From Parvularculaceae bacterium (GTDB lineage: Bacteria; Pseudomonadota; Alphaproteobacteria; Caulobacterales; Parvularculaceae), in NCBI GenBank assembly GCA_021776465.1, contig JAJFFU010000112.1:1-52847 (forward strand): a DNA stretch of 52,847 nucleotides, given 5' to 3'. Numbering within the stretch: position 1 is the first letter of the stretch; each line of letters opens with the position of its first letter. Both the position numbers and the translations under genes were made by a program. Below, piece by piece: positions 1 through 52,847 of the stretch. The notes below the pieces were generated by a model that worked only from the letters and a program-made list of their open reading frames with translations, did not search any database and was not told the origin of the DNA.

Positions 1-70
1 GCGAACATAAGGCGCCGCCCGTCGCAGCCGCTGCCTCAAAAGCAGTCCAGAGGTTTTCATCGCCCATCAT
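1..70 (-). CDS. murF: MurF, UDP-MurNAc-tripeptide:D-Ala-D-Ala ligase (N-terminal fragment)
   Basis: Only the first 23 or so codons are inside the window; they read MMGDENLWTAFEAAAATGG, like the start of MurF. The ATG overlaps the murE stop in a TGATG junction, so translational coupling is likely. Two consecutive ATGs (70 and 67) are both possible starts. MurF adds D-Ala-D-Ala to the UDP-MurNAc-tripeptide made by MurE, and murF follows murE in nearly all dcw clusters. Identity rests mainly on this position, because the visible protein is very short. Confidence 0.75.
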   Translation of the reverse strand, partial: MMGDENLWTAFEAAAATGGALCS

Positions 71-1515
71 CAACTCCCGAAATCTCGCCGCCGCTCCAAC
101 GACGCTACGGCTGCAATCGCTGCCTCAACATCATTGAACGGTAGATTTTTATCGCCCACCTGTTGCCCCGTTTCGTGCCCCTTCCCCATGATCAGCAATA
201 TGTCGCCTTTTTGGAGCATCGCGACCCCGCGCTCAATCGCGCTGGCTCGATCCCCGACTTCTTCAGCGCCATCGCAACCGCTCAATATTGCGGCGCGAAT
301 TTCCGCCGGGTCTTCTGTACGCGGATTATCATCGGTAACGATCACAATATCAGCGCCATCCGCCGCCGCCTTGCCCATCAGCGGGCGTTTGGCGCGATCG
401 CGATCACCGCCAGCGCCGACAATCGCGACAACACGCCCTTCGGCATGGGGCCGGATTGCGCTGAGTGCGCTCGCGACAGCGTCTGGCGTATGGGCATAGT
501 CTACATAGACGCCAGCGTCATTGACGGTCGCCGCGAACTGCATACGCCCGGGCGCGCCGGTTAACTCCGCAAGTAATGGCATCACCGCTGATGAGGCCTC
601 CCCGGAAGCGATGACAATGCCGGCGGCAAGCAATGCATTTTCCGCCTGAAAAGCGCCGATAAGCGGCAAGTGAATATGATACTCTTCGCCGAATGCAGCG
701 ATGAATGTTTCAATGCCCGTCGCCGTCGGTTCGGCTTTTAACAGGCAGATGGAATCGCCTTCGGCGCCGGTCGTCAGGACTTTTGCGCCCCGCTCCTTCG
801 CCGCTTGCGAAATTTCAGCCGCGCCTTCGCCGCCAGCATTGATAATTGCGACGCCATCGCTCGGCAGCAATTCATCGAACAGACGCGCTTTGGCTGCGAA
901 ATAATCAGCGAATGTCGGATGGTAGTCGAGATGGTCTTGCGTGATGTTTGTAAAAGCGGCGATCTGAAACCGGACCGCATCTGCGCGCGCCTGCGCAACC
1001 GCATGGCTCGACACTTCCATGGCGAGACGCTCAACGCCCGCTTGCGCCATCGCATCGAGCGTTTCGTGAAGCGCGACAGGCTCCGGCGTCGTCAGGGTTG
1101 CACGCCGTTCAAATCCGGAAGCCCGCGCGCCCAGTGTGCCGAGCGACCCACTTTTACGTCCGAGCTTTTCCCAGATTTGCGCCGCAAAAAATGCAGTTGA
1201 CGTTTTGCCGTTCGTACCGGTGATGCCGGCGATAATTTCCGGTTGGCGCGGATAAAACCGCGCCGCCATCGACGCCAATCGGGCGCGTGGATTTTCGTCG
1301 GCGATGAGCGGCAAACGCGTCTTCGCGCCTGGCAGCGCAAGCACCGCCGCAGCGCCTTTTTTCTCTGCTTGCGGGATAAACGTCGCGCCGTCGGCTTTTT
1401 CGCCCGGCAACGCGGCGAACAAAAAACCTGCGTCGACCGCGCGACTATCCGCCGTCAGTCCGGTAATTTCCGGATCCGCCGCGAACGCCTCGCCAGCTAA
1501 CGCCGACAGTCTCAT
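70..1515 (-). CDS. murE: MurE, UDP-MurNAc-L-Ala-D-Glu:meso-DAP ligase
   Basis: Cytoplasmic ATP-dependent ligase that adds the third amino acid of the peptidoglycan stem peptide. At 481 aa it has the normal family length. The Mur-ligase P-loop GTNGKT lies at residues 100-105. A DNPR motif near residue 400 (context TDDNPRTEDP) is the signature of enzymes using meso-diaminopimelate rather than lysine, as expected for a Gram-negative. A MGKGHE block lies near the C-terminus. The start overlaps the end of ftsI by 4 bases and the stop overlaps the murF start by 1 base, so this is a tightly coupled dcw operon. No key residue appears to be missing. Confidence 0.97.
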   Translation of the reverse strand: MRLSALAGEAFAADPEITGLTADSRAVDAGFLFAALPGEKADGATFIPQAEKKGAAAVLALPGAKTRLPLIADENPRARLASMAARFYPRQPEIIAGITGTNGKTSTAFFAAQIWEKLGRKSGSLGTLGARASGFERRATLTTPEPVALHETLDAMAQAGVERLAMEVSSHAVAQARADAVRFQIAAFTNITQDHLDYHPTFADYFAAKARLFDELLPSDGVAIINAGGEGAAEISQAAKERGAKVLTTGAEGDSICLLKAEPTATGIETFIAAFGEEYHIHLPLIGAFQAENALLAAGIVIASGEASSAVMPLLAELTGAPGRMQFAATVNDAGVYVDYAHTPDAVASALSAIRPHAEGRVVAIVGAGGDRDRAKRPLMGKAAADGADIVIVTDDNPRTEDPAEIRAAILSGCDGAEEVGDRASAIERGVAMLQKGDILLIMGKGHETGQQVGDKNLPFNDVEAAIAAVASLERRRDFGS

Positions 1516-3290
1516 CGAACATTTCCCTCTAAATCTGCGCGCGCCTCGCGAACACCATCCATTTCGCCTGAAACGAACGCCGCTAATGCTTCCGATTCTG
1601 TTGCTGGCGATAATCCGAGCAACGGCGCCGCGCGGGTCAAAAACGAAGCGAATGTCGGCGCGGCGTTCCAGCCCGCTGTCGCATAACCGTAAGTGCCTTC
1701 CGCGGGCTTCGGCTCATCATAAGATATCAGCACAGCATAGCGCGGCGCGAACCCGGGAACGGCGCCGACGAAACTGGAAATTCGCGTATTTCGATTATAA
1801 CCGCCCGCATTCGGCTTGTCGGCAGTCGCCGTTTTGCCGATCGGAAAATATCCCGGTACTTCTGCATAAGATGCGGTGCCGTCTGAAATGACGCGGCGTA
1901 AAATGCGCCGCATGATTGCGCTAGTGCGCGGTGAAAAAACCTGCGTCGTTTTCTGCGGCGTGCCTTCTGCAAATACCGGCGCCCGCCAGACACCACCATT
2001 GACGACGGCGGCGTAAGCAACAAGCAAATGAAGTGGGGTCACGGAAATTCCGTGACCGTAGGAAACCGTCGCACTTTCAACCGGGCCCCATTTGCGCGGC
2101 AATTGCGGCGCGCGGTTTTCCGCAAGGGAAATCGGCAGCGCATCGAACATCCCGAGTTTTTGCAGATATTTTTTCTGCGCCTCTACGCCAAGATCCTGGG
2201 CCACTTGAACAATGCCGATATTGGATGAATGCTGCACCACTTCTGACAAACTCAACACGCGGTTCTCGCCATGGAAATCCGAAATGCGCCGATCGGCGAC
2301 CTTATAGGTTCCACGCGCATCATAGGTTGATGTTTCTTTCGCAACGCCGGCGTCGATCGCGGCGGCCGCGGTGAACGCTTTGAACGCCGAACCCAACTCA
2401 TAACGATCATAGACGGCGCGATTGCGGCGAAAATCGGCCTCTGCGGCGCTCGGCGCATTGGGATCGAAATCCGGCAGGCTCGCCAGCGCGATGATAGCGC
2501 CAGTCTCAACGTCAATAACGCCGCCCCATGCCGCCTTGGCGTCGAACTTCGCAATTCCTGCGGCGAGTTCGTCTTCCAGAATTTGCTGCACCCTGATGTC
2601 GATCGTCGCGCGCACAAAACCGGAATTCGTCGCAGCGATTAACCCATCGCTGACAACTTTTTCCAATCCCATGACACCGCCCCTGCCCGGCTCTTCGTGT
2701 CCAATGACATGGGCCGCAAGATCAGCCTGCGGATAAAACCGGCGGGTCCGCGACGCAAACCGAACACCCGGCAGGCCAAGATCAAACACCGCCTGACGCT
2801 CAGAGGGGGACAGATCGGCGCTAACTTCGACATATTGCCCAACCGCGAGCCTCTGCGTCAGCGCAACAGCGTCAATATTCGGCAAAATGCGCGCAAGCCC
2901 AGCGGCGGTTTCGCCAGCGTCCCAAACGTCGCGTCCCCAGACCTCCAAAGCAATCATGGGCAAGTCCGCCGCAAGGATCGACCCGTTGCGGTCTACAATT
3001 TCCGGACGCGGCGCGTCGGCGCGCTGCACAGCCGCAAGGCGCGCCGGCGGATCAATCTCGCCCAGTGCAATGAACGCCATCCGCACTGACAACGCCGAAA
3101 AAATAAATACGAACACGACCGCACACATGGCGATACGCGCCCGCGCACGCACGGCTTTTCGAGCGCGCGCGCCCGAGGCGCGCACATGGACCGTTGATGT
3201 CTGTATCTCATCAGGCGTAGACTCGGCGATCAAATACGCGGTTGGCGTATTGCGTTGGCCTTTCTTCCGCGCATTTCTTTTTCGAGCCAT
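1512..3290 (-). CDS. ftsI: FtsI / PBP3, septal peptidoglycan transpeptidase
   Basis: Class B penicillin-binding protein that crosslinks septal peptidoglycan; 592 aa. A basic cytoplasmic N-terminus is followed by one membrane segment (about residues 54-72), a dimerisation domain and a C-terminal transpeptidase domain. The catalytic SxxK is SAFK at 301-304 and the SxN is SSN at 355-357. The third motif, normally KTG, reads KTA here (residues 486-488, context GKTATADKP); codon AAA-ACG-GCG is unambiguous. The rest of the domain is intact, so I infer a functional enzyme with an unusual active-site strand. A purine-rich ribosome site precedes the ATG. The stop overlaps the murE start by 4 bases. 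Confidence 0.96.
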   Translation of the reverse strand: MARKRNARKKGQRNTPTAYLIAESTPDEIQTSTVHVRASGARARKAVRARARIAMCAVVFVFIFSALSVRMAFIALGEIDPPARLAAVQRADAPRPEIVDRNGSILAADLPMIALEVWGRDVWDAGETAAGLARILPNIDAVALTQRLAVGQYVEVSADLSPSERQAVFDLGLPGVRFASRTRRFYPQADLAAHVIGHEEPGRGGVMGLEKVVSDGLIAATNSGFVRATIDIRVQQILEDELAAGIAKFDAKAAWGGVIDVETGAIIALASLPDFDPNAPSAAEADFRRNRAVYDRYELGSAFKAFTAAAAIDAGVAKETSTYDARGTYKVADRRISDFHGENRVLSLSEVVQHSSNIGIVQVAQDLGVEAQKKYLQKLGMFDALPISLAENRAPQLPRKWGPVESATVSYGHGISVTPLHLLVAYAAVVNGGVWRAPVFAEGTPQKTTQVFSPRTSAIMRRILRRVISDGTASYAEVPGYFPIGKTATADKPNAGGYNRNTRISSFVGAVPGFAPRYAVLISYDEPKPAEGTYGYATAGWNAAPTFASFLTRAAPLLGLSPATESEALAAFVSGEMDGVREARADLEGNVR

Positions 3291-3306
3291 CGCCCTTTAT
3301 CGCCTT

Positions 3307-3678
3307 TTATTCGTCGGCCAGTTGGACCATCGCAATTGCGTTTTCAATAATATCGCCATGGGGCGTGCGGACCGTTGGCGACGCCGCTGCATCAACGCCA
3401 ATCATGGCGCTTTTGAATTGTTGCGCGCTTAAAAGTGCGTCCGGCGCGGGCGGGCGCAAATCGGTTGTTGCTCGCGCGACCTTTGCAAGTCGTTCAGGCC
3501 CTTCAAGATAAGCAATCTCGGCACGCAACATCTGTACGCGCCGCGCTTCATCTGCATATTCGGCGTCCAATTGTTCAAGCGCTTCTTGCGCCGCACTAAC
3601 GGACTCCTCGGCGCTATAACGACCAGCAACGGCCGCCAGAAAAAGCGCACAAAGAAAAATTGACGTCAATCGGAACAT
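3307..3678 (-). CDS. ftsL: FtsL-like small divisome membrane protein
   Basis: A 123-aa bitopic protein with an N-terminal hydrophobic segment (about residues 4-18) followed by a heptad-rich helical stretch (about 22-62) typical of FtsL coiled coils. It sits between rsmH and ftsI, the usual place of ftsL. Its start overlaps the rsmH stop by one base. FtsL joins FtsB and FtsQ in the division complex and helps activate FtsWI. Sequence conservation in this family is poor, so the call rests mostly on topology and gene order. The C-terminal third (after residue 70) is low in heptads and has no recognisable motif. Confidence 0.75.
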   Translation of the reverse strand: MFRLTSIFLCALFLAAVAGRYSAEESVSAAQEALEQLDAEYADEARRVQMLRAEIAYLEGPERLAKVARATTDLRPPAPDALLSAQQFKSAMIGVDAAASPTVRTPHGDIIENAIAMVQLADE

Positions 3679-4688
3679 TATACAGGTACTCCTTGCAGAT
3701 CAGGCATATTGGAATGTCGAGGCACGCCAAGGTCTTCATCGTTACCCACAATAGCGGGCGCAGGTAAGCGTTCGCCAGCGCGTAGCTTGGCGGAACGCGC
3801 ACGCGGATTTTGCGCCGCTTCTTCCGGCGCGGCAGCCCTCGCCTTCGATGATAGCAATCGAAACGTCGCCGGCGGCGGCGCCTGTTCCGGCAAATGACGT
3901 GTCCCTCGGCTGCGTGTTTCTGAACGCACAGAAAAAAATCGCTTAACGATCCGGTCTTCCAGCGAATGAAATGTCACGGCGACGAGACGGCCCGTCGGTT
4001 TCAGTAAGCGCTCCGCAGCGCGCAATGCTGCGACCAGTTGGCCAAGCTCGTCATTGACGAAGATGCGCAGGGCCTGAAACACGCGCGTCGCGGGATGAAT
4101 TTTTGCCGGCCCTCGCGGCGGGTTCGCCTTTTCGACGATCGCCGCGAGCGCACGCGTTGTGACAATTGGCGAGGCCTCACGCGCATCGACGATCGCTCTG
4201 GCGATACGAGCGGCTTTTTTTTCTTCGCCATAGGTCTTGAAAATGGCGGCGAGCTGCCGGCCGTCGGCACTGGCGACAACATCAGCGGCATCAGGTTTCG
4301 CGCCGTCCATGCGCATGGAAAGCGGTCCGTCATGACGGAACGAAAATCCGCGTTCAGCCTCATCGAGCTGCATTGACGACACACCGAGATCAAGGACGAC
4401 GCCATCGACTTCAGTTACATCTCGCTCTTCCAGCGCCTCTTCCATTTCTGCGAACGGCCGATTGATAAGCACGAGACGCCCGTCATATTCCCCTGCCCAG
4501 TCATTGGCGGCGGCAATAGCGCGCGGATCACGGTCAAAGGCGTATACGGAGCAATTAGCGGCGTTCAGCACAGCTTTGGCGTAACCGCCGGCGCCGAAAG
4601 TTGCATCAACATAAACGCCGCCGTCTTTTACATTCAGCGCCTCTACCGCTTCGCTGGCCATTACCGGTATGTGCGCAGCGGCAATCAT
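3678..4688 (-). CDS. rsmH: RsmH, 16S rRNA m4C1402 methyltransferase
   Basis: SAM-dependent enzyme (older name MraW) that N4-methylates C1402 in the ribosomal P site; 336 aa. The N-terminal block HIPVMASEAVEAL and glycine-rich SAM loop DATFGAGGYAKA are visible, followed by the family blocks LDLGVSSMQLDEAERGFSF and, near residue 245, VTFHSLEDRIVKRFF. The C-terminal tail is rich in Ala and Arg, as is common in alphaproteobacteria. The start overlaps the mraZ stop by 4 bases and the stop overlaps the ftsL start by one, so it is translationally coupled in the dcw operon. Confidence 0.96.
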   Translation of the reverse strand: MIAAAHIPVMASEAVEALNVKDGGVYVDATFGAGGYAKAVLNAANCSVYAFDRDPRAIAAANDWAGEYDGRLVLINRPFAEMEEALEERDVTEVDGVVLDLGVSSMQLDEAERGFSFRHDGPLSMRMDGAKPDAADVVASADGRQLAAIFKTYGEEKKAARIARAIVDAREASPIVTTRALAAIVEKANPPRGPAKIHPATRVFQALRIFVNDELGQLVAALRAAERLLKPTGRLVAVTFHSLEDRIVKRFFSVRSETRSRGTRHLPEQAPPPATFRLLSSKARAAAPEEAAQNPRARSAKLRAGERLPAPAIVGNDEDLGVPRHSNMPDLQGVPV

Positions 4689-5158
4689 GATGTTTCGCCC
4701 GGCGGATTGGGCAAGTCTTTTCGCGCGGCTGCGGTTTCGAAATCATCACCGATAGAAGCATCGAGCGCTTCCGGGTTCCATATCTGGAAGAAATCCATCT
4801 GACCGGAAAACGCCGCCTCACCGTTAAGTTTGGCGTGATCGCGAAATTCCTGCGGCAAGATAAACCGGCCTTCGGAATCCATCGACAGTGACATCGTTTT
4901 GCCGGCAATGCGTTTCTGCAACAATTTACGCTCATCGGAAAATCGCGGCAATTCCATAATCGACTGCGTCAAACTCTCGATATAGGCAGGCCCGCCGGCT
5001 TCGAGACACGGTTCATCCGGGGACGGAATAACGTAAATCGTTGTCGATTTTTCAAACTCGAGGACGCGCCGGAACCGTGCTGGCGTCGCCAGCCTGCCCT
5101 TCGCGTCGATCTTGTTTGTAAACGACCCCAAAAAGAGGGTCTCGGCGTCCCGCCGCAT
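4685..5158 (-). CDS. mraZ: MraZ, dcw-cluster transcriptional regulator
   Basis: SpoVT/AbrB-like DNA-binding protein that opens the dcw operon and in other bacteria represses it. The open frame extends to 5215, but I place the start at the ATG at 5158: the conserved MraZ start (FLGSFTNKIDAKGRLATPARF) begins eight residues after it and a GGAGACGAGG ribosome site lies just before it. The resulting 157 aa fits the family. Two half-domains each carry the typical DxKGR-type (DAKGR) or DSEGR motif. Three TGGGA-like repeats spaced 10 bp lie about 80-105 bases upstream and are the likely binding site for autoregulation. Confidence 0.94.
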   Translation of the reverse strand: MRRDAETLFLGSFTNKIDAKGRLATPARFRRVLEFEKSTTIYVIPSPDEPCLEAGGPAYIESLTQSIMELPRFSDERKLLQKRIAGKTMSLSMDSEGRFILPQEFRDHAKLNGEAAFSGQMDFFQIWNPEALDASIGDDFETAAARKDLPNPPGETS

Positions 5159-5236
5159 GCGCCTCGTCTCCGCCCATAGGCGCGCCCCCGAAATGGGCCG
5201 CGCTGTCCCTTGCACCGGAAAATCACCGGTAACGTT

Positions 5237-5261
5237 CGGGATATCATGGGATTTGCTGGGA
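5237..5261. promoter_or_regulatory. Probable MraZ box: three GGGA repeats at 10-bp spacing
   Basis: On the plus strand CGGGA (5237), TGGGA (5247) and TGGGA (5257) follow one another with exactly 5 bases between them. This is the TGGGN-N5-TGGGN-N5-TGGGN arrangement described for MraZ of Escherichia coli. It lies 79-103 bases before the mraZ start. The repeats read on the strand opposite to the coding strand; I am not certain which orientation is usual. Confidence 0.65.
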
Positions 5262-5399
5262 CGTAAAGGAAATAATGCCCCACAAGGCTAGAAATCGCGC
5301 CGACTCCAACGCCCATTCCGGAACAGAAACGGAACAAAACGAATCGCTACGACATGAAGTCGGCTATTCAGCGTTAAGAAATCGTTAAAACGCGATCGA

Positions 5400-5837
5400 T
5401 TATCGCGACGCCGCCTGGCTTTGGGCGGCTGCGATGGGCGCAGCGTTTTCGGCTTCCAGGCGCGCCTCACGACGGCGCCGTTCTGTCAGCGCGTCGCGCT
5501 CATTAATGTCCGCAAGCCGCTCGAGTTTTGCAATTTCCAATAGCGCTGAAGAGAGCTTGGTTCGCGCCGTCTCGCTGGCAATTTCGAGGGCATCCAATGT
5601 CTTGCGTAAATTGAACCGTCGTTCGCGCATCGCTTCTGCATAAGCAGCGAACGCTGCGGCGTCACGCGAGGCGCTTTCCTCGCGCGCAACCGTGGCCTCC
5701 ACCTCGTTGATTGCAACTTCCGCCGCGACTTTGGCGCGGTCGATATCGGCAAGATCAATCCGTACGATTTCCGCCTCAGCCCTGGCGATTTTCAACAATT
5801 TTTCCACGCTGCCCGCGCCGCGATATCGTCCCGTCAT
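5400..5837 (-). CDS. fliJ: FliJ-like coiled-coil flagellar export protein
   Basis: A 145-aa, almost wholly helical, charged protein rich in Ala, Glu and Arg with heptads through most of its length, which is what FliJ (the central stalk of the flagellar export ATPase) looks like. Its start overlaps the fliI stop by 4 bases, and fliJ normally follows fliI. FliJ sequences are poorly conserved, so composition plus neighbourhood carry the call; a generic coiled-coil protein is the alternative. A 184-base gap containing the MraZ box separates its end from the dcw cluster. Confidence 0.7.
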   Translation of the reverse strand: MTGRYRGAGSVEKLLKIARAEAEIVRIDLADIDRAKVAAEVAINEVEATVAREESASRDAAAFAAYAEAMRERRFNLRKTLDALEIASETARTKLSSALLEIAKLERLADINERDALTERRRREARLEAENAAPIAAAQSQAASR

Positions 5838-7183
5838 TGAAGCTCGCCCTTCGCTAAGATCGCCGCCAGCCCGGCAAACGCGTCGTCCGCCGGCACGCCG
5901 TCGTTTATGCTCTGGTTTAAAAATTCTTCCAGTTCGTCGTGAATAGCAATCGCACGATCGAGCTGTGCATCGCTGCCGGCGCGATATGCGCCAATGCGCA
6001 CCATCTCGCGCATATCCTCATAGGACGATGCAAGTAATTTCACCTCGCGAACAAGCGCGGCGTTTCCATCATCGAGCGCCCCTGGCATGGCCCGTGACAC
6101 CGAGCGCAAGATATCGACAGCTGGCAATCGTCCGCGCTCAGCGATGCGCCGGTCGAGCACGATATGTCCGTCCAGCGTTGCGCGGGCCGCGTCTGCGATG
6201 GGTTCGTCATGGTCATCGCCTTCGACCAGAACGGAGAAGACAGCGCTGACGGCGCCGGCTTTGCCATCGTCGGGACCCGGACCAGCGCGCTCGATCAACG
6301 CTGGCAGTAACGAAAAGACCGACGGTGTGTATCCTTTGGCGGTCGGCGGTTCGCCAGCGGCAAGACCGATTTCACGCTGCGCCTGCGCAACGCGAGTGAG
6401 CGAGTCCATCAGGCACAAGACATGGGCGCCGTCGTCGCGGAAATGTTCCGATAGTGTCAGCGCCAGAAAGGCCGCTTCCCGGCGTAACATTGCCGGCTCG
6501 TCCGATGTCGCAACGACGACAATGGACCGGGCGAGCCCGTCAGGCCCCAGGTGGTCTTCAAGAAATTCGCGCACTTCCCTGCCGCGCTCGCCGATCAAGG
6601 CAATGATCGAAACATCGCTTTGCGTATGGCGGGCAATCATCCCGAGCAGCGCGGATTTGCCGATGCCGGCGCCGGAAAAAATGCCGAGCCGCTGACCAAT
6701 GCGCGCCGGAGTGAACACATCGAGCGCCTTCACGCCGAAATCGATGGGCCCGCCCTGTCGCGCGCGCAGCGCCGCCGGAGGCGGCCGCGATTTGAGCGAA
6801 CGCATCAACGAGCCGTTTGGCAAAGGACCCTTTCCATCGACCGGACGACCAAGTCCGTCGATGACCCGGCCAAGCCAGGCAGGCGACGGCGCGATATGGG
6901 CGCCGTCGTTCAGGAACAGCGCCGGTGCGCCACGAGCAACGCCGTTTAGCGATCCAAACGGCAGCGCCAATGCAAAGCCATCTTCAGCGCTGACGATTTC
7001 TGCACTCAAGCAACCCGCGTTCGTTTCGATAGCGACGCGATCGCCAATGGTCAGCACAGAGAGACGGTCGTCGATTTCGACACCGAGCGCAGAGACGCGA
7101 CGCACGGCGCCAAAAATAGAAACGGGGTCGAAACGGCGCGACGTTTGTGTCAATCGCTCTTGAGAAATTGCAGCCATAATCAC
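5834..7183 (-). CDS. fliI: FliI, flagellar type III export ATPase
   Basis: Cytoplasmic ATPase that energises export of flagellar subunits; 449 aa, the usual length. A beta-barrel N-domain is followed by the F1-beta-like core with Walker A GAGIGKS (about 171-177), the block ALIGERGREVREFLEDHL, and Walker B-like VLCLMDSLTR. GEPPTAKGYTPSVFSLLPAL is the FliI/YscN signature. The segment IVLDRRIAERGRLPAVDI also fits. Starts at 7183 and 7177 are both in frame. The gene is divergent from ctrA across a 322-base intergenic region and overlaps fliJ by 4 bases. It implies that the organism is flagellated at some stage. Confidence 0.96.
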   Translation of the reverse strand: MIMAAISQERLTQTSRRFDPVSIFGAVRRVSALGVEIDDRLSVLTIGDRVAIETNAGCLSAEIVSAEDGFALALPFGSLNGVARGAPALFLNDGAHIAPSPAWLGRVIDGLGRPVDGKGPLPNGSLMRSLKSRPPPAALRARQGGPIDFGVKALDVFTPARIGQRLGIFSGAGIGKSALLGMIARHTQSDVSIIALIGERGREVREFLEDHLGPDGLARSIVVVATSDEPAMLRREAAFLALTLSEHFRDDGAHVLCLMDSLTRVAQAQREIGLAAGEPPTAKGYTPSVFSLLPALIERAGPGPDDGKAGAVSAVFSVLVEGDDHDEPIADAARATLDGHIVLDRRIAERGRLPAVDILRSVSRAMPGALDDGNAALVREVKLLASSYEDMREMVRIGAYRAGSDAQLDRAIAIHDELEEFLNQSINDGVPADDAFAGLAAILAKGELQ

Positions 7184-7505
7184 TTAACATCCGGCGTTCA
7201 ATTACAAGAAATTCTGCGCTCAGCATTAACCCGCGCTTGTTTAAGCGCACGTAAAGAAGGCCCGAGGAAAAATTTTTGAAATATTTGCATTGCTTAATGA
7301 CAAGCGCCGCAAATCAACTGTTTATGGCGTTTCTTCAGTAAGAGAGATTGTCGCCAGATTAAAAAATCAGGCGTTTAGGACGAATGCCAGTAACGGCATT
7401 AACCAATGTGAAAGCATATCGTCGTTAGCATTGGCGCTGCGAAATTATAAGAGCGCGGAACTCATCAGTTAAGGGGATGACCGCGCGCCTGACAGGAGAC
7501 CGACC
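7184..7505. promoter_or_regulatory. Divergent fliI-ctrA intergenic region
   Basis: This 322-base, locally AT-rich gap must hold the promoters of both fliI and ctrA. TTAA half-sites resembling those bound by CtrA occur at 7226-7229 and 7241-7244, but the gap between them is 11 bases rather than the 7 of the classical full site. Another TTAACC lies near 7399. I found no GANTC (CcrM) site in this stretch. A short plus-strand frame of 60 codons (7290-7472) is not convincing as a gene. Confidence 0.5.
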
Positions 7506-8207
7506 ATGCGGGTTTTGCTCATCGAGGATGACGGCGCCACCGCCCAGAGTATTGAACTGATGTTGAAGTCTGACGGCTTCAACGTTTACACCACCGATCT
7601 TGGCGAAGAAGGCGTCGATCTCGGTAAGGTGTATGATTACGACATTATCTTGCTGGATTTGAACCTGCCTGACATGACGGGCTTTGATGTTCTGAAATCC
7701 TTGCGCGTTTCTAAAGTGAATACGCCGATCCTGATCCTGACCGGTCAGGGCGACATTGAAACGAAAGTGCGCGGCCTTGGCTTCGGCGCCGACGACTATA
7801 TGACGAAGCCGTTCCACAAGGACGAACTCGTTGCGCGCATTCACGCGATCGTTCGCCGTTCGAAAGGCCATTCGCAGTCGGTCATCACGACGGGCAAGCT
7901 TATCGTCAATCTCGACGCCAAGACCGTCGAAGTCGCCGGCCAGCGCGTCCACCTCACCGGCAAAGAATACCAGATGCTGGAACTACTTTCCCTGCGCAAA
8001 GGTACGACGCTGACGAAAGAAATGTTCCTCAACCATCTTTATGGCGGCATGGACGAGCCGGAACTCAAAATCATCGACGTCTTTATCTGCAAGCTTCGCA
8101 AGAAACTGGCGTCCGCCACCGAAGGCGAACATTACATCGAAACGGTTTGGGGCCGCGGCTACGTCCTGCGCGACCCGCAGGAAGAAAAAGCAGCCGACGT
8201 CGCCTAA
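7506..8207 (+). CDS. ctrA: CtrA, cell-cycle response regulator (OmpR family)
   Basis: DNA-binding response regulator that controls cell cycle, division and motility genes in alphaproteobacteria; 233 aa, the normal length. The receiver domain has the acidic pair E7-D8-D9, phospho-acceptor D51 ([13 protein letters not shown]) and the conserved K in KPFHKDEL. The C-terminal winged helix includes [12 protein letters not shown] and [14 protein letters not shown], both highly typical of CtrA. An AGGAG ribosome site precedes the ATG. A bidirectional terminator follows. The C-terminal tail (EEKAADVA) is short and ends in Ala, compatible with proteolytic control as in Caulobacter, which is inference. 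Confidence 0.98.
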
Positions 8208-8232
8208 CGACGATTTACTCTCTGCACCGAAT

Positions 8233-8263
8233 AAAAAACCCCGCCGAACTGGCGGGGTTTTTT
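8233..8263. terminator. Bidirectional rho-independent terminator after ctrA
   Basis: Stem CCCCGCC / GGCGGGG (8239-8245 with 8251-8257), loop GAACT, flanked by six A on the left and six T on the right. It can stop ctrA transcripts and those of the converging membrane-protein gene at 8271. Confidence 0.93.
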
Positions 8264-8270
8264 ATTGTCT

Positions 8271-8627
8271 CTAATTCTTTAGAATCCCAAAGACAGACCC
8301 AGCCAAAATCGAAAAGGCGCTCACCGCGGCAATCGCGTGAAGTGCGATAAGCGCTTTCGGCGTGTTGATATTGCGAAGATGAAAAAAAGCGAGCACGAAC
8401 CCACCTGATGCGGCGGCGACAAACAGGCCCAGCGAAACCCATAACAACCCGCCGACAGGCGTATTCGCGATGGCTAAGTAGAACGTGACAATACCGGTCG
8501 CGCCAAATGCAGCATGCAATAGTGACAGAACCCAGGGCGCCGAACCGCCCCCGAACAATCGAACCGCCATAATCAATCCGCCGAGCGCTGTAAGCGCAAA
8601 GACCGCTAATGGAACTGTAAGTGACAT
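8271..8627 (-). CDS. Small four-helix membrane protein, unknown
   Basis: A 118-aa hydrophobic protein with about four predicted membrane segments (about residues 5-22, 33-50, 61-82 and 95-114). I do not recognise a family. A strong GAAAGGGG ribosome site precedes the ATG. It is divergent from the cysteine-rich regulator at 8736, with only about 100 bases between them, so the regulator may control it. It converges on ctrA with a shared terminator. Codon use looks normal for the window. Confidence 0.75.
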   Translation of the reverse strand: MSLTVPLAVFALTALGGLIMAVRLFGGGSAPWVLSLLHAAFGATGIVTFYLAIANTPVGGLLWVSLGLFVAAASGGFVLAFFHLRNINTPKALIALHAIAAVSAFSILAGSVFGILKN

Positions 8628-8735
8628 TTGAAACCCCTTTCATCACCGCAAAGACGACGATATCTTTGGCGGTCGCTACAGTTTGTCAAGGAATAACTAT
8701 ATAAAGTGGTCAACTTGTTCAATTTGCTAGGTAAA

Positions 8736-9380
8736 ATGAAGGTCGAACCATCCAGTGAGCAGCCATTGGGCGTTCGCCAGCGAGCAATGCTGCAAATTTT
8801 GCTCGAAAACCGGGACGGCCTTACTGCTGACGATCTCGCTGCAAAACTCAATGTAACCCGCGCCGCGGTCCATCAACACCTTGTCGCTCTTCAGCGCGCG
8901 GGCTTTGTCAGACGTCGGGACTTTGTAAAAACAAAAGGCCGACCCGGCCATATTTATGCGATCACTGACGAAGGCGTTCATCAGTTTCCGAAACGCTATG
9001 ACTGGTTTTCCGAACTTTTGCTGGGCGTCTTGTCGGAACGATTGACCGGGGAAGAACTGAGCGAAGAATTGAACCGCCTCGGGAAACGCATCGGCAAGAA
9101 ATTAGCCGTCGAACTAGAAACGCTGAGCCATGACGCACGCATCGAAAAAGTGGCCGCCACGCTGAATGACCTTGGATATGTTGCGCGGGCAAGTGACGAT
9201 GGCGATGTGATCGAAGCGTTTAACTGCGTTTATCACCATCTTGCTGCGGAACACCCGCAGGTTTGCGAATTCGACCTTGCGCTACTGGAAAGCGCGGTCG
9301 GCATCCGTCCGGCGCATCAGTCCTGCATGGTGCGAGGCGGCAAGTCATGTTGTTTCTTGTTCACTAAGAAATCGGGGTAG
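8736..9380 (+). CDS. SufR-like winged-helix regulator with C-terminal cysteine cluster
   Basis: The open frame begins at a GTG at 8706, but the in-frame ATG at 8736 after CTAGGTAAA looks at least as good; this entry uses the ATG (214 aa). The N-terminal winged helix has RAAVHQHLVALQRAGFVRRR as recognition region. The C-terminal domain has cysteines (numbered from the GTG) at 174, 187, 207, 215 and 216, beginning with a C-x12-C spacing like that of the iron-sulfur regulator SufR. I infer a metal- or Fe-S-sensing transcription factor of the COG2345 type. No suf genes are near; the likeliest target is the divergent membrane protein or itself. Confidence 0.75.
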   Translation: MKVEPSSEQPLGVRQRAMLQILLENRDGLTADDLAAKLNVTRAAVHQHLVALQRAGFVRRRDFVKTKGRPGHIYAITDEGVHQFPKRYDWFSELLLGVLSERLTGEELSEELNRLGKRIGKKLAVELETLSHDARIEKVAATLNDLGYVARASDDGDVIEAFNCVYHHLAAEHPQVCEFDLALLESAVGIRPAHQSCMVRGGKSCCFLFTKKSG

Positions 9381-9407
9381 TTGCAAATACGCAATTATCG
9401 ACAACAA

Positions 9408-9848
9408 TTACGAGACCATATCCGCCGCCGCGCAATCGGGCTTTGTGCCTTTCACATGCGCACGGATCCACCATTCGCCCGTTGCGAGGCCAAAAGGTTC
9501 ACCGTCATCGTTGATCTGATAGCTGTAATAGCAGCCCGCTTCATAAGTGACGACAAAACAGCCGGAATTGAGCGGCGTATCGGGGTATTGAAAACAGATG
9601 CGACCGTTGGCGACTTGCCAATATCCGGTTAGGGCAACATCGCCGGCGCGATACTGAAGCGCCCCGTCAGCGCTATAGGATTCTTCAAAGTACTTCCCAC
9701 CATAGGCTTCTACGTGGCGACGATAAAAACTGAGATGGGTTTTTCCAGCGTATGCCGCTTGTAGGCCCGCATCATCAAGCTGGCGCGGCGCGGCGTTCGC
9801 CGCCGGCGACACGAACAAGAAGACCGCTATGTAAAAAAGGACGCGCAC
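9408..9848 (-). CDS. Small secreted protein of unknown function (DUF995-like)
   Basis: A 146-aa protein with an N-terminal signal peptide (about residues 1-19, cleavage near ANA-AP). The mature part contains GYWQVANGRICFQYPD and four to five cysteines, so disulphides in the periplasm are likely. The pattern of a WxVxxGxxCFxY block recalls small secreted alphaproteobacterial proteins of the DUF995 type, but the match is from memory and weak. The start is a GTG with GGAG seven bases before it. It stands alone, convergent with the SufR-like gene. Confidence 0.7.
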   Translation of the reverse strand: MRVLFYIAVFLFVSPAANAAPRQLDDAGLQAAYAGKTHLSFYRRHVEAYGGKYFEESYSADGALQYRAGDVALTGYWQVANGRICFQYPDTPLNSGCFVVTYEAGCYYSYQINDDGEPFGLATGEWWIRAHVKGTKPDCAAADMVS

Positions 9849-9940
9849 AGGCGACTCCGCGATAACAATGTGTGCGCATCATTGCTTCGTTGGCCTGTAA
9901 CTGCAACGCCAATCCACTATTGCCAAACACACTCCCCGAC

Positions 9941-10018
9941 TTCCCCGGCGAAAGCCGGGGTCCAGGAACGTCTAATTTTTCGAGCAACAGTTTGGATCCC
10001 GGCCTTCGCTGGGAAGCG
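9941..10018. repeat. Intergenic alphaproteobacterial palindromic repeat, copy 1
   Basis: Imperfect inverted repeat built from CGAAAGCCGGGGTCCAG and TGGATCCCGGCCTTCGC blocks. The same blocks recur at 50861-50933. Elements of this type are scattered between genes in many alphaproteobacteria. This copy is degenerate, with a long unpaired centre. Confidence 0.75.
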
Positions 10019-10040
10019 CGAATCTAGTGTTTCGAATAAA

Positions 10041-10961
10041 TCAAGCTGCAGCGCTCGCCCGCTCCATTGCCAGAATGGCTTTCTTGCGGGCTGTTCCCCA
10101 GCGGTAATTGTGAATAACGCCGGAAGAGAGAATGACGCGGTGACAAGGAATGAGGAGCGAGATCATATTCGCCCCAACCGCAGCGCCGACAGCGCGGCTC
10201 GCCTTTGGCGCGCCGATCGTTTGCGCGATGTCGCCATAGGTAACGAGACCACCATGGGGAATTTTTAAAAGCGCCTCCCAGACCTTAAGCTGGAAGTTCG
10301 TGCCCTGAACATGAAGTCCAAGGGGTTTATCAAGTGGGCGATTGGTCGCGAAGGCAAAGGCGCAAGTTGCGAACGGTATGATAAACGCATCGTCCCGTGT
10401 GAACGATGCCGCTGGCCAGTCGCCTTTCAGCTCGGCCGTCTGCGCGTCTTCATCCAACTCGCGCGCAAAACTCAGCCAGCAGATGCCTTTATCCGTCGCA
10501 CCAATTAACGCACGCCCGAACGGACCATCTGCAAACCCGTAAAGAATGTTCAGTCCCTCGCCTTTCTTACGATATTGACCAGGCGTCATCCCTTCGGAAA
10601 CCAGAAACAGATCATGCAGCCGCGACGGACCGGACAATCCGGCAGCAAAAGACGCATCTAAAACATTGTCGCCGAGCGTCATCGCTTTCTTCGCTTCGCC
10701 GGCTGCGAGATATTGCAGGAACCGTTTTGGCGAAACGCCGGCGCCAGCTTTAAAGACGCGTTGAAAATGCGTTGAAGACAATCCGGCGACCGCCGCGGTT
10801 TGTTCCAGCGTCGGCGCATCTTCAAAGTTGTCCACCAGAAAATCGAGCGCCCGCGCCACCGGCTCATAGTCATCAAGCCGCGCCGGCGCGCCAGCAAATT
10901 TATCTTCTGTTAAGGCTTTCAACATGGCGGCGAATTTAGACGCTTTTATTTCGCACACCAC
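10041..10961 (-). CDS. AraC-type HTH fused to O6-methylguanine-DNA methyltransferase (Ada-like)
   Basis: Two-domain protein of 306 aa. The N-terminal half is an AraC helix-turn-helix pair (LEQTAAVAGLSSTHFQRVFKAG). The C-terminal half is an alkyltransferase with active-site PCHRV, Cys at about residue 273, and the upstream FQLKVWEALLKIPHGGLVTYGDIA block. It matches Ada without the N-terminal zinc-binding phosphotriester methyltransferase domain, so promoter switching by methyl phosphotriester sensing would be absent. Role: direct repair of alkylated guanine and probably regulation of alkylation genes. The frame opens at a GTG (10961); an ATG at 10925 is an equally plausible start. Confidence 0.9.
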   Translation of the reverse strand: MVCEIKASKFAAMLKALTEDKFAGAPARLDDYEPVARALDFLVDNFEDAPTLEQTAAVAGLSSTHFQRVFKAGAGVSPKRFLQYLAAGEAKKAMTLGDNVLDASFAAGLSGPSRLHDLFLVSEGMTPGQYRKKGEGLNILYGFADGPFGRALIGATDKGICWLSFARELDEDAQTAELKGDWPAASFTRDDAFIIPFATCAFAFATNRPLDKPLGLHVQGTNFQLKVWEALLKIPHGGLVTYGDIAQTIGAPKASRAVGAAVGANMISLLIPCHRVILSSGVIHNYRWGTARKKAILAMERASAAA

Positions 10962-10995
10962 CCGTTTTTTGCGATCAATATTTCCCCGCTTTACC

Positions 10996-11026
10996 CCCCA
11001 TTAACCCTGATCAGGCGTTAATGGGG
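10996..11026. promoter_or_regulatory. 31-bp near-perfect palindrome upstream of a membrane-protein gene
   Basis: CCCCATTAAC on the left mirrors GTTAATGGGG on the right, around a CCTGATCAGG core with a one-base offset on each side. It lies about 31 bases before the start at 11058 and 70 bases from the Ada-like gene start. Size and symmetry suggest a dimeric repressor site or an mRNA hairpin. The two TTAA words start 17 bases apart, so it is not a classical CtrA site. Confidence 0.55.
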
Positions 11027-11057
11027 ACGGTGAAATGCAACGCATTGGAGCGTTAAG

Positions 11058-11411
11058 ATGGAAGACCTTGAATATATCGTTGGCATCGGCTTTTCGGGCG
11101 CGGACCTGCCCCGTGCGATCATTCTGGCGTTCATTTTCGCAATGTTCGCACGCAAGGACACGAATGTCTGGGCGTATGGACTCTTTGCGTTGTTGATCGA
11201 CCGCACAGTATGGCCGATTGCGGCCATGGGCGCGTCAGGCGCAGACATTCAATCAATCTATGCGTCGGTTGGCGGTCTCTTCCAGACCTTCATGGACGAT
11301 CTCGGCTTTTACTTCGTCCGCTATATGGGCCTCGTGATCATGATCCTCGGCTTTACCTGGATCCGCACAAGCGTCCACAAAATGGCGCCCGGCAAAGCGG
11401 CACACGCTTAA
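11058..11411 (+). CDS. Small membrane protein, unknown
   Basis: A 117-aa protein with three probable membrane segments (about residues 18-34, 40-56 and 86-105) and a basic C-terminus. I do not recognise the family. A TTGGAGCG ribosome site precedes the ATG, and a 31-bp palindrome lies just upstream. Its stop overlaps the end of the converging ketosynthase gene by four bases. The conserved-looking DRTVWP motif near residue 50 is the only feature that stands out. Confidence 0.75.
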   Translation: MEDLEYIVGIGFSGADLPRAIILAFIFAMFARKDTNVWAYGLFALLIDRTVWPIAAMGASGADIQSIYASVGGLFQTFMDDLGFYFVRYMGLVIMILGFTWIRTSVHKMAPGKAAHA

Positions 11412-12616
11412 GCCTTCTCAAAAACCACGGCGGCATTCATGCCGCCGAAGGCAAATGAATTTGACATCGCAACATCAATGCGCCGTTCGACAGCTTCGTT
11501 CGGCGCATAGTTGAGATCGCAATCAGGATCGGGTTGATCCAGATTGATGGTCGGTGGAATGACGCCCGTTTCCAACGTCGTGATCGCGGCAATGGCCTCA
11601 ATACCGCCGGCCGCGCCCAGCAAATGCCCATGCATCGACTTTGTCGACGAAACGATAAGCCTGTCAGCATCGGCGCCGAACGTTGCGCGAATGGCTTTGG
11701 TCTCGGTCGGATCATTCAAAAACGTGCCGGTCCCGTGGGCGTTTACATAGACCGCAGACGGATCATCAATCTGGACATTCCGCAACGCTGTCTTCATGCA
11801 CGCCGCGGCGCCTTCCATTGACGGGTTGATCATATCCTTGCCATCGGCGTTCATGCCGAAACCGGAAAGCCGCGCAATTATCGTCGCGCCACGCGCTTTT
11901 GCGTGTTCTTCTTCTTCGAGCACGAGGACGCCGGCGCCTTCGCCGATGGCTAACCCGTTGCGGTTTTTGGAAAATGGGCGGCAGGTTTCATCAGCAAGGA
12001 TACGCATGGCGCTCCAGGCTTCCAGCGCACCATAGGTCAAAACCGCCTCGGATGCGCCGGCAACGCCCACATCTGCAGATCCGCCGCGTATCATATCGGC
12101 GCAGACGCCAATCGAATGGGTCGCCGATGCACAGGCGCTGGCGATGGCGAAGGACGGACCGCGAAGGCCGTGCCGTATTGATACGTGGCTCGCCGGCGCG
12201 TTTGGAATGACGCGCAAGATCGTCAGCGGATGTGGCCGGCGTTCCTTCTTGAGCATGTCGTAATAAGATCGGTCAAAAGAGCCCTGACCGCCAATGCCCG
12301 ACCCGATGATGCAGGCGGTTCGCATACTGGTTTCATCATCGAATTCGAGCCCGGCATGAGCGATCGCTTCATCGGCCGCCAGAACGGCCATTTGCGATAC
12401 GCGGTCGGCTCTTTTCAAAGCAGGCCCAAGCGCGCTGATGCGGTCGTCAATATCGTTGACCCGCCCGCCCGGCAGCGTCGTCGACAATTCCTCAATGGAA
12501 AATGCATCGATCTTGATGCCGCAGTGTCCGGCCGCCAATGCATCGCGAAACGAAGCCGCGTCCGCGCCGATCGGCGAGACGACGCCGTAGCCTGTTACGA
12601 CAACGTTGCGCGTCAT
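11408..12616 (-). CDS. Beta-ketoacyl-ACP synthase (KAS II / NodE type)
   Basis: Condensing enzyme of 402 aa with the full Cys-His-His triad: Cys at about 162 in ASACASATHS, His in NAHGTGTFLND and His in STKSMHGHLLGAAGG. It would extend an acyl chain on an acyl carrier protein with malonyl-ACP. It starts seven bases after a dedicated ACP gene, as in nodF-nodE and other special-purpose fatty acid systems, and it has no fabD/fabG/fabZ beside it. I infer a specialised acyl product (lipid A, sphingolipid or secondary lipid) rather than bulk fatty acids, but the product cannot be named from the sequence. Confidence 0.9.
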   Translation of the reverse strand: MTRNVVVTGYGVVSPIGADAASFRDALAAGHCGIKIDAFSIEELSTTLPGGRVNDIDDRISALGPALKRADRVSQMAVLAADEAIAHAGLEFDDETSMRTACIIGSGIGGQGSFDRSYYDMLKKERRPHPLTILRVIPNAPASHVSIRHGLRGPSFAIASACASATHSIGVCADMIRGGSADVGVAGASEAVLTYGALEAWSAMRILADETCRPFSKNRNGLAIGEGAGVLVLEEEEHAKARGATIIARLSGFGMNADGKDMINPSMEGAAACMKTALRNVQIDDPSAVYVNAHGTGTFLNDPTETKAIRATFGADADRLIVSSTKSMHGHLLGAAGGIEAIAAITTLETGVIPPTINLDQPDPDCDLNYAPNEAVERRIDVAMSNSFAFGGMNAAVVFEKA

Positions 12617-12623
12617 GGTCGCC

Positions 12624-12872
12624 TTATTTGTTGATCAGTTTTTGCAGCGCATCGATGAGGTCGCCCACCGTCGCCATATCGCCAAAGGGATTTTCATTGG
12701 CGTTAAACGGCACGTCCACGCCAAGCTTTTCTTCGACCTCATAAATAATTTCGACGATGGAAAAGCTGTCGATTCCGAGATCGGCGATCGACGTTTCTCG
12801 CGTCAAAGGGGCGGTCAGGCCGACGGCATGCTCTTTGATAATCTCAAGCAGCGGTTGTTCGATATCAGACAT
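12624..12872 (-). CDS. Acyl carrier protein (specialised)
   Basis: An 82-aa acidic protein with the 4'-phosphopantetheine attachment motif LGIDSFS, Ser36. The segment SIVEIIYEVEEKLGVDV is the usual recognition helix. It differs from housekeeping AcpP, which reads LGADSLD at this point, and it lacks the extension of AcpXL. It is immediately upstream of a ketosynthase gene, with a seven-base gap, and is probably its partner. Confidence 0.9.
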   Translation of the reverse strand: MSDIEQPLLEIIKEHAVGLTAPLTRETSIADLGIDSFSIVEIIYEVEEKLGVDVPFNANENPFGDMATVGDLIDALQKLINK

Positions 12873-12945
12873 GTAATGCTCCGGGTCGAGGGCTGGTTTT
12901 ATCGGAACCGCAGCGGCGTGGCTAGGCGGTTCGGCGCCGGCGTCG

Positions 12946-13431
12946 TTAGTCCCTGAAATTCTTGTACTGCAGCGGCTGTTCGAGTTTCAACGCTTTCACG
13001 TAAGTAATCACAGCCTGCAAATCGTCACGCTTTTTGCCCGTGACCCGCAATTCCGCACCCTGGATCGCGACCTGTACCTTGAATTTCTCGCTTTTGATCT
13101 TCTTGACGATATCCTTGGCGAATTCCTTGTCGATGCCCTCTTTCAGAAGCACGCGCTGGCGCACGGACTGCCCGGCGGCGGGTTCTTCTTTTTGATAATC
13201 CAGTGAACCCGGCTCAATACCGCGCTTTTGCATATGGCCTTGCAGGAGTTCGTGCATCTGACGCAATTTCATATCGTCATCGGCAAAAATCGTGATGACG
13301 CCATCCGCCATCTCCACCGTCGATTTCGAACCTTTAAAATCGTAGCGCGTGCCGACTTCGCGCGTGACATTGGCGACGGCATTTTCCGCCTCGGATGTGT
13401 CGATTTCAGAAACGATGTCGAATGAGGGCAT
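12946..13431 (-). CDS. yajQ: YajQ family nucleotide-binding protein
   Basis: A 161-aa protein that matches YajQ (UPF0234) along its length: MPSFDIVSEID at the start, TRYDFKGSKS, IKSEKFKVQVAIQGAELRVTGKKRDDLQAVI and the C-terminal QPLQYKNFRD. Members bind nucleotides, and in some bacteria cyclic di-GMP; the physiological role is not settled. It is a single gene between the ACP gene and rnpB, with no obvious operon partner. Confidence 0.95.
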   Translation of the reverse strand: MPSFDIVSEIDTSEAENAVANVTREVGTRYDFKGSKSTVEMADGVITIFADDDMKLRQMHELLQGHMQKRGIEPGSLDYQKEEPAAGQSVRQRVLLKEGIDKEFAKDIVKKIKSEKFKVQVAIQGAELRVTGKKRDDLQAVITYVKALKLEQPLQYKNFRD

Positions 13432-13445
13432 GAATGTTTTCTCTT

Positions 13446-13478
13446 TCCCCGCTTATTCCGGCAAAGGCCGGCATTTCA
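13446..13478. repeat. Degenerate fragment of the palindromic intergenic repeat
   Basis: CCCCGCTTATTCCGGCAAAGGCCGGCATTTC-like stretch resembling one half of the repeats at 9941 and 50861. It contains a small hairpin (CCGGC / GCCGG). Probably a decayed copy; it could equally be chance. Confidence 0.4.
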
Positions 13479-13513
13479 AGCGGCAAGTTCGAATTTCTCA
13501 TCGGCGGTCCCGG

Positions 13514-13542
13514 CGCCGAGCCGAGTCGAGCCGAGCCGAGCA
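13514..13542. repeat. GCCGA pentanucleotide tandem repeat
   Basis: Five to six imperfect copies of a 5-bp unit (GCCGA, with one GTCGA) lie between yajQ and rnpB. No coding frame runs through it. Such a tract could change length by slippage. Confidence 0.7.
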
Positions 13543-13572
13543 GCACTAGTTAATTGAGTCATGGTGGAAACA

Positions 13573-13990
13573 AAAGGCCAGACGGTCTGTAAGCCGGGTT
13601 CTGTACTCATTGCTGAGTGACGACCATTCCTCTAGGCGCGCCATTACTGACGCGCTCAAGCAACCAACCCGGACGGCATCAGCGCGGAAACACGCCTGTC
13701 GCCCATGCCGAAACACTGGCGACGCACCGTCCCTATTCGGTCTTGCTCCCGGCGGGGCTTGCCATGCCCGTCCCATTGCTGGGCCGGCGGTGCGCTCTTA
13801 CCGCACCTTTTCACCCTTACCCAGCTGACGCCGGGCGGTTTGTTTTCTGTGGCGCTTTCCCTCGGATCACCCATTGCTGGTCACTCCGGCCGGGCGTTAC
13901 CCGGCGCCGTGTTTCCATGGAGCCCGGACTTTCCTCCCGCCTCGCGCTCAATGAACGCAAAGCCGGCGGCCGTCCGACCGTCTGGCGGGA
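13573..13990 (-). ncRNA. rnpB: RNase P RNA, type A (rnpB)
   Basis: Catalytic RNA that matures tRNA 5' ends. On the minus strand the conserved blocks appear in order: GAGGAAAGTCCGGGCTCC, GGGTAACGCCCGG, GGTAAGGGTGAAAAGGTGCG, GGTAAGAGCGCACCG, GGAGCAAGACCGAATAGGG, TTGAGCGCGTCAGTAATGGC, AGAGGAATGGTCGTCA and the end block ACAGAACCCGGCTTACAGACC. The ends pair as P1 (GCCAGACGGTC with GACCGTCTGGC), which sets the limits to within a few bases. A TTTTG follows the 3' end. Several open frames drawn across this interval are not genes. Confidence 0.96.
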
Positions 13991-14017
13991 TTGATGTGGC
14001 CGCACCGAAGCGAAGCG

Positions 14018-14704
14018 TCAAGCAGAACCGTCGGAAATCGCCGCTAACGCCGCTCTTGTCAGCCTATCAAACCCCTGCCCGAGCGACGCCGGACAAAAGC
14101 GGCGCTGAAAGGCGAGAACGCCCGCTACATAATCGCCGCGGGGCGCATCATAGCCCATCGCCCGAAGCAAATTCAGCGCATCATCATAGGACACAGCGTC
14201 ACCGCCGGAGCCGTCACCGGCATAGGGCGCAACCGCTAGCCCCTCTTGCGCCAGCCGCGCCCAGGGGAACTTCTCGCCGGGGTCTTCCTTGCGCCGCGGC
14301 GCCACGTCGGAATGGCCGAGCACCCTTTCCAGCGCGATTTCGTGGCGTATACGGATGTCTTTCACCAGCGCGATCACGGCGTCGATCTGCGCATCCGGAA
14401 ATTCGCGATAGCCGAATTCATGGCCCGGATTTACGATTTCGATCCCGATTGATCGCGCATTAATGTCCAGATCGCCTTTCCAGTAGGCAACGCCAGCATG
14501 CCAGGCGCGTTTTTCTTCATCCACCAGCTTAAAAACGTCGCCGTTTTCCTCGACCATATAGTGAGCGCTGACTTGTGCGGCGGCATCGCGCATGCGCGCT
14601 AGCGCCTCATCGCCGGTTTTCATGCCTGTGTAATGCAGGACGAGCATATCAACGCTACGGTTGCGTTCATCGAAGTTCGGCGACGGCGCATCGGTTATTT
14701 TCAC
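14018..14704 (-). CDS. AmiD-type N-acetylmuramoyl-L-alanine amidase
   Basis: Zinc amidase that cuts the bond between MurNAc and L-Ala in peptidoglycan or its anhydro fragments; 228 aa. The amidase_2 fold is shown by LVLHYTGMKTGDEAL (zinc His24), GIEIVNPGHEFGY and GHSDVAPRRKEDPGEKFPW, carrying the second zinc His and the catalytic lysine region. A short C-terminal region resembles a peptidoglycan-binding repeat (LLRAMGYD...VLAFQRRF). No signal peptide is visible, so a cytoplasmic recycling role like AmpD is possible. The GTG start overlaps the EamA-transporter stop by four bases. Confidence 0.92.
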   Translation of the reverse strand: MKITDAPSPNFDERNRSVDMLVLHYTGMKTGDEALARMRDAAAQVSAHYMVEENGDVFKLVDEEKRAWHAGVAYWKGDLDINARSIGIEIVNPGHEFGYREFPDAQIDAVIALVKDIRIRHEIALERVLGHSDVAPRRKEDPGEKFPWARLAQEGLAVAPYAGDGSGGDAVSYDDALNLLRAMGYDAPRGDYVAGVLAFQRRFCPASLGQGFDRLTRAALAAISDGSA

Positions 14705-15612
14705 GGCAGCGCTCCCGGTTCATGCATTGACGCTTTTATGTCCTGTTTGCGGCTGTTGCGCAAAAGTACGAACCCAACGCCAGCAAGCACCATCAACGCA
14801 CCGGCGATCATGCGCGGCCCAAACGGATCGCCCAACAAAACAACGCCGAAGAAAACCGCAATCAATGTCGTCAGCAGGACGCTTGGCGAAACAACGCTGA
14901 CAGGCAGCCGTTGCAGTAGCCAATAATACGCGGTGTGGCCGAAGATAGACCCGCCAATCGCTGAATACAGGATTGCGCCGACAATCAGCGACTTGTTACT
15001 GGCGGCGATTGCCGCGCCATGACCGCTATCGAGCGAGAGTGTGAGAACCCACAAACCGCCGGCGCCGATCAGGGAAAACCACGCAAGCAGTTCGTGTGGT
15101 TTAAATCCATTCGCTTTTTTCACGAGAACAGCGCCAATGGCTTCAACAAAGGCGCCGCAAGCGATCAACGCGATCCCCAACGGAATATTGGCCGCCTCGC
15201 CGCCACTATCGTTTTTTCCAAGCGCAATGATCGCGACGCCGAAAAAGGCGAAAGTGATGCCGATAATCCGCTTGATACCGATCCGGTCTTTCAGAAAAAT
15301 CACCGATAAAATTGTCGCAAATGGAACGTGCAGTTCCATCGCGATCGCAGCTGATGACGCCGTGGCGTATTTAAGGCCGGAAAACATGAATGCGTAATTG
15401 AAGGCGCCAAGACAAAGTCCGGCGACAAAAATCAACCGCATTTCCCCGGCGCGCCATCGGAGAAACGGCGCCATGATCGCCGCAACCAGCGTCATGCGGA
15501 TCGCTGCATAGAACATGGGTTGCAGCTCGCCGACCGCAACTTTGATGACAATAAAGTGGAAACCCCAAACGAGGCTCATGGCGAGGAGGACGCCGATTTC
15601 GCGAGCGTTCAC
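14701..15612 (-). CDS. EamA-family (DMT superfamily) transporter
   Basis: A 303-aa inner-membrane protein with about ten transmembrane helices arranged as two EamA repeats (about 8-135 and 148-290). Motifs such as LVWGFHFIVIKVAVGEL at the start and GVVLLGDPFGPRMIAGALMVLAGVGFVLL near the end are typical. Members export amino acids or metabolites, but the substrate cannot be predicted. The start is a GTG. It is the first gene of a two-gene unit with the amidase. Confidence 0.92.
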   Translation of the reverse strand: MNAREIGVLLAMSLVWGFHFIVIKVAVGELQPMFYAAIRMTLVAAIMAPFLRWRAGEMRLIFVAGLCLGAFNYAFMFSGLKYATASSAAIAMELHVPFATILSVIFLKDRIGIKRIIGITFAFFGVAIIALGKNDSGGEAANIPLGIALIACGAFVEAIGAVLVKKANGFKPHELLAWFSLIGAGGLWVLTLSLDSGHGAAIAASNKSLIVGAILYSAIGGSIFGHTAYYWLLQRLPVSVVSPSVLLTTLIAVFFGVVLLGDPFGPRMIAGALMVLAGVGFVLLRNSRKQDIKASMHEPGALP

Positions 15613-15710
15613 GTCACGCGCCTTAGGACGATTTCATACATAACTCGCCCTACGCCGAAATGGCGGCCGTCTTCAAACGAAATTACGAAGATTGTAGCCG
15701 AAGGCGCGAA

Positions 15711-15956
15711 TTAGGCGCGCGCAGGACGCCATGTCGTATGCGGCTTGTTGCCGGCGACCAGACCGGATGCAGCGGCCACGACAAGAACGAAAGGCGTTGC
15801 GAGCGCGATCGCAGCGACAGCGGCGGCAGAGAGCAAAATTACGCCCCAAAACGAAGCGGCATCGCTAAATTGCGCCATTACCCCGGTAGAAGAGGCCTCG
15901 GTTCGCTCTGATCGCTGGATATTATTGCTCAACGTCTCGCACCACTCCCGCACCAT
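15711..15956 (-). CDS. Small membrane protein, unknown
   Basis: An 81-aa protein with a soluble N-terminus and a long hydrophobic stretch (about residues 33-66 counted from the ATG), probably two short membrane helices or one hairpin. The frame opens at a GTG at 15995; the ATG at 15956 is better because a GGGGCGAG stretch lies just before it. No family recognised. It stands between a DnaJ-domain protein and the EamA transporter. Confidence 0.55.
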   Translation of the reverse strand: MVREWCETLSNNIQRSERTEASSTGVMAQFSDAASFWGVILLSAAAVAAIALATPFVLVVAAASGLVAGNKPHTTWRPARA

Positions 15957-16035
15957 TACTCGCCCCGGTGCGTTACGTTGTATCAAAGCAAACACCGGGC
16001 CGTTCGTCCAGCGCCTCGCTCATCGGATTGGGGAA

Positions 16036-16731
16036 CTAAGCGGTTTTCACGCCAATTTCGGTTAAGATTCTCTCATAAGCTGTATTGATTGCGGCCATCC
16101 GTCCCTCGGCGATTCGCACCAGGTCGGCCGGCACGCCACGCGCAATCAAGGCATCTGGATGGTGATCGCGAACGAGCGCGCGGTAAGCTCGCTTGATTTC
16201 AGTCAATTCAACCCCGTGTTCTATCCCTAAAATGAGCCACGGGTCGTCGTCACCGAGGCCAAGATGGGCGGCCTTCAACCGCCGCCATGCATCTGCCGGG
16301 GTCGCAAATATTTTCGCTGCCTTTTCCAGCAGTTCCAGTTCGCGCGGATGCGCGACGCCGTCGGCCGCCGCCACATAAAACAGGCAATCCAACACGTCTT
16401 CCAGGACAGCCGGCGCATCATCAAAAATTCTGGCGACCTTACGAAGATATTCCTCAAATCCAGCGACATCTTGCTGTGCAAGCTGGAATATCATGCGGAC
16501 CTTGTCGCCTTCCGCCTCGGGAAATTGAAAGTAGTCCTGGAAAGCAGCGATTTCGTCATCTGTTACGACCCCGTCCGCCTTCGCCATTTTTGCAGACAGC
16601 GCGATTAGCGCAATTGAAAACGCCGCCTCGTTGCGCCGTTGCGTTTGCACAGCGAGATTTTCGAGCACAGCGCCTAGCGTGCGTTTGCGCGCGCTTTCGA
16701 GCATCGCGCCAATACGGTCCCAGAAAGTCAT
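16036..16731 (-). CDS. TerB-DnaJ (DjlA-like) co-chaperone protein
   Basis: A 231-aa protein with a TerB-like helical domain (about residues 25-150, with KMAKADGVVTDDEIAAF and VAAADGVAHPRELELLEKAA) followed by a C-terminal J domain (about 163-228). The J domain keeps the HPD motif (YRALVRDHHPDALIARG), so it can stimulate a DnaK partner. Unlike E. coli DjlA there is no clear N-terminal membrane helix. This domain order is common in alphaproteobacteria. It stands alone on the minus strand. Confidence 0.9.
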   Translation of the reverse strand: MTFWDRIGAMLESARKRTLGAVLENLAVQTQRRNEAAFSIALIALSAKMAKADGVVTDDEIAAFQDYFQFPEAEGDKVRMIFQLAQQDVAGFEEYLRKVARIFDDAPAVLEDVLDCLFYVAAADGVAHPRELELLEKAAKIFATPADAWRRLKAAHLGLGDDDPWLILGIEHGVELTEIKRAYRALVRDHHPDALIARGVPADLVRIAEGRMAAINTAYERILTEIGVKTA

Positions 16732-16978
16732 CCCTTGGGTGTAGCGCCCGATTTATTCGAATCAAAGTGAGAATTTCTGCGAGCGCGTGGTTCATTGCTT
16801 AAACTGTGGAAAACGAACGCCGAAAAAAGTTACCCATCATTTGCTAGCGGTTAAGCCTGATCGTGCGCACGCATTGCGCAATGTAAGCCTTTGAAGTGTT
16901 TGCATAACTGCAACTTTACCGACACAATTTTTTCACACGCGAAGTTTCACTGTCGAAACGATTTGGCCGGGGCGACTT

Positions 16979-17080
16979 ATGATTTTTGACCTGAAAGAAC
17001 TTGGAGTTCTCGTCGGCGGACTTTGTTGCGGCGCGGCCTTCATGGGCGTCGGCTTGATAGTCCTGAAAGCTTTTTTCTGA
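16979..17080 (+). CDS. 33-aa single-helix membrane micro-ORF
   Basis: An ATG reading frame of 33 codons ending in TGA, with GGCCGGGGCGAC just before it as ribosome site. The product starts MIFDLKELGVL and continues with a Gly- and Cys-containing hydrophobic helix (about residues 8-30), ending KAFF. A possible promoter TTGCAT-17-CACAAT lies at about 16900-16930. It fills the gap between a DnaJ gene and the end of metH, converging on metH. I do not recognise it; without comparative data it is a candidate only. Confidence 0.45.
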   Translation: MIFDLKELGVLVGGLCCGAAFMGVGLIVLKAFF

Positions 17081-17084
17081 TCGA

Positions 17085-19739
17085 TCAAGCCGGTTCGTAG
17101 TTGAGGATCGGCGACAGCCATCGCTCCACCTCCACACGGTCCATATTCTTCCGCCGTGCATAGTCTTTGATCTGATCAACGTCGATTTTTCCAACGCCAA
17201 AATAGAGCGATTGCGGGTGTGAAAAATATAACCCGCTGACCGAGGCGCCGGGCCACATGGCAAAGCTTTCCGTCAGACTGATGCCGGCATTTTCTTCCGC
17301 ACTCAGCAGGCGAAACAGCGTTTCTTTTTCCGTATGATCAGGTTGCACGGGATAACCGGCCGCCGGACGAATGCCTTGATAAGATTCTCTGATCAGCTCG
17401 TCGACTGATAACGCCTCATCTGCCGCGTAACCCCAAAGTTCACGGCGCACTTTCTCATGCAGGCATTCGGCGAATGCTTCAGCGAGACGATCAGCAAGCG
17501 CCTTTGAGAGAATAGACGAATAATTGTCGTGGCGCCGATCGAATGAGTCTGCAAAGTCGTCCTCGCCTATCCCGGCGGTAACAGCAAACGCGCCAATATA
17601 GTCCGTCAGTCCCGTCTCCTCGGGCGCGACAAAATCAGACAGGCAATAATTTGCGCCGCCGCCGCGTTTTTTAATCTGCTGGCGCAGCCCGTGGAATGTC
17701 GCGACGTCCTCGCTTCGGTTTTCATCAGCGAAAAGAACAGCGTCGTCGCCGCGCGCATTTGCCGGCCAGAAACCGACGACACCGCTCGCCTTTATCGGTC
17801 GATCATTAATGATACGCGCCAGCATTTTCTGCGCGTCATCGAATAGCGAACGCGCCGCTTCGCCAACAATCGGATCATCCAGAATTTGCGGATAGCGCCC
17901 GGCAAGCTCCCATGTCTGAAAGAACGGCGTCCAGTCTATGTAGCGCGCCAGCGTCTCAAGATCGAAATCTTCAAAGACGCGAACACCAGTAAAGGACGGC
18001 TTCGGCGGCGAGTAATTCGACCAGTCGGGCTTAAACGCATTCGCCCGCGCATCAGCAATAGCAATCCGCGGCGCCTTTGAACCGCCCTCGCCGTAGCTGG
18101 CGCGTACTTTCGTTTGCTCGGCAACGACGTTCGCAAGGTAATCACCCCGGCGCTCGTCGGAGAGTAAGTCACCGGCGACACCGACAGCGCGGCTGGCGTC
18201 TGTTACGTAGACGACGCCATGGTCATAATTCGGCGCGATTTTCACAGCCGTATGCGCGCGGCTCGTCGTTGCGCCCCCGATCAATAACGGGATTTCAAAA
18301 CCTTCGCGTTTCATTTCCGCCGCAAGGTGGCGCATTTCGTCAAGGCTCGGCGTGATCAGGCCCGAAACGCCAATAATATCCACATTGTGCTTGCGCGCCT
18401 CGTCCAGAATTTTCGATGACGCCACCATGACACCGAGATCAATCACCTGATAATTGTTACATTGCAGAACGACGCCAACGATGTTCTTGCCGATATCATG
18501 AACGTCGCCCTTGACCGTCGCCATCAGGATAACGCCGTTAGGCTTGCCTTGATCGAGGCCCTGCTCTGCTTTTTCTTTCTCCATGAACGGCGTCAAATGC
18601 GCGACGGCCTGCTTCATGACCCGCGCCGATTTGACGACCTGGGGAAGAAACATTTTACCGGACCCAAAGAGGTCGCCGACGATATTCATGCCGTCCATCA
18701 ACGGCCCTTCAATGACGTGAAGGGGACGACCAAGTTTCACCCGCGCTTCTTCAGTATCATCGACAATAAATTCCGTTATGCCTTTGACGAGTGCGTGACG
18801 CAGACGCTCCTCAACATCGGTTTCACGCCACGACAAATCCTTCGCATTAGTCTTACCGGCCTCGCCGCGATATTTTTCCGCGACCTCAAGCAGGCGCTCG
18901 GTCGCGTCGTCGCGCCGATTGAGAATGACATCCTCAACAGGCTCGCGAAGGTCAGGCGCTATTTCATCATAGATCGCGAGTTGGCCGGCATTGACGATGC
19001 CCATATCCATGCCGGCTTTGATGGCGTGGTAGAGAAAGACCGAATGCATCGCCTCGCGCACTGGTTCATTGCCGCGAAACGAAAACGATATGTTGGAAAC
19101 GCCGCCGGAGATTTTTGCGTGCGGCAGGTTTTCCTTGATGCGCTGGGTCGCCTCAATGAATTCAACCGCATAATTGTTGTGTTCGTCGATCCCCGTCGCA
19201 ACGGCGAATATATTCGGATCGAAAATTATATCTTCCGGCGGAAACCCGGCGCCGGTCAGCAGGCGATAGGATCGTTCACAAATTTCAAATTTACGGTCGG
19301 CGGTGTCCGCCTGACCGTCTTCATCGAACGCCATGACGACCGTCGCCGCGCCATAGCGCATGACTTTTTTCGCTTGTTCGAGAAATGGCGCCTCGCCTTC
19401 CTTCAGCGAAATCGAATTCACAATTGCTTTGCCCTGAACGTTTTTCAGGCCCGCCTCTATCACCTCCCATTTGGAAGAATCGATCATGATCGGCACGCGG
19501 GAAATGTCGGGCTCCGACGCAATCAGACGCAGAAACGTCGTCATAGCCTCAACGCCGTCGAGCATCCCTTCATCCATATTGACGTCGACAATCTGCGCGC
19601 CGTTCTCAACCTGTTGGCGGGCAACGGCGAGCGCACCTTCATAGTCGTCGTTCTTGATCAGCTTTCTGAATTTTGCTGAGCCGGTAACATTTGTTCGTTC
19701 ACCAATATTGATGAACGTTGCACGCGATTGAGTATTCAC
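17085..19739 (-). CDS. metH: MetH, cobalamin-dependent methionine synthase, without homocysteine domain
   Basis: Transfers the methyl group of 5-methyl-THF to homocysteine through cobalamin. The frame opens at 19829, but I place the start at the GTG at 19739: it follows AGGAAC, clears the upstream gene, and its product begins just before the conserved [13 protein letters not shown]. The 884 aa contain the pterin domain (about 10-270), the cobalamin cap and binding domains ([19 protein letters not shown], with the axial His) and the SAM reactivation domain ([15 protein letters not shown]). The N-terminal homocysteine-binding zinc domain of about 330 aa is absent. Many alphaproteobacteria encode that part as a separate gene, but none is seen in this window. 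Confidence 0.95.
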
Positions 19740-19750
19740 GGAATTTGTTC

Positions 19751-20308
19751 CTATTTGCGTGGCGCGCCGGAAAGACCAGGCAGGCCATCGATCGATTCTG
19801 AATTGGCCGCGTATCGACGTTCCCGCCACTCTTCGAGGGGCTTATTGTCCGCCCAGCGCCGGAGCTGATCTCGCTCGCCCTTGAATTCGTAAAACGGCAC
19901 GCCCCAGCCGCAACTGTCAGCGACCCGCGTGATATCGATACGGATCACCGCGCGGGCGCGATCAAAATTCGGAAAGTTCGACAGTGCTTCGGCAAACTCA
20001 GGCTGATCGAAATCGATTGCAGTCCCGCGACCATAAATACGCAAAATATTCGCCGCGCCGTCAAAAGCGCAAAACATCAATGTGATGCGGCCATTCTCCT
20101 GTAAATGCGCTTGTGTCTCAATCCCGGAACCACCGAGATCGACCCATTCAACGCATTGATCATTGACGATGCGAAAGCTGTCATATCCTTTTGGCGACAC
20201 GTTTACATGACCACCGTCCGATGTCGGCGCCGTTGCAACGAAGAACATTTTCTGTTCGCCGATAAAGGCGACATGTTTGTCTTCGAGGCGATCAAAGCTC
20301 TTACTCAT
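19751..20308 (-). CDS. Pyridoxamine 5'-phosphate oxidase-like flavin-binding protein
   Basis: A 185-aa split-barrel protein of the PNPOx-like superfamily. I choose the ATG at 20308 over the longer frame because AGGA lies ten bases before it and the product starts [20 protein letters not shown], the usual start for this group. [26 protein letters not shown] is the flavin-contact region. Substrate unknown; such proteins may bind FMN or F420 or reduce small molecules. It lies inside the metF-metH operon, 11 bases before metH, so a link to methionine or B12 metabolism is possible but unproven. Confidence 0.85.
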
Positions 20309-20325
20309 AACGAAGATCCTGACTG

Positions 20326-20916
20326 TTAATCGTCGAAAGCCGCGAGACGCGCGACAAGTCCCGCTTTCACCGCTGGCCATTCATCTTTGATAACGCTGAA
20401 AAAAGCAGAATCGCGAATGCGTCCGTCCGGCATGATCATATGCGACCGGTGAACGCCTTCATGTTTCGCGCCCAGCCGTTCCACCGCGCGCCATGAGCGT
20501 TCGTTGGTTGCGTCGAGCTTGAACTCAATGCGGTTAAGGCCCTGCTCCTCAAACCCATGAGACAGCATTAGCAACTTGCAGGACGGATTAACCGCGCCTG
20601 CCCAAACACGTTTCGAATACCACGTCCAACCGATTTCGGCGCGCTTGAACCATGGAACATAAACGAGATAGCTGGATGACCCCACATAGTCGCCGGACGC
20701 TTTGTCGAGAATTGCAAACGTGACGTCGTCAGTGCGTTCCAATTCGCCCAGCCGATACGTCATCCAGGCGTCGAAATCTGAACCATTGTGATTTACAAAA
20801 GCAAATCGCCAAAGATCCGGGTCGTCACCAGCCGCGCGCAAAGGCTCGCGATGCGCTTCAACGAGCGGTTCAAGGCGAACGAACGCGTTCTCCAAAGTGA
20901 CGGGGGCAAGCGACAT
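20326..20916 (-). CDS. GNAT acetyltransferase (RimJ/RimL type)
   Basis: A 196-aa GCN5-related N-acetyltransferase. The features seen are an N-terminal LENAFVRLEPLVEAHREPL, then RAEIGWTWYSKRVWAGAVNPSCKLLMLSHGFE, then NRIEFKLDATNERSWRAVERLGAKHEGVHRSHM, which is the acetyl-CoA binding and RimJ-like signature. Substrate unknown. It starts three bases after the metF stop and ends 17 bases before the flavin-barrel gene, so it is part of the methionine operon. Confidence 0.88.
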   Translation of the reverse strand: MSLAPVTLENAFVRLEPLVEAHREPLRAAGDDPDLWRFAFVNHNGSDFDAWMTYRLGELERTDDVTFAILDKASGDYVGSSSYLVYVPWFKRAEIGWTWYSKRVWAGAVNPSCKLLMLSHGFEEQGLNRIEFKLDATNERSWRAVERLGAKHEGVHRSHMIMPDGRIRDSAFFSVIKDEWPAVKAGLVARLAAFDD

Positions 20917-20919
20917 CGA

Positions 20920-21795
20920 TCAGGCCGCGCTTGCCGCCGCGTTCGGCTTTGGACGCACACCGAGCATATGACAGAGCGCGTAAGCCAGCTTGTCACGATT
21001 CAATGTGTAGAAATGAAAGTGATCGACGCCCTCCTCCGCAAGCTCAAGGCATTGCTGCGCAGCAACGGTCGCCGAGATCAATTCACGCGTTTCCGGATCA
21101 GCGTCGAGGTTTTGAAACAGTTTTACGAGCCGCCCGGGCAGTGTCGCACCGCAAAGATCCGCCATCTTTCGAAGCCCGGCAAAATTTGTCACCGGCATTA
21201 AGCCGGGGACAATCGGTATCGTCACGCCGGCTTTGCGCACCGCTTCGAGGTAACGCAGATACGCCGTGTTATCGTAGAAAAACTGTGTGATCGCGCGGGT
21301 CGCGCCAGCGTCGATCTTTCGTTTCAAATGATCAATGTCCGCCGCCAGCGTCGGCGAGTCCGGGTGTTTTTCCGGATAGCAACCAACGGTAATCTCGAAC
21401 GGCGCAATCGCGCACGCACCGGCCGCAAGTTCAGCGGCGTTCGCATAGCCGTCCGGATGCGGCGTGTATCGGTCGCCCGGCCCGCCCGGCGGATCCCCGC
21501 GCAGCGCAACAATATGTTTGACCCCCGCCGCCCAGTATTCCTTTAGAACACCGTCCACCTCATCGCGCGTCGCCGCAACACACGTTAAATGAGCGGCGAC
21601 CGGAAGCGCCGTCTCGCGGATAACGCGCGCAACCGTTTCGTGGGTGCGCGTCCGCGTCGAACCGCCAGCGCCGTAGGTCACAGAAACAAAGTCAGGACCC
21701 AGCGGCGCCAGTTTCTCAACGGTCGACCAGAGCGCTTCCTGCATCTTGTCCGTTTTTGGCGGAAAAAATTCGAACGATACATGTAAAGCAGACAT
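20920..21795 (-). CDS. metF: MetF, 5,10-methylenetetrahydrofolate reductase
   Basis: FAD-dependent enzyme producing 5-methyl-THF, the methyl donor for MetH; 291 aa, standard length. VSFEFFPPKT at the start, the SVTYGAGGSTRTRTHETV block, AHLTCVAATRDEVD and HIVALRGDPPGG are all diagnostic. It follows the SahR-like regulator by 13 bases and shares an operon with metH further on, so supply and use of the methyl group are co-regulated. Confidence 0.97.
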   Translation of the reverse strand: MSALHVSFEFFPPKTDKMQEALWSTVEKLAPLGPDFVSVTYGAGGSTRTRTHETVARVIRETALPVAAHLTCVAATRDEVDGVLKEYWAAGVKHIVALRGDPPGGPGDRYTPHPDGYANAAELAAGACAIAPFEITVGCYPEKHPDSPTLAADIDHLKRKIDAGATRAITQFFYDNTAYLRYLEAVRKAGVTIPIVPGLMPVTNFAGLRKMADLCGATLPGRLVKLFQNLDADPETRELISATVAAQQCLELAEEGVDHFHFYTLNRDKLAYALCHMLGVRPKPNAAASAA

Positions 21796-21808
21796 TTCGA
21801 TTTCCTGT

Positions 21809-22822
21809 TCAGGCGGCGTTGCGCGCGCGCAGTCGTTTTACACCGGCGGGCGCTGCACATAGCCAGATTTTTACGGTCAATTTTTGTTTGTCGCCTTTTT
21901 TCAATGTCGCGGACGACGGCGACAGCGTTTCTGTGCGTTCAAGTTTCAGGTTGGCGGCGGCGCACCAATTTCGCACTTCTTCATCAGCAAAACCCAATCG
22001 GCGATGCGCATGTTCCTCGCGCAAAAATTCCAGATCATGGGGTGCAAAATCCGAGATGATAAGCCGGCCGCCGGGTTTTAAAACACGCGCGGCCTCGCAT
22101 ACGGCGATATCGGGCTCTGCAAGGTAGTGCAACACATGATGCACACAGACGATGTCCGCCGTTTCGTTTTCCGTCGGGAGGGAAAAAAGATCGCCATGAC
22201 GCGCCTGGGCGTGAGAAACGCCGGCGGATTCCAGATTGGCGCGGGCGATCGCCAACATTTCGTGGGAGACGTCATAGCCAACGCCCTGCGCAAAACGATC
22301 AGCGAATATTTCAAGCATGCGGCCGGTGCCGGTGCCGAGATCAATAAAAACATCGAACGGGCCCTCGCCGGCCAATTCGACCATGCGGGTCTCAATATCC
22401 GAATCCGGCAAGTGCAAAGCGCGCATGCGGTTCCATTCCGCCGCATTGTCCTGAAAGTATTGCGCGGCAAGATCGGCTCGGGCCTGACGGCTCTGGGTAA
22501 ACCGCTCGGCGTCGCGCGCGACAATGCGGTCAGCGCCTTCGCCCACAGCGCTAACGGCATCGATTAACGCTGCGTGCGCCGGGTTCGCGGTCGCCGCGCC
22601 AGAAACGCGGTAGAACATCCACGCGCCCTCGCGGTGCCGCTCTATAAGGCCTGCGTCGGCTAGAATCTTGAGGTGGCGACTGACCCGTGGCTGGCTCTGG
22701 CCCAAAATCTGGGTGAGTTCGCTCACCGTAAGCTCGCCTCGCGCCAGCAACGCCATGATGCGCAGCCGTGTTTCCTCGCCAATGGCGCGAAAGACGCTGA
22801 GAGCGGCATCAAGGGTCGACAT
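21809..22822 (-). CDS. SahR-like ArsR regulator fused to SAM methyltransferase domain
   Basis: A 337-aa protein with an N-terminal ArsR winged helix (about 8-90, LTQILGQSQPRVSRHLKILADAGLIERHREGAW) and a C-terminal Rossmann methyltransferase fold (about 140-300, FIDLGTGTGRMLEIFADR and DIVCVHHVLHYL). Fusions of this type were described as SahR, which controls the SAM cycle in proteobacteria by sensing S-adenosylhomocysteine. It is the first gene of the operon that carries metF and metH, and a perfect palindrome lies over its promoter. The specific ligand is inferred from the family, not shown here. Confidence 0.88.
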   Translation of the reverse strand: MSTLDAALSVFRAIGEETRLRIMALLARGELTVSELTQILGQSQPRVSRHLKILADAGLIERHREGAWMFYRVSGAATANPAHAALIDAVSAVGEGADRIVARDAERFTQSRQARADLAAQYFQDNAAEWNRMRALHLPDSDIETRMVELAGEGPFDVFIDLGTGTGRMLEIFADRFAQGVGYDVSHEMLAIARANLESAGVSHAQARHGDLFSLPTENETADIVCVHHVLHYLAEPDIAVCEAARVLKPGGRLIISDFAPHDLEFLREEHAHRRLGFADEEVRNWCAAANLKLERTETLSPSSATLKKGDKQKLTVKIWLCAAPAGVKRLRARNAA

Positions 22823-22852
22823 GGGTTATCAGCCTCATTTACGGCCCAACCA

Positions 22853-22881
22853 CATATAAAGATATCTTTATATGATAGCAA
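22853..22881 (-). promoter_or_regulatory. Promoter of the sahR-metF-metH operon with 22-bp palindromic operator
   Basis: A perfect 22-bp palindrome occupies 22853-22874 (half-site CATATAAAGAT). On the minus strand it fills the spacer and the -10 of a promoter TTGCTA-17-TATATG (22881-22876 and 22858-22853). A repressor bound here would block RNA polymerase. AT-rich palindromes with an AAAGATATCTTT core fit an ArsR-family site, so autoregulation by the SahR-like protein is likely. Confidence 0.75.
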
Positions 22882-23004
22882 CCACCAGCATCGCCGTCGG
22901 GTTTTGTCGCATTAGTTTATTGTGAACGCCGCGCCAGAGCCTATATCCTGACCTCGATTCGCCCATTTTGCGGGCGACGATTGCGACGCAAGGGAGTTCA
23001 GGCG

Positions 23005-23820
23005 GTGCGTTTCGGGCTGATCAAATTGGGGGCGGTGACGGCTTTTGCCGCCGTTTTTTCATCAACATGCGCAAACGCGCAGCTAAATGATATCGAGGAC
23101 ACGGACGCTATTGTCGCTGACGCAGATGCGGTGAGCGCCGAAGAAGGCGCGGCCGTCGACCCCTGGGAGGGGTTCAATCGCAAGATGTTCGGCATCAACA
23201 ACGCCATCGACGGCGTTTTACTGGTCCCGGCGGCCCAACTTTACCGCGCTGTGACCTTCAAAAAGCAACGCAAAGGCATCCGCAATTTCCTCGACAACTT
23301 GAAGACGCCAGTTATTCTCATCAACGATCTGCTTCAGGGCGAATTCAAACGCGCCGGCGACACGGCAAGTCGCTTCGTTATCAACACCACTGTTGGCTTC
23401 GGCGGCATGGGTGATCCTGCAGAGCGCATCGGCATTCCTCAGCATGGAGAAGATTTCGGTCAGACGCTGGCCGTCTGGGGCGTCGATTCAGGTCCTTACA
23501 TGATCTTGCCTGTGTTCGGACCGAGCACACTGCGCGACGGCATCGGCGCGGGCGTTGGCGCCGCCACGGACCCGGCGTTCTGGCTTCGCACTGACGCCGC
23601 GTCGCTCTTTCGTTATTCGCGCGCAGGCGTCACGGGCGTTGCCCTTCGAGAACCGCTCATTGAGCCTCTTGAGGAAATCAAAGCCAATTCGCTTGATCAC
23701 TACGCATCATTCCGCTCGTTCTATTTACAATCGCGCAAGCGCGAGATCGCCAATGGCCGAACGAATTTTGACGACCTGCCGGATATCGGCGATTTCGATG
23801 AATTCGATGACCTCGAATAA
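23005..23820 (+). CDS. mlaA: MlaA (VacJ) family outer-membrane lipid-asymmetry protein
   Basis: MlaA removes misplaced phospholipids from the outer leaflet of the outer membrane. The frame opens at a TTG at 22981; I choose the GTG at 23005 because AGGGAG lies eight bases before it (271 aa). A signal peptide covers about the first 28 residues (FSSTCANA-Q); no clear lipobox is visible, unlike the E. coli lipoprotein. The family blocks DPWEGFNRKMFGINNAID, FLDNLKTPVILINDLLQGEFKRA, FVINTTVGFGGMGDPA and GPYMILPVFGPSTLRD are all present. The C-terminus is very acidic. The mlaC homologue follows 24 bases later. Confidence 0.94.
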   Translation: MRFGLIKLGAVTAFAAVFSSTCANAQLNDIEDTDAIVADADAVSAEEGAAVDPWEGFNRKMFGINNAIDGVLLVPAAQLYRAVTFKKQRKGIRNFLDNLKTPVILINDLLQGEFKRAGDTASRFVINTTVGFGGMGDPAERIGIPQHGEDFGQTLAVWGVDSGPYMILPVFGPSTLRDGIGAGVGAATDPAFWLRTDAASLFRYSRAGVTGVALREPLIEPLEEIKANSLDHYASFRSFYLQSRKREIANGRTNFDDLPDIGDFDEFDDLE

Positions 23821-23844
23821 GGCGCCGGATTGGGAGCACATGGT

Positions 23845-24453
23845 ATGAAATTTTTTGGAGCCTTTGTTGCAAGTCTTGCCGCGCTCGGATTGTTCGCCGC
23901 CGCGGCGGCGGATGACGAAGCCGAGCTATTTGTGCAAGGCATTCTCGATCAGGCGGAGCCCCATCTCGCGGCGGCGACCGAAACCGAACGGTTCGACGGC
24001 ATCGCAGACCTCGTTGACGAGCATGTCGATATGCGCCGCGTCAGCCGTTTCGTACTTGGCCAATATGCGCGCAAGCTTTCCGACGCGCAAAAAGCAGCAT
24101 ACGACCCGCTATTTCGGCAATATGCGACGCAGGTCTATCAAAACGTTCTCTCCGAATATGCCGGGGAGACATTGAAAGTCACCGGCTCGGTTGACCGATC
24201 CGAACGCGACATCATCGTCAATTCTAAGATCGCGAACCCAAAGCCGGGTAGCAGCTTCGCAGATCTCGTCGTGCACTGGCGGGTCTATCGAAATCGCGAC
24301 GGCGCGCTGACAGTTGTTGACGCTGGCGCGGACAATGTCTGGCTGGCGCTAGAACAGCGCGCGACGTTCACATCAGTGATCGCTAACAATGGCGGCCCGC
24401 CGGTCGGCATTGACGCGCTGATTGCTGACCTTCACGAAAAAACCGGCAAGTAG
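23845..24453 (+). CDS. mlaC: MlaC-type periplasmic phospholipid-binding protein
   Basis: Periplasmic shuttle that carries phospholipid between MlaA and the inner-membrane Mla transporter; 202 aa from the ATG at 23845, which has GGAG nine bases before it. Signal peptide about 1-22 (LFAAAAADDE). The blocks MRRVSRFVLGQYARKLSDAQKAAYDPLFRQYA and NVLSEYAGETLKVTGSV are typical of MlaC/Ttg2D. mlaDEF are not in this window. A strong terminator follows. Confidence 0.93.
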   Translation: MKFFGAFVASLAALGLFAAAAADDEAELFVQGILDQAEPHLAAATETERFDGIADLVDEHVDMRRVSRFVLGQYARKLSDAQKAAYDPLFRQYATQVYQNVLSEYAGETLKVTGSVDRSERDIIVNSKIANPKPGSSFADLVVHWRVYRNRDGALTVVDAGADNVWLALEQRATFTSVIANNGGPPVGIDALIADLHEKTGK

Positions 24454-24474
24454 GCAAACGAAAATTCGCAAATA

Positions 24475-24510
24475 TAAAAAAGGCCGCCCTCACAAGCGGC
24501 CTTTTTTGTA
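24475..24510. terminator. Bidirectional rho-independent terminator between mlaC and rpsD
   Basis: Stem AAAAAAGGCCGC / GCGGCCTTTTTT with loop CCTCACAA. A-tract and T-tract on either side serve both converging genes. Confidence 0.93.
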
Positions 24511-24526
24511 TTTTTATGGACGCCGA

Positions 24527-25144
24527 TTAAGACGAGTAGAATTCGATAACGAGGTTCGGTTCCATCGTGCACGGATACGGCACTTCAGCGAACTCCGGCA
24601 CGCGCATATACGTCACGGCCATTTTCTTCGGATCGACTTCAACATAATCGGGAATGTCGCGCTCGGCGCTTTGAAGTGCTTCAAGCACCAGCGCCATATT
24701 CTTGGATTTCTCTTTGATCTCGACAACGTCGCCCGGACGCAACCGCATGGACGGGATGTTCGACTTAACGCCGTTCACCATGACATGGCCGTGGTTGACG
24801 AACTGACGTGCGGCGAAAACCGTCGGCACGAATTTCGCGCGATAGACGATCGCATCAAGACGGCTTTCCAGAAGACCGATCAGGTTTTCCGCCGTGTTGC
24901 CTTTCTGGCTCGACGCATTGTCGTAAATGCGTGAGAACTGTTTTTCGGTAATGTTGCCGTAATAACCTTTGAGCTTTTGCTTCGCCATCAACTGCAGACC
25001 GAAATCGGACGGTTTGCCCTTGCGGCGCTGCCCGTGCATGCCGGGGCCGTAATCGCGCTTGTTGATGGGAGATTTTGGCCGGCCCCAGACATTTTCGCCG
25101 ACCCGGCGGTCAAGCTTGTGCTTAACGCTATCGCGTTTTGACAT
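24527..25144 (-). CDS. rpsD: RpsD, 30S ribosomal protein S4
   Basis: Primary 16S rRNA-binding protein of the small subunit; 205 aa from the ATG at 25144, where the conserved [26 protein letters not shown] begins (the frame runs on to 25219 without family similarity). [27 protein letters not shown] and the S4 domain ([16 protein letters not shown] to [26 protein letters not shown]) are present. It is a stand-alone gene here, not part of an rpoA operon. Confidence 0.98.
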
Positions 25145-25323
25145 CGTATTCCTCTTCGCGGCGCGGCCCGGCTCCGGGGCCCATCCCCGGTGCAATCTCA
25201 ACGGCGGTCCACGCGCCATCCGTCGTAAGGCCGCGGGCTATAGGCTGGCGGGCCGGTGAAGTCAAACCATCGGCGAAGCTCGAAAATGGCGTCTGGGCGA
25301 AGTCCGAAACGGCAGATCACAAC

Positions 25324-25375
25324 CTCAGAATAGCCGGGCCGCCTTGCTCTGTGACAGGGCGACGACTATTCTGAG
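25324..25375 (+). other. Two-step hairpin upstream of a secreted-protein gene
   Basis: CTCAGAATAG (25324-25333) pairs perfectly with CTATTCTGAG (25366-25375). Inside the loop GCCTTG pairs with CAGGGC around an eight-base apical loop. The structure ends 47 bases before the ATG at 25423. It could be a leader RNA element, a decayed small mobile element or an operator. I cannot match it to a known riboswitch class. Confidence 0.4.
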
Positions 25376-25422
25376 ACCAGCATTTTCAAGAAATTTCAGC
25401 AGCAAAGAACAGACGGCGAGTA

Positions 25423-26376
25423 ATGAAGTATTGCATATTGTTGCCAGCCTTGCTGGCGTTTTGTACTGGCGCCACGGCGCAGTCTGCAGAGCCATCCTGC
25501 CCGACCCCTTTGCTTGCAACGGGATTTGATGGAGAGCGATTGTCAGGCGACGAGGCCTCGCTCATCCGCGCCGCCGAAGAAGGCGCGCCACTGCGCATCG
25601 GATGGGCCGTCGACTTCGACGATGATGGCGTCGGCGATCTGGTTCACTGGTCGAACGCTGTGTTTATCTCTGTGTTCGAGGGCCGCGTGTTTTCTCAAGT
25701 TCAAGCCATCCACCGGCAGCGTCCCCGCCTCGGGCAAGCGACTATAGAATTGCCTGATCAGATGGACCTTTGGCATGGGCTCATCAGTTCGGACGGCGTG
25801 CTACAGGGTCGGCTTGAAGGTGAAGAGACCGCGTCTCGCCGACAAGTGATGACAGTCTGGTGTCCGTCGGAATCAGCTGCGCCGAGTAGTCCAGAATGGA
25901 TCTCCGTTTATCGCAGTGGCATTCGCGGCGAAGCACTTTCTGGCTCAAAGGACGCACTACTGAAAGCAGTCAGGGCGGGAAACCCGATACGCGTAGGCTG
26001 GGGGTTGAAACGGGAACGCGACGGCGTGGTTCGTTCCGTCGAACACACGGCCGATCCGGTGTTCCTGACAATTGTGGACGAGACCGACATAGTCGTACAG
26101 CTGCCGGAACATGTGGCTCAGCAGAGTTATTGGGATATGGACAAAGCATTTTTCGATGATGCTTCAGTCATGTGGCGGGGTGTCATTTCGACGAAGGGCA
26201 CATTCGACGCGATATGGGTGAACCGCGCCACCGGCGAGCTTGTGCGTCGCTCTCCCCAGCGCGCCATGTTCACCTGGTACGTTCATGGGTCTCCGCGTTT
26301 GAATGCGTCAACCTTAGCGGTTCCCGGTGGGGCAACGAGCGACGCTGATCGCGAAAGCGATCGCGTGCCGAAATAA
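25423..26376 (+). CDS. Secreted protein with internal duplication, unknown function
   Basis: A 317-aa protein with a signal peptide (about 1-19, cleavage near ATA-QS). The mature part holds two related units of about 130 aa. Unit 1 has ERLSGDEASLIRAAEEGAPLRIGWAV; unit 2 has EALSGSKDALLKAVRAGNPIRVGWGL. Each is followed by an H-x6-VFxxxxxx strand pattern and a W-(H/R)-G block (WHGLISSDG and WRGVISTKG). I recognise no named domain. A purine-rich stretch before the ATG (GACGGCGAGTA) is a fair ribosome site. It is a single gene. Confidence 0.85.
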   Translation: MKYCILLPALLAFCTGATAQSAEPSCPTPLLATGFDGERLSGDEASLIRAAEEGAPLRIGWAVDFDDDGVGDLVHWSNAVFISVFEGRVFSQVQAIHRQRPRLGQATIELPDQMDLWHGLISSDGVLQGRLEGEETASRRQVMTVWCPSESAAPSSPEWISVYRSGIRGEALSGSKDALLKAVRAGNPIRVGWGLKRERDGVVRSVEHTADPVFLTIVDETDIVVQLPEHVAQQSYWDMDKAFFDDASVMWRGVISTKGTFDAIWVNRATGELVRRSPQRAMFTWYVHGSPRLNASTLAVPGGATSDADRESDRVPK

Positions 26377-26397
26377 CGTTGGCGTTTCCGATAGCGT

Positions 26398-27147
26398 CTA
26401 TGACTTGACTGAAAACGGTGTGAAGTCAGTCTCCGCATCATAGACATCAACACCCTCGGCTTTTTTCAGCGCCGCGACCACGCGATACGTCACTGGCGTC
26501 AGGAAGGCTTCCCAGAGCACCTTCAACAGATAGTTGGTGATGAGGACGGTGATCACCTGGCTCGTCGTCCAGACGCCGAGAAATGCAATCGGATAGAATA
26601 AAAGACTGTCGACGCCCTGCCCGACCACTGTCGAGCCGATGGTCCGCTGATAGAGATGCTTGCCGCCGGACCAGACTTTCATGCGGGCCATCACATAGGC
26701 ATTGGATAGCTCGCCGGCCCAGAAAGCGATGATCGAGGCGAGGACGATCCGCGGCGTCAGTCCGAAGACTTGCTCATAGGCCGACTGCCCGCCCCAGCCC
26801 GGCGCCGGCGGCATGGCGACGACGACCCATGACATGAACGCCATAAACAGGACCGCGGCAAAACCGGCCCAAACCACCCGGCGCGCCCGGGCGTACCCGT
26901 AAACTTCCGTCAGCACATCGCCGAGCACATAGGACAATGGAAAGAACAGGATCCCCGCGCCAAAAATCCCGAAGTCGAGCGGCCCGACGCTGATGGGCTC
27001 AAAAAATTGAACGAGTTTTGCAGCGCCAATCAGGTTCGAACAAATCAAGATCGCAACGAACGCGGCCATCGCGAAATCGTAATATTTGAACCGGTGTCCG
27101 GAGAGCGTGTCGGCGCGATCAATTTTCTCGACGTCAGCGGCGCGCAT
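26398..27147 (-). CDS. YhhQ/QueT-type queuosine precursor transporter (VUT family)
   Basis: A 249-aa inner-membrane protein with about six helices, from the ATG at 27147 that overlaps the deacylase stop in TGATG (a GTG one codon earlier is possible). The block FGAGILFFPLSYVLGDVLTEVYGYARARRVVWAGF and the later GSTVVGQGVDSLLFYPIAF are diagnostic of the DUF165/VUT family, which imports queuine precursors such as preQ1. No queuosine enzyme genes are near. It is the third gene of a coupled unit with a TrmJ-like methylase and a deacylase. Confidence 0.93.
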   Translation of the reverse strand: MRAADVEKIDRADTLSGHRFKYYDFAMAAFVAILICSNLIGAAKLVQFFEPISVGPLDFGIFGAGILFFPLSYVLGDVLTEVYGYARARRVVWAGFAAVLFMAFMSWVVVAMPPAPGWGGQSAYEQVFGLTPRIVLASIIAFWAGELSNAYVMARMKVWSGGKHLYQRTIGSTVVGQGVDSLLFYPIAFLGVWTTSQVITVLITNYLLKVLWEAFLTPVTYRVVAALKKAEGVDVYDAETDFTPFSVKS

Positions 27148-28841
27148 CACTCACCCTTCCAACCCGGTCCGCGCACGACACGCCCCGCCTTCGCGCCCGT
27201 ATGTTCGCCGCCCTCAATCGTATGGACGCCATTGACGAAAACATGGGCGACGCCGGTCGCCAGTTGATGAGGCTCGGCAAAGGTTGCGTGGTCCTGAACG
27301 GTCGCCGGATCGAAGATGACGATGTCGGCGTAATAGGTCGGAGCCAGCTTGCCGCGCTCGCGAATTTTGAGATTGCTCGCCGGCAGGAATGTCAGCTTAC
27401 GGATTGCTTCTTCCAGCGGAATGACGCCATCGTCGCGAACATATTTGGCGAGCACACGGGCGAAATTGCCGTAAGCACGTGGATGCGTGCTTTGTTCCAG
27501 GAAATCCCCTTCCGGCGCCATCGCGCCGCCGTCGGAGCCGAAGCTGACCCAGGGCAGTGCTATCTTCTTGCGGACATTGTCTTCAGACATGATGAAATAC
27601 ACGACCTGAACGCGCGAGTTATCTTCTAGGATAAGGTCAATAATCGTGTCTTCCGGCGACGTGTTTCGCTCTGCGGCGACCACCGCCAGCGTTTTGCCAA
27701 CATATTGGCGCAAATCCGGATTGCGAAAACCGACGAGCAATACGCCAGCGGGCCCGCCGGCATGATGCATGCGGTTTTCAAATTCATCGCTCGGCGCGCG
27801 CATTTCCGCAATCACCCGCGCACGGGTATCAGCATCTCTGAGCCGCGCCATCCACGCTTCGTGGCCGCCTTCCTGCACCCATAACGGCATAGACGCATTG
27901 AGCCCGGTGGAGCTTGCCGGATAGGTGTACATGTCCGCGGTGATGGCGAGACCTTCGCCGCGCGCGGCTTCCACCTTTTCGATCACTTCATCGAGCTTCG
28001 GCCAGTTTTCTTCGCCGCCAGCCTTCAAATGATAAATCTCCGCCGGCGCATCTGACGCGCGCGCGATTTCAATCAGTTCATCAACCGCTTCCACAAGCCG
28101 CCCGGATTCGCTGCGCATGTGGGAAATATACATACCGCCATATTCCGACGCGGCCTGCATCAACGCGACCAGCTCTTCGGTATCGGCGAAATTCGCCGGC
28201 GCATAGATGAGCGACGAGCCGACGCCCAATGCGCCTTCTTCCATCGCCGCGCGCACCAGCGCTGTCATCGCGCCAAGTTCTTCGGGCGTCGCCGGACGGT
28301 TGTCGTAGCCGACTTCGTGAATGCGCAAGGTCGTCGCGCCAACAAAGGAGGCGACATTGGGAGAGACGCCGCGGCCCTCCAGATATTCCAGATATTCACC
28401 CAGCGTCGTCCACTCGATATCGTAGAGGACGTCGCTCTGGCGCTCTTTCGCCTCCGCCTTCATTTCATCCGACCACGGACCGTAGGAATGCCCCTCACCG
28501 AAAACTTCAAGCGTCACACCCTGTTGCAGATCGCCAAGGCCGCGCCCATCCGCGATCAGATCCTCGACCGCCCAGCTCAGCATGTTGATAAAACCGGGCG
28601 CGACCGCCATGCCGTCCGCATCGACAATCGTGTCGGCTTCGGCGTCCTGCAAATCGCCAATCGCCGCGATGCGGTCGCCGACAATGCCGATATCGGCGGC
28701 CCAGCCCGGCGCTCCAGTGCCGTCATAGACAGTTCCGTTCGCGATCACGACATCATAATGCGCCGCTGGCGCGTCTGATTTGCTGCACGCCGCAATAAAA
28801 TTCACGACTGCAATTACAAGAATTGCTCTCAGTATGGTCAT
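27147..28841 (-). CDS. N-acyl-D-amino-acid deacylase family lipoprotein (amidohydrolase)
   Basis: A 564-aa metal-dependent amidohydrolase. The N-terminus is a lipoprotein signal with lipobox FIAAC (Cys19), so it is probably anchored in the periplasm. D-aminoacylase features are DADGMAVAPGFINMLSW, the ISHMRSESGRLVEAVDELIEIA block (metal His) and IYHLKAGGEENWPKL, and SFGSDGGAMAPEG (catalytic Asp). The usual HGH-type first metal site after APGFI reads NMLSW, where many relatives have DxHTH or DxHSH, so metal content may differ. Substrate probably N-acyl-D-amino acids or related amides. It overlaps its neighbours by a few bases on both sides. Confidence 0.9.
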   Translation of the reverse strand: MTILRAILVIAVVNFIAACSKSDAPAAHYDVVIANGTVYDGTGAPGWAADIGIVGDRIAAIGDLQDAEADTIVDADGMAVAPGFINMLSWAVEDLIADGRGLGDLQQGVTLEVFGEGHSYGPWSDEMKAEAKERQSDVLYDIEWTTLGEYLEYLEGRGVSPNVASFVGATTLRIHEVGYDNRPATPEELGAMTALVRAAMEEGALGVGSSLIYAPANFADTEELVALMQAASEYGGMYISHMRSESGRLVEAVDELIEIARASDAPAEIYHLKAGGEENWPKLDEVIEKVEAARGEGLAITADMYTYPASSTGLNASMPLWVQEGGHEAWMARLRDADTRARVIAEMRAPSDEFENRMHHAGGPAGVLLVGFRNPDLRQYVGKTLAVVAAERNTSPEDTIIDLILEDNSRVQVVYFIMSEDNVRKKIALPWVSFGSDGGAMAPEGDFLEQSTHPRAYGNFARVLAKYVRDDGVIPLEEAIRKLTFLPASNLKIRERGKLAPTYYADIVIFDPATVQDHATFAEPHQLATGVAHVFVNGVHTIEGGEHTGAKAGRVVRGPGWKGE

Positions 28842-29608
28842 TGTTTTTGTCCCTTCTTCGCCAACGCTTTGACGGCGCCGCGCAGCGTTCTGACTTCGCT
28901 TTCCGTAAACCCGGCGCGCGTCAACGCAACGCGAATGTTGCGCGCCATAATGTCTCGCATTTCCGGCGGAAAGAAATAACCCGCCGCGTCGAGTTCCTTC
29001 TCAATATGATCATTCAACCGCGCAACGTCTTCGCGCGTCGCCGGCGGCTCCGACGCAAGCGGGTCGCCAGCCGGCAAAATTACCGATTCGCCAGCGCGCG
29101 CCCATTCGTACGCAACGATCAGCGCGGCTTGCGCCAGATTAATCGACGCAAAGGCAGGATTGACGGGAATTGAAAGAACCGCGTCTGCGCGCGCAACATC
29201 TTCGCTCGAAAGTCCGCTTCGTTCGCCACCGAACAATACGGCGCAGCGCTCGCCGACAGTTACGCGCGATTGCATCGCTGCAGCCGCCTCGCCCGGCGAA
29301 ATAACGGGCAGCGACAGCTCCCGCTGTCGCGCCGTTGTCGCGAGAACATAGGTGCAATCGGCGAGCGCGGCGTCCAGCGTTTCAAAAACCTGCGCCCCGT
29401 CGACAACCGCGCTGGCGCCTGACGCCATGGCCGCCGCCTTGGGGTTCGGCCAGCCGTCGCGCGGGTTGACCAGGCGCAGCCCACTGACCCCGAAATTCAG
29501 CATGGCCCGCGCGGCCGCGCCAATATTTTCCCCCATCTGCGGTGCAACAAGGACGAAAACCGGCGCAGCGCCGGCCATTTCTCCCGCTCGTGATCGGCTG
29601 ATACGCAT
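28838..29608 (-). CDS. trmJ: TrmJ-like tRNA/rRNA 2'-O-methyltransferase (SPOUT, TrmH family)
   Basis: A 256-aa SPOUT methyltransferase. The N-terminal [40 protein letters not shown], then [48 protein letters not shown] form the SAM knot and the TrmJ signature. TrmJ 2'-O-methylates position 32 in several tRNAs. A C-terminal helical extension is present as usual. A second in-frame ATG at 29578 is possible. It is first in the unit with the deacylase and YhhQ and divergent from icd. Confidence 0.92.
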
Positions 29609-29737
29609 TATTGTCTTTCTTACCCCGAAACCCAGCGCCCGGACTTTGACCGGCGCGCGCCCGATGCTATAGGCGCGGTCGCCTCATTCATCCACTGGCG
29701 CCGGTTCCGCGCGCCGTACCGAAATACAGGAAATTTC

Positions 29738-30952
29738 ATGTCGAAAATCAAAGTCGAGAACCCGGTTGTCGAAATGGACGGGGACGAGATGACCCGCATC
29801 ATCTGGCAGTTGATCAAGGACAAGTTCATCCACCCCTATCTCGATATCGACCTGAAATATTACGACCTCGGCATGGAAAGCCGCGACGCCACCGACGACC
29901 AGATCACCATCGACGCCGCCGAAGCCACCAAGAAATACGGCGTAGCGGTCAAATGCGCGACCATCACCCCTGATGAGGCGCGCGTTGAAGAGTTTGGCCT
30001 GAAAAAAATGTGGCGTTCGCCCAACGGCACAATCCGCAACATTCTTGGCGGCGTCGTCTTCCGCGAGCCGATCATCATCCGAAATGTCCCGCGGCTCGTG
30101 CCGGGTTGGACGCAACCGGTAATCATCGGACGCCACGCCTATGGCGACCAGTATCGCGCGACCGACATGCTCTTTCCCAGCAAAGGCAAACTCAGCCTGA
30201 AATGGGAAGGTGAAAATGGCGAAGTCGAAGAACATGAAGTCTTCGATGCGCCTTCCTCCGGAATTTATATGGGGATGTACAATCTCGACCAGTCGATCCG
30301 CGATTTTGCCCGCGCCAGTTTCAATTACGCATTGCAACGCAAATACCCGCTTTACCTGTCGACCAAGAACACCATCATGAAGAAATATGATGGCCGTTTC
30401 AAAGACCTGTTTCAGGAAATGTATGAAACGGAATTCAAGGAAAAATTCGCCGAACACGGCCTCACCTATGAGCACCGATTGATCGACGACATGGTCGCAG
30501 CCTGCCTCAAATGGTCCGGCGGTTATGTTTGGGCGTGCAAAAATTACGATGGCGACGTGCAGTCCGACACTGTTGCCCAAGGCTTCGGTTCGCTCGGCCT
30601 GATGACGTCCGTTTTGATGTCGCCCGATGGGCGCACAGTTGAGGCCGAAGCCGCCCACGGCACGGTCACCCGCCACTTCCGCCAGCACGAGAAGGGCGAG
30701 GACACGTCAACCAACTCAATCGCGTCGATTTACGCCTGGACCCGCGGCCTCGCTCATCGCGGAAAACTAGACAGCAATCAGGACCTGATTGATTTCGCAC
30801 TAAAGCTCGAAGAAACCATCATCAAGACGGTCGAAGGCGGTCACATGACCAAAGACCTCGCATTGTTGATCGGGGCCGAACAGAAATGGCTCACGACGAC
30901 CGGTTTCATCGACAAAGTAGAAGAAAATTTCGCGAAGGCGCTGGCGGCCTGA
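29738..30952 (+). CDS. icd: NADP-dependent isocitrate dehydrogenase (eukaryote-like type)
   Basis: TCA-cycle enzyme converting isocitrate to 2-oxoglutarate; 404 aa, homodimeric type common in alphaproteobacteria and related to mitochondrial IDH2. [19 protein letters not shown] at the start, [33 protein letters not shown] (substrate-binding Ser/Asn/Arg), [28 protein letters not shown] and [12 protein letters not shown] (NADP site) are all present. recQ follows after ten bases. Confidence 0.98.
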
Positions 30953-30962
30953 CGCGCGCGTC

Positions 30963-32795
30963 GTGGAGAACGCTGCGGAGATTTTGTCCGCGCCGGTTCC
31001 GTCAGTCCTGAAATCAGTTTTCGGTTTTGACGATTTCCGTCCTGGTCAGGAGGAAATCGTCAACGCCATTCTGGACGACCGCGATGTGCTCGCGATCATG
31101 CCGACCGGCGCCGGCAAGAGTCTTTGCTATCAGTTACCAGCGATAGTCGCGGGCGGCCTCACCGTCGTTGTCTCGCCGCTAATCGCCCTGATGGAAAACC
31201 AGGTCGCACAATTGCGCAGCGTCGGCGCACCTGTCGGCGTTATTCATTCTGGACGGGAACGCTCGGAAAGTATCGCTGATTGGCGCGCGGCGGAGGCAGG
31301 GGAAATTAGTCTCCTCTACATGTCGCCGGAACGGCTTATGACGCCGCGTATGTTGACAGCGCTTGGCGGCCTAAATATCCGGTGTATCGTTGTCGACGAG
31401 GCCCATTGCGTCAGCCAATGGGGACATGATTTCCGCCCGGACTATCTGGCGCTCGTTGAATTGCGCAATCATTTTCCAGGCATACAGATCGCCGCTTTTA
31501 CTGCGACAGCGGATGCGCGAACGCGCGAAGAGATCGTATCGCGCTTGCTGGCGCCCGACGCACAAACGTTCCTGCACGATCTTGATCGGCCGAACATTGA
31601 TATTGCGATAGAGCAAAAACCTTCCGGAAAGGCGGGCTCCCTGGATCGACTTGCCTTGTTGATGGACGATTATCGCGGCGAACAAGGCATAATTTACGCG
31701 CTCTCGCGCAAAAACACCGAGGAAATCGCGGACGATCTCAGCAGGCGCGGCTTTCGCGTTGCGCCGTATCATGCCGGGCTCGACCCGGCGACGCGCAACG
31801 AAAGGCTCAACGCCTTTTTGACTGAACCGGATTTGACGATAGTTGCGACTGTTGCGTTTGGCATGGGGATCGACAAACCCGATATCCGGTTTGTCTTTCA
31901 TCACGACATTCCGGCGTCCATCGAAGGGTATTATCAGGAGATCGGCCGGGCCGGCCGCGATGGCGCGCCTGCGCGCACCGTCATGCTCTATTCCGGCGGC
32001 GACGTTGGCCGGCGCGTGCGTTTGATCAGTCGCAATGACGACAGCGGCAATGCCACACGCGCGGAGTTACGGCGCCTTGATGAATTGGTGACCTTGTGTG
32101 AGCAGGCAAGCTGCCGCCGTCAGGCCCTCCTCGCGCATTTTGGTCAGGAAGCGCCGCCTTGCGGAAGCTGCGATAATTGCCGCGAGCCGCCGACACTGGT
32201 TGATGCTAGCGCCGACGCCAAGCTGGTTCTTGACGCTATCGTTGCGAGCGGATCGATGTTTGGACCCGCCCACATTGTCGACATTTTGCGCGGCGCAGAC
32301 ACCGAAAAAATCCGCGCCCGCAATCATGATGCGCTCAGCGCACATGGCGCCGGCGCCCATCGTCCGGCTACGGAATGGCGACACCTCATTCGCCAGATGA
32401 GCGCTGACAAGTTGCTGTTAGCGGATGCGTCTTACGGTGGTCTTCAACCAGGCCCAAATGCGAACGCCTTTCTTTCGGGCGAGACTGAATACGCTATGCG
32501 GAAACCACCGGCGCCAAAAACAAAGAGCCGCGATCGCAAAGCCCACGCCTCAAAATCGCCCATTGCGCCAGAAGATCAGAATCTCCTGAACGCGCTCAAA
32601 CAACAACGGTTAGCGCTCGCACGGGAGCGAAACGTCCCCGCCTTCGTAATCTTTTCGGACCGCACCTTGATCGATATGGCCGCCCGCAAACCGCAGACGC
32701 GGGAAGAATTCGGCAGTGTTTTCGGCGTCGGCGCCGCCAAGACCGAAGCTTTTAGCGACATCTTCACAGCCCTGATCCGCGAAAAAACCGGCTAA
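30963..32795 (+). CDS. recQ: RecQ ATP-dependent DNA helicase
   Basis: 3'-5' superfamily 2 helicase of recombination and repair; 610 aa starting with GTG. The N-terminal motif 0 (FGFDDFRPGQEEIVNAIL), Walker A (PTGAGKSLCYQLPA), DEAH (VVDEAHCVSQWGHDFRPDY), motif VI (GYYQEIGRAGRDG), the four-cysteine zinc site (CEQASCRR ... CGSCDNC), a winged-helix RQC region and a C-terminal HRDC domain (about 540-605) are all in order. It lies ten bases after icd. Confidence 0.97.
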   Translation: MENAAEILSAPVPSVLKSVFGFDDFRPGQEEIVNAILDDRDVLAIMPTGAGKSLCYQLPAIVAGGLTVVVSPLIALMENQVAQLRSVGAPVGVIHSGRERSESIADWRAAEAGEISLLYMSPERLMTPRMLTALGGLNIRCIVVDEAHCVSQWGHDFRPDYLALVELRNHFPGIQIAAFTATADARTREEIVSRLLAPDAQTFLHDLDRPNIDIAIEQKPSGKAGSLDRLALLMDDYRGEQGIIYALSRKNTEEIADDLSRRGFRVAPYHAGLDPATRNERLNAFLTEPDLTIVATVAFGMGIDKPDIRFVFHHDIPASIEGYYQEIGRAGRDGAPARTVMLYSGGDVGRRVRLISRNDDSGNATRAELRRLDELVTLCEQASCRRQALLAHFGQEAPPCGSCDNCREPPTLVDASADAKLVLDAIVASGSMFGPAHIVDILRGADTEKIRARNHDALSAHGAGAHRPATEWRHLIRQMSADKLLLADASYGGLQPGPNANAFLSGETEYAMRKPPAPKTKSRDRKAHASKSPIAPEDQNLLNALKQQRLALARERNVPAFVIFSDRTLIDMAARKPQTREEFGSVFGVGAAKTEAFSDIFTALIREKTG

Positions 32796-32951
32796 CCGGG
32801 AGCCATCAATCTGCCCCAAAATGGCTCAATCCCTCAATTTTCTCTCCATTCACGCCCTTTCCTCCCGGGATTCAGGCGTTTCGCCGCAAGGCCGCTCGCA
32901 ATCGGTGTAGACCCATGCCAATTAGACAGATGTTGCTGTTCGGAGACCTCT

Positions 32952-33605
32952 ATGTATCGGGCCCTCAAATTTGCCGCCTGCGTCCTTATTGGGGCAGCCG
33001 CTGTGTACAGTGCGGCGATTGCACAGGACGAACGCCAGTTCGATCTTGAAGATTTCGACCGGATCGACGTGTCGGCCGGTATTATCTTGGTCGCCGAAGC
33101 CGGCGCGCCTCAGACAATTACCGTCAAAACCGACAATGGCGACTTCACGGATTTCGAGATCGGTGTGAAGAACGGCGCGCTTTATGTCTCGCGCGATTAC
33201 AATCGCTTGCGTTGGCACTCAAAAAAATCCGCCTACAAGGTTTTGGTCACGGCGCCGAGCCTTCGCGGCCTTGAAGCCTCATCCGGCTCGCACGCGAAGC
33301 TCACAAATATTTCAGCGCCGCGTTTTGCCATTGATCTTTCGAGCGGCGCTCATGCCAGCATTGAGGGTATTTGCGAGGATTGCGTCATCGATCTGTCCAG
33401 CGGCGCCATGCTCGATGGCAAACGGCTGGATTGTGAAACGGCGCGTATAGACGTGTCCTCTGGCGGGCACGGAAAGATTTTTGCGCGCGGCGCAGTCATC
33501 GCCGATGCGTCGAGCGGCGGTCATATGACCATATATGGCGACCCGGAACGCGTCAGCGTTGATAAGTCTTCCGGCGGGCGCATTTACGTCGCCTCAAGCA
33601 AATAA
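32952..33605 (+). CDS. DUF2807 (putative auto-transporter adhesin head, GIN) secreted protein
   Basis: A 217-aa protein with a signal peptide (about 1-24, SAAIA-QD). The mature part begins FDLEDFDRIDVSAGIILVAEAG, the usual start of DUF2807, and then shows repeated (D/E)(L/V/A)SSG(A/G/S)H turns (ASSGSHAK, DLSSGAHAS, DLSSGAMLD, DVSSGGHGK, DASSGGHMT, DKSSGGRIY), consistent with a right-handed beta-solenoid. Cell-envelope location inferred; function unknown. Confidence 0.9.
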   Translation: MYRALKFAACVLIGAAAVYSAAIAQDERQFDLEDFDRIDVSAGIILVAEAGAPQTITVKTDNGDFTDFEIGVKNGALYVSRDYNRLRWHSKKSAYKVLVTAPSLRGLEASSGSHAKLTNISAPRFAIDLSSGAHASIEGICEDCVIDLSSGAMLDGKRLDCETARIDVSSGGHGKIFARGAVIADASSGGHMTIYGDPERVSVDKSSGGRIYVASSK

Positions 33606-33608
33606 ATC

Positions 33609-34871
33609 TCAATCGCTCGGTGGCGTTGCGCCGCCGGACATTTTTTCTGCGGGCGGCGCGTCCTTAAACGGATCGGGCGCCTGACGGACGCTTTCAATCA
33701 GCTTGGCGTGAAGATGCGGTCGCGTGCGCCCGAGCGTTCGAAAATCTTCCTGATCAAGCACAATCAAGTCGCACATTGTCACCGCCAACGCAGACTCGCC
33801 CTGTACGCCGGTCAATAACGATCGCGCGCCCCAATATTGCCCTTCTTCGAGAACGACCGACGAAATCTCGGGACGATCGACATCGCGGATTTCGACCGTG
33901 CCGGCGCCAATCATGAAGAGCGCACCAGGCCGCTCACCATCGGTCGCAATCAATGAGCCAGGCGGAGCCGTGCGCGCTTTCAACACGCTGAGGAGCTCAG
34001 CGATCTCACCGGGATTAAGGCTGGAAAAAACTGGCGCCCGCGCCGCCATACCCCAAGTGACGATAAAATCCTGACGGCGAAATTCGTCCATAAACGCCGA
34101 CGCGATGATGCCGATAGGCAACGCGAAAAATCCCAACCCACAAACCATAACAACGCCGGCAAGCATTTTCCCGATGGCCGTGACGGGCGTGACATCTCCA
34201 TATCCGACTGTCGTCAGCGTCGCGATCGCCCACCACATCGCTTCAGGCACCGTCGAAAACTGGCTGTCCGGCCGGTCGCCTTCGACGAGATAGAGAAGCG
34301 ACGCGGCGATTATCACCAAGCCGATAAGCACGATCAACACGCCCAGCAGCGCATCGCGCTCACGCGCAAGAACCCGCAACATGGTATTAAACGCCGGCGA
34401 GAAGCGCGCGAGCTTGAAAAAGCGAAGCAGTCTGAGGATGCGCAACACGCGCAAATCCATTCCGAAAATAAAGCTGAAGTAGAATGGCGCAATCGCCAGA
34501 AAATCGACAACCATTAGTGGGCTGCGCGCAAATTTCAGACGCGCCTGCGTCAACGACAAACCGCGGAATGGCGGATGTTCGGTACACACCCAAAGGCGCG
34601 CTGCATATTCGACCGAGAACACAGCAATGGAAAAAAGATCAAAGATGCGAAAAAAGAACGCATGTTTGTCGTGGATCGACGGAACTGTTTCGACAGTAAA
34701 AGCGACGACATTGAGAATAATCAGCGTCGCCATCGCACCTTCGAAGACGCGGCTTTGCCAGTCATGGGAATGGCCAGCCTCGAGAACGCGGTAGATCCGC
34801 GCCTTCAGGCCTCGATGTTTGTCGCTCGTTGGCGTGTGTGTCGCGATGTCCTGCGAGCCCGGTTGCGTCAC
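33609..34871 (-). CDS. Voltage-gated-type potassium channel with cyclic-nucleotide-binding domain
   Basis: Six-helix ion channel subunit of 420 aa. The frame opens at 34925; the GTG at 34871 is preferred because AAGGAG lies ten bases before it. An S4-like segment LRVLRILRLLRFFKLARF carries regularly spaced Arg. The pore has selectivity filter TVGYGDVTP, as in K+ channels. A C-terminal cNMP-binding fold (about 290-400 with GALFMIGAGTVEIRDV and YWGARSLLTG) suggests gating by cAMP or cGMP, although the phosphate-cassette residues are not strict. Similar to MlotiK1-type channels. Confidence 0.92.
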   Translation of the reverse strand: MTQPGSQDIATHTPTSDKHRGLKARIYRVLEAGHSHDWQSRVFEGAMATLIILNVVAFTVETVPSIHDKHAFFFRIFDLFSIAVFSVEYAARLWVCTEHPPFRGLSLTQARLKFARSPLMVVDFLAIAPFYFSFIFGMDLRVLRILRLLRFFKLARFSPAFNTMLRVLARERDALLGVLIVLIGLVIIAASLLYLVEGDRPDSQFSTVPEAMWWAIATLTTVGYGDVTPVTAIGKMLAGVVMVCGLGFFALPIGIIASAFMDEFRRQDFIVTWGMAARAPVFSSLNPGEIAELLSVLKARTAPPGSLIATDGERPGALFMIGAGTVEIRDVDRPEISSVVLEEGQYWGARSLLTGVQGESALAVTMCDLIVLDQEDFRTLGRTRPHLHAKLIESVRQAPDPFKDAPPAEKMSGGATPPSD

Positions 34872-34933
34872 TGCGGCGATCTCCTTTCGGCGGGGATTAT
34901 GCGCCGGGCGCCCCGCGAACGGCAACGGGCCGA

Positions 34934-37600
34934 TTATTCGCCGACCGCCGCCGCAATTTCCTGTTCTATGGCCAAAAGCGCGGCGTCAGCCTTCGATCCG
35001 TCCGGGCCGCCAGCTTGCGCCATATCGGGGCGGCCGCCCCCGCCCTTACCGCCGATCGCCGCTGCGCCTGCTTTGACGAGATCAACTGCCGACAGGCGTT
35101 CGACGAGATCTTCGGTGACACCGACGGCGAGCGCCGCCTTGCCATCATTGACGCCGACATAGGCGGCGACGCCGGCCCCGATTTTTTTCTTGGCCTCATC
35201 GACGAGCCCGCGCAAATCTTTCGGCGCAACGCCATCGACGACCTTGCCGGCAAATTTAATGCCCGCTATCTCACGCACCGGCTCGTCGGATAACCCGCCG
35301 CCGCCGCCCATCGCCAACGCCTTTTTTGCATCGGCGAGTTCGCGTTCCATCTTCTTGCGTTCAGCGACGAGCGCTTCAATGCGCCCGGGCAATTCATCCG
35401 GCGTAGTCTTGAGAACGTCTGCTGCCCGGCGGGCCGTCGCGGCCTGATTATCGAGAAAACGTCTGGCCGCTTCGCCAGTCATCACTTCAATACGGCGAAC
35501 GCCAGCCGAAACCGCGCCTTCGCTGACAATCTTGAAAAGAGCAATCTCGCCGAGACGTTTGACGTGCGTGCCGCCGCAAAGTTCAACCGAATATGGCGCG
35601 CCCGAGCCGTCAAGCGCCTCGCCCATTGTCAGCACACGAACGTCATCGTCGTATTTTTCGCCGAAAAGCGCGATGGCCCCCGCTTCGACCGCGTCGTCAT
35701 ATGGCATGATGCGCGTTTCAACGACGCCGTTCTGGCGAATGACGGCATTAACCCGTCGTTCAATTTCCGCCGCCTCGTCCACTGACAATGATTTCGGATT
35801 GGTGAAATCGAAGCGCATGCGTTCGCTTGCGACCAGCGATCCTTTCTGCTGAACATGATCGCCCAGCACCTCACGCAAGGCTGCATGGGCCAAATGCGTA
35901 ACAGAATGATTGGCGCGAATTTGATTGCGGCGCTCGACATCAATGTCGAGACGCACAGTATCGCCGACGGCAATTGCGCCTGCCTCAACGACGCCGATAT
36001 GGCCGTGTAGCGCACCAACGCGTTTTTTGGCGTCGCTGACGGTAATGCGAAGGCCGCCATCGGATGAGATTGTTCCGGCGTCGCCAACCTGGCCGCCACT
36101 CTCGGCGTAAAACGGTGTCTGATTGACGATGATTTCAACCGTGTCGCCGGCTTTCGCCGCGTCAACGGATTTGCCATCGCACACGATCGCCTGGACAACC
36201 GCCTCCGCTTCATCGTGGATATATCCCAGGAATTCCGTGGCGCCGTGTTCTTCGCGTATATCGAACCAGACAGAATCGTCTGCTGCGTCGCCCGAGCCTA
36301 CCCAGGCCGCGCGCGCAGCGGCTTTCTGCGCCGCCATCGCTTTATCAAAACCGTCCGTATCAACGCCGCGCCCGGCGCGCCGGAGCGCATCTTGCGTCAG
36401 GTCGAGGGGAAATCCGAAAGTATCGTAGAGTTTGAAAGCGGCTTGCCCGGGCAATTCGACGCCGTCGGCAAGCTCAGCAGTTTCTTCATCAAGCAGCTTC
36501 AGGCCGCGATCGAGCAGTGTTCTGAATTTTTCCTCTTCCGAACGAAGCGTTTCGATGATCAACGTCTCGGCGCGGGCGAGCTCTGGAAAGGCTGCGCCCA
36601 TTTCTGCGATCAATGTCGGAGCAAGACGCGCCAGTAGCGGCTCGCGGGCGCCAAGGCCGTGCGCGTAGCGCATGGCGCGGCGCATGATCCGACGCAGAAC
36701 ATATCCGCGCCCCTCATTCAACGGCGCGACCCCGTCGGCGATGAGAAAACTGGTTGCACGCAGATGGTCCGCAATAACGCGGTGGGCCGGCGCCTCCTTG
36801 CCCTCCGTCTTTCGGCCGGTCACCTCCTCTGACGCTGCAATCAGTGTACGGAATAAGTCGATGTCATAATTATCATGCACGCCCTGCAAAACGGCAGCGA
36901 TGCGTTCGAGCCCCATGCCTGTGTCGATCGACGGTTTCGGCAAATCGGCCTGGCGCCCGTCCCCATGCTTTTCAAACTGCATGAAGACGAGGTTCCAGAT
37001 CTCGACAAAGCGATCGCCATCCTCGTCCGGCGAACCCGGCGGTCCGCCGGGAATGTGGTCGCCGTGGTCGTAAAAAATTTCCGAGCACGGACCGCAAGGC
37101 CCCGTGTCGCCCATCGCCCAAAAATTATCATGGGTTGCAATGCGGATAATGCGGCTCTCAGGCAGGCCTGAAATTTTCCGCCAGAGATCGAAGGCCTGAT
37201 CATCTGTGTGATAGACGGTGACTGTAAGCCGATCCGCATCGAGGCCGAATTCCTTATGAACCAGCGTCCAGGCCGCCTCGATTGCCTCTTCCTTGAAATA
37301 GTCGCCAAAGGAGAAATTGCCGAGCATCTCAAAAAACGTGTGATGGCGCGCAGTGTAGCCCACATTATCCAGATCATTATGCTTACCGCCGGCGCGCACA
37401 CATTTCTGCGAAGAGGTCGCGCGGGAATAATCGCGCCGTTCCGCGCCCGTGAAGAGGTTTTTGAACGGCACCATGCCAGCGTTGACGAACAACAATGTCG
37501 GATCGTTTTGCGGTACGAGCGGCGCAGACGGGACGACCTCATGGCCGCGGGCCGCAAAGTAATCGAGAAATGCGCTGCGAATGTCTTTGAGCGACGTCAT
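34934..37600 (-). CDS. alaS: AlaS, alanyl-tRNA synthetase
   Basis: Class II synthetase of 888 aa. Start [48 protein letters not shown] is diagnostic. The editing domain zinc motifs [16 protein letters not shown] and [15 protein letters not shown] are present, as is the glycine-rich C-Ala domain with GGGGGLSD and [15 protein letters not shown]. No unusual feature apart from normal length. It is downstream of nothing obvious on the minus strand; the potassium channel follows after 62 bases. Confidence 0.98.
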
Positions 37601-37730
37601 GGTGGGTTGGGCTCTTGTATTATACTGACGGAAAACTGGAAACGCCGAAGCGGAACCCCGCCCCGGCGCAAAACTGCCAGTTCAACGTCATAGCGGCTCA
37701 GCGCCCCGTCCGTCCAGCGCGGCACGCGAC

Positions 37731-38099
37731 TTACGTCATACAAAAGAAATTGAGTTTATTGCCATCGGGATCGCGAAAATAACCGGCATAAAACTTGTCG
37801 CCGCGAGGGCCAGCCGGGCCCTCATCTTTCGCGCCCAGATCCATAGCCTTTTTATACAATTTATCGACTGTTTCAGGCTTGTCGCAGGCAATGGCGATCA
37901 TCGTTCCATTACCGGCGGAGGCGGCCTTGCCATCATTCGGCTTAATAATTGAAATACCGGGGCTCGACGGACCCGTCGACCAGGCAACGAAACTGTCTGT
38001 TTCCATGAAGCGTTTGGCGCCCAATTCGCCCAAAAGCTCATCATAAAATTTTGCCGCTTTTTCAATATTATTGGCGCCGAGCGTCACATATCCGATCAT
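37731..38099 (-). CDS. VOC (glyoxalase/bleomycin-resistance fold) protein
   Basis: A 122-aa single-domain vicinal-oxygen-chelate protein. I choose the ATG at 38099 (product MIGYVTLGANNIEKAAKFYDELLGELG) because AGGAG lies nine bases before it; the frame upstream to 38186 has no similarity. KFYAGYFRDPDGNKLNFF is the typical C-terminal metal-site block. Enzymatic activity and substrate unknown. Single gene between alaS and recA. Confidence 0.92.
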   Translation of the reverse strand: MIGYVTLGANNIEKAAKFYDELLGELGAKRFMETDSFVAWSTGPSSPGISIIKPNDGKAASAGNGTMIAIACDKPETVDKLYKKAMDLGAKDEGPAGPRGDKFYAGYFRDPDGNKLNFFCMT

Positions 38100-38262
38100 T
38101 GTGGCATCTCCTTTGAAGATTGGACATCGTAATCTACTGTATCGAACCACACACTGCCGGCGACGCGGATAGCAGTTTTGCGCCACTCAACCGCGCGCGA
38201 TTAAGGCTGACGCGCTGTTTATGCGCGCTAGCCCCTCTCAATGAGTAATCCGAAGGCGCCGT

Positions 38263-39351
38263 TTATGACGCCTCAGCCGCCGGAGCGTCATCGCCGTCTT
38301 CGGCCTGCTCACCAACAAGCATCTCCTCGGCCACCAGCCCGGCGTTCTCCCGGATCTTGCGTTCAATTTCCGCGGTCATATCGGGATTGTCTTTAAGGAA
38401 TTTCTTTGCGTTTTCCCGGCCCTGGCCGATGCGTTCTGAATTATATGAAAACCACGAACCCGCTTTTTCGACCACCTCGGCGCGCACGCCGAGGTCGAGA
38501 ATCTCACCGGTTTTGGACACCCCTTCCCCATACATGATGTCAAATTCAACTTGCTTGAACGGCGGCGCCACTTTGTTTTTGACGACCTTCACCCGTGTCT
38601 GGTTACCGACCACTTCGTCGCCATGTTTGATGGCGCCGATGCGGCGAATATCGAGACGCACAGAGGAATAGAACTTCAGCGCATTACCGCCGGTCGTCGT
38701 TTCCGGCGAACCGAACATCACCCCAATCTTCATACGGATCTGATTAATGAAAATCACCAGCGCATTCGATTTCGAAATCGAGCCGGTCAGTTTGCGTAAC
38801 GCCTGGCTCATCAGCCGCGCCTGCAGACCAGGCAACGAGTCGCCCATCTCCCCCTCAAGCTCAGCGCGCGGCGTCAGCGCCGCGACGGAATCGATAATCA
38901 GCACATCAACCGCACCGGAGCGCACCAGCGTGTCAGCGATTTCGAGCGCCTGCTCGCCCGTATCGGGCTGCGAAATCAGGAGGTCGTCGAGATTGACCCC
39001 GAGTTTTTGCGCATAAATCGGATCAAGCGCATGCTCGGCATCAATAAATGCGGCCGTTCCGCCGATTTTCTGCGTTTCCGCCGCAACATGCAGCGCCAAT
39101 GTCGTCTTGCCGGAACTTTCCGGTCCGTAAATTTCTGCAACCCTGCCCTTGGGCAACCCACCAATGCCAAGCGCGATATCAAGACCAAGAGAGCCGGTCG
39201 AAATCGCTTCGATATCAACAACATCCCGGTCGCCGAGGCGCATCAGCGAGCCCTTGCCGAACGCCTTGTCGATTTGACTGATCGCCGCTTCCAGCGCCTT
39301 TGACTTGTCCACGCCCGCTATCTCCACCAGTTTTAGATTGCCTTTAGCCAT
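38263..39351 (-). CDS. recA: RecA recombinase
   Basis: DNA-strand-exchange ATPase and LexA co-protease; 362 aa from the ATG at 39351. That start has GGAGG five bases before it. The longer frame to 39399 would begin inside the promoter -10 and is rejected. Walker A is [50 protein letters not shown] covers loop 2 and the core. The C-terminus is acidic as usual. An SOS box lies in the promoter, so induction by DNA damage is expected. Confidence 0.98.
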
Positions 39352-39398
39352 TACCGCCTCCGTTGCCTGACCAGGGACCGCCCTGTCAACGAACGACA

Positions 39399-39427
39399 TA
39401 TGTACACGTTTTGTTCCAGTTTTGCAA
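39399..39427 (-). promoter_or_regulatory. recA promoter with LexA (SOS) box
   Basis: On the minus strand TTGCAA (39427-39422), 17 bases, TACATA (39404-39399). The alphaproteobacterial LexA motif is read on the plus strand as GTAC-N7-GTTC (39402-39416), one mismatch from GTTC-N7-GTTC, and lies across the spacer and -10. A transcript would start near 39392, giving a leader of about 40 bases before the ATG at 39351. Confidence 0.8.
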
Positions 39428-39486
39428 TGCGCATTATCTATCTGTTTTTAATACGTTTAATATATGATGTTCGATTTTTGTTCATG

Positions 39487-39499
39487 CCGCTGAGTACCG
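39487..39499. repeat. Left 13-bp direct repeat flanking the mobile element
   Basis: CCGCTGAGTACCG, identical to 42545-42557. IS1595-family elements usually duplicate 8 bp; an 8-bp CTGAGTAC inside it (39490-39497) would fit, the other matches being shared by the element ends. Confidence 0.85.
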
Positions 39500-39520
39500 C
39501 ATATATCCCCTTGACGTATG
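39498..39520. repeat. Left terminal inverted repeat
   Basis: Mirror of 42525-42547; 20 inner bases are identical, and the outer three match at two positions. The transposase ATG follows 26 bases later, so the promoter must overlap or lie beside this repeat. Confidence 0.9.
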
Positions 39521-39545
39521 TTCATGGGAATCCTATATTCAGTTC

Positions 39546-40409
39546 ATGGCTAAAGCGATGAACATTCAAGACTTTTTCAAGCAGTTCCCTGACGACGATG
39601 CGTGTCTGGAGCATTTGTTTCATACCCGATATGGCGAATCACCCGCTTGCGAGCGCTGCGGCGTGATCGGCGAGTTCAAGCGGCTTTCGAACATGCCCGC
39701 CTACACCTGCAATTGCGGCCATCACATTCACCCCATGGTGGGAACGCCTTTCGAGCGCTCCAGAACGCCGCTCCAGAAGTGGTATTACGCCATGTTCTTG
39801 TTCACGACGACGCGGAACGGCGTGAGCGCAAAGGAAATCCAGCGCCAATTGGGCGTGACCTATAAATGCGCTTGGCGCATCGCCCACAAAATCCGCGAAT
39901 ATATGGGCTGGGTGGACGGCGACGGACCCCTTGGCGGGCCGGGTCGCAAACCCGTTGAAGCCGACAAGGCGTTTATCGGCGGTAAAGATAAGCGCGGCGA
40001 AGACGATAAGGCAGTTGTTCTCGGCGTTGTTGAGCGCGGCGGCGAAGCCGTTACCCGCGTTATTCCCAATCGGCGTCAGATCACCGTCGAAAACGCTCTT
40101 TTCGAAATCGTGAACCCCGGCGCCATGGTTGCCACCGATGAAGCCCGTGCGTTTTCGAACCTGACTGAAATTGGCTTTCACCATGGTGTCGTTAATCACA
40201 GCCGAAAGGAATACGTGCGCGGTAACATTCACACGAACAACATCGAAGCGTTCTGGCTATGGTTTAAAAAGACCGTCGAAGGAACGCATGTTTGGGTCTC
40301 GAAGAAACACCTTCAAAACTACCTTGGGGAATACGAGTTCCGGTTTAACCTGCGCAAGCAAGGTCACCTGATGTTCCCGATCCTGCTGCAATCGTTCCCG
40401 CGCAGATAA
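39546..40409 (+). CDS. IS1595-family transposase
   Basis: An intact 287-aa DDE-type transposase. A short N-terminal zinc ribbon (CERCGVIGEFKRLSNMPAYTCNCG) and a helix-turn-helix-like block (GVSAKEIQRQLGVTYKCAWRIAHKIR) precede the ISXO2-like catalytic domain. The first catalytic Asp is in VEADKAFIGGK, the second in VATDEARAF, and HTNNIEAFWLWFKKTVEGTHVWVSKKHLQNYLGEYEFRFN is the conserved end with the final acidic residue. The first motif has Lys where relatives often have Glu (ADExxIGG), but that is not a catalytic position. No frameshift or stop, so it may be active. Confidence 0.95.
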   Translation: MAKAMNIQDFFKQFPDDDACLEHLFHTRYGESPACERCGVIGEFKRLSNMPAYTCNCGHHIHPMVGTPFERSRTPLQKWYYAMFLFTTTRNGVSAKEIQRQLGVTYKCAWRIAHKIREYMGWVDGDGPLGGPGRKPVEADKAFIGGKDKRGEDDKAVVLGVVERGGEAVTRVIPNRRQITVENALFEIVNPGAMVATDEARAFSNLTEIGFHHGVVNHSRKEYVRGNIHTNNIEAFWLWFKKTVEGTHVWVSKKHLQNYLGEYEFRFNLRKQGHLMFPILLQSFPRR

Positions 40410-40411
40410 CG

Positions 40412-40777
40412 TCAGCCAGTAATTGCAACAATCTCATCTGGCGTTAGAACGCCATGACCATTTACGGCATCAACTATTCTCTGGCGAAGAAAGGGCGCCA
40501 TTTGCCCATAGTGACGATCCGGCTCCGCCAGCGCGGTAGTGACCTCTTCCAGCAAAAGATACTCCACGGTGGTCGTGTCCACGAAAGAATTGTGCTGGAT
40601 GCAGTGCAATTCATGGTTAGCAATTTCTACCGCAACCTCCCTAGCTTTACGAAAGCGAGGCGGCTCACTATTGATAAAAAAGAAGCCGTTTTCTTTAGGA
40701 ATAACACTGATGCAATATTTGTCGTGAGGGCGTGGGATTTGCGTGCAATGCACCCGTATCACATCCCACTGTTCCAT
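40412..40777 (-). CDS. Probable toxin of a Panacea-type toxin-antitoxin pair
   Basis: A 121-aa protein whose ATG overlaps the stop of the antitoxin gene by one base (TAATG). Motifs IPRPHDKYCISVIP, GFFFINSEPPRF, then HNSFVDTTTVEYL resemble small beta-barrel proteins near the PemK/MazF (Kid) toxin fold, and a C-terminal helical part follows. The fold assignment is my impression only; the toxin role is inferred from pairing with DUF4065. The transposase stop lies only 2 bases away on the other strand. Confidence 0.6.
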   Translation of the reverse strand: MEQWDVIRVHCTQIPRPHDKYCISVIPKENGFFFINSEPPRFRKAREVAVEIANHELHCIQHNSFVDTTTVEYLLLEEVTTALAEPDRHYGQMAPFLRQRIVDAVNGHGVLTPDEIVAITG

Positions 40778-41316
40778 TAAATATAAGCGTTCTTCTCAGA
40801 AATCTCTTCAAGGACCTCATCCCGAGGTCCTAAATCGTCACCAATCCACAAATCTAAATCCATCTCATTATTTAGGCCGGGATTTTTCCACGCTTCTTTC
40901 CAGCCTTCCTCTTTATGCGACAGCTCTTTTAACTGCCCAAAGGACATTCCAATATATTTTTTCAGACTCTTAATGAGATATTCTGTATCCGACTTAGAAA
41001 GCGCGCGGGCTACAAAAGGCTCTTTCGCCTTCATGTGCAGACCAGATTTCTCAATTCGCTTTTCGTAATCTTCTATAATCCAATCTTCTAAGAACTCGTT
41101 ACGCTTAATTATGTCATAGATCGACGATGGAACTGGGCCATTTTCCATTGCGATATATCTGTCGCCAGAAATCGGGCGGCCATAATCCAACAAGTGCTCT
41201 TTGTCAGCGAAATAAAATATTTTGGATAAATAATATGGCGTGATTCCTGCTTGCTCACTTGCAAGCAGGTGCATGCCCTCAAGGCACTTTTCCCAGCTCA
41301 TCTTAAAACGACGCAT
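40777..41316 (-). CDS. Panacea-domain (DUF4065, SocA-like) antitoxin
   Basis: A 179-aa protein with the DUF4065 signature: ITPYYLSKIFYFADKEHLLDYGRPISGDRYIAMENGPVPSSIYDIIKRN, then a helical region with LSKSDTEYLIKSLKKYIGMSFGQLKELSHKEEGWKEAW, the typical Panacea end. Panacea proteins act as antitoxins that pair with many unrelated toxins; SocA of Caulobacter is a relative. It precedes and overlaps the putative toxin gene. Base composition is visibly more AT-rich than the flanking chromosome and the transposase, a sign of separate origin. Confidence 0.85.
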   Translation of the reverse strand: MRRFKMSWEKCLEGMHLLASEQAGITPYYLSKIFYFADKEHLLDYGRPISGDRYIAMENGPVPSSIYDIIKRNEFLEDWIIEDYEKRIEKSGLHMKAKEPFVARALSKSDTEYLIKSLKKYIGMSFGQLKELSHKEEGWKEAWKNPGLNNEMDLDLWIGDDLGPRDEVLEEISEKNAYI

Positions 41317-41373
41317 GTCAGGAATCTAAGCATTTATCGTTTAAGAATCAATGACTTAATATGATCATTGTTT

Positions 41374-41547
41374 TCAATAGCTTGGCTTTGGCTTACCAGG
41401 CCTCTTCTCCTTTTCACCTTTTTCCATCGCCTCTAATAGCCGCTCAAAACGCTCCGCATCCGCCTCATTCGGGTGCTCGCGGGCGAATTGCTTTACAAGC
41501 CCCAGTTTTCGGGCTTCTTCAAGGCTCAGGTGTTTACCGCGGGACAT
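41374..41547 (-). CDS. 57-aa conserved-looking charged protein in the IS cargo
   Basis: A small frame missing from routine gene lists: ATG at 41547, TGA at 41374-41376. It starts MSRGKHLSLEEARKLGLVKQ, and continues with a helical, highly charged region ending KRPGKPKPSY. I recall similar short proteins (MSxGKHLSLEEARK...) next to mobile genes in alphaproteobacteria; function unknown. Its ATG directly follows the TAG of the 302-aa gene with no gap, so translation is coupled to it. Confidence 0.7.
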   Translation of the reverse strand: MSRGKHLSLEEARKLGLVKQFAREHPNEADAERFERLLEAMEKGEKEKRPGKPKPSY

Positions 41548-42456
41548 CTATTTTTTGCGTGGCTTCTTGCCGTACTTAGGCTTAACATTAATACGCTCAA
41601 ACGTACTGTTGGATTCGTTTTGGAGATCCACCGCCGTTTCCAACCCCTCAAAAGTGCAATCCCTGTACAAATTATCGCTTCCGTTGCGCGACCTAATACC
41701 AATTGGTCCGGGCGGTTGTTTCCGCGCCGCTTTTAGCGTCTCGGCATACTCAAGAAAACGATCCCGCTCGACGCGCACAAAACAATAGCGCGGAAAATCT
41801 TCATTCGGCTCGTCTGGCTCGGTATCCCAGCGACCTTGCGCAACATCATTTAGCTTAGATGTGGCCCAATGTTTTGAGTGAATTTCTGTTTCCGGGCGCG
41901 ACCCCGCATCGCCTTCGGTTAATTTGGTCAAATGGTCATTTACCATTTTCCGCCCAAAAGTTCGAAATCGGATATTATGAGCGCCGTCCCGAAATAGATG
42001 GTCCCAATCGGTTCCCGGAAGACTTATCAACAATGCCATTGCCTCGTCGGCACTCATCAGCTCTGGTTTTGGATTTGAAAATGGTTTTGATTGCTGAGGC
42101 TGTTTTTTGGCCTGCGTCGCGTCTGGTTCGCCGTATGCGCCTTCAACAACGTCGGCGTTTGTTTGGGATAGCACCGCATCTGTGACTTCTGTCAAAACTG
42201 GCTTTGTCGGCCTTAACCTTTCAACAATTCTCTCTGCTGGGCGCCAACGCGCTTCAATCAATGCGAGTATCGCCAGAATAAGGAAAAAGGCGATCCACAA
42301 CGCCTCGTCCGGTGAGAGTGTTAACCCCGGAATTTTGCCGCCAACAGCAGTGATCCAATCGTCAAGCGGCATGCCAGCCGCCACAAGCAATCGCGGGGTC
42401 GCAAAGCTTATCAGCCCACCCACGCCAAATCGTAATACCCAGATAATTGCTTTCAT
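41548..42456 (-). CDS. Two-TM membrane protein with soluble C-terminal domain, unknown (IS cargo)
   Basis: A 302-aa protein. Two hydrophobic segments (about residues 4-25 and 52-68) lie at the N-terminus, followed by a Gln/Lys/Pro-rich linker (about 110-135) and a cytoplasmic domain with MSADEAMALLISLPGTDWDHLFRDG, the block RPETEIHSKHWATSKLNDVAQGRWDTEPDEPNEDFPRYCFVRVERDRFLEYAE, and a basic tail KYGKKPRKK. I recognise no domain. It is the first passenger gene, starting 69 bases from the right inverted repeat, and is coupled to the 57-aa gene. Confidence 0.8.
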   Translation of the reverse strand: MKAIIWVLRFGVGGLISFATPRLLVAAGMPLDDWITAVGGKIPGLTLSPDEALWIAFFLILAILALIEARWRPAERIVERLRPTKPVLTEVTDAVLSQTNADVVEGAYGEPDATQAKKQPQQSKPFSNPKPELMSADEAMALLISLPGTDWDHLFRDGAHNIRFRTFGRKMVNDHLTKLTEGDAGSRPETEIHSKHWATSKLNDVAQGRWDTEPDEPNEDFPRYCFVRVERDRFLEYAETLKAARKQPPGPIGIRSRNGSDNLYRDCTFEGLETAVDLQNESNSTFERINVKPKYGKKPRKK

Positions 42457-42473
42457 GGCTTATATTCATGGCC

Positions 42474-42493
42474 CGACTCCCGGATTGGAGTCG
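42474..42493. promoter_or_regulatory. Inverted repeat upstream of the passenger genes
   Basis: CGACTCC (42474-42480) and GGAGTCG (42487-42493) around six bases, just upstream of the 302-aa gene start. It contains two GANTC (CcrM) sites. Could be an operator for the passenger operon. Confidence 0.4.
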
Positions 42494-42524
42494 ATTCGGC
42501 CATGGGGATAGCCAATTTGGCGAG

Positions 42525-42547
42525 CATACGTCAAGGGGATATATCCG
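42525..42547. repeat. Right terminal inverted repeat
   Basis: Inverse copy of 39498-39520; 20 contiguous bases identical (42525-42544). Confidence 0.9.
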
Positions 42548-42557
42548 CTGAGTACCG
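42545..42557. repeat. Right 13-bp direct repeat flanking the mobile element
   Basis: CCGCTGAGTACCG, identical to 39487-39499. Confidence 0.85.
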
Positions 42558-42687
42558 ACATTCATATTCTAGCCCCATGATATAAAACCGGCGATTCGGC
42601 CCTTGTGGCGGATCGCCCAGAGCGCCTTTCACGCGCGTTTTCGCCGTTGTCGGGAATGTGTCGTAGAATCAGGGACTGTTGCCAACT

Positions 42688-42711
42688 TAAAAGGGCCGCC
42701 GGCGCCGGCCC
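42688..42711 (-). terminator. Weak minus-strand terminator-like hairpin
   Basis: Read on the minus strand, GGGCCG pairs with CGGCCC (seven-base loop) and is followed by TTTT. No minus-strand gene ends here, so this may be a remnant or chance. The rest of the gap 42558-42814 shows nothing I can name. Confidence 0.25.
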
Positions 42712-42814
42712 TGCGACATTCACGGTCGAATTCCGCTGCGCGACGGACTATCATTAAGTAGCGCGGCGTGTTGCCGTTTTTGAATTCAATCCAGTTACGG
42801 GACCTCACCTCCTT

Positions 42815-44935
42815 ATGAGCCGCATCATCTTTTTTATCCTCGCCTTGCTCGGTGTCACGCTTGCCGTTCTTTTGCTTGCCCCCGGCGTCATTCCGGCGGC
42901 GACGTATAAGCCGCGCATTGAAGCGGCCGCGTCGAACGCGCTTGGGCGCGAAGTCACCATCGGTGATGATCTTTCGATCCGGATTTTTCCCAAAACGGCG
43001 TTTCGGGTGAACGAACTTACCATCGCCAACGCCGACGGGTTTGAGGGCGATACGCTGGTGCGCGTCAAAGACGCCAGTGTCGGGGTGAAACTGTTCCCGC
43101 TTCTTTCCGGCTCGGTCGAGGTCGATCAATTCGTACTGACTGAGCCGGCGATCAATCTCATCCGCAGGAGCGATGGATCGGTAAATTGGAATCTCGCCTC
43201 AGGCGCTGACAATCTGGGCGCCGACAATCAGGGAGCGGAGGAAACGGCAGGCGGACGTCAGCCGCGTGATTTGAAACTGGGCGATGTTCGCATCGTCGAC
43301 GGGCGCGCCGCTTTTAAAGACGAGCTGGCCGGGCGCACATTCGCCGCTGAAGATATCGATGTCGGCATCGTGCTTACATCATTAAACGCGCCGCTGGAGG
43401 TTGACGGTGCGATGATTTTTCAGGGCGAGCCTACGAAAGTCGACCTTGTTCTGACTGACCTTTCGACGTTGATGGCCGGCGAACCCGCGAACCTAAAGCT
43501 CGACATGACATTTGGCGAGACAAAAGCCGGCGCGGATCTTTCCGTCGTCAATGGTGATACCTTCACCTATTCAGGGCCAATTGATTTTGACGCGCCGGAC
43601 CTGCCCGCTTTCGCCGCACTCACCGGCACGACGCTTGCCGACGCGCCGGGCTTTGACAGTCTGGCGCTCTCCGGCGACATGGAAGGCGGCGCCAGCGCCA
43701 TGCGCCTTAACGGCGCGACTATCGGCTTTGACGAGATCGATGCGCAAGGGTCGCTGACGCTCGACTGGTCCGGCGCCAAGCCGCGCGCTGCGGGCATCTT
43801 GTCGACCGAGCGGCTTGATCTGCGGCCCTACATGCCGCCGCCGGCGACCGGCGCACAAGGATTTCCCGAATGGTCAGACGCGGAGATGGATTTCACGGGG
43901 CTGCGGAACATAGACGCTGATATCGATATTTCAGCGGATGAGATCCTGCTCAACGATTTACAGATCGGCGAGAGCCGGCTGAAACTCACGGTCGATAACG
44001 GCCGCATGACAGCCGATATTCCTGAACTCGCGATGTATGGCGGACTTGGTTCGGGCCGGCTCGTGGTCAACGCGCGCGGCGCATCAACGTCATTTGCCGG
44101 CAATTTCGATATGGAGGCGGTGAACGCGCAACCCCTGTCCCGCGACCTGATGAAGCACGATAATTTGCTTGGCCTCGGCGCCTTTAAGCTCGATTTCACG
44201 GCGACCGGAGACAGTCAGGCGGCCATAATGTCATCGATTGACGGGTCCGGCGGCTTCGACCTTTCGGACGGTGCGTTGAAAGGCGTCAACATCGCGAAAA
44301 TCGCGCAGGCCGCTAACTCGCTTCGCACTGGCGCGATCAATCCGGCAGCGCTCGCCAGTGCCGTAGCAACGGCGCGCGGGCCGCGTGAGGAAACGGATTT
44401 TGCGACATTCCTGTCGAATTTCTCTATCGCCGACGGCCTCGTCAATGCGCCGACGATTTCCATGACCGGCCCCTATGTCACCATGAACGGGACCGGTCAG
44501 ATCAATCTTGCGGCACAAACCATCGACATTCGACTGGCGCCGCGGGCGACGACTACGGCTGACGGCCTGGAAGGTCGCGCAATAGCCATTCCGGTGCGCG
44601 TTAGCGGCACCTTCGCAAAGCCTTCCATTGGCATTGACGGCGAAGCGCTCGCCAAAGCGGCGTTGCAGGAAACCCTTGGCGGATTTCTTGGCGGCGCCTC
44701 AGCGCCCGCGTCGCCGGAAGAAGCGCTACGCGAAGGGCTATCGGGACTGCTCGGCGCCGGCAATCAAGGAGCCGCCGAGGCCGACGATAATGCGCCGGCG
44801 GATGCTCCGGCCGGCGATGAACCCGCCGCAGCAAATGAAGACGTCAAGACAGACGAGCAACGCATTCTCGAAGGGTTCGGCGCTATATTCGGGAGCCTCA
44901 AGAAAGAAGAACCCGAAGAAAAAGAAAGCGAATAA
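42815..44935 (+). CDS. AsmA family protein
   Basis: A 706-aa envelope protein: one N-terminal membrane helix (about 3-22) and then a long beta-rich periplasmic region of the AsmA/VPS13-like bridge type. YKPRIEAAASNALGREVTIGDDLSIRIFPKTAFRVNELTIAN is the typical N-terminal AsmA block, and IDGSGGFDLSDGALKGVNIAKIAQAANSLRTG with a following DFATFLSNFSIADGLVNAPTISMTG is the conserved C-terminal AsmA_2 part. Relatives transport phospholipid to or maintain the outer membrane. The C-terminal 80 residues are Ala/Glu-rich and low complexity. The ATG at 42815 follows CACCTCCTT, with no good Shine-Dalgarno. Confidence 0.92.
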   Translation: MSRIIFFILALLGVTLAVLLLAPGVIPAATYKPRIEAAASNALGREVTIGDDLSIRIFPKTAFRVNELTIANADGFEGDTLVRVKDASVGVKLFPLLSGSVEVDQFVLTEPAINLIRRSDGSVNWNLASGADNLGADNQGAEETAGGRQPRDLKLGDVRIVDGRAAFKDELAGRTFAAEDIDVGIVLTSLNAPLEVDGAMIFQGEPTKVDLVLTDLSTLMAGEPANLKLDMTFGETKAGADLSVVNGDTFTYSGPIDFDAPDLPAFAALTGTTLADAPGFDSLALSGDMEGGASAMRLNGATIGFDEIDAQGSLTLDWSGAKPRAAGILSTERLDLRPYMPPPATGAQGFPEWSDAEMDFTGLRNIDADIDISADEILLNDLQIGESRLKLTVDNGRMTADIPELAMYGGLGSGRLVVNARGASTSFAGNFDMEAVNAQPLSRDLMKHDNLLGLGAFKLDFTATGDSQAAIMSSIDGSGGFDLSDGALKGVNIAKIAQAANSLRTGAINPAALASAVATARGPREETDFATFLSNFSIADGLVNAPTISMTGPYVTMNGTGQINLAAQTIDIRLAPRATTTADGLEGRAIAIPVRVSGTFAKPSIGIDGEALAKAALQETLGGFLGGASAPASPEEALREGLSGLLGAGNQGAAEADDNAPADAPAGDEPAAANEDVKTDEQRILEGFGAIFGSLKKEEPEEKESE

Positions 44936-44955
44936 TCCGTTATCGGATTATTCGC
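44928..44955. other. Perfect 12-bp hairpin spanning the asmA stop codon
   Basis: GCGAATAATCCG (44928-44939) and CGGATTATTCGC (44944-44955) with loop TTAT. The TAA stop (44933-44935) is inside the left arm. There is no T-run, so it is not a standard terminator; it could protect the mRNA 3' end. Confidence 0.6.
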
Positions 44956-44990
44956 TCAACATTTAATCCATTTGCGAAATCAATCACGCC

Positions 44991-45029
44991 GACCGGTGAC
45001 GCCAACCAGTGACGCCAACCAGTGACGCC
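44991..45029. repeat. 13-bp tandem repeat, three copies
   Basis: Three near-identical copies of a unit like CAGTGACGCCAAC (first copy CGGTGACGCCAAC, last truncated). It reaches the stop of the membrane protein at 45029. Confidence 0.7.
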
Positions 45030-45397
45030 TATGAGTGCGCATCCGGGTCCGGGCAGTCGCTGTTGCGTGAGCGCATGAGCAAGACCAGGAGAATGATCGC
45101 AATAATCGGCGACCCGATGATGAACAGTGTCAACGCCACAGCGCCGCCGCCTACCGCAACACCGAGCAATGCACCGAGCAGCCCGAGTACGACGCCAACA
45201 ACGGTGCCAAAGAGGCCAATGATAATGCCTGCAAGTCCACCAAATCCGGCGCCGATCGATTCAACGACGGACAGGTCTTGATCACCGAATATATATAAGG
45301 CGGCGGAAAGCGCCGCGCCTAAAAAGATGAGGATCATCAGCGTCATCAGGATCATCCCGCCGCCGCTTTTACGTTCTTCGTAATCTGTTGAAGCCAT
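45029..45397 (-). CDS. Small Gly/Ile-rich membrane protein, unknown
   Basis: A 122-aa protein with three hydrophobic segments (about 15-35, 47-75 and 80-106) rich in Gly, Ile, Leu and Val, with a polar C-terminus (RSRNSDCPDPDAHS). I recognise no family; it somewhat resembles small envelope stress proteins. A GGCAGGGGCG stretch before the ATG is an acceptable ribosome site. It converges on the AsmA gene; a tandem repeat lies at its end. Confidence 0.7.
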   Translation of the reverse strand: MASTDYEERKSGGGMILMTLMILIFLGAALSAALYIFGDQDLSVVESIGAGFGGLAGIIIGLFGTVVGVVLGLLGALLGVAVGGGAVALTLFIIGSPIIAIILLVLLMRSRNSDCPDPDAHS

Positions 45398-45602
45398 TTT
45401 TTACGCCCCTGCCGAACCGGTCTTGCGCCGGCCCGTCCTTTCCTTTTCTTGGTTCTATTCCGAACTCTTAACTGCGACGATTTTCACTCATAGCGCATGA
45501 TCCAGCAAGTGAACCCGCCGCAAGAATGCCGCGGTTCATCGCTTGCTTGCCCGCTATCTTGTGCTCTGATAGGCGTCCGGCCTTCTCAGGAGAGATCGTA
45601 GA

Positions 45603-46223
45603 ATGGCAATGCGCGCATCAAAAAAATCGACCCCCGTAGCGCCGCGCGCATGGCAGCGCATGTTATCGGGACGCCGGCTTGATATTCTTGATCCTTCGCC
45701 GATCGACATTGAAATTGAAGATATTGCCCATGGGCTGGCGCGGGTCGCGCGCTGGAACGGCCAGACGAAAGGCGATTTGCCATTCAATGTGGCGCAGCAT
45801 TCGCTGATCGTTGAAGAATTCTGCACCGCGATCAAACCGGGCTGGCCTGCAAAATGGAAACTCGCCGCGCTCCTCCATGATGCGCCGGAATTCGTCATCG
45901 GCGACATGATTTCACCGTTCAAAGCGCAGCTCGGCGGGCAATACCAAATTATTGAAAAGCGGCTGGCGCAAGCCGTTCACTTGCGGTTCTCACTGCCTGC
46001 CGATCTTCCCGAGACTGTCGAAAAGACAATTAAGCGGGCCGACCGCGCCTCGGCCTATTTCGAGGCGATACAACTCGCCGGGTTTGAGCCGGAAGAAGCG
46101 CGGCGGATTTTCAGCGCGCCTCGCGGCATTGCGCCGATTACCCTGGTCGCCTTGTCTGCTATTGATGCGCAGGAGCAGTATCTGGCGCGTTTTGAAACAC
46201 TAAGCCGGGCCGCCGAGCGTTAA
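45603..46223 (+). CDS. HD-domain phosphohydrolase (YfbR-like)
   Basis: A 206-aa metal-dependent hydrolase. The HD fold is shown by FNVAQHSLIVEEFC (metal His) and KLAALLHDAPEFVIGDMISPFKAQLG (HD pair), then IKRADRASAYFEAIQLAG (last metal Asp). YfbR relatives are 5'-deoxynucleotidases. GGAG precedes the ATG by nine bases. A phosphatase gene follows, so nucleotide or protein dephosphorylation may be linked. Confidence 0.9.
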   Translation: MAMRASKKSTPVAPRAWQRMLSGRRLDILDPSPIDIEIEDIAHGLARVARWNGQTKGDLPFNVAQHSLIVEEFCTAIKPGWPAKWKLAALLHDAPEFVIGDMISPFKAQLGGQYQIIEKRLAQAVHLRFSLPADLPETVEKTIKRADRASAYFEAIQLAGFEPEEARRIFSAPRGIAPITLVALSAIDAQEQYLARFETLSRAAER

Positions 46224-46367
46224 CGAGGCCTAAACGTCGGTAACAATGGCGCGATCTAAGGATCTCGTGAACCATCACGCCTTATCTTACATAACGCCAG
46301 TCGCTATTTCGAAAGAGCGCAAAAAGATCGCGCAGCAAAAAACCAAGAAACAAGGCGCGTATCGTTT

Positions 46368-46868
46368 GTGTCCAAGATTATAGTCAGTAGCTACGACAAG
46401 GCTGAGGCGGCGTTTAAGCAATACCGGCCGGGTTATGTCGTTTCTATCCTTGGAAAGGACGAGGGACCATCACGTTCGTTTGACGGGCTCTCGACAGAAC
46501 ATTTCATCGAGGTGCGCGGCGATTGTTCGAGCACGGATGAGAACGCTGAGCGATGTCAGGTGTTGATCGAATTGGCGCAAAACTGGGACCGAAAGGCCCC
46601 GATCCTTATTCATTGCCATCAGGGCGTCGCCCGCTCCATGGCGGCGGCGTATATCCTGATGTGTGCCGCGCAAGAGGGGCGTTGCGAAAAGCAAATTGCC
46701 GCTGAGCTTCGCAAAGCCGCGCCCCATGCCGACCCGAACATTCTCCTCATCTCCGGGGCTGACGAGATACTCGGCCGCGAAGACCGCATGGTGGAAGCGA
46801 TCCTGGATCTGTCGCCATGCGCCGGCGCCGACTGCGGCGGTGTCGTGATCTTGCCAGTCCCCTCATAA
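46368..46868 (+). CDS. Tyrosine/dual-specificity phosphatase (CX5R)
   Basis: A 166-aa protein of the cysteine phosphatase superfamily. The P-loop is HCHQGVARS (Cys about residue 83, Arg about 89), preceded by ILI. The family start SKIIVSSYDKAEAAFKQYRPGYVVSILGKDEGP is common in alphaproteobacteria. The start is a GTG with AAGG 12 bases before it. It comes 144 bases after the HD gene and 19 before the NrtR-like gene, probably one transcription unit. Confidence 0.85.
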   Translation: MSKIIVSSYDKAEAAFKQYRPGYVVSILGKDEGPSRSFDGLSTEHFIEVRGDCSSTDENAERCQVLIELAQNWDRKAPILIHCHQGVARSMAAAYILMCAAQEGRCEKQIAAELRKAAPHADPNILLISGADEILGREDRMVEAILDLSPCAGADCGGVVILPVPS

Positions 46869-46887
46869 TCCCTTCATAGAATGCGCT

Positions 46888-47907
46888 ATGACCAAGGCGC
46901 CGCAAAACACACCCTTCGCCGCCAACGTCGCGATCACCTTGAACGCGGTGCTCGCTGCGATCGCCGACAACCGGCCGATGGCTTTGTGTGTCAATGCAGA
47001 AGGAACACTCGGCCTTCCCTATGGACCGTTCGATCCGGTGCGTCATCGCACCTTCGAAATTGGCTTGCGCGAATGGGTGACGCGACAAACGCACGTATCG
47101 CTAGGTTTCGTGGAGCAACTCTATACATTTGGCGACAAAGGCCGCGAGGCGCCCCTTGCCGCCCTTGCCACCGCCGGCGCCCGCGACCGCGTTGTGTCGG
47201 TTGGCTATCTCGCGCTGGCGCGCGAAATGGCGCCAGTCAGCGCTGCGGATGCTGGCTGGCGCGATTGGTATGCGTTTTTTCCCTGGGAAGACTGGCGCGG
47301 CGGCGAACCGGCTGTGTTCAAAGACCGCATCAACCCGGCGCTGGATGACTGGATTGCCAACGGCGGCCCGGACGAAAACCTGCGTCGCGCCCGCATTGCC
47401 GCCGCCTTCGGTCGCGACGGCGCCGATTGGGATGAAGCGCGAACGCTCGATCGCTATGAACTGATGTATGAAGCCGGCCTTGTCGCCGAGGCGTTTCGCG
47501 ACCGGCGCGAGGCTGGGCTTGAGCCGCCCGACGCCGATGAACCGAAGGCTGCGGAAACAGGCATCGCCATGATTTCTGATCATCGGCGTATCCTCGCCAC
47601 CGCCGTCGGTCGTCTGCGCGGCAAGCTGCGATATCGCCCGATCATCTTTGAACTGGCGCCGCCGACTTTTACGCTGCTGCAATTACAAAAGATTTCTGAA
47701 GCGATTGTCGGGTTTAAATTTCACAAACAGAATTTTCGCCGAAGCATCGAAAAATCAGGATTCGTTGCGCGCACCGACCAGACGACACAGCAGGCCGGCG
47801 GACGACCGGCAGCGCTGTTTTCTGTCAGCAGCGAAGGATTGCGCAAACATGCAGCGAGCGGTCTGGCTATTCCGCGATTGCGCCGCGATGCAGACACGCT
47901 AAGCTAA
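46888..47907 (+). CDS. nrtR: NrtR-like NAD regulator (degenerate Nudix fused to winged helix)
   Basis: A 339-aa protein with an N-terminal Nudix-like domain (about 10-170) and a C-terminal winged helix (about 245-330, FTLLQLQKISEAIVGFKFHKQNFRRSIEKSGFV and AGGRPAALFSVS), the NrtR arrangement. The Nudix box is degenerate: after LGLPYGPFDP the GX5EX7REUXEEXGU catalytic pattern is not present, so it should sense ADP-ribose or a similar NAD derivative rather than hydrolyse it. NrtR represses NAD synthesis genes; nadABC lie 1.8 kb downstream with a palindrome at the nadA promoter. The precise effector is inferred. Confidence 0.85.
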   Translation: MTKAPQNTPFAANVAITLNAVLAAIADNRPMALCVNAEGTLGLPYGPFDPVRHRTFEIGLREWVTRQTHVSLGFVEQLYTFGDKGREAPLAALATAGARDRVVSVGYLALAREMAPVSAADAGWRDWYAFFPWEDWRGGEPAVFKDRINPALDDWIANGGPDENLRRARIAAAFGRDGADWDEARTLDRYELMYEAGLVAEAFRDRREAGLEPPDADEPKAAETGIAMISDHRRILATAVGRLRGKLRYRPIIFELAPPTFTLLQLQKISEAIVGFKFHKQNFRRSIEKSGFVARTDQTTQQAGGRPAALFSVSSEGLRKHAASGLAIPRLRRDADTLS

Positions 47908-47932
47908 TATTTCGCAATCGGGGATCTGATCC

Positions 47933-48745
47933 ATGTCAATTCGCGCTGTCGCCATCGCCCTTTCTTTATTGCCGTCTGTCGGTGCAGCTCATGATCATGC
48001 AACCGCGCATTATCTCGGCAATGAAGGCGTCATGGTTGAGCACGGCGATACGAAAATTTTGTTTGATGCGTTTTATTCCGATAGCTTCGGCCAATACGCC
48101 CTTGTCCCTGAAAATATCAATCAGGCGATGATGACCGGCGCTGCACCCTTTGACGGCGTCGACGCTGTGTTCATCAGCCATGTTCATGGCGATCACTTTT
48201 CACCGGAACCAGCCATCGCGTATATGCGCGCGCAAGCAGACGTCGTCATGTTCGCGCCGGAACAAGTGCGCAAGAAACTACTGGAAGCCGGCGTCGACAC
48301 AGACGATCCGATGATGACGCGGGTTCGCACAATTGCGCTGGAACCTGACGACAATGGCGAAGCAATGTCTTTCGGCGCCATCGAGATAGACGTGGTGTCG
48401 GTGCCCCACGCCGGTAATCGCCCGCACATCCAGAACTATGCGTGGCGCGTTACGCTTGGCGATGATGCAACAATTATTCATCTCGGCGACGCTGACCCCG
48501 CCGTGTCGAATTTCTCCCGCCATCAAGCGCACTTTAACTCAAAAACTACCAACACGGCGTTTCCGCCCTATTGGTTTGTGGGCGATACGAATGGGGAGTT
48601 GATCCTCTCCGATATCATCAAGGCAAAACAGACGATCGGGATTCACGTTCCCAAACGTGCTACTGGAAAAGGCGATCAATGGCGGGCCCGCGCCGGCGGC
48701 GATCTATTCACTGATCCCGGTGAAACGCGCGCCATCGCCGACTAA
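47933..48745 (+). CDS. Metallo-beta-lactamase-fold hydrolase (UlaG-like), exported
   Basis: A 270-aa protein with a signal peptide (about 1-19, GAA-HD). The zinc motif HVHGDH (context AVFISHVHGDHFSPEPA) is intact, and later HAGNRPHIQNYAW and IHLGDADP supply further ligands. Residue spacing fits the beta-lactamase_2 group like UlaG. Substrate unknown. It follows nrtR closely (25 bases). Confidence 0.9.
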   Translation: MSIRAVAIALSLLPSVGAAHDHATAHYLGNEGVMVEHGDTKILFDAFYSDSFGQYALVPENINQAMMTGAAPFDGVDAVFISHVHGDHFSPEPAIAYMRAQADVVMFAPEQVRKKLLEAGVDTDDPMMTRVRTIALEPDDNGEAMSFGAIEIDVVSVPHAGNRPHIQNYAWRVTLGDDATIIHLGDADPAVSNFSRHQAHFNSKTTNTAFPPYWFVGDTNGELILSDIIKAKQTIGIHVPKRATGKGDQWRARAGGDLFTDPGETRAIAD

Positions 48746-49191
48746 TTTATCCCGGCGCAATATCCACCGAGAACACCGTCCCAGCCTTGAATGTAGTAGC
48801 CGCGCCATTCGGCGCCATCACCGCGATTTTCCCAGCCGCGGTGAATGAGCGTGAAATTTGTTTTGTCGGCGCCGTCCGCTTCAAAAACCAGTTCAATTTC
48901 GGTGGCTTTTTCCGGATCCTCGAGCACCCATGAAAACACGACGCGATTGGGCGCATCGCATTCAATGATCTTGCCCCATTCGCGCTCCTTGCCGGATTTT
49001 TCGATCTCATAAATGCGCCCGCCCGCCCGGGCTTCAAAAATGACGGTCTCGATATTTTCTTTCGACAGGGAATGCTCAGCCACCGGCCACCACAGGTGAA
49101 TATTTTTCGTGAAATGATCGAACGCCTTTTTGCAGGGCGCTTTCAGGGTAAGTGTTTTAACAATCGGCTCAATGTTGGTTTGCGTATCCAT
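48742..49191 (-). CDS. SRPBCC (AHSA1/START-type) protein
   Basis: A 149-aa lipid- or ligand-binding fold protein. I choose the ATG at 49191 (MDTQTNIEPIVKTLTLKAPCKKAFDHFTKNIHLWWPVAEHSL), since the frame beyond it to 49260 lies within the upstream gene. RVVFSWVLED and GWENRGDGAEWRGYYIQGWDGVL are AHSA1 signatures. Ligand unknown. It follows the ArsR gene by 14 bases; arsR-SRPBCC pairs are common in proteobacteria. Confidence 0.9.
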   Translation of the reverse strand: MDTQTNIEPIVKTLTLKAPCKKAFDHFTKNIHLWWPVAEHSLSKENIETVIFEARAGGRIYEIEKSGKEREWGKIIECDAPNRVVFSWVLEDPEKATEIELVFEADGADKTNFTLIHRGWENRGDGAEWRGYYIQGWDGVLGGYCAGIN

Positions 49192-49205
49192 TGCGGATCT
49201 CCCTG

Positions 49206-49511
49206 TTATGCGTCGCGCGCTTCGAGCGAGCGCTTGTAGGCATCGAGCGCGTCGTCCCAAAAGCGGTCAAAATAATCGCGCATCTCCGACAAGCCGGTGC
49301 GGTCGACCGAATAAATGCGGCGGACACCGTCGCGGCGTTCTAAGATGAGACCGGCGTCTTTCAACACTTTCAGATGTTGGGAAACCGCCGGACGCGACAC
49401 CGGCATGCCCTCAGCCAACGCGCCGACAGACGACGCCCCGTCCCTTAGTTTTTCGAACACGCTGCGGCGTGTAGGGCTGGCAAGCGCCTCGAATTTCATT
49501 TCGTAAGTCAT
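49206..49511 (-). CDS. ArsR-family transcriptional regulator
   Basis: A 101-aa winged-helix regulator (LASPTRRSVFEKLRDGASSVGALAEGMPVSRPAVSQHLKVLKDAGLILERRDGVRRIYS). No metal-binding cysteines, as usual for those paired with SRPBCC proteins. The ATG at 49511 coincides with the predicted transcription start, and no Shine-Dalgarno precedes it, so the mRNA may be leaderless. Two inverted repeats of the type GTAAG...CTTAC lie at the promoter. Confidence 0.92.
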   Translation of the reverse strand: MTYEMKFEALASPTRRSVFEKLRDGASSVGALAEGMPVSRPAVSQHLKVLKDAGLILERRDGVRRIYSVDRTGLSEMRDYFDRFWDDALDAYKRSLEARDA

Positions 49512-49554
49512 GGCTTACTTATATAAAGCCACATTCCGTAAGTCAATACTTACG
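49503..49554 (-). promoter_or_regulatory. arsR promoter with two operators
   Basis: On the minus strand TTGACT (49546-49541), 17 bases, TATAAG (49523-49518); transcription would start at about 49511, the ATG. Inverted repeat CGTAAGT-N4-ACTTACG at 49537-49554 covers the -35, and GTAAG-N6-CTTAC at 49503-49518 covers the start. Both probably bind the ArsR protein. Confidence 0.75.
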
Positions 49555-49620
49555 CAATAACCTCATTTACGTGAAACTTTCTTGACGGCGGATACCTTTG
49601 CGCTCATTTTGCGCCGCGTT

Positions 49621-49642
49621 GCCCCTTGAGGGGCCCTTTTTT
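49621..49642 (+). terminator. Terminator-like hairpin upstream of nadA
   Basis: GCCCC-TTGA-GGGGC, then CC and six T. It ends about 95 bases before nadA, on the plus strand, directly before the nadA promoter region. No plus-strand gene precedes it nearby, so it may end a small transcript or insulate nadA. Confidence 0.6.
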
Positions 49643-49651
49643 GAACCTATA

Positions 49652-49670
49652 TATGCTCTGTATGAGCATA
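49652..49670. promoter_or_regulatory. Probable NrtR operator at the nadA promoter
   Basis: TATGCTC-TGTAT-GAGCATA, a perfect 7-bp inverted repeat with five-base spacer, 67-85 bases before nadA. It overlaps a possible promoter TTGAAC (49641) with CATAAT (49667). An NrtR-like gene lies nearby, making it the natural candidate regulator. Confidence 0.6.
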
Positions 49671-49736
49671 ATGCTTTGAGACCAATCGACCTCGGCCACT
49701 GCGTATCAAGACCGGGACTGCAAGGGAGGCGCGAAG

Positions 49737-50837
49737 ATGCCTGCATTTGGAAACGAGTTTGAAACAGAACACCTTCCGTTCACGGATGCTGTGCGCGCGA
49801 AAACCGATCACCTTTACCCGAAGGTCGCGAAATTCATTCCCGAAATCGAATGGCGCGTCCACGCGCCTTACATAGCGGCGATCAATGACTTAAAGCGCGA
49901 AAAGAACGCTGTCATTCTCGCACACAACTATATGACGCCGGAAATTTTCAACTGCGTCGGCGACTTCGCCGGCGACAGTTTGCAACTTGCGAAAGAAGCG
50001 GCGCGCACCGATGCCGAGATCATCGTGCAGGCGGGCGTTCACTTCATGGCGGAAACGTCAAAAATTCTGTGCCCGGAAAAAACTGTGCTGATCCCGGATC
50101 TCAAAGCCGGCTGTTCCCTCGCCGCGTCGATCACCGGCGACGATGTACGCTTGCTGAAACAAAAGTATCCCGGCGCGCCGGTTGTCACCTATGTGAATTC
50201 TACGGCCGATGTGAAAGCGGAAACCGATATCTGCTGCACATCGTCAAATGCCGTCGAAGTCGTAGAATACGCCGCCCGCGAATGGAACTCCGATACGGTT
50301 CTCTTCCTGCCTGACCAGTATCTCGCGCGCAACGTCGCCGCGATGACCGACGTCAAGATCGTCACCTGGGCCGGCGCCTGCGAGGTGCATGAGCGCTTTA
50401 CGGCCGACGACATTCGCGAATTGCGCGAAGGAACACCGGGCGTCATCGTCCTCGCCCACCCCGAGTGCCCGCCGGATGTTCTGGCAGAGGCGGATTTCGC
50501 CGGCTCAACCAGCGGCATGTCGAATTATGTTAAAGACAACCAGCCCAAGAACGTCGTTCTGATCACCGAATGCTCAATGTCAGACAATGTCGCCAGCGAA
50601 AACCCCAACGTCAATTTCGTACGGCCGTGCAATCTCTGCCCCCATATGAAGCGGATTACCCTGCCGAAGATTTTGGCGAGCCTGCAGACGATGGAACACA
50701 AAGTGGAAATTGACCCGGCGGTAATGGACAAAGCCCGCGCGGCGATAGAGCGCATGATCGCCCTGCCCCTGACGCGCCAGTCCATGTACACCCATGAACG
50801 CCCGCCGGAAGTCGCCGCCGTTGAGGCGCGAGTTTGA
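49737..50837 (+). CDS. nadA: NadA, quinolinate synthase
   Basis: Iron-sulfur enzyme that condenses iminoaspartate and DHAP to quinolinate in NAD synthesis; 366 aa. [60 protein letters not shown] is diagnostic. Cysteines expected to ligate the cluster are in [16 protein letters not shown] and the end block [16 protein letters not shown]. The C-terminus has the [19 protein letters not shown] helix. A GGAGG ribosome site precedes the ATG. nadB follows after 100 bases, including a palindromic repeat. Confidence 0.98.
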
Positions 50838-50860
50838 TTTAGTTTGGGCGCGGAGTTACT

Positions 50861-50933
50861 TCCCCGCTCATCCCGACGAAAGCCGGGGTCCAGAAAGAAA
50901 GAATGGATTCCCGCCTTCGCGGGAATGAGCGGA
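50861..50933. repeat. Intergenic alphaproteobacterial palindromic repeat, copy 2
   Basis: CCGCTCATCCCG...TCCAG pairs with TGGATTCCCGCC...CGGGAATGAGCGG, forming a long hairpin in the nadA-nadB gap. Related to 9941-10018. Its right end supplies GGAG immediately before the nadB start. Confidence 0.85.
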
Positions 50934-50937
50934 GTTA

Positions 50938-52473
50938 GTGTTGGAAAACAAAGCCGACATCCTCATCATCGGCGCCGGCGTTGCGGGGCTTTATACAGCG
51001 CTGAAGCTCAGCCCCCGGCCGGTTACGGTGATAACAGCTCGCCCGCTCGGCAAGGGCGGCTCAACGCCGTGGGCGCAAGGGGGCATGGCCGCCGCGATTG
51101 GGCCTGACGATACGTCGAACCTTCACTTTTCAGACACCATGCAGGCCGGCGCCGGTCTTGTTGACGCCGAAGCTGCAAGCATTCTCGTCGATGGCGGCGA
51201 GGCCGCCGTTGAAGACTTGATCCGTTTCGGTGTTCAGTTTGATCAGAACAAAGATGGTAGCCTCGTTCTCGGACGCGAGGCCGCCCATTGCCGCGACCGC
51301 ATCGTCCATGCGACCGGAGACCAGGCCGGCGCGGCAATCATGAACGCGCTCGTCGCGGCGGCACGCGCCAGCGAACACATCACAATCCTTGAACGCATCG
51401 TCGCCGAAGATTTGATGACCGACGACAATGGCGCTGTCGGCGGCGCGCTCATCTATAATGTAGAAGCCGGGGAACGGGCCGCTTTCGACGCCAGTGAGAC
51501 AATCCTCGCGACCGGCGGGCTTGGCGGGCTTTACGCCGTCACGACCAATCCGACGCCAGCGCAAGGACACGGCCTCGCCTTCGCGGCCCGCGCCGGCGCG
51601 CTAATTCGCGACCCGGAATTTGTCCAGTTCCACCCCACCGCGCTCGATATCGGCGTCGATCCTGCGCCGCTCGCCACTGAAGCCCTGCGCGGTGAAGGCG
51701 CCCATCTCGTCAACGAAGACGGGCGCACCTTCATGGAAAACTACCACCCGGCAGGAGACCTCGCGCCGCGCGACATCGTCGCCCGCGCCGTCGAGGCTGA
51801 GATTAAAGCGGAACGCGGCGCCTTTCTTGATGCGCGCGAGGCGATTGGCGCAGCATTTCCGAAAAAATTCCCGACTGTGTTCGCGGCCTGTCAGAAAGCG
51901 GAAATCGATCCGCGAACGGATATTATGCCGGTCGCGCCCGCCGCCCATTACCATATGGGCGGTGTCTATACCGATCTTGATGGCGCAACGACGCTGGACG
52001 GTTTATGGGCCGTCGGCGAAGTCGCCTCCACCGGCGTACACGGCGCCAACCGCCTTGCGTCGAATTCCCTTCTAGAAGCGGTCGTTTTCGGTGCGCGCAT
52101 CGCCGATCATTTGCGTGAAAAGCCGCTCGACCGCCGCGATGAGGCTGGCGCACCCGCCGACCGCATGGACGTTCCGTCAAAGCCGGCTGACCCCAAAGCG
52201 ATGCAAAAACTGCGCGAGGCGATGTCGAAAGGGTGTGCGCTCATTCGGTCAGAAGAGGCGCTGTACGACACGCTTGAGATGGTCGCCGAGCTTCACGAAT
52301 ATGAGACCATGACCAGCGGTCTTAAAAGCGCGCTCGTCACCGCGGAGTTGATCGCACAAGGGGCGTTGGCCCGCGAAGAATCCCGCGGCGCCCATCACCG
52401 TAGTGATTTTCCCGACGCCGAAGAAGACGCCTTTCACACGGAAATCTGCGCTGAAATGGATGACGACGAATGA
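50938..52473 (+). CDS. nadB: NadB, L-aspartate oxidase
   Basis: FAD enzyme oxidising L-aspartate to iminoaspartate for NadA; 511 aa. Dinucleotide motif IIGAGVAGLYTALKL at the N-terminus. GGSTPWAQGGMAAAIGPDD, EAAHCRDRIVHATGD, FVQFHPTALDIG, and GEVASTGVHGANRLASNSLLEAVVFGARIA are typical. Start GTG at 50938, or TTG at 50941; GGAG at 50931-50934 is closer than usual to the GTG. nadC overlaps its end by four bases. Confidence 0.97.
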   Translation: MLENKADILIIGAGVAGLYTALKLSPRPVTVITARPLGKGGSTPWAQGGMAAAIGPDDTSNLHFSDTMQAGAGLVDAEAASILVDGGEAAVEDLIRFGVQFDQNKDGSLVLGREAAHCRDRIVHATGDQAGAAIMNALVAAARASEHITILERIVAEDLMTDDNGAVGGALIYNVEAGERAAFDASETILATGGLGGLYAVTTNPTPAQGHGLAFAARAGALIRDPEFVQFHPTALDIGVDPAPLATEALRGEGAHLVNEDGRTFMENYHPAGDLAPRDIVARAVEAEIKAERGAFLDAREAIGAAFPKKFPTVFAACQKAEIDPRTDIMPVAPAAHYHMGGVYTDLDGATTLDGLWAVGEVASTGVHGANRLASNSLLEAVVFGARIADHLREKPLDRRDEAGAPADRMDVPSKPADPKAMQKLREAMSKGCALIRSEEALYDTLEMVAELHEYETMTSGLKSALVTAELIAQGALAREESRGAHHRSDFPDAEEDAFHTEICAEMDDDE

Positions 52474-52847
52474 CCCCGTCACTTCCAAAGCCTCTGGTTG
52501 AAACGACAGTCGCAGCAGCCCTTGCCGAAGACCTCGGCGCGGCGGGAGACATCACAACCGGCGCCACCATTCCCGCTGACAGCCGCGCGAAATGCGCAAT
52601 AGTGGCGCGGGCGACCGGCGTCATCGCCGGCGTCGACCTCGCGGTCGCGACGTTTCGACAGGTCGATCCTTCGATTAAAGTCGAGATCGAACGCGGCGAC
52701 GGTGCGCACGTTGCACCGGGCGACGCCGTTCTCTCAATCGACGGCCCCGCCGCCGGCATTCTCACCGCAGAACGCGTCGCCTTGAATTTTTTAGGTCACT
52801 TGTCTGGCGTCGCGACCGCGACCGCAGCTCTGGTTGATGCAGCTAAG
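52470..52847 (+). CDS. nadC: NadC, nicotinate-nucleotide pyrophosphorylase (N-terminal part)
   Basis: ATG at 52470 overlaps the nadB stop (ATGA); the frame runs open to the window edge (126 codons). It starts MTPSLPKPLVETTVAAALAEDLG, followed by GDITTGATIPADSRAKCAIVARATGVIAGVD and ILTAERVALNFLGHLSGVATAT, the quinolinate phosphoribosyltransferase signature. Completes the nadABC pathway from aspartate to NaMN. The C-terminal half is outside the window. Confidence 0.95.
   Translation, partial: MTPSLPKPLVETTVAAALAEDLGAAGDITTGATIPADSRAKCAIVARATGVIAGVDLAVATFRQVDPSIKVEIERGDGAHVAPGDAVLSIDGPAAGILTAERVALNFLGHLSGVATATAALVDAAK

Follow-up and report, generated by a model that had tools for sequence, protein, structure and literature searches.

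Methionine synthase of Parvularculaceae: two unlinked genes that appear to be kept in one predicted regulon

The window analysed here, a 52,847-nucleotide stretch of DNA from a Parvularculaceae bacterium, carries a metH gene whose product seems to be only part of cobalamin-dependent methionine synthase. Where, then, is the homocysteine-binding half of the enzyme encoded, and do the two parts still belong together? A preliminary description of the locus proposed that the missing half lies elsewhere in the genome or that another zinc methyltransferase serves MetH.

The metH gene run in the window

Profile search of the product of the window metH gene (metH-C, Table 1) placed PF00809, PF02607, PF02310 and PF02965 in the ORF and returned no PF02574. 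Against the full-length MetH model NF007024 the product scores over the cut-off at positions 347-1233; since the match runs only from 347 on, the product begins at the pterin domain, in agreement with the preliminary description. We take the GTG at 19739 as the likely start codon, because the longer frame overlaps the preceding gene. An operon-like run on the minus strand comprises the genes for a regulator, metF, a GNAT acetyltransferase, a PPOX-type flavin split-barrel protein and metH-C; for the regulator we infer the name SahR from its place, operator and targets. The GNAT and split-barrel genes thus lie between metF and metH as had been described, and the range given at that time ends at 20308, the likely split-barrel start codon, the GNAT gene therefore falling outside it.

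Table 1. Features of the metH run in the window and of the related loci on other contigs of the same genome (G000)
Feature	Location	Strand	Evidence or remark
metH-C	window 17085..19739 (open frame reaches 19829)	-	884 codons from GTG 19739; pterin, B12-cap, B12-binding and activation domains of MetH
PPOX-type flavin split-barrel protein	window 19751..20308 (alternative earlier ATG 20380)	-	PF01243
GNAT acetyltransferase	window 20326..20916	-	PF13302
metF, methylenetetrahydrofolate reductase	window 20920..21795	-	PF02219; TIGR00676 over cut-off
SahR-like regulator	window 21809..22822	-	ArsR-type helix-turn-helix and methyltransferase domain; PF01022, PF08241; NF033788 over cut-off
Operator palindrome ATAAAGATATCTTTAT	window 22856..22871		before the regulator gene; core of a perfect 20-base palindrome
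RNase P RNA, bacterial class A	window 13574-13985	-	Rfam search
metH-N	G000:C217:9274-10359	-	362-codon ORF; PF02574; NF007024 7-352
Same operator, 1 mismatch	contig C217 10360-10375		directly before metH-N
Second PF02574 protein	L002 1232-2194 (G000:C140)		PF02574 over cut-off; below cut-off of every NCBIfam model matched

The two intervening genes had been called unrelated to metH. This stands for the GNAT gene, which is a local arrival, found beside metH-C in one of 20 other C loci, and fails for the split-barrel gene, an old metH neighbour that recurs across the order. Among 30 close PPOX orthologues (at least 57% identity) in 100 genomes, 19 lie at most 0.8 kb upstream of metH-C, 13 of them in the own family and six between the N- and C-halves in three other families (G068, G069, G071, G072, G080, G096). 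The remaining 11 close orthologues are not near metH-C, nor are any of ten more distant ones (42-47%); positions were compared by hand, and matches weaker than this last group were left uncounted. Since the split-barrel gene stays with metH-C and not with metH-N where the halves part, and stands between the linked halves in three families, its flavoprotein might be a dedicated partner of the two-part MetH, for example an electron donor reactivating oxidised cobalamin, a role that we regard as unlikely.

A MetH-type homocysteine half on another contig

We searched the genome of the window for PF02574 or MetE. Two PF02574 proteins were found, on contigs C217 and C140, and the MetE-type domain PF01717 had no match in this draft (250 contigs, 83% complete, 3.5% contamination). 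The C217 protein, metH-N, matches NF007024 with 551 bits, and the two halves cover complementary parts of that model (7-352 for C217, 347-1233 for the window). We place its likely start seven codons in, at the second ATG, because a purine-rich stretch precedes that codon. The motifs GxNC and GGCCG, which we take to be putative zinc-ligand (cysteine) motifs, are present in 47/47 N-halves examined, and DxHDIG, presumably the B12 histidine motif, in 50/50 C-halves. Solved MetH chains align with both halves, and the methionine synthase model fits each half, over its respective part, far better than the MmuM or betaine models do. The C140 protein, judged by its sequence, is distant from MetH. The first of the two alternatives in the preliminary description is hence the one borne out, by a MetH-type half on C217, and an additional zinc methyltransferase is not needed.

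Nor does metH-N sit just outside the expected operon as a simple rearrangement would have it. It is flanked on C217 by at least 7.4 kb on each side and the metH operon in the window by at least 17 kb on each side, so that even if the contigs abutted the two halves would be at least about 24 kb apart (7.4 kb as far as the end of C217 plus 17.1 kb from the start of C16). The neighbours of metH-N, named by resemblance, are a lysine-rich protein/FKBP pair on one side and an argE-like gene on the other.

Linkage of the halves among relatives

Comparison of the operon with its relatives covered 100 genomes, namely 60 Parvularculaceae (the own genome included) and 40 from four other families of the order; both halves were searched in the same genomes and their coordinates compared by hand. 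In the other four families both halves are present in 39/40 genomes and adjacent in 39/39, always on the same strand, at most 1.8 kb apart and in separate open frames. The one genome left over (G079) is without a full MetH-type match and has a MetE-type protein. In three of the adjacent cases (L078, L079 and L087, from G060, G064 and G076) about 440 bases separate the halves, room for a small gene. In Parvularculaceae, the halves are apart in 44/60 genomes and adjacent in nine, six of these belonging to the own genus (G002, G003, G004, G008, G022, G027) and three to genus g4 (G030, G038, G043). The rest comprise five genomes with metH-C and no metH-N found, one 76% complete genome with metH-N and no metH-C (G018), and one with neither (G025). 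Nine of the 44 displaced genomes hold both halves on one contig, the distance between them ranging from 66 kb (G044) to 2.1 Mb (G040); in G040, G041, G046 and G051 the halves are far apart on single contigs of 2.9 to 3.4 Mb.

In a survey of named GTDB genomes the N-half was fused or adjacent in 78 of the best 80 loci of at least 594 candidates. The two exceptions among these 80 are Parvularculaceae bacterium L.E.AP.13 and Parvularcula dongshanensis, where the N-half was sought within 1.2 kb upstream and within 10 kb on each side, respectively; in the C tree both fall inside the clade of displaced rows.

The five genomes with metH-C and no metH-N found (G006, G009, G016, G024, G034) suggest gaps in the assemblies, because four of them also lack a close argE orthologue and the G024 contig breaks off about 1 kb past FKBP. 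In G034, argE lies on a 9.6-kb contig without metH-N. Three of the five (G006, G009, G016), and also G018, have a PF02574 protein scoring like that of C140, and G024 and G034 gave no PF02574 match at all. In G016 (L038, L233), whose completeness is rated 100%, metH-C is present at 81% identity. Its contig C12 was read at the place where the sister genome G021 has metH-N, argE and FKBP; the two contigs run in parallel but part about 3.4 kb short of the FKBP gene, and the 14 kb of C12 read contain no metH-N, argE or FKBP match. This genome has either lost metH-N, leaving a true orphan metH-C, or has a gap at this place.

Gene order and phylogeny

We read 59 loci, consisting of 20 C loci and 20 N loci, a subset of the 44 displaced genomes, and 19 linked loci. 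Regulator and metF precede metH-N and metH-C in 12/14 linked loci of other families, and two linked loci read (G069, G072) have the PPOX gene between the halves. The window order equals that of linked relatives minus metH-N. On the other side, an argE and/or FKBP match lies near the displaced metH-N in 18/20 N loci (L070 and L072 being the exceptions); the displaced N loci of genus g2 have the FKBP match only, at 41-48%.

The 20 displaced rows form one clade in a quick tree of the N-halves (SH-aLRT 99). In a careful tree of 45 of the 47 N-halves, from which the long-branch L082 and L090 were omitted, displaced versus linked state maps as one change. In the N tree and in the C tree, the latter a quick tree, the nearest relatives of the own genome's half are the same, G015 and G023. 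Read most simply, these trees would point to metH-N having been relocated once, in a family ancestor, and to neighbouring genes having moved afterwards.

A common putative operator before the regulator run and metH-N

The palindrome ATAAAGATATCTTTAT before the regulator gene is the only match in the window at up to three mismatches (0.02 expected), and C217 has one site, with a single mismatch, directly before metH-N (0.01 expected). Across the genome there are five sites at up to two mismatches and none for the reversed control. The three with at most one mismatch stand before the regulator/metF run, metH-N and ahcY; the other two, with two mismatches and inside listed ORFs, are probably due to chance. 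The same three places are the only sites at up to one mismatch genome-wide in G015, G013 and G020, while G040 has two such sites, before the regulator and metH-N. At the thresholds used, no metK with a site before it was identified in the own genome or the genomes scanned.

In the 59 loci (795,504 bases) the pattern has 57 sites at up to three mismatches, none of them farther than 400 bp in front of the regulator, metF or metH-N; one of the 57 is labelled MlaA only because the MlaA gene is divergent from the regulator. On the same loci the reversed pattern gave 0 matches and seven of eight shuffled palindromes 0 to 2. The eighth, differing from the true pattern at four places, gave 13 and probably catches variants of true sites. 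The operator precedes the regulator in 20/20 C loci and lies within 100 bp of the N start in 20/20 displaced N loci, compared with 1/19 linked loci; that sole case, L090, has no metF or regulator found on its stretch. Four of the 19 linked loci (L074, L078, L079, L087) are without an operator at up to three mismatches, and therefore the motif is not universal. Judged by these sites, both halves appear to be kept under one predicted genetic switch. Control by a riboswitch was rejected, as an Rfam search at gathering thresholds, covering the window, the contig that bears metH-N and the ahcY locus, returned RNase P RNA and a tRNA and no riboswitch.

Joint loss of the native halves

The six own-genus genomes with adjacent halves might at first be taken as counter-examples. 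We read the metH loci of five of them, leaving out G004, and their native loci in G002, G003, G008 and G022. G002, G003, G008, G022 and G027 carry a linked metH-N-metH-C set elsewhere in the genome, preceded by metF in four of the five (it was unseen on the G003 stretch). The N-halves of these sets fall outside the displaced clade, among other-family rows with Hirschia, and an approximately unbiased (AU) test went against uniting them with the displaced rows in a single clade (p 4.6e-05); in the quick C tree their C-halves stand beside Hirschia. From this separate placement of the five read, and from the loss of the native genes in the four whose native loci were read, we take the linked sets to be replacements that came from outside.

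In G002, G003, G008, G022 and G025 neither native half is present. Here the regulator and its operator are retained between MlaA and a TerB/DnaJ gene, metF and metH-C are gone from beside the regulator, and the FKBP-argE locus is without metH-N. G003, one of these genomes, has sites at up to one mismatch before the regulator and ahcY. That two unlinked genes are absent together is evidence that the halves work as one unit, although genomes with joint absence may share one replacement event. G025 (L218, L221, L225), a member of the own genus rated 98% complete, lacks MetH altogether and any PF02574 protein; this genome, which keeps regulator and operator, encodes several PF01717 proteins below the NCBIfam cut-offs.

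Discussion

Could the metH-C product work with a different homocysteine partner, either the distant PF02574 protein of C140 or a MetE-type enzyme? Such a second PF02574 protein is indeed encoded, and three of the five family genomes in which metH-C was found without metH-N (G006, G009, G016) have one like it. Yet the own genome holds a MetH-type N-half and no detected PF01717 protein, the C140 protein reaches the cut-off of none of the NCBIfam models it matches, and two of the five (G024, G034) have metH-C and no PF02574 match, which makes this partner very improbable. Misbinned contigs, or an adjacent pair broken by assembly, would be a concern in any draft of 250 contigs; we consider an artefact extremely unlikely, given that the two halves of the genome share their nearest relatives, that the flanks extend at least 7.4 kb around metH-N and at least 17 kb around the metH operon, and that the halves are at least 66 kb apart on one contig in nine family genomes, four of them with contigs of 2.9 to 3.4 Mb (G040, G041, G046, G051).

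Stand-alone homocysteine methyltransferases such as MmuM and BHMT are known, and the halves might in principle be independent enzymes, the displaced PF02574 protein using another methyl donor and metH-C working with something else. The far better fit of each half to the methionine synthase model than to the MmuM or betaine models, the operator common to both and the joint absence of the native halves in five genomes all speak against it, and we give this reading very little weight. Much the best explanation, and one that we hold with high confidence, is that the two subunits of an ordinary cobalamin-dependent methionine synthase are encoded separately, by genes that have become unlinked and apparently remain one regulon. 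This is a rearranged ordinary enzyme, not a new one. Against the explanation count the five family genomes with metH-C and no metH-N found, among them G016 with its rating of 100% complete, the metH-N without metH-C in G018, the four linked loci lacking an operator and the draft state of the own genome.

In this two-subunit enzyme, the large subunit encoded in the window, which carries the reactivation domain, would transfer the methyl group from methyl-tetrahydrofolate onto cobalamin, while the small subunit from C217 would bind zinc and homocysteine, dock on the large subunit to form an active complex and accept the methyl group to yield methionine. Gene order in linked relatives suggests an ancestral run of regulator-metF-metH-N-(PPOX)-metH-C. 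From this run metH-N would have been relocated in Parvularculaceae, in most loci read to a place beside argE/FKBP genes, with a SahR-type operator of its own that either came along with the gene or arose in place. Both subunits, metF and ahcY would still answer to one regulator, which would bind these operators and respond to S-adenosylhomocysteine.

With this arrangement an apparent gap in methionine synthesis disappears, one that adjacency-based annotation would report across much of Parvularculaceae. It also offers a clean case of enzyme parts that left a shared operon yet appear to stay in one regulon: every displaced locus read has an operator for the gene itself, and genomes that acquired a complete copy from outside lack the two native parts jointly. 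Cultured Parvularcula would allow a test of whether co-regulation suffices when the genes are no longer adjacent.

Comparison with known systems

A literature search, covering titles and the starts of abstracts and few subscription journals, returned no paper on the Parvularculaceae arrangement; the enzyme is known, and what is new is how its genes are arranged. Earlier reports describe a two-part MetH in Burkholderia phytofirmans (BPHYT_RS02310/RS02305, PMC7311316) and a split metH in Sphingomonas koreensis (PMC7857596). The cut is the same there as here, into a PF02574 protein and a pterin/B12/reactivation protein; the Burkholderia genes, however, bear consecutive locus tags, whereas those studied here lie on different contigs and, in nine relatives, at least 66 kb apart on one contig.

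The three-part MetH of Phaeobacter inhibens and Ruegeria pomeroyi resembles the present one in that the subunits of a single enzyme are encoded at separate places; mutants have shown their joint function (PMC5764234, PMC12478193), and the homocysteine subunit gene mtgE is, according to PMC12478193, often not near mtgBCD. The three-part enzyme has no activation domain, its parts are described as having evolved separately from classical MetH, and its pterin and corrinoid domains are on separate proteins. In contrast, the window protein unites both domains with PF02965 in one classical C-part and is thus not of the MtgCDE type.

For the regulon the closest parallel is that of SahR in Proteobacteria, which is described by an ArsR-family regulator beside metF and a 20-base palindrome (PMC4239095; PMC8877191), with a core of sahR, ahcY, metH, metH2, metF and metK (PMC4239095). 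Our loci have in common with it the ArsR-family regulator by metF, the 20-base palindrome and the sites before the regulator/metF run, metH-N and ahcY. They differ from it in that no metK site was identified at the thresholds used and in that the operator stands directly before the displaced half of the enzyme.
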